Shown here in pieces: positions 1-64,000 of a stretch of DNA of 64,000 bases. The stretch is taken from contig CM057135.1 of NCBI GenBank assembly GCA_029964075.1, positions 3,271,001-3,335,000 of the forward strand. The letters are read 5' to 3'. Numbering within the stretch: the stretch's first letter is position 1; each line of letters begins with the position of its first letter. Origin of the DNA: Patiria pectinifera. Its lineage: Eukaryota > Echinodermata > Asteroidea > Valvatida > Asterinidae. The translations under genes and the position numbers were made by a program. The notes beneath the pieces are model-generated. The model was given only the letters and a program-made list of their open reading frames with translations. It made no database searches and was not told the origin of the DNA.

Positions 1-193
1 CATTAAGAGACGCCTCTCCTATAGATTGGCTTGTGAACAAAAAATGTGTGTAAGAACAACACATTGAGTTATTCGATGGTGTGACATTGTGTGGTTTATT
101 TCTTCAATTGTGACACATTAAAAGGGTTTCAAGAATTGCGTAGAAACGAGAGGGAGAAATCAATGGAAGTTTTGACCTTAGCCGTAGCCGGAC

Positions 194-241
194 ATTTTGC
201 TGCAGGAAAACGGATCGCTATTTTCCTGCTGGCAGCAAAAT
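194..241. repeat. Short imperfect inverted repeat
   Basis: The arms ATTTTGCTGCAGGAAAA and the complement of TTTTCCTGCTGGCAGCAAAAT match except for a 4-base insertion in the right arm. The rest of 1-334 holds nothing I recognise; the two short open frames there overlap this hairpin and look like chance. Confidence 0.5.
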
Positions 242-334
242 TTCTGGACAGGTTTTTTTCATTCCGTAAAATAAGCAGACCCTTAACATAAGTTTGGACA
301 TGTGTACACGGTTGTGGGTGAAATAACAATACTT

Positions 335-840
335 ATCAAATTAGGTTTTGCCCTTCACCGACGTTTAAACACTGTATACTTAGTGTGTGATACCCCCGTC
401 ACACCGGAGGCGCGGTGCCACTACGGTTTTTGGTCAAAACCGCCATCACCGTAGTGACACCGGCAGTAGTTTTTCATAGTTTTCCCCTACCCGTCAATAC
501 CCCCGTCACACCGGAGGTGCGGTGCCACTGCGGTGCTTGTACGGCATAAACCGCAGTGGCAACGCCACGATCGCCGTGGTTCCGTCATTGATCGCCGAAG
601 CACCGCGGAAAACTGTCAAAACCGCGGACCTTCGCGATTGCACGGCGGTTGTACTGCAGAGGCACGGCGGTGATAGAGGTCCTACTGCGGTCCTTGTACG
701 GTGCCACGGCGGTCACGGCGGTGCCGAGTGAAAGTTGGAAAAAAGTCTCACCCGAGTGATTTTTTCCAACTTTCACTCCGGAGGTAACACACTGAGTATA
801 CAGTGTTTAAACGTCGGTGAAGGGCAAAACCTAATTTGAT
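335..840. mobile_element. Foldback / MITE-like element with 54-bp terminal inverted repeats
   Basis: Positions 335-388 and 787-840 are inverted copies matching at 53 of 54 positions. The interior is GC-rich, unlike its flanks, and is built from repeated CGGTG/CACCG-type words. One piece starting near 392 recurs about 107 bp later near 499. A second hairpin inside the right half has perfect 19-bp arms (726-744 and 760-778) with a 15-base loop. There is no transposase, so it would be non-autonomous. I could not define a target-site duplication; only TT is shared by the flanks. The open frames at 522-731 (+) and 585-776 (-) are read out of this palindromic DNA and are not genes. Confidence 0.85.
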
Positions 841-1747
841 TTATATCACCCGACGCACAATTCAATCTTATAATGTACTTAGATATACTATATTATGTGT
901 AGGTGTTTGGGCCGATGCGGTTGATTTAATCACGCTAATTAGCATAATTAATATTTGCATTTACGGAAAGTTCTTAAAATTACGCCGAAAATACGGAATA
1001 TTTTACTTTACGGAGTCCGTAAATTTACTGCCATTTTTAATCAGTGAAGTCAGCATTACATGTGTTGATCTACATTGAAATGCGATTTGTTTGGAAGCAA
1101 CTTTGTTTTACCGTCAAAAAGAGAGGAATCAGTATTTTGTCTGTTTGTCTGTTTGTTTGTCAATGTCTGCTTGTTTTATTTTGTTTCTTATATTTAGGTG
1201 AGTACAATAACAACCCCTCCCTTCAACTTATACTTGCGTTCTGTAACAAGTTCGATTTAGCACAGATTGCCAGTCAAACACGTACTGCATTATACATGCG
1301 TATGCCCTCTGAAAAGTGTGTTTTATAACCCTTCTTCCCTTTTCGCGTGATATGATTTTGTACAGCATTGTGCTGTGTCTACTGACTCGTGACAACAGTC
1401 TTTTTTCGAGACGTTGTGTTTTGCATTTTGATAAGACTGTGCATCAAAAATACAATGACAACGTTTTGAACCGAGACTATCTTGACTATTGAACTTGTAT
1501 TTTCACAGAAGGAAATCAACGTCATTTTGCATCATAATAGCGTCAGAGGGTGCGGTTGGTACTGTCGTTGGCTTGTTGGGACCTTCGTATCAGACGATTG
1601 ACATTCTGTGTTCGTTCTTCCGAGTAGTTTGGAGATGTCCATATACCAACGTCACGTTTAATACATTTCTTGGAAGAAAAGTGTTAAAGTCCTTGGCAAG
1701 TTACGTGACTTTTATACGTCAGGAGCCAGTGGTACTTTGCCGGAATC
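841..1747. other. Non-coding stretch, no gene recognised
   Basis: AT-rich sequence with scattered stops and a small TGTC/TGTT simple repeat near 1138-1165. The open frames at 836-1078, 1044-1328 and 1489-1755 have no recognisable domain or low-complexity-free conservation signal. If the exon proposed at 1748 is real, this would be its upstream region. Confidence 0.5.
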
Positions 1748-1811
1748 ATGGGTAATCGCCGATCGAATGTTCAAAACAACCTTGCGACTCAACAGCTACA
1801 ACACTTCAAAG
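1748..1811 (+). CDS. Possible first coding exon of an unidentified gene
   Basis: An ATG at 1748 opens a frame of 21 codons that begins Met-Gly-Asn-Arg-Arg-Ser and runs straight into a strong 5' splice site, CAAAG followed by GTAAGC (intron from 1812). A glycine after the initiator Met with a serine at position 6 is the pattern used for N-myristoylation, so the product could be membrane-anchored; this is inference from six residues. I found no matching downstream exon: the next 200 bp are non-coding and then comes LINE debris. It may be the first exon of a gene whose other exons lie in the gap or elsewhere, or a chance pairing of ATG and donor. I do not recognise the peptide. Confidence 0.3.
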
Positions 1812-2035
1812 GTAAGCTACATATGCTGATTTATTTAGGTGGATTTTTGTTGTAAATAAGTATTTTATCAAATATTGAAGCATTTACTTGGGGATCTAGT
1901 ATAATCAAAGATGAGATTGAGAGGAAGCATTTCAAATCGCATTCAGTTTGCAATGTACTAGTACATGGACGCACCACTAGCCGGTTCCATGGCCGTGTGC
2001 CACGGATGACATTAATACATCTTTCTTGAATCTAT
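1812..2035. other. Non-coding stretch
   Basis: Nothing recognised. It would be intronic if the exon ending at 1811 is real. Confidence 0.4.
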
Positions 2036-3112
2036 CACCTAGGAGTTCCTCGGGGGTCTATTCTCGGGCCTTTACTCTTTCTTCCGTACATCAATGATAT
2101 CATTATTCATTATTTGTCTTCAACCTTGTCTTTTCTACTATTTGCTGACGACACTACTATCACTTTCTGTATAATCTCCACTCTTTGCTTCACACTGTAA
2201 ATGACGAACTCATCAAAGTTTCTTCTTGGTTCAAATCAAAAAAACTTTCTCTTAATCCAGGTAAAGCCGAATTCATGCTTTTCAGTTAATCCAATACTCA
2301 TCCTATTCTTCCTTTTCCAGTTTGCATTGACGGCGAACCTCTTTTGCTGGTAATCTCAACTAAATGTCTTAAAGTTCTAGTCAATGATAAATTGACATGG
2401 ATGACCATATCTCTTCTTTTACTTAAATCACTTCTAGGCACACTGGTGTTCTCTCCAAACTTTGATCGTTTCTTCCCTTCTACCTTACTTTCTATCTACA
2501 AATACTCTCATTCGTCCTTATCTCAACTAGCTGTTTACAACATCCATGGCCATAGCACAAGATCATCTAACAATCTTTCTGTTCCTTACACTCGCACATC
2601 ACGCTCCATGAACACATTTAGATTTCACGGGCCACGTCTCTGGAATGACATCAGCTGGACAGTGGAAACACAGTAATCTGTGGGCTGCTTTAAGAATTCC
2701 TTCAAAGCTGTGCATGAATGTTCTCCTCCTGACTGTTGTTTTTCTTTCTTTCCAGTTTTCTGTTCTTCTAGGTTTTCGCTCCAAGTTAGGCAAGCACACT
2801 TCAAGTTACTTATCCAGATAATTGTTCTTGTCTTTGTTTCTTGTTTGTCCACTCATATTTGTAACTTGTTTTTGTTTGTTTTTCCTGGCATGGCAATATA
2901 AGCCTTCGGCTTCTGCGCATGCCACCATGTTGCTGTTTTTATTATTTTATATTTTGAGTCTTATATTTTGTGGATTATTTGTTGGTTAATTTATCATTTT
3001 TTTTCCTTCTCAGTTTCTCATTAATGTTATTTTTCATAAACTCATTGTTCATTTTGTGTAACAATCAGCAATACTGAAATAAATGTTTGTATGAATGAAT
3101 GAATGAATACAG
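2036..3112 (+). mobile_element. 5'-truncated, decayed non-LTR retrotransposon (CR1/Jockey-like)
   Basis: The plus strand translates in pieces into the last part of a LINE reverse transcriptase. Near 2042 is GVPRGSILGPLLF followed by an IND motif. Near 2151 is the polymerase motif FADDTT. Downstream come VNDELIKVSSWF and LSLNPGK near 2200-2265, then the C-terminal FHGPRLWNDIS at about 2620-2655. Frameshifts and stops separate these blocks, so it is a pseudogene. The 3' UTR ends in a short (GAAT)n tail at about 3089-3110, the kind of 3' microsatellite that CR1/L2-like elements carry. The 5' part (endonuclease and most of the RT) is missing, as expected from truncated target-primed reverse transcription. 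Open frames at 2344-2676 (+) and 2599-2852 (-) are fragments or shadows of it. Confidence 0.85.
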
Positions 3113-3769
3113 GTCAGTAACTAGCTGATACGGTAGGCAAACTGACAACCCACATACGTATATGAACAGATCATCGTCCCCACTGCTTAGTTTATTTCAA
3201 CACGGTTTCCAATAGTAAACCCTGGATGAGGAAACTTTCTTCCTGTATCCTGATTGGATACCGAAATTGGCTAGTAATGGATTTTTATCGTGTACTTGGT
3301 GCTATTATTCCACAACGTGGTACGTGTTTTCGCGATCATTCGTCCACGCCTTCTCGAAAATACTAATTTCCTTTCTAATTTGCTCATATTAATATGAAAT
3401 ATGATACTGCATGTTGTCTCGATAAGATCGTAACAGTTTGATTTCAAAAATCGTGTTTTCTTAACTCACGCGCTGTGCTCGCGCTGCCTGAATTGACTCT
3501 GTTTTACCCCAGACACCGCATACAAAAACAAACGCTAATGTGTAACGCATATCCAGGCACCAGACTGTTCCTCATTTGCATACGTGTGCAAAAATGTTGC
3601 ACATGCAAATGATCCAATACCAGGGAATGAGAGAGCAGGTAGTGGTGGGCGCGTACGCATCGACACCCTGGGGACGAGGTTGATACGAAGACATAAACAT
3701 GTACAACCGTGCTTGACAGTCTGCTTCCAGCCGCGTGCTGACTGCTGCACAACGTAGGAACTGTTCCCG
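3113..3769. other. Non-coding stretch
   Basis: No gene, repeat array or RNA gene recognised. The two overlapping minus-strand frames around 3504-3752 are low in recognisable content. Confidence 0.45.
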
Positions 3770-3983
3770 GGGCTAGACGATGTTCTTGTTGCTACGCCGA
3801 TAACCGGCCACCGCGATAACCGGCCACCGCGTATAGGGCGCTATCACGACCAACCAAGTATCACCAACGAACCTGTCAGAACATGGGTGACATTGGTTGC
3901 TCGTGATGGCGCCCTTCTCGCGGTGGCCGTCATTATCGCGGTGGCGGCTATCGGCGTGAGCAAACAAGAACAGCGTCTAGCCC
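3770..3983. mobile_element. MITE-like element, about 214 bp, almost entirely inverted repeat
   Basis: The left end reads GGGCTAGACGATGTTCTTG and the right end is its near inverse complement. The similarity continues inwards for roughly 85-90 bp on each side, with mismatches and small indels, and includes repeated GATAACCGGCCACCGC words. The centre is only a few tens of bases. No coding capacity. The minus-strand frame 3773-3967 is an artefact of the palindrome. No clear target-site duplication. Confidence 0.8.
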
Positions 3984-6870
3984 TAGACTACGTGTGGTAG
4001 AAATGCATGCATTATTTTTATAAAGGAAAAATCTGATTAGTTTTTGACACCTGCAAATTCTACTATGACGCAGACGGTAAATTTAGCGACTTTGTGCATA
4101 TTAAATGCGCATCATCTGAAGTTCGTCTATACATGTATGCAGTCTTGTCTATGGAATAATAAGGTAGATTATGCAAAACAAGACTGCGCCATGACGTCAA
4201 TCCACATTCTGACCATTCAGCGGCAGCAAATTTGTTTTCAAAAACGACATTCGAGAAAAGCATTAAAAAAATATAAAATAAAAAAATAAATGCAAACGTT
4301 ATAAATTCGGACTTCATTTTCCTTTAAAAAAAAAAATTCCACAAAGTCTCAGATTAGAAAAGAAAACAAAATCGGGTAAAATGGTGATTCGAAACTATAC
4401 TGCGATGACCAAGATTCACGATCACGATATTACCCAACTGGGAGCTATCGAACTGCTCGACAAATCTTGGAAATTCATGGCATTACACCTGCTTACGTAT
4501 CAAAAAGTAACGTAGACAACCATGTAAATGCGCATGTTGTTTGGGAAAAATGATTCGAAAACGGCGCCCTCTTCGGTACTCCCTATATTGGTATGAGAAA
4601 ATAAAAATAAAACATGTAAGATATTGACTCAATCTACAGCTTAAGCTACATTTCTCCGATAAATACTTACCTAACTTCAACGGAAAATTAATTGCTATAT
4701 CACACGTTCGTGGATTTGCTCAGCTGTACACAGTCAATGTTTGATATAGGAAAGACACTTGAAATTTTACAGTCTTTACAAGGGTCTAAATGACATGACT
4801 TGGAGAAATGGTTGTAAAGTATATATAAAAGAAAGTGATAAACTTTTCAAAAGTAAATTTTAAAAGTGATAAACTTTGCAAAAGAAATAGTTTTTTTATT
4901 CAGGCAACCCACAAAAACCACACACAGTGAGAGTTGATTTGATCTTCCTGGCATAGCTTTTTTGAGCTGCTAATTTATTCCTCCTCGGTCAATGTTTAAC
5001 TGTATTAAATGTCCAACATGTTAACAAGCTATAAATTCAACAATAATTACTCTTTCTATTTGCTAAAAGATATTTGCCTTGGAAACATTTTAAACAAGCT
5101 AAAAACGGGGCACGTTTGCCTCAATCCTGCTATGCTTGGCATCACTGGGCCCAAAACCTTGGCACGCTTGCCAACCATTCACTAGACCCACCACCAAGTG
5201 GATGCTAGTTAGCAGTGTTTGTCACCTGACTTAAGCATTTGTCACGTGACTTTTAGTATTTATATGCCTATATTACTCAAGTTGTGCTATTTGCAGTTAA
5301 AGCACACCGATTTGGTCCACTGCTCAGAGACGGCCGGGCATGCCCTATCAGTACAAATGCTGGTGCTTGGGCGTACTTTTTTTACAAAGATTAAACCTAA
5401 CCCCGTTAAATGTCAACGTCCAAATTCAAAGGTTTTACTGAAGAACTACTCACCCAACTTGCTTATTTAGTTTGAATTGAGGCACTGCCTGTCGCTCCCA
5501 GCCAATTTCCGATCATTTATAGAAGTATAAAGGTATCGAGGGCGAAGGGGAGGAGGTGGGTTTATTTTTGATGTAGCGGTTCTGTGCCGTTTTCATTTTA
5601 CGGCGTACACGAAGTACGTTTGTGCGCGCGCGTGACTTATCACATTTGAATCAATATTCATAAATACCTAAGACAGTTTACGCATTCCTATTGGTCGAGA
5701 GCCGTCACGTGGCCGGTCTTAAACGGATGATAAAGACATGGCTAGTTGGTCTTAAACACTTTCCAGTGTTACAATAAATGTGGACTCAAAATCCAGTGCC
5801 TATCGTTTCATTGGTTGAACGTTCACAATCCTCACGCGGGCATGCGCAACACTACCAGGAGCCAGAATTGTATAGTTCTAATTCAAACGCAACGCGCCAG
5901 GTGCGTTCTGCGCGACATCGCGCAACTTTTGCGCAACTTTTGCGCAAAAGTGACAATTTTTGTTTCTCACGAAGTAACACTGTTCATTTACCATTGCAAT
6001 GCATGGCGCGCATTCTGCCTCCAAATGTTACACTTTGTAACACTTGTTGTTTGAGCGCGCGCGCGACTTCCGTTTCCAAGAAGTAACACTTTTAGCGTTG
6101 CAATACATTGAAGCGTGCTACTTTGTGAAGACGAACTTTTACAGTTTCAGCTTTTTTGTTTCACGAACAAGCACTCATCTTTTTTTCTCTTATTTCTGTT
6201 GTTTTAATTCACAAAAGGGTAAAAAAACAAATTTAATATCATCAATACATCAAGTGTCTACAACGAGAAACTCAACTGCAAATACTCTGCCGTTTTGACG
6301 CAAAGTGTTGTTGTAGAAGGCGTTCAACTTTAGACGCTGCTTTCTCCGATTGCTTATTTTTACCGGTATGTACATGAGTGTTACTTCAAAAGGGTAGATG
6401 TACAACCAACAGAACTTGAACTTCTGTTTCAATGGCTCGTTGCCATTGTAACAGGCCATTTCCGTGTTATGGGTATTTTGCCAGTTTTGGGGCTCCAAAA
6501 CTTTTTTGCCTTATTTTTAAAAACAAATTGCCCAGCCAAATGCAAAATGATATCACAAAATCAACTACATCGTTACAAAGTATCATCCTTGCCTTTCACC
6601 TTAGAAAAAGGAAATGCTTAAATGTCACTCCTTAAGCTATTTTTAGAAAAATTAACAATTTTGCAAGTTTCTGGCTGCCAAGTGGATTTAAAAGAAGAAG
6701 TTAAAACAGTTTTTGGCCAAGATTGCCAATAACACAAAATGGCATGAGCCATGGCACGTGACCATTGAAAAAATTTCTTTGATTACTTGCTCAACAAGTC
6801 CTTTTCTCTATTTAAAAATATAGATAACATGATTATATGAAATATTTACGTGGATACTGACTTGTTTACA
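3984..6870. other. Non-coding stretch with small palindromes
   Basis: About 2.9 kb with no recognisable gene. Small features: a perfect 14-bp palindrome CTTTTGCGCAAAAG near 5937-5950, GCGC-rich stretches near 5625-5635 and 6055-6065, and two similar pieces (GAAGTAACACT followed by TTGCAAT) near 5970-6000 and 6080-6105 that suggest an old local duplication. Open frames here are short and unrelated to any family I know. Confidence 0.4.
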
Positions 6871-7185
6871 TATAAGGCCAACAAAAATAATAAGTCGGTC
6901 TCTGGTCAGCGCGCGCGTCATAATCATGCGCGTCAATCTTTTTCTCCAAATGTTGCCGCACTCCCTCCTCAATTTTGTTTTACCAAAGAGCACCAAGGAA
7001 TGGGAAATTGTACCAAGGCAAATGATCGAGAGCACCAAGGCAAATTATGAGGACACTAATGTTCACGAGGACACCAAATAGCAAAATAGTACTCCCACCT
7101 TGTCAATCCAAGTTTGAAGAAAAGAAAACAATTCCGGAACTTTGGTCTGACCAGAGACCGAAAATTTTGGCCTAATATAGGCATG
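6871..7185. mobile_element. Possible MITE bounded by inverted repeats
   Basis: A perfect 15-bp inverted pair (TCGGTCTCTGGTCAG at 6895-6909; complement at 7147-7161) is flanked outside by a second inverted match (ATATAAGGCCA against ATATTAGGCCA). Together they suggest terminal inverted repeats of about 35-40 bp with small gaps. The interior of about 240 bp includes the word CACCAAGG repeated three times. No coding capacity; exact ends uncertain. Confidence 0.5.
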
Positions 7186-9077
7186 AAATGGCATAATATA
7201 AGAAACCTAACAATGATAAATAAGATTGTTATATAAATTATACCAATTAAGAAGACAATAATTTTAAAATCCCACCACGCTGCGAAGGTTGATTAGAATG
7301 GTCAGCGTTGTAGGCGTGAGCTTGAAACTCGATTTTATTGGTAAATATATTAATTTCATATTTTGTCATTCAAATGCCTAGGGGTCAGTGTCAATCCAAT
7401 TTTATACCTGAAGTTACTACCAGAGGGCGCTATGTACCTACTTTTGGGCACAATCATCTTCATTTGGGAATTTTAGCTTATTATTGACATAATTAAGACT
7501 GCCATCCCATAACCAAAGCCTGGATTTGATACGACACTAGCGTGTCGTAGGTTACGGTTTGCGTGTGAAGGATCGAAGTTGACTAAACTTTCAAAGCTTC
7601 AAAAGGTAAAAGCAGGCCTAGGCTATTGATACGTACATAATTATCTTTGTATTATTGCACAAACACTTCAACTAGATAATGTTATCAATAAACCACCGAC
7701 TGTGCTGTGAGTCAATGTAAGTGATCCGTCTCGTGTTGGGTAGGGCCTAGGTGGAGAATGTTTTACCCACCCGCACTGGTAGAAGATCTTGATTCTTACG
7801 TTTTGACTTAGTGTACTCACTGACTAATAAAGACTTGCACAGAGACAACACACAAATCAAAGGATAAGGAATAGAGAAAACAAACAAGACTGAGTTTGTA
7901 TACCTTGAGTTGTGGAATAATGTATTGTGGTTAGTACTCCAACACAAATGATTGATATAAAATGCCCAAAATTCATTTCAACTATTGTTTTCTAAATCTG
8001 CTTCATGGTAACAATTGATACCTAACGGAATTTGTTTTTCGCCAAACTGTCCCTTGATAATGCATTTTGAAAATGTTTCAATTGAAGTCGATCGACCGAA
8101 GCGTTATAAATACGGGGGCTATCAGAACAAGTTTACAAAGGATCAGATTTTGTATCCGTATCAAAAAAAAAAAACAACAACACTATAACGCATGTACGGG
8201 TACGAGGATTTTCACCACAAATGTAATTTCATCCATTCGGGCCTTGGCAACAACATAAGTTAACCCCCGAAGGGCCGGATCTACTTTGATCATCTCTTCA
8301 GCTGGGGGATCGTTCAAGATCTCAACCATCGAGTGACGGGAAAATTTAAACTCGGTACATGCATAGCACAACCCATCATCAACCCCCCTCAAAAAAAGAA
8401 AGAAAAGATAAGACTATAGAGGTCAAAGGGTTTTTGGAATCATGGTTAATTAATTATTCATAGGCATGAATGGTTATCCTGCTCTGTGTGTGTACACTAC
8501 GTGCATAAGGAAAATTCAGGGGAAGGCCTGAAGGGTGCGCGGCTACCCATGGTCCGATGTTTATGTTTCTTTTGGGAGCATCAATGATCCCCAAGGCTCG
8601 AGGCTAAAAAGTCAGAAAAGCCTAGTAATTTTTGTTTTGTAGCTCTCAAGAAAGAGTTAAAGGGGCGGATTCCGCCTCGGCCTCTTTTAGGTTTAAGATG
8701 AAAGAGAAACAGCAAGAGAATACTCAGTGGTTCATAACCATACCGCTCCCAGGTCCAAAATACACATTAAAGTACGCCTACTCGCCAGTGAGTAAATACA
8801 ACACAGTCATAAACAAAGTACTTCTGGAGTTCAGATTATCTGCTCCATGTAGTATCAGCCTAATGGTGCGCGTGATTTGTCCGTACACGCCACTCCTTAA
8901 AGTTGTGGTTCTGTGCTATTCAACAAAACTTATTTTCCTATTAAAAAAAAATATATATTGTATTCTAACCAAAAACCCGTTTTGTTTTCTTTTGGCAAGT
9001 CTGCAATCCTGAAAAGTTGGAGTTGAGAAATATGTTATAAATGAGAAATGGTGTTGGTTAAAGGCGGTTGTTGGAAA
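7186..9077. other. Non-coding stretch up to the scaffold gap
   Basis: No recognisable gene. There is a perfect small hairpin at 7530-7549 (8-bp arms TACGACAC and GTGTCGTA around TAGC) and an A-rich run near 8165. A minus-strand frame of 69 codons (8183-8392) is the least repeat-like of the open frames but matches nothing I know. Confidence 0.4.
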
Positions 9078-9577
9078 NNNNNNNNNNNNNNNNNNNNNNN
9101 NNNNNNNNNNNNNNNNNNNNNNNNNNNNNNNNNNNNNNNNNNNNNNNNNNNNNNNNNNNNNNNNNNNNNNNNNNNNNNNNNNNNNNNNNNNNNNNNNNNN
9201 NNNNNNNNNNNNNNNNNNNNNNNNNNNNNNNNNNNNNNNNNNNNNNNNNNNNNNNNNNNNNNNNNNNNNNNNNNNNNNNNNNNNNNNNNNNNNNNNNNNN
9301 NNNNNNNNNNNNNNNNNNNNNNNNNNNNNNNNNNNNNNNNNNNNNNNNNNNNNNNNNNNNNNNNNNNNNNNNNNNNNNNNNNNNNNNNNNNNNNNNNNNN
9401 NNNNNNNNNNNNNNNNNNNNNNNNNNNNNNNNNNNNNNNNNNNNNNNNNNNNNNNNNNNNNNNNNNNNNNNNNNNNNNNNNNNNNNNNNNNNNNNNNNNN
9501 NNNNNNNNNNNNNNNNNNNNNNNNNNNNNNNNNNNNNNNNNNNNNNNNNNNNNNNNNNNNNNNNNNNNNNNNNNNNN
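9078..9577. other. Assembly gap (500 N)
   Basis: Exactly 500 consecutive N, a conventional placeholder size, so the true distance is unknown. Frames drawn through it are meaningless. The 5' part of the LINE that follows may lie inside. Confidence 0.99.
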
Positions 9578-10398
9578 TCAAATATTTTATCCCTCCCACA
9601 ATTTTAGTTTCCCTGTATAATACATTAACTATTGTCGCAAATTCTGTCAGTAATGGTATTCTAGCCTGGGGAGCATGTTCCCTCGGTAATCTCAATAGGC
9701 TTTTCCTTTTTTTTAAGCAAAAAACGGGCTCTTCGAATAATTAATTTTACTGATTTTAATGCCCATACTGATCCCCTATTTTTCAAACACAAAATTTTGA
9801 AAGTTAAAGATATTTATTTCCACCAGCTTGGGTCTCTAATGTATCAATCTGCTTCAGGCACCTCACCATCTTCCATTACTTCAATTTTTACCTTGTGGAA
9901 TTTTGATGTTCATTCCCATTATACTCGTCAAGTCTCTAACTTTCATCTCCCATTGACTTCCTGCACAATCCTTTAGCCAAAAAACTATTAGGATATGAGA
10001 GGGACCCAGGCTGTGGAACTCCTTTACCGAGAACCTGAAACATCCAAAAAATTTGTCTACTTTCAAAACGGGAAATATAAATCGACCCTGTTAGTATAAT
10101 TATTATGATCCCGTGTAACCCATTAACTTCGAGAATTGCTTGTGCAACAAATCTTATCCTGCTTGTTAACTGGCATGTAAAGTTTGTGTATTGTCCTTGT
10201 CTATTGTCTGTCCTGTGTCTTATGTATTAAAAGCAACTTTAGAATTTGTATACAAGGGCCTACGATTACAAGCTTAGCTTCTTAGTGGGTTCCTCTACAG
10301 TCTCACTATCTGTTTATATAGTATCTTTTTTGTATTAATTACGATCATTAAAAATGTGTGGCACTGTGGAAAATAAATGAACAATGAACAATGAACAA
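9578..10398 (+). mobile_element. LINE 3' end (CR1-like reverse transcriptase C-terminus), decayed
   Basis: Right after the gap the plus strand translates to LINE RT C-terminal segments. These are YNTLTIVANSVSNGILAWG near 9618-9675, FKHKILKVKDIYFHQLGSL near 9780-9840 and EGPRLWNSFTENLK near 9998-10035, separated by stops and frame changes. This is the thumb/C-terminal region that CR1-like elements carry after the polymerase motifs. The 3' end is a (AATGAAC)n tail at about 10375-10400, which runs directly into the first satellite monomer. It is a different copy, and probably a different family, from the LINE at 2036 because the tail motif differs. Confidence 0.85.
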
Positions 10399-11835
10399 TG
10401 AGGATTACTCACCTTGACTGTGGAACATGTTGTCACATTCACAGCTGAATGTGGCTTCTCACGGAGTCCGTCTGCTCATCAGTGGATGATGAGGATTACT
10501 CACCTTGACTGTGGAACATGTTGTCTCATTCACAGCTGAATGTACCATCTCATGAGTACGTCTGCCCATCAGTGGATGATGAGGATTACTCACTCCTTGA
10601 TTGTGGAACATCGTTGTCACATTCACAGCTGAATGTGCCATCTCACAGAATCCGTCTGCCCATCAGTGATGATGAGGATTACTCACCTTGACTGTGGAAA
10701 TACTCATCGTTGTCACATTCACAGCTGAACGTGGCATCTGACGGAGTCCGTCTGCTCATCAGTGGATGATGAGTGATTACTCACTATGACTGTGGAGCAT
10801 CGTTGTCACATTCACAGCTGAGTGTGGCATCTGACGGAGTCCGTCTGCCCATCAGTGGATGAGATGAGGGATTACTTACTATCACTATGGAGCATCGTTG
10901 TCACATTCACAGCTGAATTTGGCTTCTCGCGGAGTCCGTCTGCCCATCAGTTGATGATGAGGATTACTCCCGATGACTGTGGAGCATCAAGTTGTCACAT
11001 TCACAGCTGAGTTTGCCATCTGGACGGAGTCCGTCTGCCCATCAGTGGATGATGAGGATTACTCACCTTGATTAGAACATCGTTGTCACATTCACAGCTG
11101 AATGTGGCATCTCACAGAATCCGTCTGCTCATCAGTGGATGAGGAGGATTACTCACCTTGACTGTGGAACATCGTTGTCACATTCACAGCTGAATGTGCC
11201 ATCTCACAGAATCCGTCTGCCCATCAGTGGATGATGAGGATTACTCACCTTGACTGTGGAACATGTTGTCACATTCACAGCTGAATGTGGCTTCTCACGG
11301 AGTCCGTCTGCTCATCAGTGGATGATGAGGATTACTCACCTTGACTGTGGAACATGTTGTCACATTCACAGCTGAATGTGCCATCTCATGGAGTACGTCT
11401 GCCCATCAGTGGATGATGAGGATTACTCACCTTGATTGTGGAACATCGTTGTCACATTCACAGCTGAATGTGCCATCTCACAGAATCCGTCTGCCCATCA
11501 GTGGATGATGAGGATTACTCACCTTGACTGTGGAACATCGTTGTCACATTCACAGCTGAACGTGGCATCTGACGGAGTCCGTCTGCTCATCAGTGGATGA
11601 TGAGGATTACTCACTATGACTGTGGAGCATCGTTGTCACATTCACAGCTGAGTGTGGCATCTGACGGAGTCCGTCTGCCCATCAGTGGATGATGAGGATT
11701 ACTCACTATCACTATGGAGCATCGTTGTCACATTCACAGCTGAACGTGGCATCTGACGGAGTCCGTCTGCTCATCAGTGGATGATGAGGATTACTCACTA
11801 TGACTGTGGAGCATCGTTGTCACATTCACAGCTGA

Positions 11836-14800
11836 GTGTGGCATCTGACGGAGTCCGTCTGCCCATCAGTGGATGATGAGGATTACTTACTATCACTATG
11901 GAGCATCGTTGTCACATTCACAGCTGAATGTGGCTTCTCGCGGAGTCCGTCTGCCCATCAGTGGATGATGAGGATTACTCACTATGACTATGGAGCATCG
12001 TTGTCACATTCACAGCTGAGTTTGCCATCTGACGGAGTCCGTCTGCCCATCAGTGGATGATGAGGATTACTCACCTTGATTGTGGAACATCGTTGTCACA
12101 TTCACAGCTGAATGTGCCATCTCACAGAATCCGTCTGCCCATCAGTGGATGAGGAGGATTACTCACCTTGACTGTGGAACATCGTTGTCACATTCACAGC
12201 TGAATGTGCCATCTCACAGAATCCGTCTGCCCATCAGTGGATGATGAGGATTACTCACCTTGACTGTGGAACATGTTGTCACATTCACAGCTGAATGTGG
12301 CTTCTCACGGAGTCCGTCTGCTCATCAGTGGATGATGAGGATTACTCACCTTGACTGTGGAACATGTTGTCACATTCACAGCTGAATGTGCCATCTCATG
12401 GAGTACGTCTGCCCATCAGTGGATGATGAGGATTACTCACCTTGATTGTGGAACATCGTTGTCACATTCACAGCTGAATGTGCCATCTCACAGAATCCGT
12501 CTGCCCATCAGTGGATGATGAGGATTACTCACCTTGACTGTGGAACATCGTTGTCACATTCACAGCTGAACGTGGCATCTGACGGAGTCCGTCTGCTCAT
12601 CAGTGGATGATGAGGATTACTCACTATGACTGTGGAGCATCGTTGTCACATTCACAGCTGAGTGTGGCATCTGACGGAGTCCGTCTGCCCATCAGTGGAT
12701 GATGAGGATTACTCACTATCACTATGGAGCATCGTTGTCACATTCACAGCTGAACGTGGCATCTGACGGAGTCCGTCTGCTCATCAGTGGATGATGAGGA
12801 TTACTCACTATGACTGTGGAGCATCGTTGTCACATTCACAGCTGAGTGTGGCATCTGACGGAGTCCGTCTACCCATAAGTGGATGATGAGGATTACTCAC
12901 CTTTACTGTGGAACATGTTGTCACATTCACAGCTGAATGTGGCTTCTCACGGAGTCCGTCTGCTCATCAGTGGATGATGAGGATTACTCACCTTGACTGT
13001 GGAACATGTTGTCACATTCACAGCTGAATGTGCCATCTCATGGAGTCCGTCTGCCCATCAGTGGATGATGAGGATTACTCACCTTGATTGTGGAACATCG
13101 TTGTCACATTCACAGCTGAATGTGCCATCTCACAGAATCCGTCTGCCCATCAGTGGATGATGAGGATTACTCACCTTGACTGTGGAACATCGTTGTAAAA
13201 TTCACAGATGAACGTGGCATCTGACGGAGTACGTCTGCTCATCAGTGGATGATGAGGATTACCTACTATGACTGTGGAGCATCGTTGTCACATTCACAGC
13301 TGAGTGTGGCATCTGACGGAGTCCGTCTGCCCATCAGTGGATGATGAGGATTACTCACTATCACTATGGAGCATCGTTGTCAGATTCACAGCTGAACGTG
13401 GCATCTGACGGAGTCCGTCTGCTCATCAGTGGATGATGAGGATTACTCACTATGACTGTGGAGCATCGTTGTCACATTCACAGCTGAGTGTGGCATCTGA
13501 CGGAGTCCGTCTGCCCATAAGTGGATGATGAGGATTACTCACCTTGACTGTGGAACATCGTTGTCACATTCACAGCTGAATGTGCCATCTCACAGAATCC
13601 GTCTGCCCATCAGTGGATGAGGAGGATTACTCACCTTGACTGTGGAACATGTTGTCACATTCACAGCTGAATGTGGCTTCTCGCGGAGTCCGTCTGCCCA
13701 TCAGTGGATGATGAGGATTACTCACTATGACTATGGAGCATCGTTGTCACATTCACAGCTGAGTTTGGCATCTGACGGAGTCCGTCTGCCCATCAGTGGA
13801 TGATGAGGATTACTCACCTTGACTGTGGAACATGTTGTCACATTCACAGCTGAATGTGCCATCTCATGGAGTACGTCTGCCCATCAGTGGATGATGAGGA
13901 TTACTCACCTTGACTGTGGAACATCGTTGTCACATTCACAGCTGAACGTGGCATCTGACGGAGTCCGTCTGCTCATCAGTGGATGATGAGGATTACTCAC
14001 TATGACTGTGGAGCATCGTTGTCACATTCACAGCTGAGTGTGGCATCTGACGGAGTCCGTCTGCCCATCAGTGGATGATGAGGATTACTTACTATCACTA
14101 TGGAGCATCGTTGTCACATTCACAGCTGAATGTGGCTTCTCACGGAGTCCGTCTGCCCATCAGTGGATGATGAGGATTACTCACTATGACTATGGAGCAT
14201 CGTTGTCACATTCACAGCTGAGTTTGCCATCTGACGGAGTCCGTCTGCCCATCAGTGGATGATGAGGATTACTCACCTTGATTGTGGAACATCGTTGTCA
14301 CATTCACAGCTGAATGTGCCATCTCACAGAATCCGTCTGCCCATCAGTGGATGAGGAGGGTTACTCACCTTGACTGTGGAACATCGTTGTCACATTCACA
14401 GCTGAATGTGCCATCTCACAGAATCCGTCTGCCCATCAGTGGATGATGAGGATTACTCACCTTGACTGTGGAACATGTTGTCACATTCACAGCTGAATGT
14501 GGCTTCTCACGGAGTCCGTCTGCTCATCAGTGGATGATGAGGATTACTCACCTTGACTGTGGAACATGTTGTCACATTCACAGCTGAATGTGCCATCTCA
14601 TGGAGTACGTCTGCCCATCAGTGGATGATGAGGATTACTCACCTTGATTGTGGAACATCGTTGTCACATTCACAGCTGAATGTGCCATCTCACAGAATCC
14701 GTCTGCCCATCAGTGGATGATGAGGATTACTCACCTTGACTGTGGAACATCGTTGTCACATTCACAGCTGAACGTGGCATCTGACGGAGTCCGTCTGCTC

Positions 14801-17800
14801 ATCAGTGGATGATGAGGATTACTCACTATGACTGTGGAGCATCGTTGTCACATTCACAGCTGAGTGTGGCATCTGACGGAGTCCGTCTGCCCATCAGTGG
14901 ATGATGAGGATTACTCACTATCACTATGGAGCATCGTTGTCACATTCACAGCTGAACGTGGCATCTGACGGAGTCCGTCTGCTCATCAGTGGATGATGAG
15001 GATTACTCACTATGACTGTGGAGCATCGTTGTCACATTCACAGCTGAGTGTGGCATCTGACGGAGTCCGTCTGCCCATCAGTGGATGATGAGGATTACTT
15101 ACTATCACTATGGAGCATCGTTGTCACATTCACAGCTGAATGTGGCTTCTCGCGGAGTCCGTCTGCCCATCAGTGGATGATGAGGATTACTCACTATGAC
15201 TATGGAGCATCGTTGTCACATTCACAGCTGAGTTTGCCATCTGACGGAGTCCGTCTGCCCATCAGTGGATGATGAGGATTACTCACCTTGATTGTGGAAC
15301 ATCGTTGTCACATTCACAGCTGAATGTGCCATCTCACAGAATCCGTCTGCCCATCAGTGGATGAGGAGGATTACTCACACCTTGACTGTGGAACATCGTT
15401 GTCACATTCACAGCTGAATGTGCCATCTCACAGAATCCGTCTGCCCATCAGTGGATGATGAGGATTACTCACCTTGACTGTGGAACATGTTGTCACATTC
15501 ACAGCTGAATGGGCTTCTCACGGAGTCCGTCTGCTCGTCAGTGGATGCTAAGGATTATCACCCTTACCTGTGAAAACTGTTGTCACATTCACAGCTGAAT
15601 GTGCCATCTCACGGAGTACGTCTGCCCATCAGTGGATGATGAGGATTACTCACCTTGATTGTGGAACATCGTTGTCACATTCACAGCTGAATGTGCCATC
15701 TCACAGAATCCGTCTGCCCATCAGTGGATGATGAGGATTACTCACCTTGACTGTGGAACATCGTTGTCACATTCACAGCTGAACGTGGCATCTGACGGAG
15801 TCCGTCTGCTCATCAGTGGATGATGAGGATTACTCACTATGACTGTGGAGCATCGTTGTCACATTCACAGCTGAGTGTGGCATCTGACGGAGTCCGTCTG
15901 CCCATCAGTGGATGATGAGGATTACTCACTATCACTATGGAGCATCGTTGTCACATTCACAGCTGAACGTGGCATCTGACGGAGTCCGTCTGCTCATCAG
16001 TGGATGATGAGGATTACTCACTATGACTGTGGAGCATCGTTGTCACATTCACAGCTGAGTGTGGCATCTGACGGAGTCCGTCTACCCATAAGTGGATGAT
16101 GAGGATTACTCACCTTTACTGTGGAACATGTTGTCACATTCACAGCTGAATGTGGCTTCTCACGGAGTCCGTCTGCTCATCAGTGGATGATGAGGATTAC
16201 TCACCTTGACTGTGGAACATGTTGTCACATTCACAGCTGAATGTGCCATCCCATGGAGTCCGTCTGCCCATCAGTGGATGATGAGGATTACTCACCTTGA
16301 TTGTGGAACATCGTTGTCACATTCACAGCTGAATGTGCCATCTCACAGAATCCGTCTGCCCATCAGTGGATGATGAGGATTACTCACCTTGACTGTGGAA
16401 CATCGTTGTCACATTCACAGCTGAACGTGGCATCTGACGGAGTCCGTCTGCTCATCAGTGGATGATGAGGATTACTCACTATGACTGTGGAGCATCGTTG
16501 TCACATTCACAGCTGAGTGTGGCATCTGACGGAGTCCGTCTGCCCATCAGTGGATGATGAGGATTACTCACTATCACTATGGAGCATCGTTGTCAGATTC
16601 ACAGCTGAACGTGGCATCTGACGGAGTCCGTCTGCTCATCAGTGGATGATGAGGATTACTCACTATGACTGTGGAGCATCGTTGTCACATTCACAGCTGA
16701 GTGTGGCATCTGACGGAGTCCGTCTGCCCATAAGTGGATGATGAGGATTACTCACCTTGACTGTGGAACATCGTTGTCACATTCACAGCTGAATGTGCCA
16801 TCTCACAGAATCCGTCTGCCCATCAGTGGATGAGGAGGATTACTCACCTTGACTGTGGAACATGTTGTCACATTCACAGCTGAATTCGGCTTCTCTTGAG
16901 TCCGTCTGCCCATCAGTGGATGATGAGGATTACTCACTATGACTATGGAGCATCATTGTCACATTCACAGCTGAGTTTGGCATCTGACGGAGTCCGTCTT
17001 CCCATCAGTGGATGATGAGTATTACTCACCTTGACTGTGGAACATGTTGTCACATTCACAGCTGAATGTGCCATCTCATGGAGTACGTCTGCCCATCAGT
17101 GGATGATGAGGATTACTCACCTTGACTGTGGAACATCGTTGTCACATTCACAGCTGAATGTGGCATCTGACGGAGTCCGTCTGTTCATCAGTGGATGATG
17201 AGGATTACTCACTATGACTGTGGAGCATCGTTGTCACATTCACAGCTGAGTGTGGCATCTGACGGAGTCCGTCTGCCCATCAGTGGATGATGAGGATTAC
17301 TTACTATCACTATGGAGCATCGTTGTCACATTCACAGCTGAATGTGCCTTCTCAGTGAGTCCGGCTGCCCATCAGGGGATGAGGAGGATTACTCACTATG
17401 ACTATGGAGCATCGTTGTCACATTCACAGCTGAGTTTGCCATCTGACGGAGTCCGTCTGCCCATCAGTGGATGATGAGGATTACTCACCTTGATTGTGGA
17501 ACATCGTTGTCACATTCACAGCTGAATGTGCCATCTCACAGAATCCGTCTGCCCATCAGTGGATGAGGAGGGTTACTCACCTTGACTGTGGAACATCGTT
17601 GTCACATTCACAGCTGAATGTGCCATCTCACAGAATCCGTCTGCCCATCAGTGGATGATGAGGATTACTCACCTTGACTGTGGAACATGTTGTCACATTC
17701 ACAGCTGAATGTGGCTTCTCACGGAGTCCGTCTGCTCATCAGTGGATGATGAGGATTACTCACCTTGACTGTGGAACATGTTGTCACATTCACAGCTGAA

Positions 17801-18261
17801 TGTGCCATCTCATGGAGTACGTCTGCCCATCAGTGGATGATGAGGATTACTCACCTTGATTGTGGAACATCGTTGTCACATTCACAGCTGAATGTGCCAT
17901 CTCACAGAATCCGTCTGCCCATCAGTGGATGATGAGGATTACTCACCTTGACTGTGGAACATCGTTGTCACATTCACAGCTGAACGTGGCATCTGACGGA
18001 GTTCGTCTGCCCATCAGTGGATGATGAGGATTACTCACTATGACTGTAGACATCGTTGTCACATTCACGCTGAGTGTGGCATCTGACGGAGTCCGTCTGC
18101 CCATCAGTGGATGATGAGGATTACTCACTATCACTATGGAGCATCGTTGTCACATTCACAGCTGAACGTGGCATCTGACGGAGTCCGTCTGCTCATCAGT
18201 GGATGATGAGGATTACTCACTATGACTGTGGAGCATCGTTGTCACATTCACAGCTGAGTGT
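11836..18261 (+). repeat. Higher-order repeat zone 1, period 3,212 bp (about 35 monomers)
   Basis: A distinctive run of monomers at 11836 recurs at 15048, and the one at 14038 recurs at 17250: both offsets are exactly 3,212 bp. A rare variant reading CTACCCATAAG near 12870 recurs near 16082, again about 3,212 bp later. So two copies of a 35-monomer block lie in tandem, which points to a recent kilobase-scale duplication within the satellite rather than monomer-by-monomer spread. Confidence 0.8.
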
Positions 18262-19349
18262 GGCATCTGACGGAGTCCGTCTGCCCATAAGTGGATGATG
18301 AGGATTACTCACCTTGACTGTGGAACATGTTGTCACATTCACAGCTGAATGTGGCTTCTCACGGAGTCCGTCTGCTCATCAGTGGATGATGAGGATTACT
18401 CACCTTGACTGTGGAACATGTTGTCACATTCACAGCTGAATGTGCCATCTCATGGAGTCCGTCTGCCGATCAGTGGATGATGAGGATTACTCACCTTGAT
18501 TGTGGAACATCGTTGTCACATTCACAGCTGAATGTGCCATCTCACAGAATCCGTCTGCCCATCAGTGGATGATGAGGATTACTCACCTTGACTGTGGAAC
18601 ATCGTTGTCACATTCACAGCTGAATGTGCCATCTCACAGAATCCGTCTGCCCATCAGTGGATGATGAGGATTACTCACCTTGACTGTGGAACATCGTTGT
18701 CACATTCACAGCTGAACGTGGCATCTGACGGAGTCCGTCTGCTCATCAGTGGATGATGAGGATTACTCACTATGACTGTGGAGCATCGTTGTCACATTCA
18801 CAGCTGAGTGTGGCATCTGACGGAGTCCGTCTGCCCATCAGTGGATGATGAGGATTACTCACTATCACTATGGAGCATCGTTGTCAGATTCACAGCTGAA
18901 CGTGGCATCTGACGGAGTCCGTCTGCTCATCAGTGGATGATGAGGATTACTCACTATGACTGTGGAGCATCGTTGTCACATTCACAGCTGAGTGTGGCAT
19001 CTGACGGAGTCCGTCTGCCCATAAGTGGATGATGAGGATTACTCACCTTGACTGTGGAACATCGTTGTCAGATTCACAGCTGAATGTGCCATCTCACAGA
19101 ATCCGTCTGCCCATCAGTGGATGAGGAGGATTACTCACCTTGACTGTGGAACATGTTGTCACATTCACAGCTGAATGTGGCTTCTCGCGGAGTCCGTATG
19201 CCCATCAGTGGATGATGAGGATGACTCACTATGACTATGGAGCATCGTTGTCACATTCACAGCTGAGTTTGGCATCTGACGGAGTCCGTCTGCCCATCAG
19301 TGGATGAGGAGGATTACTCACTATGACTATGGACCATCGTTGTCACATT

Positions 19350-22300
19350 CACAGCTGAATGTGGCTTCTCGCGGAGTCCGTCTGCTCATCAGTGGATGAT
19401 GAAGATTACTCACCATGACTGTGGAGCATCGTTGTCATATTCACAGCTGAGTGTGGCATCTGACGGAGTCCGTCTGCTCATCAGTGGATGATGAGGATTA
19501 CTCACCATGACTGTGGAGCATCGTTGTCACATTCACAGCTGAATGTGCCATCTCACAGAATCCGTCTGCCCATCAGTGGATGATGAGGATTACTTACTAT
19601 GACTATGGAGCATCGTTGTCACATTCACAGCTGAGTGTGGCATCTGACGGAGTCCGTCTGCCCATCAGTGGATGATGAGGATTACTCACTATGACTGTGG
19701 AACATCGTTGTCACATTCACAGCTGAGTGTGGCATCTGACGGAGTCGGTCTGCTCATCAGTGGATGATGAGGACTACTCACTATGACTGTGGAGCATCGT
19801 TGTCACATTCACAGCTGAGTGTGGCATCTGACGGAGTCCGTCTGCCCATAAGTGGATGATGAGGATTACTCACCTTGACTGTGGAACATCGTTGTCACAT
19901 TCACAGCTGAATGTGCCATCTCACAGAATCCGTCTGCCCATCAGTGGATGAGGAGGATTACTCACCTTGACTGTGGAACATGTTTTCACATTCACAGCTG
20001 AATGTGGCTTCTCGCGGAGTCCGTCTGCCCATCAGTGGATGATGAGGATTACTCACTATGACTGGGGAACATCGTTGTCACATTCACACCTGAGTTTGGC
20101 ATCTGACGAGTCCGTCTGCCCATCAGTGGATGATGAGGATTACTCACCTTGACTGTGGAACATGTTGTCACATTCACAGCTAGATGTGCCATCTCATGGA
20201 GTACGTCTGCCCATCAGTGGATGATGAGGATTGCTCACCTTGATTGTGGAACATCGTTGTCACATTCACAGCTGAATGTGCCATCTCACAGAATCCGTCT
20301 GCCCATCAGTGGATGATGAGGATTACTCACTATGACTGTGGAACATCGTTGTCACATTCACAGCTGAACGTGGCATCTGACGGAGTCCGTCTGCTCATCA
20401 GTGGATGATGAGGATTACTCACTATGACTGTGGAGCATCGTTGTCACATTCACAGCTGAGTGTGGCATCTGACGGAGTCCGTCTGCCCATCAGTGGATGA
20501 TGAGGATTACTCACTATCACTATGGAGCATCGTTGTCACATTCACAGCTGAACGTGGCATCTGACGGAGTCCGTCTGCTCATCAGTGGATGATGAGGATT
20601 ACTCACTATGACTGTGGAGCATCGTTGTCACATTCACAGCTGAGTGTGGCATCTGACGGAGTCCGTCTGCCCATAAGTGGATGATGAGGATTACTCACCT
20701 TGACTGTGGAACATCGTTGTCACATTCACAGCTGAATGTGCCATCTCACAGAATCCGTCTGCCCATCAGTGGATGAGGAGGATTACTCACCTTGACTGTG
20801 GAACATGTTGTCACATTCACAGCTGAATGTGGCTTCTCGCGGAGTCCGTATGCCCATCAGTGGATGATGAGGATGACTCACTATGACTATGGAGCATCGT
20901 TGTCACATTCACAGCTGAGTGTGGCATCTGACGGAGTCCGTCTGCCCATAAGTGGATGATGAGGATTACTCACCTTGACTGTGGAACATCGTTGTCACAT
21001 TCACAGCTGAATGTGCCATCTCACAGAATCCGTCTGCCCATCAGTGGATGAGGAGGATTACTCACCTTGACTGTGGAACATGTTGTCACATTCACAGCTC
21101 AATGTGGCTTCTCATGAGTCCGTATGCCCATCAGTGGATGATGAGGATGACTCACTATGACTATGGAGCATCGTTGTCACATTCACAGCTGAATTTGGCA
21201 TCTGACGGAGTCCGTCTGCCCATCAGTGGATGAGGAGGATTACTCACTACGACTATGGACCATCGTTGTCACATTCACAGCTGAATGTGGCTTCTAGCGG
21301 AGTCCGTCTGCTCATCAGTGGATGATGAAGATTACTCACCATGACTGTGGAGCATCGTTGTCACATTCACAGCTGAGTGTGGCATCTGACAGAATCCGTC
21401 TGCCCATCAGTGGATGAGGAGGATTACTCACCTTGACTGTGGAACATCGTTGTCACATTCACAGCTGAATGTGCCATCTCATGGAGTACGTCTGCCCATC
21501 AGTGGATGATGAGGATTGCTCACTATGACTATGGAGCATCGTTGTCACATTCACAGCTGAGTGTGGCATCTGACGGAGTCCGTCTGCCCATCAGTGGATG
21601 ATGAGGATTACTCACTATGACTGTGGAACATCGTTGTCACATTCACAGCTGAGTGTGGCATCTGACGGAGTCCGTCTGCTCATCAGTGGATGATGAGGAT
21701 TACTCACTATGACTGTGGAGCATCGTTGTCACATTCACAGCTGAGTGTGGCATCTGACGGAGTCCGTCTGCCCATCAGTGGATGATGAGGATTACTCACT
21801 ATGACTATGGAGCATCGTTGTCACATTCACAGCTGAACGTGGCATCTGACGGAGTCGGTCTGCTCATCAGTGGATGATGAGGATTACTCACTATGACTGT
21901 GGAGCATCGTTGTCACATTCACAGCTGAGTGTGGCATCTGACGGAGTCCGTCTGCCCATAAGTGGATGATGAGGATTACTCACCTTGACTGTGGAACATC
22001 GTTGTCACATTCACAGCTGAATGTGCCATCTCACAGAATCCGTCTGCCCATCAGTGGATGAGGAGGATTACTCACCTTGACTGTGGAACATCGTTGTCAC
22101 ATTCACAGCTGAATGTGCCATCTCAAAGAATCCGTCTGCCCATCAGTGGATGATGAGGATTACTCACCTTGACTGTGGAACATGTTGTCACATTCACAGC
22201 TGAATGTGGCTTCTCACGGAGTCCATCTGCTCATCAGTGGATGATGAGGATTACTCACCTTGACTGTGGAACATGTTGTCACATTCACAGCTGAATGTGC

Positions 22301-25300
22301 CATCTCATGGAGTACGTCTGCCCATCAGTGGATGATGAGGATTACTCACCTTGATTGTGGAACATTGTTGTCACATTCACAGCTGAATGTGCCATCTCAC
22401 AGAATCCGTCTGGCCATCAGTGGATGATGAGGATTACTCACCTTGACTGTGGAACATCGTTGTCACATTCACAGCTGAACGTGGCATCTGACGGAGTCCG
22501 TCTGCTCATCAGTGGATGATGAGGATTACTCACTATGACTGTGGAGCATCGTTGTCACATTCACAGCTGAACGTGGCATCTGACGGAGTCCGTCTGCTCA
22601 TCAGTGGATGATGAGGATTACTCACTATGACTGTGGAGCATCGTTGTCACATTCACAGCTGAGTGTGGCATCTGACGGAGTCCGTCTGCCCATCAGTGGA
22701 TGATGAGGATTACTCACTATCACTATGGAGCATTGTTGTCACATTCACAGCTGAACGTGGCATCTGACGGAGTCCGTCTGCTCATCAGTGGATGATGAGG
22801 ATTACTCACTATGACTGTGGAGCATCGTTGTCACATTCACAGCTGAGTGTGGCATCTGACGGAGTCCGTCTGCCCATAAGTGGATGATGAGGATTACTCA
22901 CCTTGACTGTGGAACATCGTTGTCACATTCACAGCTGAATGTGCCATCTCACAGAATCCGTCTGCCCATCAGTGGATGAGGAGGATTACTCACCTTGACT
23001 GTGGAACATGTTGTCACATTCACAGCTGAATTCGGCTTCTCGCGGAGTCCGTATGCCCATCAGTGGATGATGAGGATGAATTACTATGACTATGGAGCAT
23101 CGTTGTCACATTCACAGCTGAGCTTGGCATCTGACGGAGTCCGTCTGCCCATCAGTGGATGAGGAGGATTACTCACTATGACTATGGACCATCGTTGTCA
23201 CATTCACAGCTGAATGTGGCTTCTAGCGGAGTCCGTCTGCTCATCAGTGGATGATGAAGATTACTCACCATGACTGTGGAGCATCGTTGTCACATTCACA
23301 GCTGAGTGTGGCATCTGACGGAGTCCGTCTGCTCATCAGTGGATGATGAAGATTACTCACCATGACTGTGGAGCATCGTTGTCACATTCACAGCTGAATG
23401 TGCCATCTCACAGAATACGTCTGCCCATCAGTGGATGATGAGGATTACTCACTATGACTGTGGAACATCGTTGTCACATTCACAGCTGAGTGTGGCATCT
23501 GACGGAGTCCGTCTGCCCATCAGTGGATGATGAGGATTACTCACTATGACTGTGGAACATCGTTGTCACATTCACAGCTGAGTGTGGCATCTGACGGAGT
23601 CCGTCTGCTCATCAGTGGATGATGAGGATTACTCACTATGACTATGGAGCATCGTTGTCACATTCACAGCTGAGTGTGGCATCTGACGGAGTCCGTCTGC
23701 TCATCAGTGGATGATGAGGATTACTCACTATGACTATGGAGCATCGTTGTCACATTCACAGCTGAACGTGGCATCTGACGGAGTCGGTCTGCTCATCAGT
23801 GGATGATGAGGATTACTCACTATGACTGTGGAGCATCGTTGTCACATTCACAGCTGAGTGTGGCATCTGACGGAGTCCGTCTGCCCATAAGTGGATGATG
23901 AGGATTACTCACCTTGACTGTGGAACATCGTTGTCACATTCACAGCTGAATGTGCCATCTCACAGAATCCGTCTGCCCATCAGTGGATGAGGAGGATTAC
24001 TCACCTTGACTGTGGAACATCGTTGTCACATTCACAGCTGAATGTGCCATCTCAAAGAATCCGTCTGCCCATCAGTGGATGATGAGGATTACTCACCTTG
24101 ACTGTGGAATATGCTGTCACATTCACAGCTGAATGTGGCTTCTCACGGAGTCCATCTGCTCATCAGTGGATGATGAGGATTACTCACCTTGACTGTGGAA
24201 CATGTTGTCACATTCACAGCTGAATGTGCCATCTCATGGAGTACGTCTGCCCATCAGTGGATGATGAGGATTACTCACCTTGATTGTGGAACATCGTTGT
24301 CACATTCACAGCTGAATGTGCCATCTCACAGAATCCGTCTGGCCATCAGTGGATGATGAGGATTACTCACCTTGACTGTGGAACATCGTTGTCACATTCA
24401 CAGCTGAACGTGGCATCTGACGGAGTCCGTCTGCTCATCAGTGGATGATGAGGATTACTCACTATGACTGTGGAGCATCGTTGTCACATTCACAGCTGAA
24501 CGTGGCATCTGACGGAGTCCGTCTGCTCATCAGTGGATGATGAGGATTACTCACTATGACTGTGGAGCATCGTTGTCACATTCACAGCTGAGTGTGGCAT
24601 CTGACGGAGTCCGTCTGCCCATCAGTGGATGATGAGGATTACTCACTATCACTATGGAGCATTGTTGTCACATTCACAGCTGAACGTGGCATCTGACGGA
24701 GTCCGTCTGCTCATCAGTGGATGATGAGGATTACTCACTATGACTGTGGAGCATCGTTGTCACATTCACAGCTGAGTGTGGCATCTGACGGAGTCCGTCT
24801 GCCCATAAGTGGATGATGAGGATTACTCACCTTGACTGTGGAACATCGTTGTCACATTCACAGCTGAATGTGCCATCTCACAGAATCCGTCTGCCCATCA
24901 GTGGATGAGGAGGATTACTCACCTTGACTGTGGAACATGTTGTCACATTCACAGCTGAATTCGGCTTCTCGCGGAGTCCGTATGCCCATCAGTGGATGAT
25001 GAGGATGACTCACTATGACTATGGAGCATCGTTGTCACATTCACAGCTGAGTTTGGCATCTGACGGAGTCCGTCTGCCCATCAGTGGATGAGGAGGATTA
25101 CTCACTATGACTATGGACCATCGTTGTCACATTCACAGCTGAATGTGGCTTCTAGCGGAGTCCGTCTGCTCATCAGTGGATGATGAAGATTACTCACCAT
25201 GACTGTGGAGCATCGTTGTCACATTCACAGCTGAGTGTGGCATCTGACGGAGTCCGTCTGCTCATCAGTGGATGATGAGGATTACTCACCATGACTGTGG

Positions 25301-27050
25301 AGCATCGTTGTCACATTCACAGCTGAATGTGCCATCTCACAGAATACGTCTGCCCATCAGTGGATGATGAGGATTACTCACTATGACTATGGAGCATCGT
25401 TGTCACATTCACAGCTGAGTGTGGCATCTGACGGAGTCCGTCTGCCCATCAGTGGATGATGAGGATTACTCACTATGACTGTGGAACATCGTTGTCACAT
25501 TCACAGCTGAGTGTGGCATCTGACGGAGTCCGTCTGCTCATCAGTGGATGATGAGGATTACTCACTATGACTATGGAGCATCGTTGTCACATTCACAGCT
25601 GAACGTGGCATCTGACGGAGTCGGTCTGCTCATCAGTGGATGATGAGGATTACTCACTATGACTGTGCAGCATCGTTGTCACATTCACAGCTGAGTGGCA
25701 TCTGACGGAGTCCGTCTGCCCATAAGTGGATGATGAGGATTACTCACCTTGACTGTGGAACATCGTTGTCACATTCACAGCTGAATGTGCCATCTCACAG
25801 AATCCGTCTGCCCATCAGTGGATGAGGAGGATTACTCACCTTGACTGTGGAACATCGTTGTCACATTCACAGCTGAATGTGCCATCTCAAAGAATCCGTC
25901 TGCCCATCAGTGGATGATGAGGATTACTCACCTTGACTGTGGAACATGTTGTCACATTCACAGCTGAATGTGGCTTCTCACGGAGTCCATCTGCTCATCA
26001 GTGGATGATGAGGATTACTCACCTTGACTGTGGAACATGTTGTCACATTCACAGCTGAATGTGCCATCTCATGGAGTACGTCTGCCCATCAGTGGATGAT
26101 GAGGATTACTCACCTTGATTGTGGAACATCGTTGTCACATTCACAGCTGAATGTGCCATCTCACAGAATCCGTCTGCCCATCAGTGGATGAGGAGGATTA
26201 CTCACCTTGACTGTGGAACATCGTTGTCACATTCACAGCTGAATGTGCCATCTCAAAGAATCCGTCTGCCCATCAGTGGATGATGAGGATTACTCACCTT
26301 GACTGTGGAACATGTTGTCACATTCACAGCTGAATGTGGCTTCTCACGGAGTCCATCTGCTCATCAGTGGATGATGAGGATTACTCACCTTGACTGTGGA
26401 ACATGTTGTCACATTCACAGCTGAATGTGCCATCTCATGGAGTACGTCTGCCCATCAGCGGATGATGAGGATTACTCACCTTGATTGTGGAACATCGTTG
26501 TCACATTCACAGCTGAATGTGCCATCTCACAGAATCCGTCTGCCCATCAGTGGATGATGAGGATTACTCACCTTGACTGTGGAACATCGTTGTCACATTC
26601 ACAGCTGAACGTGGCATCTGACGGAGTCCGTCTGCTCATCAGTGGATGATGAGGATTACTCACTATGACTGTGGAGCATCGTTGTCACATTCACAGCTGA
26701 GTGTGGCATCTGACGGAGTCCGTCTGCCCATCAGTGGATGATGAGGATTACTCACTATCACTATGGAGCATCGTTGTCAGATTCACAGCTGAACGTGGCA
26801 TCTGACGGAGTCCGTCTGCTCATCAGTGGATGATGAGGATTACTCACTATGACTGTGGAGCATCGTTGTCACATTCACAGCTGAGTGTGGCATCTGACGG
26901 AGTCCGTCTGCCCATAAGTGGATGATGAGGATTACTCACCTTGACTGTGGAACATCGTTGTCACATTCACAGCTGAATGTGCCATCTCACAGAATCCGTC
27001 TACCCATCAGTGGATGAGGAGGATTACTCACTATGACTATGGAGCATCGT
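19350..27050 (+). repeat. Higher-order repeat zone 2, period about 1.93 kb (21 monomers)
   Basis: A variant followed by a monomer containing GATGAAGATTACTCACCATG recurs near 19.36, 21.29, 23.22 and 25.15 kb, a steady step of about 1.93 kb. The variant GAATTCGGCTTCTCGCGG with GTATGCCC recurs near 23034 and 24958 (1,924 bp) and again near 29083, about 4.13 kb on, so the pattern extends in altered form into the next zone. Boundaries are approximate. Confidence 0.7.
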
Positions 27051-28533
27051 TGTCACATTCACAGCTGAGTTTGGCATCTGACGGAGTCCGTCTGCCCATC
27101 AGTGGATGATGAGGATTACTCACCTTGATTGTGGAACATCGTTGTCACATTCACAGCTGAATGTGCCATCTCACAGAATCCGTCTGCCCATCAGTGGATG
27201 AGGAGGATTACTCACCTTGACTGTGGAACATCGTTGTCACATTCACAGCTGAATGTGCCATCTCACAGAATCCGTCTGCCCATCAGTGGATGATGAGGAT
27301 TACTCACCTTGACTGTGGAACATGTTGTCACATTCACAGCTGAATGTGGCTTCTCACGGAGTCCGTCTGCTCATCAGTGGATGATGAGGATAACTCACCT
27401 TGACTGTGGAACATGTTGTCACATTCACAGCTGAATGTGCCATCTCATGGAGTACGTCTGCCCATCAGTGGATGATGAGGATTACTCACCTTGATTGTGG
27501 AACATCGTTGTCACATTCACAGCTGAATGTGCCATCTCACAGAATCCGTCTGCCCATCAGTGGATGATGAGGATTACTCACCTTGACTGTGGAACATCGT
27601 TGTCACATTCACAGCTGAACGTGGCATCTGACGGAGTCCGTCTGCTCATCAGTGGATGATGAGGATTACTCACTATGACTGTGGAGCATCGTTGTCACAT
27701 TCACAGCTGAGTGTGGCATCTGACGGAGTCCGTCTGCCCATCAGTGGATGATGAGGATTACTCACTATCACTATGGAGCATCGTTGTCACATTCACAGCT
27801 GAACGTGGCATCTGACGGAGTCCGTCTGCCCATAAGTGGATGATGAGGATTACTCACTATGACTGTGGAACATCGTTGTCATTCACAGCTGAATGTGCCT
27901 TCTCAAAGAATCCGTCTGCCCATCAGTGGATGAGGAGGATTACTCACCTTGACTGTGGAACATGTTGTCACATTCACAGCTGAATGTGGCTTCTCGCGGA
28001 GTCCGTCTGCCCATCAGTGGATGATGAGGATTACTCACTATGACTATGGAGCATCGTTGTCACATTCAAAGCTGAGTGTGGCATCTGACGGAGTCCGTCT
28101 GCTCATCAGTGGATGATGAGGATTACTCACCTTGATTGTGGAACATCGTTGTCACATTCACAGCTCAATGTGCCATCGGACAGAGTCCGTCTGCCCATCA
28201 GTGGATGATGAGGATTACTCACCTTGACTGTGGAACATGGTTGTCACATTCACAGCTGAATGTAGCTTCTCACGAGTCCGTCTGCCCATCAGTGGATGAT
28301 GAGGATTACTCACTATGACTATGGAGCATTGTTGTCACATTCACAGCTGAATGTAGCATCTCATGGAGTCCGTCTGCTCATCAGTGGATGATGAGGATTA
28401 CTCACTATGACTATGGAGCATTGTTGTCACATTCACAGCTGAATGTGGCATCTCATGGAGTCCGTCTGCTCATCAGTGGATGATGAGGATTACTCACCAT
28501 GACTGTGGAACATGTTGTGACATTTACAGCTGA

Positions 28534-31500
28534 GTGTGCCATGTCACAAAATGTGTCTGCTCATCAATTGTTGTTGACGATCACTCACTGTGGCGGTGGA
28601 TCATCGTTGTCACATTTACAGCTGAATGTGGCTTCTCGCGGAGTCCGTCTGCTCATCAGTGGATGATGAAGATTACTTACCATGACTGTGGAGCATCGTT
28701 GTCACATTCACAGCTGAGTGTGGCATCTGACGGAGTCCGTCTGCCCATCAGTGGATGATGAGGATTACTCACTATCACTATGGAGCATTGTTGTCACATT
28801 CACAGCTGAACGTGGCATCTGACGGAGTCCGTCTGCTCATCAGTGGATGATGAGGATTACTCACTATGACTGTGGAGCATCGTTGTCACATTCACAGCTG
28901 AGTGTGGCATCTGACGGAGTCCGTCTGCCCATAAGTGGATGATGAGGATTACTCACCTTGACTGTGGAACATCGTTGTCACATTCACAGCTGAATGTGCC
29001 ATCTCACAGAATCCGTCTGCCCATCAGTGGATGAGGAGGATTACTCACCTTGACTGTGGAACATGTTGTCACATTCACAGCTGAATTCGGCTTCTCGCGG
29101 AGTCCGTATGCCCATCAGTGGATGATGAGGATGACTCACTATGACTATGGAGCATCGTTGTCACATTCACAGCTGAGTTTGGCATCTGACGGAGTCCGTC
29201 TGCCCATCAGTGGATGATGGGGATTACTCGCTATGTCTATGGAACATCTTTGTCACATTCACAGCTGAATGTGGCTTCTAGGAGTCCGTCTGCTCATCAG
29301 TGGATGATGAAGATTACTCACCATGACTGTGGAGCATCGTTGTCACATTCACAGCTGAGTGTGGCATCTGACGGAGTCCGTCTGCTCATCAGTGGATGAT
29401 GAGGATTACTCACCATGACTGTGGAGCAGCGTTGTCACATTCACACCTCAATGTGCCATCTCTGAATACGTCTGCCCATCAGTGGATGATGAGGATTACT
29501 CCTATGACTATGGAGCATCGTTGTCACATTCACAGCTGAGTGTGGCATCTGACGGAGTCCGTCTGCCCATCAGTGGATGATGAGGATTACTCACTATGAC
29601 TGTGGAACATCGTTGTCACATTCACAGCTGAGTGTGGCATCTGACGGAGTCCGTCTGCTCATCAGTGGATGATGAGGATTACTCACTATCACTATGGAGC
29701 ATCGTTGTCACATTCACAGCTGAACGTGGCATCTGACGCATTCAGTCTGCTCATCATATGTTGATGAGGATTACTCACTATGACTGTGGAGCATCGTTGT
29801 CACATTCACAGCTGAGTGTGGCATCTGACGGAGTCCGTCTGCCCATAAGTGGATGATGAGGATTACTCACCTTGACTGTGGAACATCGTTGTCACATTCA
29901 CAGCTGAATGTGCCATCTCACATAATCCGTCTGCCCATCAGTGGATGAGGAGGATTACTCACCTTGACTGTGGAACATCGTTGTCACATTCACAGCTGAA
30001 TGTGCCATCTCAAAAGAATCCGTCTGCCCATCAGTGGATGATGAGGATTACTCACCTTGACTGTGGAACATGTTGTCACATTCACAGCTGAATGTGGCTT
30101 CTCATGAGTCCATCTGCTCATCAGTGGATGAGGAGGATTACCCACCTTGCCTGTGGAACCTGTTGTCACATTCACAGCTGAATGTGCCATCTCATGGAGT
30201 ACGTCTGCCCATCAGTGGATGAGGAGGATTACTCACCTTGATTGTGGAACATCGTTGTAACATTCACAGCTGAATGTGCCATCTCACAGAATCCGTCTGC
30301 CCATCAGTGGATGAGAGGATTACTCACCTTGACTGTGGAACATCGTTGTCACATTCACAGCTGAATGTGCCATCTCACAGAATCCGTCTGCCCATCAGTG
30401 GATGATGAGGATTACTCACCTTGACTGTGGAACATGTTGTCACATTCACAGCTGAATGTGGCTTCTCACGGAGTCCATCTGCTCATCAGTGGATGATGAG
30501 GATTACTCACCTTGACTGTGGAACATGTTGTCACATTCACAGCTGAATGTGCCATCTCATGGAGTACGTCTGCCCATCAGTGGATGATGAGGATTACTCA
30601 CCTTGATTGTGGAACATCGTTGTCACATTCACAGCTGAATGTGCCATCTCACAGAATCCGTCTGCCCATCAGTGGATGATGAGGATTACTCACCTTGATT
30701 GTGGAACATCGTTGTCACATTCACAGCTGAATGTGGCATCTGACGGAGTCCGGTCTGCTCATCAGTGGATGATGAGGATTACTCACTATGACTGTGGAGC
30801 ATCGTTGTCACATTCACAGCTGAGTGTGGCATCTGACGGAGTCCGTCTGCCCATCAGTGGATGATGATGATTACTCACTATCACTATGGAGCATCGTTGT
30901 CACATTCACAGCTGAGTGTGGCATCTGACGGAGTCCGTCTGCCCATAAGTGGATGATGAGGATTACTCACCTTGACTGTGGAACATCGTTGTCACATTCA
31001 CAGCTGAGTTTGGCATCTGACGGAGTCCGTCTGACCATCAGTGGATGATGAGGATTACTCACCTTGACTGTGGAACATCGTTGTCACATTCACAGCTGAA
31101 TGTGCCATCTCACAGAATCCGTCTACCCATCAGTGGATGAGGAGGATTACTCACTATGACTATGGAGCATCGTTGTCACATTCACAGCTGAGTTTGGCAT
31201 CTGACGGAGTCCGTCTGCCCATCAGTGGATGATGAGGATTACTCACCTTGATTGTGGAACATCGTTGTCACATTCACAGCTGAATGTGCCATCTCACAGA
31301 ATCCGTCTGCCCATCAGTGGATGAGGAGGATTACTCACCTTGACTGTGGAACATCGTTGTCACATTCACAGCTGAATGTGCCATCTCACAGAATCCGTCT
31401 GCCCATCAGTGGATGATGAGGATTACTCACCTTGACTGTGGAACATGTTGTCACATTCACAGCTGAATGTGGCTTCTCACGGAGTCCGTCTGCTCATCAG

Positions 31501-34500
31501 TGGATGATGAGGATTACTCACCTTGACTGTGGAACATGTTGTCACATTCACAGCTGAATGTGCCATCTCATGGAGTACGTCTGCCCATCAGTGGATGATG
31601 AGGATTACTCACCTTGATTGTGGAACATCGTTGTCACATTCACAGCTGAATGTGCCATCTCACAGAATCCGTCTGCCCATCAGTGGATGATGAGGATTAC
31701 TCACCTTGACTGTGGAACATCGTTGTCACATTCACAGCTGAACGTGGCATCTGACGGAGTCCGTCTGCTCATCAGTGGATGATGAGGATTACTCACTATG
31801 ACTGTGGAGCATCGTTGTCACATTCACAGCTGAGTGTGGCATCTGACGGAGTCCGTCTGCCCATCAGTGGATGATGAGGATTACTCACTATCACTATGGA
31901 GCATCGTTGTCACATTCACAGCTGAACGTGGCATCTGACGGAGTCCGTCTGCCCATAAGTGGATGATGAGGATTACTCACTATGACTGTGGAACATCGTT
32001 GTCACATTCACAGCTGAATGTGCCATCTCACAGAATCCGTCTGCCCATCAGTGGATGAGGAGGATTACTCACCTTGACTGTGGAACATGTTGTCACATTC
32101 ACAGCTGAATGTGGCTTCTCGCGGAGTCCGTCTGCCCATCAGTGGATGATGAGGATTACTCACTATGACTATGGAGCATCGTTGTCACATTCACAGCTGA
32201 GTTTGGCATCTGACGGAGTCCGTCTGCCCATCAGTGGATGATGAGGATTACTCACCTTGATTGTGGAACATCGTTGTCACATTCACAGCTGAATGTGCCA
32301 TCTCACAGAATCCGTCTGCCCATCAGTGGATGATGAGGATTACTCACCTTGACTGTGGAACATCGTTGTCACATTCACAGCTGAATGTAGCTTCTCACGG
32401 AGTCCGTCTGCCCATCAGTGGATGATGAGGATTACTCACTATGACTATGGAGCATTGTTGTCACATTCACAGCTGAATGTAGCATCTCATGGAGTCCGTC
32501 TGCTCATCAGTGGATGATGAGGATTACTCACTATGACTATGGAGCATTGTTGTCACATTCACAGCTGAATGTGGCATCTCATGGAGTCCGTCTGCTCATC
32601 AGTGGATGATGAGGATTACTCACCATGACTGTGGAACATGTTGTGACATTTACAGCTGAGTGTGCCATGTCACAAAATGTGTCTGCTCATCAATTGTTGT
32701 TGACGATCACTCACTGTGGCGGTGGATCATCGTTGTCACATTTACAGCTGAATGTGGCTTCTCGCGGAGTCCGTCTGCTCATCAGTGGATGATGAAGATT
32801 ACTTACCATGACTGTGGAGCATCGTTGTCACATTCACAGCTGAGTGTGGCATCTGACGGAGTCCGTCGGCTCATCAGTGGATGATGAGGATTACTCACCA
32901 TGACTGTGGAGCATCGTTGTCACATTCACAGCTGAATGTGCCATCTCACAGAATCCGTCTGCCCATCAGTGGATGATGAGGATTACTCACTATGACTATG
33001 GAGCATTGTTGTCACATTCACAGCTGAGTGTGGCATCTGACGGAGTCCGTCTGCTCATCAGTGGATGATGAGGATTACTCAATATGACTGTGGAGCATCG
33101 TTGTCACATTCACAGCTGAGTGTGGCATCTGACGGAGTCCGTCTGCCCATCAGTGGATGATGAGGATTACTCACTATGACTATGGAGCATCGTTGTCACA
33201 TTCACAGCTGAACGTGGCATCTGACGGAGTCCGTCTGCTCATCAGTGGATGATGAGGATTACTCACTATGACTGTGGAGCATCGTTGTCACATTCACAGC
33301 TGAGTGTGGCATCTGACGGAGTCCGTCTGCCCATCAGTGGATGATGAGGATTACTCACTATCACTGTGGAGCATCGTTGTCACATTCACAGCTGAACGTG
33401 GCATCTGACGGAGTCCGTCTGCCCATAAGTGGATGATGAGGATTACTCACTATGACTGTGGAACATCGTTGTCACATTCACAGCTGAATGTGCCATCTCA
33501 CAGAATCCGTCTGCCCATCAGTGGATGAGGAGGATTACTCACCTTGACTGTGGAACATGTTGTCACATTCACAGCTGAATGTGGCTTCTCGCGAAGTCCG
33601 TCTGCCCATCAGTGGATGATGAGGATTACTCACTATGACTATGGAGCATCGTTGTCATATTCACAGCTGAGTGTGGCATCTGACGGAGTCCGTCTGCCCA
33701 TCAGTGGATGATGAGGATTACTCACCTTGATTGTGGAACATCGTTGTCACATTCACAGCTGAATGTGCCATCTCACAGAATCCGTCTGCCCATCAGTGGA
33801 TGATGAGGATTACTCACCTTGACTGTGGAACATCGTTGTCACATTCACAGCTGAATGGCTTCTCACGGAGTCCGTCTGCCCATCAGTGGATGATGAGGAT
33901 TACTCACTATGACTATGGAGCATTGTTGTCACATTCACAGCTGAATGTAGCATCTCATGGAGTCCGTCTGCTCATCAGTGGATGATGAGGATTACTCACT
34001 ATGACTATGGAGCATTGTTGTCACATTCACAGCTGAATGTGGCATCTCATGGAGTCCGTCTGCTCATCAGTGGATGATGAGGATTACTCACCATGACTGT
34101 GGAACATGTTGTGACATTTACAGCTGAGTGTGCCATGTCACAAAATGTGTCTGCTCATCAATTGTTGTTGACGATCACTCACTGTGGCGGTGGATCATCG
34201 TTGCCACATTTACAGCTGAATGTGGCTTCTCACGGAGTCCGTCTGCTGATCAGTGGATGATGAGGATTACTCACTATGACTGTGGACCATCGTTGTCACA
34301 TTTAAAGCTGAAGGCTTCTCGCGGAGTCCGTCTGCTCATCAGTGGATGATGAAGATTACTCACCATGACTGTGGAGCATCGTTGTCACATTCACAGCTGA
34401 GTGTGGCATCTGACGGAGTCCGTCGGCTCATCAGTGGATGATGAGGATTACTCACCATGACTGTGGAGCATCGTTGTCACATTCACAGCTGAATGTGCCA

Positions 34501-37500
34501 TCTCACAGAATCCGTCTGCCCATCAGTGGATGATGAGGATTACTCACTATGACTATGGAGCATTGTTGTCACATTCACAGCTGAGTGTGGCATCTGACGG
34601 AGTCCGTCTGCTCATCAGTGGATGATGAGGATTACTCAATATGACTGTGGAGCATCGTTGTCACATTCACAGCTGAGTGTGGCATCTGACGGAGTCCGTC
34701 TGCCCATCAGTGGATGATGAGGATTACTCACTATGACTATGGAGCATCGTTGTCACATTCACAGCTGAACGTGGCATCTGACGGAGTCCGTCTGCCCATA
34801 AGTGGATGATGAGAATTACTCACCTTGACTGTGGAACATCGTTGTCACATTCACAGCTGAATGTGCCATCTCACAGAATCCGTCTGCCCATCAGTGGATG
34901 AGGAGGATTACTCACCTTGACTGTGGAACATGTTATCACATTCACAGCTGAATGTGGCTTCTCGCGGAGTCCGTCTGCCCATCAGTGGATGATGAGGATT
35001 ACTCACCTTGATTGTGGAACATCGTTGTCACATTCACAGCTGAATGTGCCATCTCACAGAATCCGTCTGCCCATCAGTGGATGATGAGGATTACTCACCT
35101 TGACTGTGGAACATCGTTGTCACATTCACAGCTGAATGTAGCTTCTCACGGAGTCCGTCTGCCCATCAGTGGATGATGAGGATTACTCACTATGACTATG
35201 GAGCATTGTTGTCACATTCACAGCTGAATGTAGCATCTCATGGAGTCCGTCTGCTCATCAGTGGATGATGAGGATTACTCACTATGACTATGGAGCATTG
35301 TTGTCACATTCACATTTGAATGTGGCATCTCATGGAGTCCGTCTGCTCATCAGTGGATGATGAGGATTACTCACCATGACTGTGGAACATGTTGTGACAT
35401 TTACAGCTGAGTGTGCCATGTCACAAAATGTGTCTGCTCATCAATTGTTGTTGACGATCACTCACTGTGGCGGTGGATCATCGTTGTCACATTTACAGCT
35501 GAATGTGGCTTCTCGCGGAGTCCGTCTGCTCATCAGTGGATGATGAAGATTACTTACCATGACTGTGGAGCATCGTTGTCACATTCACAGCTGAGTGTGG
35601 CATCTGACGGAGTCCGTCGGCTCATCAGTGGATGATGAGGATTACTCACCATGACTGTGGAGCATCGTTGTCACATTCACAGCTGAATGTGCCATCTCAC
35701 AGAATCCGTCTGCCCATCAGTGGATGATGAGGATTACTCACTATGACTATGGAGCATTGTTGTCACATTCACAGCTGAGTGTGGCATCTGACGGAAGTCC
35801 GTCTGCTCATCAGTGGATGATGAGGATTACACACTATGACTGTGGAGCATCGTTGTCACATTCACAGCTGAGTGTGGCATCTGACGGAGTCCGTCTGCCC
35901 ATCAGTGGATGATGAGGATTACTCACTATGACTATGGAGCATCGTTGTCACATTCACAGCTGAACGTGGCATCTGACGGAGTCCGTCTGCTCATCAGTGG
36001 ATGATGAGGATTACTCACTATGACTGTGGAGCATCGTTGTCACATTCACAGCTGAGTGTGGCATCTGACGGAGTCCGTCTGCCCATCAGTGGATGATGAG
36101 GATTACTCACTATGACTGTGGAACATCGTTGTCACATTCACAGCTGAATGTGGCATCTGACGGAGTCCGTCTGCCCATCAGTGGATGATGAGGATTACTC
36201 ACTATGACTGTGGAACATCGTTGTCACATTCACAGCTGAATGTGCCATCTCACAGAATCCGTCTGCCCATCAGTGGATGAGGAGGATTACTCACCTTGAC
36301 TGTGGAACATGTTGTCACATTCACAGCTGAATGTGGCTTCTCGCGAAGTCCGTCTGCCCATCAGTGGATGATGAGGATTACTCACTATGACTATGGAGCA
36401 TCGTTGTCTTATTCACAGCTGAGTTTGGCATCTGACGGAGTCCGTCTGCCCATCAGTGGATGATGAGGATTACTCACCTTGATTGTGGAACATCGTTGTC
36501 ACATTCACAGCTGAATGTGCCATCTCACAGAATCCGTCTGCCCATCAGTGGATGATGAGGATTACTCACCTTGACTGTGGAACATCGTTGTCACATTCAC
36601 AGCTGAATGTAGCTTCTCACGGAGTCCGTCTGCCCATCAGTGGATGATGAGGATTACTCACTATGACTATGGAGCATTGTTGTCACATTCACAGCTGAAT
36701 GTAGCATCTCATGGAGTCCGTCTGCTCATCAGTGGATGATGAGGATTACTCACTATGACTATGGAGCATTGTTGTCACATTCACAGCTGAATGTGGCATC
36801 TCATGGAGTCCGTCTACTCATCAGTGGATGATGAGGATTACTCACCATGACTGTGGAACATGTTGTGACATTTACAGCTGAGTGTGCCATGTCACAAAAT
36901 GTGTCTGCTCATCAATTGTTGTTGACGATCACTCACTGTGGCGGTGGATCATCGTTGCCACATTTACAGCTGAATGTGGCTTCTCACGGAGTCCGTCTGC
37001 TGATCAGTGGATGATGAGGATTACTCACTATGACTGTGGACCATCGTTGTCACATTTAAAGCTGAATGTGGCTTCTCGCGGAGTCCGTCTGCTCATCAGT
37101 GGATGATGAAGATTACTCACCATGACTGTGGAGCATCGTTGTCACATTCACAGCTGAGTGTGGCATCTGACGGAGTCCGTCGGCTCATCAGTGGATGATG
37201 AGGATTACTCACCATGACTGTGGAGCATCGTTGTCACATTCACAGCTGAATGTGCCATCTCACAGAATCCGTCTGCCCATCAGTGGATGATGAGGATTAC
37301 TCACTATGACTATGGAGCATTGTTGTCACATTCACAGCTGAGTGTGGCATCTGACGGAGTCCGTCTGCTCATCAGCGGATGATGAGGATTACTCAATATG
37401 ACTGTGGAGCATCGTTGTCACATTCACAGCTGAGTGTGGCATCTGACGGAGTCCGTCTGCCCATCAGTGGATGATGAGGATTACTCACTATGACTATGGA

Positions 37501-40500
37501 GCATCGTTGTCACATTCACAGCTGAACGTGGCATCTGACGGAGTCCGTCTGCCCATAAGTGGATGATGAGAATTACTCACCTTGACTGTGGAACATCGTT
37601 GTCACATTCACAGCTGAATGTGCCATCTCACAGAATCCGTCTGCCCATCAGTGGATGAGGAGGATTACTCACCTTGACTGTGGAACATGTTATCACATTC
37701 ACAGCTGAATGTGGCTTCTCGCGGAGTCCGTCTGCCCATCAGTGGATGATGAGGATTACTCACCTTGATTGTGGAACATCGTTGTCACATTCACAGCTGA
37801 ATGTGCCATCTCACAGAATCCGTCTGCCCATCAGTGGATGATGAGGATTACTCACCTTGACTGTGGAACATCGTTGTCACATTCACAGCTGAATGTAGCT
37901 TCTCACGGAGTCCGTCTGCCCATCAGTGGATGATGAGGATTACTCACTATGACTATGGAGCATTGTTGTCACATTCACAGCTGAATGTAGCATCTCATGG
38001 AGTCCGTCTGCTCATCAGTGGATGATGAAGTTTACTCACTATGACTATGGAGCATTGTTGTCACATTCACAGCTGAATGTGGCATCTCATGGAGTCCGTC
38101 TGCTCATCAGTGGATGATGAGGATTACTCACCATGACTGTGGAACATGTTGTGACATTTACAGCTGAGTGTGCCATGTCACAAAATGTGTCTGCTCATCA
38201 ATTGTTGTTGACGATCACTCACTGTGGCGGTGGATCATCGTTGCCACATTTACAGCTGAATGTGGCTTCTCACGGAGTCCGTCTGCTGATCAGTGGATGA
38301 TGAGGATTACTCACTATGACTGTGGACCATCGTTGTCACATTTACAGCTGAATGTGGCTTCTCGCGGAGTCCGTCTGCCCATCAGTGGATGATGAAGATT
38401 ACTCACCATGACTGTGGAGCATCGTTGTCACATTCACAGCTGAGTGTGGCATCTGACGGAGTCCGTCGGCTCATCAGTGGATGATGAGGATTACTCACCA
38501 TGACTGTGGAGCATCGTTGTCACATTCACAGCTGAATGTGCCATCTCACAGAATCCGTCTGCCCATCAGTGGATGATGAGGATTACTCACTATGACTATG
38601 GAGCATTGTTGTCACATTCACAGCTGAGTGTGGCATCTCACGGAGTCCGTCTGCTCATCAGTGGATGATGAGGATTACTCACTATGACTGTGGAGCATCG
38701 TTGTCACATTCACAGCTGAGTGTGGCATCTGACGGAGTCCGTCTGCCCATCAGTGGATGATGAGGATTACTCACTATGACTATGGAGCATCGTTGTCACA
38801 TTCACAGCTGAACGTGGCATCTGACGGAGTACGTCTGCTCATCAGTGGATGATGAGGATTACTCACTATGACTGTGGAGCATCGTTGTCACATTCACAGC
38901 TGAGTGTGGCATCTGACGGAGTCCGTCTGCCCATCAGTGGATGATGAGGATTACTCACTATCACTGTGGAGCATCGTTGTCACATTCACAGCTAAACGTG
39001 GCATCTGACGGAGTCCGTCTGCCCATAAGTGGATGATGAGGATTACTCACTATGACTGTGGAACATCGTTGTCACATTCACAGCTGAATGTGCCATCTCA
39101 CAGAATCCGTCTGCCCATCAGTGGATGAGGAGGATTACTCACCTTGACTGTGGAACATGTTGTCACATTCACAGCTGAATGTGGCTTCTCATGTAGTACG
39201 TCTGCCCATCAGTGGATGATGAGGATTACTCACTATGACTATGGAGCATCGTTGTCACATTCACAGCTGAGTTTGGCATCTGACGGAGTCCGTCTGCCCA
39301 TCAGTGGATGATGAGGATTACTCACCTTGATTGTGGAACATCGTTGTCACATTCACAGCTGAATGTGCCATCTCACAGAATCCGTCTGCCCATCAGTGGA
39401 TGATGAGGATTACTCACCTTGACTGTGGAACATCGTTGTCACATTCACAGCTGAATGTAGCTTCTCACGGAGTCCGTCTGCCCATCAGTGGATGATGAGG
39501 ATTACTCACTATGACTATGGAGCATTGTTGTCACATTCACAGCTGAATGTAGCATCTCATGGAGTCCGTCTGCTCATCAGTGGATGATGAAGTTTACTCA
39601 CTATGACTATGGAGCATTGTTGTCACATTCACAGCTGAATGTGGCATCTCATGGAGTCCGTCTGCTCATCAGTGGATGATGAGGATTACTCACCATGACT
39701 GTGGAACATGTTGTGACATTTACAGCTGAGTGTGCCATGTCACAAAATGTGTCTGCTCATCAATTGTTGTTGACGATCACTCACTGTGGCGGTGGATCAT
39801 CGTTGCCACATTTACAGCTGAATGTGGCTTCTCACGGAGTCCGTCTGCTGATCAGTGGATGATGAGGATTACTCACTATGACTGTGGACCATCGTTGTCA
39901 CATTTACAGCTGAATGTGGCTTCTCGCGGAGTCCGTCTGCCCATCAGTGGATGATGAAGATTACTCACCATGACTGTGGAGCATCGTTGTCACATTCACA
40001 GCTGAGTGTGGCATCTGACGGAGTCCGTCGGCTCATCAGTGGATGATGAGGATTACTCACCATGACTGTGGAGCATCGTTGTCACATTCACAGCTGAATG
40101 TGCCATCTCACAGAATCCGTCTGCCCATCAGTGGATGATGAGGATTACTCACTATGACTATGGAGCATTGTTGTCACATTCACAGCTGAGTGTGGCATCT
40201 GACGGAGTCCGTCTGCTCATCAGTGGATGATGAGGATTACTCAATATGACTGTGGAGCATCGTTGTCACATTCACAGCTGAGTGTGGCATCTGACGGAGT
40301 CCGTCTGCCCATCAGTGGATGATGAGGATTACTCACTATGACTATGGAGCATCGTTGTCACATTCACAGCTGAACGTGGCATCTGACGGAGTCCGTCTGC
40401 TCATCAGTGGATGATGAGGATTACTCACTATGACTGTGGAGCATCGTTGTCACATTCACAGCTGAGTGTGGCATCTGACGGAGTCCGTCTGCCCATCAGT

Positions 40501-43500
40501 GGATGATGAGGATTACTCACTATCACTGTGGAGCATCGTTGTCACATTCACAGCTAAACGTGGCATCTGACGGAGTCCGTCTGCCCATAAGTGGATGATG
40601 AGGATTACTCACTATGACTGTGGAACATCGTTGTCACATTCACAGCTGAATGTGCCATCTCACAGAATCCGTCTGCCCATCAGTGGATGAGGAGGATTAC
40701 TCACCTTGACTGTGGAACATGTTGTCACATTCACAGCTGAATGTGGCTTCTCGCGGAGTCCGTCTGCCCATCAGTGGATGATGAGGATTACTCACTATGA
40801 CTATGGAGCATCGTTGTCACATTCACAGCTGAGTTTGGCATCTGACGGAGTCCGTCTGCCCATCAGTGGATGATGAGGATTACTCACCTTGATTGTGGAA
40901 CATCGTTGTCACATTCACAGCTGAATGTGCCATCTCACAGAATCCGTCTGCCCATCAGTGGATGATGAGGATTACTCACCTTGACTGTGGAACATCGTTG
41001 TCACATTCACAGCTGAATGTAGCTTCTCACGGAGTCCGTCTGCCCATCAGTGGATGATGAGGATTACTCACTATGACTATGGAGCATTGTTGTCACATTC
41101 ACAGCTGAATGTAGCATCTCATGGAGTCCGTCTGCTCATCAGTGGATGATGAGGATTACTCACTATGACTATGGAGCATTGTTGTCACATTCACAGCTGA
41201 ATGTGGCATCTCATGGAGTCCGTCTGCTCATCAGTGGATGATGAGGATTACTCACCATGACTGTGGAACATGTTGTGACATTTACAGCTGAGTGTGCCAT
41301 GTCACAAAATGTGTCTGCTCATCAATTGTTGTTGACGATCACTCACTGTGGCGGTGGATCATCGTTGCCACATTTACAGCTGAATGTGGCTTCTCACGGA
41401 GTCCGTCTGCTGATCAGTGGATGATGAGGATTACTCACTATGACTGTGGACCATCGTTGTCACATTTAAAGCTGAATGTGGCTTCTCGCGGAGTCCGTCT
41501 GCTCAACAGTGGATGATGAAGATTACTCACCATGACTGTGGAGCATCGTTGTCACATTCACAGCTGAGTGTGGCATCTGACGGAGTCCGTCGGCTCATCA
41601 GTGGATGATGAGGATTACTCACCATGACTGTGGAGCATCGTTGTCACATTCACAGCTGAATGTGCCAGCTCACAGAATCCGTCTGCCCATCAGTGGATGA
41701 TGAGGATTACTCACTATGACTATGGAGCATTGTTGTCACATTCACAGCTGAGTGTGGCATCTGACGGAGTCCGTCTGCTCATCAGTGGATGATGAGGATT
41801 ACTCAATATGACTGTGGAGCATCGTTGTCACATTCACAGCTGAGTGTGGCATCTGACGGAGTCCGTCTGCCCATCAGTGGATGATGAGGATTACTCACTA
41901 TGACTATGGAGCATCGTTGTCACATTCACAGCTGAACGTGGCATCTGACGGAGTCCGTCTGCTCATCAGTGGATGATGAGGATTACTCACTATGACTGTG
42001 GAGCATCGTTGTCACATTCACAGCTGAGTGTGGCATCTGACGGAGTCCGTCTGCCCATCAGTGGATGATGAGGATTACTCACTATCACTATGGAGCATCG
42101 TTGTCACATTCACAGCTGAACGTGGCATCTGACGGAGTCCGTCTGCTCATCAGTGGATGATGAGGATTACTCACTATGACTGTGGAGCATCGTTGTCACA
42201 TTCACAGCTGAGTGTCGCATCTGACGGAGTCCGTCTGCCCATAAGTGGATGATGAGGATTACTCACCTTGACTGTGGACCATCGTTGTCACATTCACAGC
42301 TGAATGTGCCATCTCACAGAATCCGTCTGCCCATCAGTGGATGAGGAGGATTACTCACCTTGACTGTGGAACATCCTTGTCACATTCACAGCTGAATGTG
42401 CCATCTCACAGAATCCGTCTGCCCATCAGTGGATGATGAGGATTACTCACCTTGACTGTGGAACATGTTGTCACATTCACAGCTGAATGTGGCTTCTCAC
42501 GGAGTCCGTCTGCTCATCAGTGGATGATGAGGATTACTCACCTTGACTGTGGAACATGTTGTCACATTCACAGCTGAATGTGCAATCTCATGGAGTACGT
42601 CTGCCCATCAGTGGATGATGAGGATTACTCAGCTTGATTGTGGAACATCGTTGTCACATTCACAGCTGAATGTGCCATCTCACAGAATCCGTCTGCCCAT
42701 CAGTGGATGATGAGGATTACTCACCTTGACTGTGGAACATCGTTGTCACATTCACAGCTGAACGTGGCATCTGACGGAGTCCGTCTGCTCATCAGTGGAT
42801 GATGAGGATTACTCACTATGACTGTGGAGCATCGTTGTCACATTCACAGCTGAGTGTGGCATCTGACGGAGTCCGTCTGCCCATCAGTGGATGATGAGGA
42901 TTACTCACTATCACTATGGAGTATCGTTGTCACATTCACAGCTGAACGTGGCATCTGACGGAGTCCGTCTGCTCATCAGTGGATGATGAGGATTACTCAC
43001 TATGACTGTGGAGCATCGTTGTCATATTCACAGCTGAGTGTGGCATCTGACGGAGTCCGTCTGCCCATAAGTGGATGATGAGAATTACTCACCTTGACTG
43101 TGGAACATCGTTGTCACATTCACAGCTGAATGTGCCATCTCACAGAATCCGTCTGCCCATCAGTGGATGAGGAGGATTACTCACCTTGACTGTGGAACAT
43201 GTTGTCACATTCACAGCTGAATGTGGCTTCTCGCGGAGTCCGTCTGCCCATCAGTGGATGATGAGGATTACTCACTATGACTATGGAGCATCGTTGTCAC
43301 ATTCACAGCTGAGTTTGGCATCTGACGGAGTCCGTCTGCCCATCAGTGGATGATGAGGATTACTCACCTTGATTGTGGAACATCGTTGTCACATTCACAG
43401 CTGAATGTGCCATCTCACAGAATCCGTCTGCCCATCAGTGGATGATGAGGATTACTCACCTTGACTGTGGAACATCGTTGTCACATTCACAGCTGAATGT

Positions 43501-44000
43501 AGCTTCTCACGGAGTCCGTCTGCCCATCAGTGGATGATAAGGATTACTCACTATGACTATGGAGCATTGTTGTCACATTCACAGCTGAATGTAGCATCTC
43601 ATGGAGTCCGTCTGCTCATCAGTGGATGATGAGGATTACTCACTATGACTATGGAGCATTGTTGTCACATTCACAGCTGAATGTGGCATCTCATGGAGTC
43701 CTTCTGCTCATCAGTGGATGATGAGGATTACTCACCATGACTGTGGAACATGTTGTGACATTTACAGCTGAGTGTGCCATGTCACAAAATGTGTCTGCTC
43801 ATCAATTGTTGTTGAGGATCACTCACTGTGGCGGTGGATCATCGTTGCCACATTTACAGCTGAATGTGGCTTCTCACGGAGTCCGTCTGCTGATCAGTGG
43901 ATGATGAGGATTACTCACTATGACTGTGGACCATCGTTGTCACATTCACAGCTGAATGTGGCTTCTCGCGGAGTCCGTCTGCCCATCAGTGGATGATGAA
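28534..44000 (+). repeat. Higher-order repeat zone 3, marked by a divergent monomer, periods 1.28-1.56 kb
   Basis: A monomer that has diverged strongly (it contains CACAAAATGTGTCTGCTC, then CAATTGTTGTTGACGATC, then CTCACTGTGGCGGTGG) occurs nine times, starting at 28534, 32660, 34128, 35411, 36882, 38168, 39730, 41292 and 43772. The steps are 4,126, 1,468, 1,283, 1,471, 1,286, 1,562, 1,562 and 2,480 bp. These are near multiples of the monomer (14, 16 and 17 units for the common ones). The alternating and then repeated step lengths show successive unequal exchange of blocks. Confidence 0.8.
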
Positions 44001-44333
44001 GATTACTCACCATGACTGTGGAGCATCGTTGTCACATTCACAGCTGAATGTGCCATCTCACAGAATCCGTCTGCCCATCAGTGGATGATGAGGATTACTC
44101 ACTATGACTGTGGAACATCGTTGTCACATTCACAGCTGAGTGTGGCATCTGACGGAGTCCGTCTGCTCATCAGTGGATGATGAGGATTACTCACTATGAC
44201 TGTGGCGCATCGTTGTCACATTCACAGCTGAGTGTGGCATCTGACGGAGTCCGTCTGCTCATCAGTGGATGATGAGGATTACTCACTATGACTGTGGAGC
44301 ATCGTTGTCACATTCACAGCTGAGTGTGGCATC

Positions 44334-44337
44334 TGAC
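44334..44337. repeat. Left target-site duplication (TGAC) of the RAG1-like transposon
   Basis: The satellite monomer stops after GGCATCTGAC; its last four bases are TGAC. The same four bases start the satellite again at 51080. The base outside on the left is C and the fifth base on the right is G, so the duplication is 4 bp, not 5. Confidence 0.85.
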
Positions 44338-44347
44338 CACCGCTGTT
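44338..44347 (+). repeat. Left terminal inverted repeat, CACCGCTGTT
   Basis: Perfect inverse complement of 51070-51079. The next similar block on this side (CGGTTGTACGCATGCG, 44371-44386) starts 23 bp further in. Confidence 0.92.
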
Positions 44348-44370
44348 GCAAATAGCCTATACGCGACGCA

Positions 44371-44386
44371 CGGTTGTACGCATGCG
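44371..44386 (+). repeat. Left subterminal block, possible transposase-binding site
   Basis: CGGTTGTACGCATGCG matches the right-end block (51040-51055, inverted) at 14 of 16 positions; both differences are A/G. It is 23 bp from the 10-bp repeat here and 14 bp on the right. Conservation at both ends suggests binding by the transposase, but this is inference. Confidence 0.6.
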
Positions 44387-45495
44387 CCGGATTGGTCGCG
44401 AGGTCAACCCAAAATTAATATGCATTAGGTGTGACCCCTGGTTAGTTTAGATGCTGGGACGTTCAAGAAAAACTGGAATTACAATGAATATTCATGACCT
44501 AGGCAAAAATTAACTGACCAATAACAGCTAGGAATACCTTTATATTATAAGTAGCTCATAACTTTTTTTCTCAAGCGCAATAGCCGCGGGAAATTTGGTG
44601 AAAAAAAGTGACCAAGTTTGCCGTGACGTTGCGCGTAATCCGGAAAATGCGGTGATTTTCGTGGCATAATTTTTGGATTAAAGTAAGTTCCCCCGATACA
44701 TTAGACAGTACCATATTAAAGAATGAGCTTTTATCTACCATCTATTAATTTTTGGGATGGGCAAACCCCTTTGAATTTTGGAAAACAGTAGGGATTCCCC
44801 CGTCTTCTCGGCAATAAATTTGGGGAATCACCTATACTTTTTGCGTGTGTACGTGTACGTGTGTACGTTACGTGTGATGATGCGGGCGACGGCGGGGCGC
44901 CAGGCCCGTGTGTGCGGGTAGTAACACGCACAGTACACCGCATGACAGGGGTTTTTTGACTGATCGTTTTGACGTTGTTCATGATCTTATCTATTCTTTA
45001 ATGGACAACAGAACTAAATTTAATACAACACATTACTTCACTTATGTGTTCCTTATTTATTTATTCTTCAGAACTATTTAGTCTTTGTACATGTTGTACA
45101 GAAATGTTACAATTTTATACAGAAATGTTATAATTTTAATCTCGTAATTTCGTAAATTTGAAACAACAAATTACTTCACTTATGTTTTTTGTTATTTATT
45201 CAATTCAGATTTCCTGATTTCCTGGGAAAAAAATCCAAAATAAATCTAATTTGGTTTTGAAAGAAATAAACTATAGGAGGGGCCTACAAAAAAATACCAC
45301 AGGCATTTAGAAATATAAACATGGCATAGTTCAACATGACATAGGCCTTTCTTATTTTTGCCTACATGCCCATTTATAATATGTGGAGAACATTTCATAT
45401 GTGAACAAGAATGAAATATATATAGATATTGTTATTACTATTTTATTTCAACCAAATTACATCATAAAGCTCATACACGAATACAAATTTAGCAA
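44387..45495. other. 5' non-coding region of the transposon
   Basis: About 1.1 kb between the left end and the first coding ATG. It has a GC-rich patch with ACGTGT words near 44840-44915 and becomes AT-rich afterwards. A TATATATAG stretch near 45417-45427, about 70-80 bp before the ATG, could serve as a TATA-like element, but I have no other promoter evidence. The minus-strand frame 44731-44982 has no recognisable domain. Confidence 0.5.
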
Positions 45496-46434
45496 ATGAG
45501 CATTCACTCCCACCCTTTTGTTCAACATGTAGGTCGAGCCAAGGTCAAAATGAGCGACAAGCACGTAAATAACCTCAAAAGGTTATGTAGGGTGTGCGGG
45601 AGCAATGTCCAAAAACACAAACATAAAGCCAAGCCAGTGAAAAGATGTGCCGTCTACAAAGACAAAATTAAAGAAAAGTACCACATCGATATTTCAGCTG
45701 ATGAAGAACACCGCCATCCCCAACACATTTGTCATCTCTGCTATTCATATCTATACTTGGCCAAATCCCATACCCTTCCCAATGACTGGCCTCCCCATCC
45801 AGAGGAAGGCACATGTGTGGTATGCCAGGGGGTTGAAAGCAACAAGGGTGGTCGCCCAGGAGTCAAACAGAAATATGACAGGATGCATCGTCTAGCACAA
45901 AATGAAGAAACTACACAATTGGAGGTGGAGGAGCGGTTCAAGCAAATGATGGGCACAACTACTGAGTTTTTCCGTGATGGCTTCTTTTGTGATGAGCGCC
46001 ACTTCTGCTGTGAAATCTGCAATCAAACAATGAACAGACCTGTTGAGACTCCCTGCCAGCACAGCTTTTGTTTAGAGTGTTTACACACCCTTTTCAGTAA
46101 AGCTTCTGCTTCTACCGTGCTCTGTCCTACTTGCCACATACACATCAGTCTGAAAAAAATCTCCCCAGTGAAGGAATACTTCATAAATATTCTACAGGAC
46201 GCAAAGGTAGTGTGCAAAACTTGCAAAAGAAGCAGCCTGTTGAAAAGCACATCTACACATGATTGCACTGACCCCCAATCCTCACAACAGATTGATGAGG
46301 AAATGTTCCGAAATATTATGTCAAGGAATGTCTCCCCCCTTGGCAAAGTTGGGCAGCAAATGACATCAAAGTTGATAAAAGAAGAGATGAAAAATAGTAG
46401 AACGACAGAAGTACGGCTTTCTACTGGCGGTGAG
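45496..46434 (+). other. Exon 1: RAG1-type N-terminal zinc region and RING finger
   Basis: Codons 1-313. C31-x2-C34, then HPQHICHLC with C79-x2-C82, then a tryptophan-proline-rich WPPHPEEGTC with C107-x2-C110, correspond in order to the zinc-binding region before the RING in vertebrate RAG1. The RING is C172-x2-C175-x11-C187-x-H189-x2-C192-x2-C195-x14-C210-x2-C213. Immediately after it come PVKEYFINIL and a CxxC pair (KVVCKTCKR), matching the RAG1 order RING then zinc finger. A GGRPG motif at 118-122 lies between the two zinc regions. The exon ends at codon 313 with GAG followed by GTAAGG. Confidence 0.88.
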
Positions 46435-49400
46435 GTAAGGTTTGGAAATGAAAACAAAAAAACTATTAGATGTAGATGTACATGTGCAAGAAAAATAAAG
46501 TTGAACGGGGAGTAAAGCTGTTGTTATGGAAAACAAGCCCCCAAAATTTAAGTTAAGAAAATGACATCAAAATTGTTTCAATAAAAACTAGTTTGAAAGT
46601 GACAATCATGTCCTGGGTTTTGTTTCTCAGAATTTCCATTCCTTCCTTAAAGACATTATTTTACATGGTTGTCACCGCTATATTCTGTACTATGTATGCA
46701 AAGCTTTAAAACTAATATCAAGTAACATGTATCATAAATTTATTATTAGGCTCTCCGCATCCAGCAAATTACCCATCCCAAAAAAACAAGTTGTGAAGTA
46801 AGTCAACGGACCTTGCAACGCCGAAACACTCTAGTCAAGAGGCAGCTCTCACATGTAAGTGGTGGGCAGCCAAAGTGTCAGTTGCAGCATCATCTGAAGA
46901 GTACGCCAAGAGGGGAGCTGCAAAGCCTGTTGCGCAACACGCAGCTTAAGTCATTCGTCCCACCCCTGGAGGAACTTGCCCTGAAGTCTGACTTGGGCAT
47001 GTCCTGGGCTGCACTTCGGGAGCTGAAATTGTAAGACAAAGTTTTATGTGACGATGTAAATATTTTTATTTATTTATTAACCAAGTCGCCAATTACAGGA
47101 TGGTAAGAATTAGAAGAAATTACAGTTTTAGAGGTGGGAGGAAAACCCCAGAATATTATTTTGGGGAAAACCCAATCCACATGTGGACCAAGCAGGAATC
47201 GAACCCGGGCCACAGCGGTGGAAGGCGAGGAAAGAACCCCTGCACCAACCTGACTGTCTAATAACGTGCTCAATAAAGATGATGTATAACATGTAAAAAT
47301 TTTACATTCTTGTTTAGGTGGTTACGCAAATATGATGTCGTCATGGCAAATGAGCAAGCCAGCAGGGCCCTTGGCAAATCATGTGTTCAAAAGGAGACAG
47401 TTGAAGGAGAATTGATGCCATTTCTATTTAATGAGAAGGACACCCTTGTCACCAAACCAGCTCCATGTGTGTTCATCACTGACCTGACAAAGTACACCCT
47501 TGACCTCTTGGATGAATATGACAGGTAAATAATGATAAATTAATTAAAATTAATTTGTTAATACACTCGTTCCCTGTATAGTACAATTGTTAAACATAAG
47601 ATGTACTTGTTATGAATATCATCAAGGTGTGACAAACTGAAATGGAGAAACGGACAACCACAGGATCAAATTTGGATTAAGCTTGGTGGTGACAAGGGTG
47701 GTGGCTCTTTCAAGTTGATGCTCCAAGTTGCAAATGTCGACAATCCAAACTCCAGGCGCAACACCAGCGTAATTTGTGTATTTGCAGCAAATGACTCTGC
47801 TGCAAATTTGCACATCGGAATTAACCGCTACAAGACACAGGTGGAAACTCTGTCTACAACTACATGGAGGTAATACAAGAAAACGTATTTCAAAACATGC
47901 TTCTTGATTTTCTATTATTTTTATTATTAGTGTTTATGTTTTTAACTTTTTATTCGTATCAACTTGAACATAGGGCCAATATCATTGTGAATGAATTAAT
48001 CCTTCTTTTATGATTACTCTTTAGGGAAAAGAAGATTGTCCTCTTTATGTTTGGAGATTACGAATTCCTCTGCAGGATGTATGGCCTCTCTGGACCAAGT
48101 GGTATGTTTCATCTTGGGTACTAAACATATGTATGCTTTGTTTTAGTGGCTCACATTTCATCTGAAGATCAGGTTTAATTGTAGCTTGGTTATTTTAAAC
48201 AAGTTCTGTATAATATTTTGGCAGGTCGCCATTCATGTCTTTGGTGCACCATCAACAATAAAGACATGATATTGCCAAAGGTACAGCGTCCTCCTTGTGA
48301 CACCAGGACGACTGAGACACTCAACCATGACCACCAACAGTTTCTTGCAGCTGGAGGAGTGCTGACCAAAGCCAAAACCTTCAATAATGTAATTAACAGG
48401 GCATTCTTCGAAATACCAATTGATTGCGTAAGTCATCTCTAATCTTTGCAATCATTTATAAGCAAATATAACATTAATAATGATTAACACTTGTTAATGT
48501 ATTTAAAATAAATTAATATATTACCATTCTCTGGTTTCTTCTCAGGTTTGTCCTCTTCCCCTCCACATCAGTCTTGGACTGTGGTTCAAGTTTTACACCT
48601 TGATGGAAGAGGAGTGCAAACATCTTGGTGAGGAAATTGCAGCATCCCTTGCCATTTCTCCACAGGGTGCCAGTGGTATTGCAAATGGTCCCTTCCCTGT
48701 TTATGTTGCGAAGCTTGCCGAGGTGCATTTGGCTGAAGAGCGTGTCAAAGAAATAACAAGTGAAATGAAAGAACTGCAGGAACAACTGGCACTTGTGGCA
48801 CTTCTCAATGACAACATCAACGTTGAGGATGTGGTTTCCAGTGTCACTTCAGATATAAATGCACTGGGAAAACAACTCGAACAGCAGGTTGGTGAATTTA
48901 TTTTTCAATTGTAAAATACACCAGGTAAAAAAGTGTTGCATATCTTTCAAAATTATTTATATGAAAAGAAATGAAATCAACATCCTCCTCCTGAAATTTA
49001 CCTTTAACAGGAGGCAATTTGAAGCACTGCAGTAGAGAAGCTCCCCGACCATCACAACCCACTGCTGCAAAACCTAGACAAGTGCCTCCAGGACATCAAA
49101 GTGCGACGACAAGCCTATTACAGCAATACCTTTATAGGGAATCATGTACAGTGTTTGAAAGTGAGTAATGTATGTACTTTATAAACATCTTTAACATTAC
49201 AGGAATTTTACACATAAGCAAAAATCGAGTTGTAAACATTACATGATTATGCAGAAAGTTAACTTTATAGTTTCACATTTTCGTTACATTTTGTTTCACT
49301 TGCATGTATGCAGGAGATAAATATCAACAAAGTCACAGACAGCATTGTGGAAGAGACATCACGCCTTGCCCCAGAAAAAGTGGAAAATGCAAAAAGCATC

Positions 49401-50099
49401 TGCAAAAAATACTCAATGCTTTTTACACTTTTTGCCAAGTGCCACAATGTCTACAACACAGCAGATTCCCTCAATGACACAGAAATTGCAAAACTTGGTG
49501 AGTGATGTAGGATTTTAGGCTTGCCTTGTGGAATATGATTATAAATTTTATCTTCGAAGATCGAAGATTTGCTGGTTATGCTCAGCAGTTTGACCGAATC
49601 ATTATTGGGAAACTGTGATATCAACTTATTTGTTTATTTTTAAAATTTCAAATTTAACAACAAACACAAAATCTAACAATGTAACGATCTTGATATAAAA
49701 ACACTTACCTGGTCATGTGTGTTCGATCGATTGATAACAAAAAATGTCACAATTTTTCTGCTAGATGACGACATCACTCGTTTCATGCACTTTTACCGGA
49801 CCAACTTTCCCGGTAAAACCTTCCCTCCAAAGATGCACATCCTTGAAGTCCATGTTCTGCCATTTGTCCAACGAACACGGCATGGACTAGGACTCCTGGG
49901 GGAACAGGGCGGCGAGAGCATGCATGCAGTGTTCAACACCCTGAACAGGCGCTTTGATGGAGCCCGGAACACCAGCAAGCAAGACCCTGACCTCTTCAAA
50001 CTGATGTGCGTGATGCAAGAACATCTGCTCACTGTCAACCCCTCCATATCAAGCGCATGTCCTCAGCGAAAGCACCGCAAACGGAAAACTGAATCATAA
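45496..50099 (+). CDS. RAG1L: RAG1-like transposase, 10 exons, one in-frame stop
   Basis: Predicted exons: 45496-46434, 46750-47030, 47318-47524, 47627-47869, 48025-48101, 48225-48427, 48546-48887, 49011-49160, 49314-49497 and 49765-50099. All introns are GT-AG and every phase agrees, giving 987 codons (RAG1 is about 1,040 residues). Residues 31-110 hold zinc-ligand pairs and 172-213 a C3HC4 RING. The core has D498, D568, C587-x2-C590, H900-x4-H905 and E926, the order of D600, D708, C727/C730, H937/H942 and E962 in mouse RAG1. It should bind the element's ends and cut and join DNA in the nucleus. The N-terminal half could be an E3 ubiquitin ligase, as in RAG1. Codon 768 is TGA. Start: M1 at 45496; M19 (45550, preceded by AAA) is an alternative. 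The family assignment rests on motifs seen by eye. Confidence 0.88.
46435..46749 (+). other. Intron 1 with stop codon and AATAAA (possible short isoform)
   Basis: Donor GTAAGG at 46435 and acceptor TTATTATTAG ending 46749 join codons in phase 0. If the intron is retained, 26 more residues follow and translation ends at TAA 46513-46515. An AATAAA at 46580-46585 follows 65 bp later. That arrangement would allow a polyadenylated short transcript encoding only the zinc/RING half (339 residues). The short form is inference. Confidence 0.55.
46750..47524 (+). other. Exons 2-3: linker and presumed DNA-binding region of the transposase
   Basis: Codons 314-476. Exon 2 starts ALRIQQITHP and is rich in Arg, Lys and Gln; it ends in RELKL, and exon 3 continues WLRKYDVVMANEQ across a split Leu codon. 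In RAG1 the corresponding part carries the nonamer-binding and dimerisation/DNA-binding domain. I see no sequence motif that proves DNA binding here, so this is by position only. Confidence 0.6.
47046..47262 (-). mobile_element. tRNA-derived SINE in intron 2 of the transposase
   Basis: On the minus strand, a box-A-like TTGGTGCAGGGG (complement near 47238-47249) is followed by a good box B, GGTTCGATTCC (complement 47195-47205). A unique body with GGGTTTTCC words comes next, and the element ends in an A/T-rich (AAAT)n tail toward 47046. Intron 2 (47031-47317) is nearly all SINE, yet its donor GTAAGA and acceptor TTTAG remain intact. Target-site duplication not certain. Confidence 0.75.
47627..47869 (+). 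other. Exon 4: first catalytic aspartate (D498)
   Basis: Codons 477-556 plus split codons. The exon carries KLGGDKGGGSFKLML, with D498 encoded at 47691-47693 and followed by a predicted beta strand, as expected for the first Asp of an RNase-H-like DDE fold. NTSVICVFAANDSAANL follows. By order this is the equivalent of RAG1 D600. Confidence 0.7.
48025..48427 (+). other. Exons 5-6: second aspartate (D568) and C-x2-C zinc ligands
   Basis: VLFMFGDYEFL is a hydrophobic strand ending in D568 (48056-48058). Nineteen residues later is C587 (48236-48238) in HSCLWC, paired with C590 (48245-48247). The intron between 48101 and 48225 splits a Gly codon just before HSCLWC. In RAG1 the distance from D708 to C727 is also 19, with C730 next. 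Confidence 0.85.
48546..48887 (+). other. Exon 7: insertion domain of the transposase
   Basis: Codons 651-764. It begins VCPLPLHISLGLWFKFY and continues as a Glu/Lys/Leu-rich stretch (for example RVKEITSEMKELQEQLALV) that looks helical, possibly coiled-coil. In RAG1 and related transposases an all-helical insertion separates the second Asp from the last Glu; here the D568-to-E926 distance (358) exceeds that of RAG1 (254). The donor is CAG followed by GTTGGT. Confidence 0.6.
49020..49022 (+). other. In-frame TGA in exon 8 (probable inactivating mutation)
   Basis: With the canonical acceptor CCTTTAACAG (ending 49010), exon 8 reads Glu-Ala-Ile-stop and then stays open for 46 codons to the donor GTGAGT at 49161, in phase with exons 9 and 10. 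A single base change could explain it. An in-phase alternative acceptor (GTAGAG ending 49037) would skip it but has a poor pyrimidine tract. Confidence 0.7.
49765..50099 (+). other. Exon 10: H-x4-H and catalytic glutamate (E926), C-terminus
   Basis: Codons 877-986 and stop TAA (50097-50099). MHILEVHVLPFV contains H900 (49836-49838) and H905 (49851-49853). GLLGEQGGES follows, with E926 at 49914-49916; E922 is a less likely candidate. RAG1 has H937-x4-H942 and then E962 in a similar Ser-Glu-Gly-Asn-Glu-Ser setting. The protein ends in a basic tail (RKHRKRKTES), possibly a nuclear localisation signal. Confidence 0.85.
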
Positions 50100-51039
50100 T
50101 TCATAAAGTATGTAGAATTTAGAAGATGAAATTTTTTTTTTAATCATTTTTTTTTAAGATTAAGAATCAGTGTGATCAGTGAAATTTATAAACATGAAAA
50201 TAGCCAACAGCCACTCATAAACATCACAAGGAATATCTTGCTTCATTCTTTCTTATTTTATTTGGGGGGGGGGGGTGGTAGGCCTAGCATGTCTAGGCCT
50301 ATTGCTTGTTGAATATTGTTAGGCCTAGATTTATTGCTCCCATTAATTTCAATAATCACAAACATAATATTGTATTTACTAAAATAGCATTGGCATCAAA
50401 ATAGAATATGTCATCATGGTCAACCATGTGGTTCTTAAAACAGTGGAAAATCCGGACCTAACGTCTTCCTTCCTCCATGAACAGACCCACACCATGCGGG
50501 CGGAACAAAGCAGTATCACACACTGCACTGCATGACGGTCAAGTCATGTGTTTGTATTGAAACGTGTACAAAACAGACGCAGAGTAATTTTTCATCGGCA
50601 GTGAAGACGTGCATTAAAAAAAGAAAATCCAAGCTACGTAGGGGGTTTGCCCACTCACCTTTCATGTTAATCTGTCTCCATGGGTTTCTCATCATATTGA
50701 CACTTCATTTTGTCATGGATTAACTCACTAACTGAGGTCTTTTGGACCCAGAACTATCCCTAAATTCAGCATAGCCGATGAGCCACACGACGTGAAACAC
50801 ACGTGCATACACGAACTGCTTGGAGCCATTTTATCCTCGAAACGAACACGTACACCATTGAAACTGGTGTCCGCTGGTTGTAAGGTGTATAATATATTTA
50901 TATATGTGTAAGATTTATTTAAATATTCATTAGTTTATTTATAACAACCGTTTTTATTGGCCGAATCAATATTGTTTATGCAGCATTGCCCCTGGCCTCA
51001 TTTGGGCAGCAGAGGGCGTGCTCCATGCGCTAGAATACA
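50100..51039. other. 3' non-coding region of the transposon
   Basis: About 0.94 kb with A/T runs, a run of G near 50260-50275 and no second gene. The frame at 50532-50723 has no recognisable content. CGGTTGT, the core of the subterminal block, appears once more inverted at about 50945-50951. No clear AATAAA follows the stop closely. Confidence 0.6.
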
Positions 51040-51055
51040 CGCACGCGCACAACCG
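51040..51055 (-). repeat. Right subterminal block, possible transposase-binding site
   Basis: CGCACGCGCACAACCG is the inverse complement of the left block with two A/G differences. It lies 14 bp from the right 10-bp repeat, against 23 bp on the left. Confidence 0.6.
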
Positions 51056-51069
51056 TTTGTCGTGGCATT

Positions 51070-51079
51070 AACAGCGGTG
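51070..51079 (-). repeat. Right terminal inverted repeat, AACAGCGGTG
   Basis: Exact inverse complement of 44338-44347. It is followed directly by TGAC and the remainder of the interrupted satellite monomer. Confidence 0.92.
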
Positions 51080-51083
51080 TGAC
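51080..51083. repeat. Right target-site duplication (TGAC)
   Basis: Matches 44334-44337. Removing the element and one TGAC restores a normal monomer junction (GCATCTGACG then AGTCCGTC-like sequence with one G-to-C difference). Confidence 0.85.
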
Positions 51084-51531
51084 GCAGTCCGTCTGCGCAT
51101 AAGTGGATGATGAGGATTACTCGCCCTGACTGTGGAGCATCGTTGTCACATTCACAGCTGAATGTGCCATCTCACAGAATCCGTCTGCCCATCAGTGGAT
51201 GAGAAGGATTACTCACCTTGACTGTGGAACATCGTTGTCACATTCACAGCTGAATGTGCCATCTCACAGAATCCGTCTGCCCATCAGTGGATGATGAGGA
51301 TTACTCACCTTGACTGTGGAACATGTTGTCACATTCACAGCTGAATGTGGCTTCTCACGGAGTCCGTCTGCTCATCAGTGGATGATGAGGATTACTCACC
51401 TTGACTGTGGAACATGTTGTCACATTCACAGCTGAATGTGCCATCTCATGGAGTACGTCTGCCCATCAGTGGATGATGAGGATTACTCACCGTGACTGTG
51501 GAACATGTTGTCACATTCACAGCTGCGTTTG
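51080..51531 (+). repeat. Continuation of the 91/92-bp satellite right of the transposon
   Basis: About five monomers of the same variants as on the left, in the same orientation and phase. They show that the transposon landed inside the array near its right edge. Confidence 0.95.
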
Positions 51532-51620
51532 GCATTTACCCAGACTTCTGTTTATGTATGGATGATGACAATAACTGTGGTGCACTGATGCTACACTCAC
51601 ACCTCCTGCCTCGCAGATTG
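51532..51620 (+). repeat. Degenerate last satellite monomer (array edge)
   Basis: After CACATTCACAGCTG the sequence keeps only traces of the monomer: TTTGGCAT, then GTATGGATGATGA, then AACTGTGGTGCA, then CACACTCACACC-like remnants. Typical decay where unequal exchange no longer homogenises the array. Confidence 0.65.
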
Positions 51621-53604
51621 GCACTCCTCTATTGAACATGAGTTTATGATGACTATCATTCTTGGACTATGGGCCCTGTGCCGAAGATTCGCCCTTATAA
51701 TAGTAAGAATAGGAAAATTTTAGGAGTCCGCTAATTAAAAGAAAAACATGAAGACACTTTGGATTTCCATTCATGTGCTGAGATCATTGCATGTAAGTGT
51801 ACATGTATGCTGTACAGTCGAACCCTGACAAGATGAGCTCTGTTAATACAAAATCCTGCTTATAACAAGCAAAACTTTAGGTCCCAAGTCTTTGTTGTTC
51901 TTTGTGTTCCTGGGTTTTTCATTACTGTTAATTATAGAAGGTACCTGTTACATGTATAACTATGTAATTTGTATAGAGCGAAGGACCTTGTTATAAACTT
52001 GTGCAACTATAGTGACAACAATTTCGTGTGGAAAATATGAAGTTGCAAAACTGATAATCAGTTTTTTGTTTCATGTTTTCTGTGTGCAGAATTTGTGCAT
52101 ATGAGATGTGGACATCATTGAAGAGAAGACTATCCCTTTGTTGGAAACTGACAACCCCCTGTATTGGAAATATGTGCACAGTTTATGTTTTTAAAGGTAA
52201 GATACCGTACAATTAGCTGTAGCTGTGTAAATTAAATCATTCTACATTTATATTGACCAGATGCGGATGCAACTTGCAGCAACTGAGTTTCTCCATTAAT
52301 CTTCTGTGTCAAATCGGTGAAAGTGTGATAAAGCAATTCTAAATAATATGGTTGCATTTAGGTAGAGCATGGTTGTTCATAACGACCTGATCAGAAGGGA
52401 GAGTCTCTAGCAGCAACCAGGTGCTTACTCAAAGCAAACGCCAAATTTATAACTGCTTTGTCCACTATTATCCACATAATATTTTATGACAGAAGTATCA
52501 TCTAGCAAGCACTCATTGGCCGATTTCTCGCAGGTCTTGTTCTTGACACGGGTATATCATTCTTGAAACCCTGACGGATAGGTGGTGGTGTGAAATCATC
52601 AGTGATGTATTTACTACATCTTGAAATCAGACCACATGATAGGGTGTGCGTATGCATAATGTCCTCGAAGTATTCAGCATATTCTACCTGATATAAGATC
52701 ACTACAGTGGTTCTCAAACATGGTTTGGCACATAGTTCCTGTGGCTTGTATTGTCCATATGTGCCACAGAGTGCAGTTTTTATTCCCCTGGCTGTAAGCT
52801 GGAGGGGAATATTGCGATACCTTTAGTAATCCTTCTGTGTGTATGTCTGTATGTATGTACGTACATGTATGATTTTGTCTTACAGTCGCCATGTGGATAT
52901 ATGGCGTTGTGCACAAAAGATGTCCACATAATGCAGGTTGTGTTGATGTTATGTGGACTAAGTCGTGTCCACATAGCGTTTCGCCCTCTCTGGAAAACAG
53001 GCTTAGTGGCATTTTCGGGTTAGGGTTATCAGTCGCAGAATGAAGAGAAACATTCAGGATCATCAAAAACCAAATGTGGGGTTCAAAGAGTTTTCTCATT
53101 TTAAGTAAAGTTATTTTTGTACTGAGTTTTCTTAACTACACGAAAACAAAGAAATGTCCACATAGAGTATGTAGAACAAATATGTGTGGGTGTGGGTGTG
53201 TGTGTGTTATGTTTTGGTTAGGCTGACTTTTGTCAGCTCATAACTTGAGAAATACATTACATTAATCACCGAGGGAGGATAGTTTTACATTACGAGATAA
53301 AAAGCAGTCAATATTTGTGTTATAACACCTCTCCCACATATTCTGCTTGGTTTTAAGAGATAACTGATTAATTTAATCTGAATACAATGAAAAATTACTT
53401 GTATCTGAATATGAAATTACTTGAAAATTAACTTGCAATTTTCCTAACTACTCTTTCATGAAATGTTTGAACCCGGCTCTGTAGCACTCGCGTTTTGAAA
53501 CAGTATGTGCAACGTGCAACACACAGATGCATTTTGCACACAGTGCGTATAGTACTATCAGTGATGTGTTTGCTGCATCTTGAGATCAGACCACATGATT
53601 ATGC
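51621..53604. other. Non-coding stretch with a 43-bp repeat
   Basis: No recognisable gene. A 43-bp piece at 52598-52640 recurs at 53557-53599 with four differences, all A in the first copy and G in the second. A TGTATG/TGTACG simple repeat lies near 52835-52870 and a GTGTGG/GTGTGT repeat near 53180-53210. Overlapping frames on both strands at 52674-53099 have no domain I recognise. Confidence 0.45.
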
Positions 53605-55460
53605 TTAATTTGTCAGTTCAGATCACCCATGGACTGGTAATGGCTTCTCAACCAATAGAATGTCTTAGGCATATGAGTAGGAAGTTAATATCTATGGAGG
53701 TTTTCATTTAACTAGTTAAATATACATATCTAGTTCAATATGTTTTGTTCTTCAGCCTACCTATAGCTAATCTCCTGTCAACCATGCCTGAGTTCTGTCG
53801 GCCACCTCATCACGGAGATGTCACAGGCTCCTAATGACAGTGCGTCATACAAGCCCAAGTACTGTCAGTCATCTCTTGTACCACTATGTCTGAGGCTACT
53901 GATCACCTGTCAACCACGCCTGAGTTCTGTCAGCCACCTCTTGCATCACTGAGATGTCACAGGCTACTTATCAACCGTCATCCAAGCTGAGTAGTGTGAG
54001 CCAGTGTTGTACATGTAGTTGAGACCTGGCAAGACCATCACAAGACCAACACAAGACCAAAACAAGTCATCCAGTCTCAATTCAAGTCACAAGCTATTCA
54101 AATGAACTGCGACAAAGGCATTTCTTTGTCATTGTTTGTGCCCTGTGCCTGGTCTTGTGAATGGTCTTGTGAATGGTCTTGTGCCATCGAGTGCAGTTGT
54201 AAAACACAAGTTTGTGTCATAAATGACTGATGTTTAACCCGTCTATAGCTGGGTGATGGCTATAGATACAGCTCGATGAAAGCCGATAAGCCGAGGCACT
54301 GTTAGAGCTGCATTCCTGCTGCATAGCCGCATTCATTCATAGACGACGGCCAAATTGCCTGCACTTGCATATATATTCCACTCAAAGTGCGGTTGTCCAT
54401 GGCAATAGTGCCAGCGTTAAGGAGTAAAATTGCCAGTTCAGACAACCCACGCAATGGGCTGTCAATTACTAGTAATGGATAGTCAGTCTGTGTCATATAC
54501 ATAACAAATATCTATGGTGGTTTCTGTTATCTAAAAACCATATTTATATACTGGTATTCTATTTTGGTTCCTTGCCCCATGTATAGAATTACTGTGATGT
54601 CAAGGATGACTAATCACCTGTCAATCATGCCTGAGTTCTGTCAGCCACCTCTTGCATCACTGTGATGTCACAGGCTCCTAATGACAGTCCATCATCCAAG
54701 TCCAAGTGCCATAAGTCATCTCTTATACCACTATGTCTGAGGCTACTGATCACCTGTCAACCATGCATGACTTCTGTCAGCCACCTCTTGCATCACTTTG
54801 ATGTCACAGGCTCCTAATGACAGTCAGTCATCCAAGCCCAAGTACCGTCAGTCATCTCTTGTACCACTGTATCTGAGGCTATAATCTCCTGTCAACCAAG
54901 TCCCGAGTTCTGTCAGCCAGCTCTGTGCATCACTGTATTTTATTTAAAGCCTGCTAATCACCTGTCATCCCATCATGAATATTGTGAGCCATCTCTTGCA
55001 TCACCCGCCATTTAAGGCAGAGTTTACCTTGTGCATCACTGTGATGCCTTCAGCCCACCTATAGCTAATCTCCTGTCAACCACGTCTGAGTTCTGTCAGC
55101 CACCTCTTGCATCACTGTGATGTCAAAGGCTGTTATTACCCGCCATCCATGTCCAACTTCTGTGTGTCACCTCGTTCACCATCGTGATGTCAAAGGCTAC
55201 TTATCACCTGCCATGCAAATTAGACTGCTGTGTGTCACCTCAAATGCCTCAAATGTTCCTGATGTAGAGCTGGATGACCTGTCATCCAAATGTAAGTTCT
55301 GAGTTCTCAAGACTGTATATTTGTTGTCTAAGCCTTTGTCCCGTCATCAAACTCTTGTATAAACATGTGATGATAAAGGCTTTTATCATTTGTCTAACAG
55401 GCCTAATTTCTGTCAGCCAGCTCTTGTATCAGCGTGATGTTAAAGGCTATTAATTTGTAA
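53605..55460. repeat. Degenerate tandem repeats of about 68 bp inside a duplicated segment of about 0.83 kb
   Basis: Units alternate between a type with CACCTGTCAACCATGCCTGA ... CAGCCACCTCTTGCATCACT and a related type with CAGTCATCCAAGCCCAAGT ... GTCATCTCTTGTACCACT. Each is close to 68 bp, so pairs repeat at about 136 bp. A spacer containing GTCAGTTCAGA(T/C)CACCCA ... AATATCTATGG appears before each block, near 53.61 and 54.44 kb, so the spacer plus units was itself duplicated. Copies differ by many substitutions and indels, so it is old. Confidence 0.75.
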
Positions 55461-57000
55461 TCCAGTTTGGAGTATGTCCTTACATTTAGTCCAAATTATG
55501 TTTGTGTTGAAATTCATTTCACACTTGTATACTTTAAGACTGTGAGGCAAAATGTCCACATTGACAGGGGAATCTGTCGGTTACACTGCAAAGTGACATA
55601 TTTGTGCTGTGTTCATTGATCATCATACAGATAATGTTGTATGAAAGCTTCTAGGTTAATGCCAAATTGAAGGTCCCTTTGATTAAAAACGTTAATTTGT
55701 AAACTAAACAATACATTTCCTTTGAGGGAAACAATTTGGAAAAGAAGCGGCTTGTATTCATATGTATTCTAAATGCATCTTAGTCTAATCAAAACTTTTC
55801 ATATAAAAGGTATAGGTTAATAATATTTAATTGATAACAGTTACATGTTGTACTTTTTTTAAGTACACTGTGCCAAAAAATATAAATCAATGTCTCATGT
55901 TACAATCCATTTTGCTACCTTTACTTTAATTTGTTCAACCAAAGCTGTGTGCATATTGTTTCGTTTGTTAATGTATTAAATAGTACATGTTGTATATACA
56001 TTTCGTTTGTATTTTTTTTCTGTGAAAGTAAAGGGGAAATAAATATTAATGAATTGAAATGAATTGCACCTCCGGTGTCTATAAAAATTCCTTTTTATCG
56101 TTGTAGTTTCCTTGAACTCTTGCGTGTGAAAATTTAATGCTTTTCATGGCCTTGTACTTTTTCAAAAGTAAAAGAATATATTGACACATTACTTAAAAAT
56201 GAATTTATAATGTTAAAACTTTCCCATCAGTGAAATAAAGTGCCCCAAAAAGAAATTTTTTGCTAAACGTTTTTTCCTTAAATGATATCTTTATGACATA
56301 CCGAGGGAGAATATTTTCACACTGTTGGTGATTTGTATGATTGTGCAATGAGTGGGTGCGGGCACCTTCAAGTTAATGTTATGGGCCTAGTATTATTTTC
56401 GATACCTCTCAACTGATACTAGGAATATTCGCCAGACCATTTCGAAGCTGGGGATCACATGCTAGCATATAAGACCTGCCCCTGAATCATGTGATATAGT
56501 AACAGTTTCTTGTGTCAGGACAATGGGGAAGTTTAAACATGGAACTAAAAAAAAAAGATTATAACGTGCAAAGGATTTGATTAAGTATTAAGCATTCCAA
56601 ATTTTATTCAACATTAAATGCAAATGGATTATTCGTGCAAGGTAAACCTTCAGCCCGGACTATGGCCTGTCATGAAATTTCTACTACAACGTGTGATTAT
56701 GCCTGCCTGCCTCTGAATTCATCTGCCTGTAAATTTAGCCCCTCTAGATAATCCTGGCAATGTTCACGGACACTTTATTTGGCCGGCTTTTCGTGACAGG
56801 TGAATCACTTGTAACACTAGAGGGCAGCAAACAACTTAAGCAGCAGGATTTTTGTCACGACTTCCAAGAATATTGTAATCTAAGTATTTGATACCTTTTC
56901 AAATCTCAACATAAACAAAACACGATCTCTTCCATAATTATAGTGGTTGAAAATTAAACATACATGTATAAATAACAAAGGGCATACGTAAAGGGCGAGT
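55461..57000. other. Non-coding stretch; possible LINE 3' tail near 56030-56065
   Basis: AT-rich with no gene. Around 56030-56065 the sequence GGGGAAATAAATATTAATG leads into GAATTGAAATGAATTG, resembling the 3' tail of a LINE, but no coding remnant lies upstream. Otherwise nothing recognised. Confidence 0.35.
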
Positions 57001-57002
57001 AA

Positions 57003-57155
57003 AAAAGAGGTCTACCCGATGTTCCCCAATATCTATGTTCCCCGAAATCCTTAGGATAGGGTTAGAGTTAGGGCTAGGGTTAGGGTTATAGGGTAAGAAC
57101 TTCGGGAAACATCGGTATTGGGAAACATAGGTATTGGGAACATTGGCATGTACCC
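57003..57155. repeat. Telomere-like TTAGGG patch inside an imperfect inverted repeat
   Basis: Between about 57050 and 57095 are five or six TTAGGG-related hexamers with variants (TTAGAG, GCTAGGG, TTATAGGG). On each side are related words in opposite orientation (GATGTTCCCCAATATCTATG on the left; complement-like CGGTATTGGGAAACATAGG on the right). The structure looks like a dispersed repeat rather than a telomere fusion, because the hexamers are few and degenerate. Confidence 0.5.
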
Positions 57156-57239
57156 GTAAAAACGCATTTTTTAAATCAAATTCTATTTTTTTTCCGGGTG
57201 ACACACACTTCAGCCAAAAAAGACATCTTAATTGCACAT

Positions 57240-57900
57240 TTACTGCACCTTTAATATAAACTACATGGAATGTGATGACGTCATCATAATGTAATTCCAT
57301 TTTTCCATCTATAATTAACGCACATATTAGCTACATATCAAATTCAGACGAAATCGGACCTCATAATGACCTTAGAAAGGTGCCAAGGTGGAGTGTTTTA
57401 AAATGTGTACAAAACATATGGGGAAAATGCATCTTTAAAGTGACGTAACCCGACACCTGATGATGTCACGGTCACGAATTTCTTCTAGGACCATCTGTGG
57501 GTGGTGGTCTAAGTATATACAAAGTCTGACGTCGATCGGATTTACGAAGAGGCCAAAGTGGAGTGTTTTAAAATGTGTACAAAACATATGGGCAAAAATG
57601 CATTTGCCCGACACCTGATGACGTCACGGTCATGAATTTCTTCTAGGACCATTTGTGGGTGGTGGTCTAAGTATGTACCAAGTCTGAGGTCAATCGGATT
57701 TACGAAGAGGCCAAAGTGGAGTGTTTTAAAATGTGTACAAAACATATGGGCAAAAATGAATTTTTAAAGTGACGTAACCCGACACCTGATGACGTCACGG
57801 TCATGAATTTCTTCTAGGACCATCTATGGATGGTGGTCTAAGCATGTACCAAGTCTGAAATCGATCGGATTTAAAAAAGTGGCAAAGTGGACTGGTGGAA
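57240..57900 (+). repeat. Tandem family of about 170 bp with TGACGTCA octamers (block 1)
   Basis: Units share TGGAGTGTTTTAAAATGTGT (starting near 57390, 57560 and 57718), then CATATGGG, GACGTAACCCGACACCTGATG, an octamer TGACGTCA or a variant, GAATTTCTTCTAGGACCAT and GTGGTCTAAGTATGTACC. One unit lacks about 12-17 bp. Perfect TGACGTCA octamers lie at 57276-57283 (inside the 12-bp palindrome GATGACGTCATC), 57619-57626 and 57790-57797. Confidence 0.75.
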
Positions 57901-58044
57901 GAAACGTGTGCTAAACCTATGGAGAAAAAGTCTGAAAAAGGAGAAGAAAAAAAAACTAGACGGACGTTGTGTTTGTAGGTAAACAAACACCGAGCTGTTT
58001 CGGTGTTTTTTTCTGTCTTTGAATGAAAAAGATTGACGTGGCCA

Positions 58045-58108
58045 TCGGTGGCTATCGAACCCAGAACCTTTGTGTGGGGATTCCAAGTTTTTGCCGTGTG
58101 TGCCAAGT
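58045..58108 (-). mobile_element. Possible tRNA-derived SINE fragment (copy 1)
   Basis: On the minus strand TGGCACACACGG resembles box A and, about 40 bp later, GGTTCGATAGC (complement 58051-58061) resembles box B of the RNA polymerase III promoter. A second copy lies near 60519-60582. It does not fold into a tRNA I can draw with confidence. Confidence 0.35.
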
Positions 58109-58882
58109 GTGTGAAGTCGATTTATGTCAGACGTCCTAAATCCACGTGGTTCAATGTGTGCGCAGTCCTCTTTTCTTTGCGTTTGGGAACGGGTGCGCGT
58201 GCAAAGCGTACATGTACCTGTGCGCAGATGATGATAGCGGGTCGAGGATAGATTTAGGAAAGTGTGAAAGTGTACCTGTATTTAGCAACTTATTTCTGGT
58301 GTCTATATTTGAAGTAGGAAAAACGAAATGTGTTCAACTATGTTGGGAGTAAAAATACCAATAGTACTGAGCAGACGAAAAGGGAATTAAATTTAATGAC
58401 GTCTTGGAAAGAATTCCATATACGCACTCCAGTTATTTTCCTAGACATGAATTGAAAAGTACCAAAAGTTGTAAATCTGACGAAGAAACGGAAATTTAGG
58501 AGGGGAAAAAATCAAGATTTTCTTTAAAAATACTTTGACGTTTCCTGTCATGGCCCATAGAGGTGGAGGCTTATATGGAATTCTTTCCAGTGTTCCTAAC
58601 GTGGCGCACTTGAACAAATCCCCCAAAATCCCACATTAACATTTAAGAAATTCTTTAAAGTTGTTAACTTCTGATAAATCATTATTATTCCAACTCACAT
58701 ACCCAACTACAAGTTTGTCACATTTACGTAAGCCGCATAAATCTGTGGCATGATGACTGTACCGCGTAGAGTGCGCGGGGACCTGGCCAGCTGTAGGGCG
58801 GCAAGGCATGCACGCGCACGCTGTTAAAATGTCAAGTTGGATAACGGTCGAGTTGTCCGACCCCGGCCCCATGGGTACAAAG

Positions 58883-59085
58883 CCTATGGAGAAAACAACG
58901 TGCACAATGCCTATGGAGAAAAGAACGTGTACAAACCCTATGGAGAAAAGAACGTGTACAAACCCTATGGAGAAAAGAACGTGTACAAACCCTATGGAGA
59001 AAAGAACGTGTACAAAACCTATGGAGAAAAGAACGTGTACAAACCCTATGGAGAAAAGAATGTGTACAAACCCTATGGACAAAAA
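58883..59085 (+). repeat. 27-bp minisatellite, eight units
   Basis: CCTATGGAGAAAAGAACGTG plus TACAAAC repeats every 27 bp, starting at 58883, 58910, 58937, 58964, 58991, 59018, 59045 and 59072. Because 27 is a multiple of three and the unit lacks stops in several frames, it creates long open frames on both strands (for example 58636-59115 on the minus strand). I treat these as artefacts. Confidence 0.92.
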
Positions 59086-59150
59086 TTGCACCTTTAACGT
59101 TACGTAACTTGACACTTGATGACGTCATGATTACGAATTTCTTCTAGGAC

Positions 59151-59650
59151 CATCTGTGGATGGTGGTCTAAGTGTGTGCCAAGTCTGAGGTTGATGCAAT
59201 TTAAGAAAGTGCCAAAGTGCCCTTGCAGAAGAAAAAACGTGTACAAACCTTATGGAGAAGAGTCTGAAAGAGAAAAAGAAAAAAAAGAAAAAGAAAAAAA
59301 AAAACTTTAACGAAAACAAGAGCTGTTTCGGTTGTAACCGAAACAGCTAAGAAACTAGAAATGTGTTTGTGGACAAACACAAGCTGTTTCGGATATTTGA
59401 AATACTCTGAGCAATGATGAACAATCAGTGACGTCACTATGAATGTCATCTATAACAGCACATTATAATATGTACATGTCAAGTTACAACCAAATCGAAC
59501 ATTTTAGTTCTGTAGATATACACGTAGACCTATAAAAGAATAAAATGCCCCTTTAAGGGACTACACGTGACATTTGATGATGATGCCACTTCAATTTCCA
59601 TCTATAACACATCCATGTGAATATGCATACCAAGTTTTAACCCAATCAGA
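59151..59650. other. Repeat-derived stretch with a perfect 28-bp palindrome
   Basis: Continues the 170-bp family at first, then an A-rich tract (about 59262-59306). At 59321-59348 is a perfect hairpin with 13-bp arms (AGCTGTTTCGGTT and its complement) around GT. A similar AGCTGTTTCGG word occurs once more near 59382 and in both copies of the duplicated segment. A TGACGTCA octamer lies at 59429-59436. Confidence 0.65.
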
Positions 59651-60360
59651 CTTGTACTTCCGAAGTTCAGTTTGAAGAAAAACGTGTACAAAACCAATAG
59701 GGAAACCAATGCATCTTTAATGTGATATAACCTGACACCTCATGACGCCACGATGACGAATTTCTTCTAGAACCATCTATGGGTAGTGGTCTAAGTGTGT
59801 ACCAAGCATAAAGTCGATCAAATTTACGAAAGTGCCAAAGTGTATAGTTTGAAGAAACACGTGTACAAAACCTATGGGTAAAATGTGCATCTTTAATGTA
59901 AAGTAATATGACACCTGATGACGTCACGATCACGAGTTTCTTCATGGACCATCTGTGGGTGATGGTCTAAATGTGTACCAAGTGTAACGTCGATCTGGTT
60001 TACGAAAGTGCCGAAATGGAGTGTTTTAATACATGTACAAACCCTATGTGGAAAAATGCATCTTTAATGTGACGTAACCTGACTCGCGATGACGTCACGA
60101 TCACGAATTTCGTCTAGGACCATCTGTGGGTGGTGGTCTAAGTACGAATTAAGTTTAACGTCGATCGGATTTACGAAGATGCCAAACTGGAGTGTTTTAA
60201 AACGTGTACAAAACATATGGGCAAAAAAAGCATCTTTAATGTCACGTGACCGGACACCTGATGACGTCACGATCACAAATTTCTTCTAGGACCATCTGTG
60301 GGTGGCGGTCTAAGTATGTACCAAGTCTGAAATCAATCGGATTTAAAAAAGTGCCAAAGT
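59650..60360 (+). repeat. Tandem family of about 170-178 bp with TGACGTCA octamers (block 2)
   Basis: Four units related to those at 57240-57900, each with a CGTGTACAAAACC-like start, CATCTTTAATGTGACGTAAC, the octamer region, and the GTGGTCTAAG...ACCAAG segment. TGACGTCA occurs at 59919-59926, 60090-60097 and 60262-60269; the first unit has TGACGCCA. Confidence 0.75.
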
Positions 60361-60692
60361 GGACTGGTAGAATAAACGTGTGTTAAACCTATGGAAAAAA
60401 AGGCTGAAAAAGGAGGAAAAAAAGAAAAAACTAGACGGACGTTGTGTTTGTAGGTAAACAAACACCGAGCTGTTTCGGTGTTTTTTCTGTCTTAGAAAGA
60501 AACAGATTGACGTGGCCACCGGCGGCTATCGAACCCAGAACCTTTGTGTGGGGATTCCAAGTTTGTGCTGTGTGTGCCAAGTGTATGAAGTCGATATATG
60601 TCAGACGTCCTAAATCCACGTGGTTCAATGTGTGCGCTGTCCTCTTTTCTTTGCATTTGGGAATGGGTGCGCGTGCAAAGCGTACATGTAGG

Positions 60693-60949
60693 TGGGTGAT
60701 TCCATAAATTTAGGGTCCAATTTTGGTGTCCGAGTTACATCTGACTTGTGTAAGATTTTGTAATTTAGGACACATGTCTCTGATTCTTAGAGTGATTATG
60801 TAAAGCAAACTACCTGGTAAACAAATGGAAAATAGTGTGAAGTCATTTTTATTGACACTTGAATGGCAAATTAACAGGTCCGGTGTAACAGGGACACCAA
60901 AAATGTCACACTTTTGGACCCTTTATTTATGGACATACCCAGGTGCGCA
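60693..60949. mobile_element. MITE-like insertion in copy 2
   Basis: The segment begins GGGTGATTCCATAAATTTAG and ends with the inverted counterpart CTTTATTTATGGACATACCC; GGTGTCC/GGACACC words also pair further in. AGGT flanks both sides and may be the target-site duplication. Copy 1 has no such insertion at the equivalent place (between GTACATGTA and GTGCGCAGATGATG near 58210-58225). Confidence 0.65.
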
Positions 60950-61604
60950 AGATGATGACAGCGAGTCGAGGATAGATTTCGGAAAGTGTCAAAGTGTACC
61001 TGTATTTAGCAACTTATTTCTGGTGTCTATTTGAAGTTGGAAGAACGAAATGTGTTCAACTATGTTGGGAGTGAAAATACCAATAGTACTGAGCAGATGA
61101 GAAGGGAATTAAATTTAATGACGTCTTGGAAAGAATTCCATATACGGACTCCAGTTATTTTCCTAGATATGACTTGAAAAGTACCAAAAGTTGTAAATCT
61201 GACGAAGAAACGGAAATTTAGGAGGGGAAAAAATCAAGATTTTCTTTAAAAATACTTTGACGTTTCCTGTCATGGCCCATAGAGGTCGAGTCTTATACGG
61301 ATTTTTTCCAGTGTTTGTAACGTGGCGCACTTGAACAAATCCTCCGAAATCCCACATTAACATTTAAGAAATTCTGTAAAGTTGTGTACTTCTGATAAAT
61401 CATGATTATCCCAACTCACATACCCAACTACAAGTTTGTGACATTTATGTAAGCCGCATAAATCTGTGGCATCATGACTGTACCGCGTAGAGTGCGCGGG
61501 GAGCTGGCCAGCTGTAGGGCGGCAAGGCATGCACGCGCACGCTGTCAAAATGTCAAGTTGGACAACGGTCGAGTTGTCCGACCCCATGGGCCGGGTACAA
61601 AGCT

Positions 61605-61753
61605 AATATGGAGAAAACAACGTGCACAATGCCTATGGAGAAAAGAACGTGTACAAACCCTATGGAGAAAAGAACGTGTACAAAACCTATGGAGAAAAGA
61701 ACGTGTACAACCCCTATGGAGAAAAGAACGTGTACAAACCCTATGGACAAAAA
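61605..61753 (+). repeat. 27-bp minisatellite, six units (copy 2)
   Basis: Same unit as at 58883-59085, with starts near 61605 (degenerate), 61632, 61659, 61686, 61713 and 61740. It generates the frames 61474-61908 (+) and 61545-61862 (-), which are artefacts. Confidence 0.9.
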
Positions 61754-61809
61754 ATGCACCTTTAATGTTACGTAACTTGACACTTGATGACGTCATGATT
61801 ACGAATTTA

Positions 61810-62010
61810 CAGCAAAAGCCAATGATGTACGGTGTAACAGGCCAGGTGACCAAAAATGTCACACTTTTGGACCCCTTTTTTTATGGACATACCCGTGTGC
61901 ACAGATGATGATAGCGGGTCGAGGATAGATTTAGGAAAGTGTGAAATAAGTGTACCTGTATTTAGCAACTTATTTCTGGTGTCTATATATTTGAAGTAGG
62001 AAAAAACGAT
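61810..62010 (+). repeat. Partial third copy of the duplicated segment, with the MITE's right half
   Basis: GGTGTAACAGG ... AATGTCACACTTTTGGACCC ... TATGGACATACCC followed by GATGATGATAGCGGGTCGAGG and GTACCTGTATTTAGCAAC matches copy 2 at about 60880-61035. The left part of the MITE is missing. Confidence 0.7.
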
Positions 62011-63763
62011 ATGGAGGACAGGAAACCAGTTTATGATTTGTGTCTGGTGTGGAAGACCGGTTCCCGGTACTAATGCGTTGTCCTTTGCATGTACTTTTGG
62101 GGCGAGGACCAGTGGAAAATATAGGTAACGTTGGACTCAAGAAATGTTGCCTGGTTAGAGGTAATGGGCATGCGTTAGAGGATCTTGGCGATACTGTGTG
62201 AGGGCCGGGTTGATCGAATAGTGTGATTGGAATGGGAGCAGGATATTGTTGACACCGCTATATGGGGGCGCGGCGCGCATGTGTGCGACATTGTACCGAA
62301 CATCAGTGTGAACTCCAGTCAAAGCCATCAGCGAGATTTATGAAATAACTCATTATAATTATATTGTGAATTGTTTGAGAGTGACAGTGTGACCGTGGCA
62401 CTGCCAGCGCCAGACAGATTGATCTGAAGCGGCTGTATTGTTTGTGGAATAGTAAGTAAAATTCTTTGTATTCCTTCGTGTATGGTTGGGATAAGTTTGA
62501 AAATGAAGTGATACTGCCTGCCATGCTGCTGCAGCACGTACATAATTCGTGCGCATGCTCATTGAATCGTCATAAGGGCAGTAGTTTAGCCAGTAAAATT
62601 TTGACTGATCGACCCGCAAAAGTAATCAATCAACATCACTCTTGGATTTCCTTATTTCCGCCTTATTTTGATACTGACTAGAATTTAAACCCTCAAAGTT
62701 CCTTTCGCTAACTGAAAAGTCTTTAGGGGAAATGGCAGTACAAATCCCACACAATGTAAAATAACACAGTTTTTTTGTATCAATTGGGTTATTCTATTTA
62801 GTCTTTGCTTCATGTTTTTGAGTGTTTTTTTTTTTTTAGGGTGGGTGGAATTCCAGCACTAGGGCATATAACTTGTGGATTGAAACATGAAAAAAATTGG
62901 AAAGAAAATATTTTCATTGAGTTTTTACTGCAATGAAGTATTGAATTCCTGGGCCCTCATTAAAGGTCACACTCTTTGTGTTATCAATGGTTATCAAAAA
63001 ATGGTCATTTTAAAATGTTATTTTAAAAATATTTATCCAATAACGATGCAAAAACACAATTTTGTGGGTTTTTTTTTAAGTTGTTTCAAATTTTATTTGC
63101 ATTATAAAAAGTTGAAAATTTCATTTCACATACCGAACATCTATGATGTGCTTTTGTAGAAAGTGCAAGAAATATTTGAATGTACATTTGGATTCTGGGC
63201 AAGATTACCATATGCGAAGTTCACTAATTTTCCTCTGTATTGACTAACAAGCCCCCAGATAGCAATTTCATGTCATCAAAGTCAATTTGAGCAAAATACA
63301 AGGATGTTCTTAGAAAACACTTAGAATTTTTCAGTCCACTCTCATAGGGTTTGTACAAAGAGTGTAGAGTGAACTTCGTATATGGAAATCTTTCCGATGA
63401 TTCAGTAGTGCCTTTGCTGGTTTGAAAGTGGGGGAGGGGGGAGGGGGATATATGTACCTTTTACTTTAGCAGCCTCTGGAAGTTAGGCTCTGGAGGAAAT
63501 GTGAGGAATGGTTGTGTAACGTAAACTTGTGCTTGTTGTACTGACCTCAGGCATAGATGTACTCTTACATGTAATGATGGTTTGTTTTAATTATCATGGA
63601 AATTTGTTGCAGAAGAACAATGGAATGGGGGTGTACTAATTTGTGTTGGTTTGTGCTTGTGTTGGTATGGGGGGGGGGTGTGTTTTAAAAGATCAATATG
63701 TATAAAGATAGATGGATATACATGTAGATATTCGTAACATACATTTATGTTGTTTTTATTTAG
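62011..63763. other. Non-coding stretch; possible promoter/5' UTR of the right-edge gene
   Basis: A GC-rich patch GGGGGCGCGGCGCGCATGTG lies near 62264-62283. A strong donor AGTAAGT follows near 62453, and a pyrimidine-rich acceptor TTTTTATTTAG ends at 63763 just before the open frame at the right edge. A 5' UTR exon of about 160 bp spliced over a 1.3-kb intron is possible. T- and G-rich simple stretches occur near 62826, 63425 and 63670. The open frames at 62303-63159 are not recognised. Confidence 0.35.
63208..63385. mobile_element. Small element with 17-bp terminal inverted repeats
   Basis: CCATATGCGAAGTTCAC (63208-63224) and the complement of GTGAACTTCGTATATGG (63369-63385) match at 16 of 17 positions. 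The interior of about 144 bp has no coding content. It may be a MITE or a chance inverted pair. Confidence 0.45.
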
Positions 63764-63767
63764 ATGA

Positions 63768-64000
63768 GTGGGGTCAGTAGATGTGAAAATGTGGAGTTGC
63801 CCAAAACTCCGACAGGGGGATTACGTTGGTACTGGGATAACTCGAGAGGCTGAAGTTATAGATGTGAAGGTCGTCGGAGATGCTATGGACCAGCTGATGG
63901 CAAAGCTGGGTGTGGGCCAGTTCGTGAAATTGATGGCATATGACATGTATTTGAATACCAGAGGACGAAGAGTGTTCAAATTGGGCAGGAAGAGCCGGGT
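63768..64000 (+). CDS. Partial gene at the right edge, probable first coding exon
   Basis: After an in-frame TGA at 63765-63767 the frame stays open to the end of the window. The first Met is at 63789 (GTGAAAATG, purine at -3), giving at least 70 residues starting MWSCPKLRQGDYVGTG. It is rich in charged residues and includes REAEVIDVKVVGDAMDQLMA and later LNTRGRRVFKLGRKSR, a basic stretch. Codon use looks coding: GC-richer than the flanks, with no low complexity. A splice acceptor ends at 63763, so the ATG would lie 25 bp into an exon after a 5' UTR exon. I do not recognise the protein. It could be a host gene or the start of a retroelement gag-like frame. Confidence 0.5.
   Translation, partial: MGSVDVKMWSCPKLRQGDYVGTGITREAEVIDVKVVGDAMDQLMAKLGVGQFVKLMAYDMYLNTRGRRVFKLGRKSR

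Follow-up and report, generated by a model that had tools for sequence, protein, structure and literature searches.

The window analysed here, a stretch of 64,000 nucleotides from Patiria pectinifera (contig CM057135.1, positions 3,271,001 to 3,335,000), carries a transposon of 6,742 bp at 44338-51079, which is delimited by its ends and by the flanking duplication. The element begins with CACCGCTGTT at 44338 and finishes with AACAGCGGTG at 51079. Its terminal inverted repeats (left, 44338..44347, plus strand; right, 51070..51079, minus strand) match at 10 of 10 positions, and the termini have the form 5'-CAC..GTG-3'. The target site duplication TGAC is present on the left (44334..44337) and on the right (51080..51083). 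The transposon is located in a satellite with a 92-bp unit, close to the right edge of the array. This satellite extends over about 34 kb at 10398-44337 (369.7 copies, 90% matches; TRF) and resumes at 51082-51525 with a further 4.9 copies. The spacing of the satellite units, measured at 329 exact anchor sites, was 92 in 237 cases and 91 in 53. When both flanks were joined with one TGAC, the resulting 88-base junction was identical in 84 of the 88 bases to each of the four best array positions, all of which have a single TGAC at the junction. The satellite units of the window thus supply a paralogous empty site, by which the insertion is demonstrated, and both the perfect 10-bp inverted ends and the 4-bp duplication reported in the first-pass annotation were confirmed. 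The window contains no second copy of the element: blastn of the window against itself produced only 18 matches of 14-23 bases, and the corresponding tblastn self-comparison generated no match.

Elsewhere in the window, an assembly gap (a run of 500 N) is located at 9078-9577, and minisatellites with units of 27, 158 and 171 bp were found at 57382-57873, 58875-59084, 59679-60401 and 61607-61752. They have a common GTACAAAnCnTATGG-like motif and, judging from this motif, are perhaps derived from one another. An ORF on the plus strand (2290-2673) had no Pfam match at E up to 0.1; its product ends with FRFHGPRLWN, which we take to resemble the C-terminal end of non-LTR retrotransposon proteins. 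Pfam gave nothing for seven window ORFs apart from those of the element, and the scans of the window with Rfam (gathering score) and for tRNAs were empty.

The transposase gene (45496..50099, plus strand) was modelled manually from GT..AG sites and open frames. Its ten exons (45496-46434, 46750-47030, 47318-47524, 47627-47869, 48025-48101, 48225-48427, 48546-48887, 49011-49160, 49314-49497 and 49765-50099) give 986 codons plus a stop. An in-frame TGA (49020..49022) arises if exon 8 begins at 49011, that is, at the strongest acceptor, which follows a pyrimidine-rich stretch. Two of the seven AG sites examined, both weaker acceptors, provide exon-8 starts (49038 and 49041) that keep the frame open. 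The copy is possibly dead, because the likeliest splicing runs into this stop; we consider it probably, not certainly, disabled in this way unless a weaker acceptor is used. The description of the element as full-length therefore holds for its DNA, whereas an intact frame is uncertain in view of the introns and of the TGA that goes with the strongest acceptor. A search for a second gene covered ten chosen ORFs of the element. Five of them lie on the minus strand (at least 80 aa; two were extended to the full stop-to-stop frame), and five are non-exonic segments of the plus strand. No kelch match was obtained from these ORFs and no Pfam family reached its cut-off, which agrees with the earlier statement that a RAG2-like gene is lacking. 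Intron 2 harbours a tRNA-SINE-like block on the minus strand (about 47055-47260) with an A-box (from 47247) and a B-box (from 47205) that both fit the consensus perfectly, and with a tail of the AATAAATAAATA type; no tRNA was called in this block by ARAGORN.

The element had been proposed to encode a RAG1-length protein with an N-terminal zinc/RING part and a DDE-type core, and all three parts were indeed detected by Pfam in the 986-aa protein. The N-terminal zinc region of the RAG1_imp_bd or Chapa type (45538..45903, plus strand; aa 15-136) has CxxC motifs at residues 31, 79 and 107. It matched RAG1_imp_bd (PF12560) with 24.5 bits in the whole protein and 26.1 bits in exon 1 alone at a cut-off of 23.3; the Chapa zinc finger was thus recognized by proxy, through a Pfam family just over its cut-off. 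The RING finger (46009..46134, plus strand; aa 172-213) was matched by PF13445 (E 3.5e-8, aa 172-211) and PF00097 (E 4.8e-6, aa 172-213). A phmmer search of the PDB matched full-length RAG1 over aa 6-260 with an E value of 1.7e-6. Among the 60 matches listed out of 106, 14 were RAG1 and the remaining 46 were, by name, nearly all RING-type ligases. A RING on its own therefore does not single out RAG1, whereas the zinc region preceding it does. AlphaFold gave no usable fold for exon 1 alone (mean pLDDT 37.9). By analogy with RAG1, this N-terminal part is probably regulatory or dimerising and non-catalytic, and its RING might possibly act as a ubiquitin ligase.

The core was assigned to DUF1280, a family equated with Chapaev transposases (excerpt of PMC3985635), over a region encoded by exons 2-4 (46960..47852, plus strand; aa 384-551). 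The match in the 986-aa protein had an E value of 1.2e-18 and 68 bits at a cut-off of 25. Exon 4 alone was also recognized (E 5.2e-16), and three other exons run singly through Pfam gave nothing above a cut-off. The RAG1 core family (PF12940) was absent from the matches of the element protein at E up to 10. Among PDB chains, too, neither RAG1 nor ProtoRAG RAG1L was matched by the core (aa 314-986) with the E limit at 10. The sole match of this search, to a proteasome subunit (E 1.4), is due to chance, as is the one match in NCBIfam, which had 15 bits where the cut-off is 500. As a control we used a mammalian RAG1 core, which retrieves the solved RAG1 chains in the PDB. The control matched ProtoRAG RAG1L at 1.9e-73, Transib at 0.008 and PF12940 with 1076.6 bits; with E values up to 10 allowed, it had no match to DUF1280 or to any other family of Pfam. 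The Transib chain 6pqn was not matched by the element core at E up to 10. This says little, because Transib is so divergent that even the RAG1 core reaches it only at 0.008. A direct comparison of the element core (aa 381-986) with the RAG1 core by hhalign and BLASTP produced no significant alignment; the top BLASTP segment, with an E value of 0.26, covers the putative catalytic E region of both. The core differs from that of RAG1 and is only distantly related to it; the zinc-finger front is shared with RAG1. Searches for relatives in IMG/VR and GTDB genomes gave pattern matches, none of which was confirmed, and tblastn of phages gave zero matches, which is not surprising for a transposon that presumably belongs to an animal genome.

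The core is of the DDE type, and the likely catalytic triad consists of D498 (GGDKGGG, 47691..47693), D568 (FGDYEF, 48056..48058) and E926 (GEQGGES, 49914..49916), all on the plus strand, these roles being assigned by motif. The motifs C(2)C (CLWC, aa 587-590, 48236..48247), LH (aa 656-657, 48561..48566) and H(4)H (HILEVH, aa 900-905, 49836..49853) are found on the same strand. Precisely these three motifs, together with CAC..GTG ends and a duplication of 3-4 bp, are given as Chapaev hallmarks in an excerpt of PMC4079192, and the element has all of them, with a duplication of 4 bp. The C(2)C motif is also named in PMC12730594, where C(2)C and H(3-4)H are described as common to RAG1 and Transib.

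These data make it highly probable that the element is an autonomous-type cut-and-paste DNA transposon of the Chapaev family (CMC group). The assignment rests on the profile, the motifs and the ends, which all agree. The transposase would bind the 10-bp ends together with the ACGGTTGT blocks that face inwards (described below), and would bring the two ends together. Cleavage at CAC/GTG by an RNase H-fold core with D498, D568 and E926 and insertion with a 4-bp stagger would follow. The first-pass annotation had considered that the core might group outside both Transib/RAG1 and the CMC group; it falls inside the CMC group. It had also regarded the combination of domains as unusual and a RAG1-only element as informative on how RAG1 was assembled before RAG2 joined. 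The former view was not upheld. Two Chapaev subgroups with a Chapa zinc finger, a RING and a core were described as early as 2015, and such elements with RAG1-type zinc and RING domains were already used at that time to argue that these domains had been fused to a core before RAG1 arose (excerpt of PMC4411706). Moreover, the core is that of Chapaev (DUF1280) and not the Pfam RAG1 core, and the duplication is 4 bp. The lack of RAG2 is therefore expected and the element is no relic of a stage before RAG2. It is a complete, well-preserved member of a group already described.

The element may be of the same kind as N-RAG-TP of Aplysia, which may itself be a Chapaev; we regard this as possible, albeit somewhat doubtful, and it does not compete with the Chapaev assignment but is compatible with it. 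The description of N-RAG-TP concerned a mobile element that encodes a protein resembling the N-terminal part of RAG1 (via excerpts of PMC8355894 and PMC2996935). The Repbase families Chapaev1_ACa to Chapaev3_ACa are named in the excerpt of PMC4079192, and according to a legend in PMC4411706 ACa stands for Aplysia californica. On the other hand, the excerpt of PMC8355894 states that N-RAG-TP consists of RAG1 N-terminal-like sequence throughout.

It is very improbable that the element is instead a RAG-like (RAGL/ProtoRAG-type) or Transib element in which a RAG2-like gene is lacking or was lost. Its RAG1-like zinc and RING region detected by phmmer, its CAC ends and its C(2)C and H(4)H motifs would all suit such an origin. 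However, the core retrieved no chain of RAG1 or ProtoRAG RAG1L in the same PDB search in which the control RAG1 core found both, PF12940 was not matched, and the ten ORFs scanned were devoid of kelch matches. The 4-bp duplication is also at variance with RAG-like elements, in which it is almost always, not invariably, 5 bp (excerpt of PMC7204232). Still less credible is a gene that derives from Chapaev and was domesticated to serve the host: the single long gene with introns would fit, but the intact ends, the perfect duplication, the location in a satellite array and the in-frame stop under the likeliest splicing indicate a rather recent and unselected insertion.

Within the Chapaev element, the 10-bp repeats are followed inwards by a block, ACGGTTGTnCGCnTGCG, that is common to both ends and identical in 15 of 17 positions. 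The left copy (ACGGTTGTACGCATGCG, 44370..44386, plus strand), a probable transposase-binding site, starts 33 bp from the left end, and the right copy (ACGGTTGTGCGCGTGCG, 51040..51056, minus strand) starts 24 bp from the right end, both reading inwards. The spacers of 22 and 13 bp thus differ by 9 bp. Dinucleotide shuffles scored as well in 5 of 2,000 cases when the next 50 bases were considered and in 18 of 2,000 for 140 bases, the block having been noticed before testing. The motif ACGGTTGT occurs five times in the window, three times in the element, where all occurrences read inwards within 130 bp of an end. The third copy in the element (50944..50951, minus strand), 129 bp from the right end, points away from two-part ends and towards subterminal repeats of the ordinary type found in CACTA elements. 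The same 9-bp inequality is known from the RAG-like element AanRAGL, with spacers of 4 and 13 (excerpt of PMC9435367), whereas the end spacers of ProtoRAG (27/31) and of the vertebrate signals (12/23) differ by other amounts in the excerpted sources. We consider it unlikely, though worth pursuing, that the ends of the element, seen in this one copy, have an unequal, two-part structure as recombination signal sequences do. If other copies showed this structure, it would bear on how unequal recombination signals arose; if it were true in other Chapaev families, the rule of pairing unequal ends would be older than RAG and Transib and common to the group as a whole. In a literature search on Chapaev with subterminal or asymmetric ends, Chapaev was not mentioned among the matches listed.

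Among the known systems, N-RAG-TP, known to us second-hand and compared by description, resembles the element in being mobile and in coding for RAG1 N-terminal-like sequence, and a core is not described for it in the excerpts of the sources. Transib elements share the single transposase gene, the CAC ends and the C(2)C and H(3-4)H motifs with our element, but they have a 5-bp duplication and, according to the excerpt of PMC7204232, no RAG1-like N-terminal region. ProtoRAG and other RAGL elements are similar to our element in their CAC ends and, should the above reading of its ends hold, in having unequal two-part ends. The RAG1L protein of amphioxus ProtoRAG also has N-terminal zinc motifs and a RING zinc finger region joined to the core (excerpt of PMC7204232), which contradicts the earlier notion that relatives have one part or the other; in the echinoderm TransibSU elements of PMC4411706 the RING is stated to be missing. 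In contrast to the element, these systems have a RAG1-family core, a duplication that is almost always 5 bp and a RAG2-like partner gene. With Chapaev, the domain order Chapa, RING, core (excerpt of PMC4411706) is the same, as are the CAC..GTG ends and the 3-4 bp duplication (excerpt of PMC4079192), and no difference was seen, unequal ends being unmentioned for Chapaev in these excerpts. The transposon of P. pectinifera thus represents a complete member of the Chapaev group with well-defined boundaries, of the kind that has the N-terminal zinc and RING region in common with RAG1.
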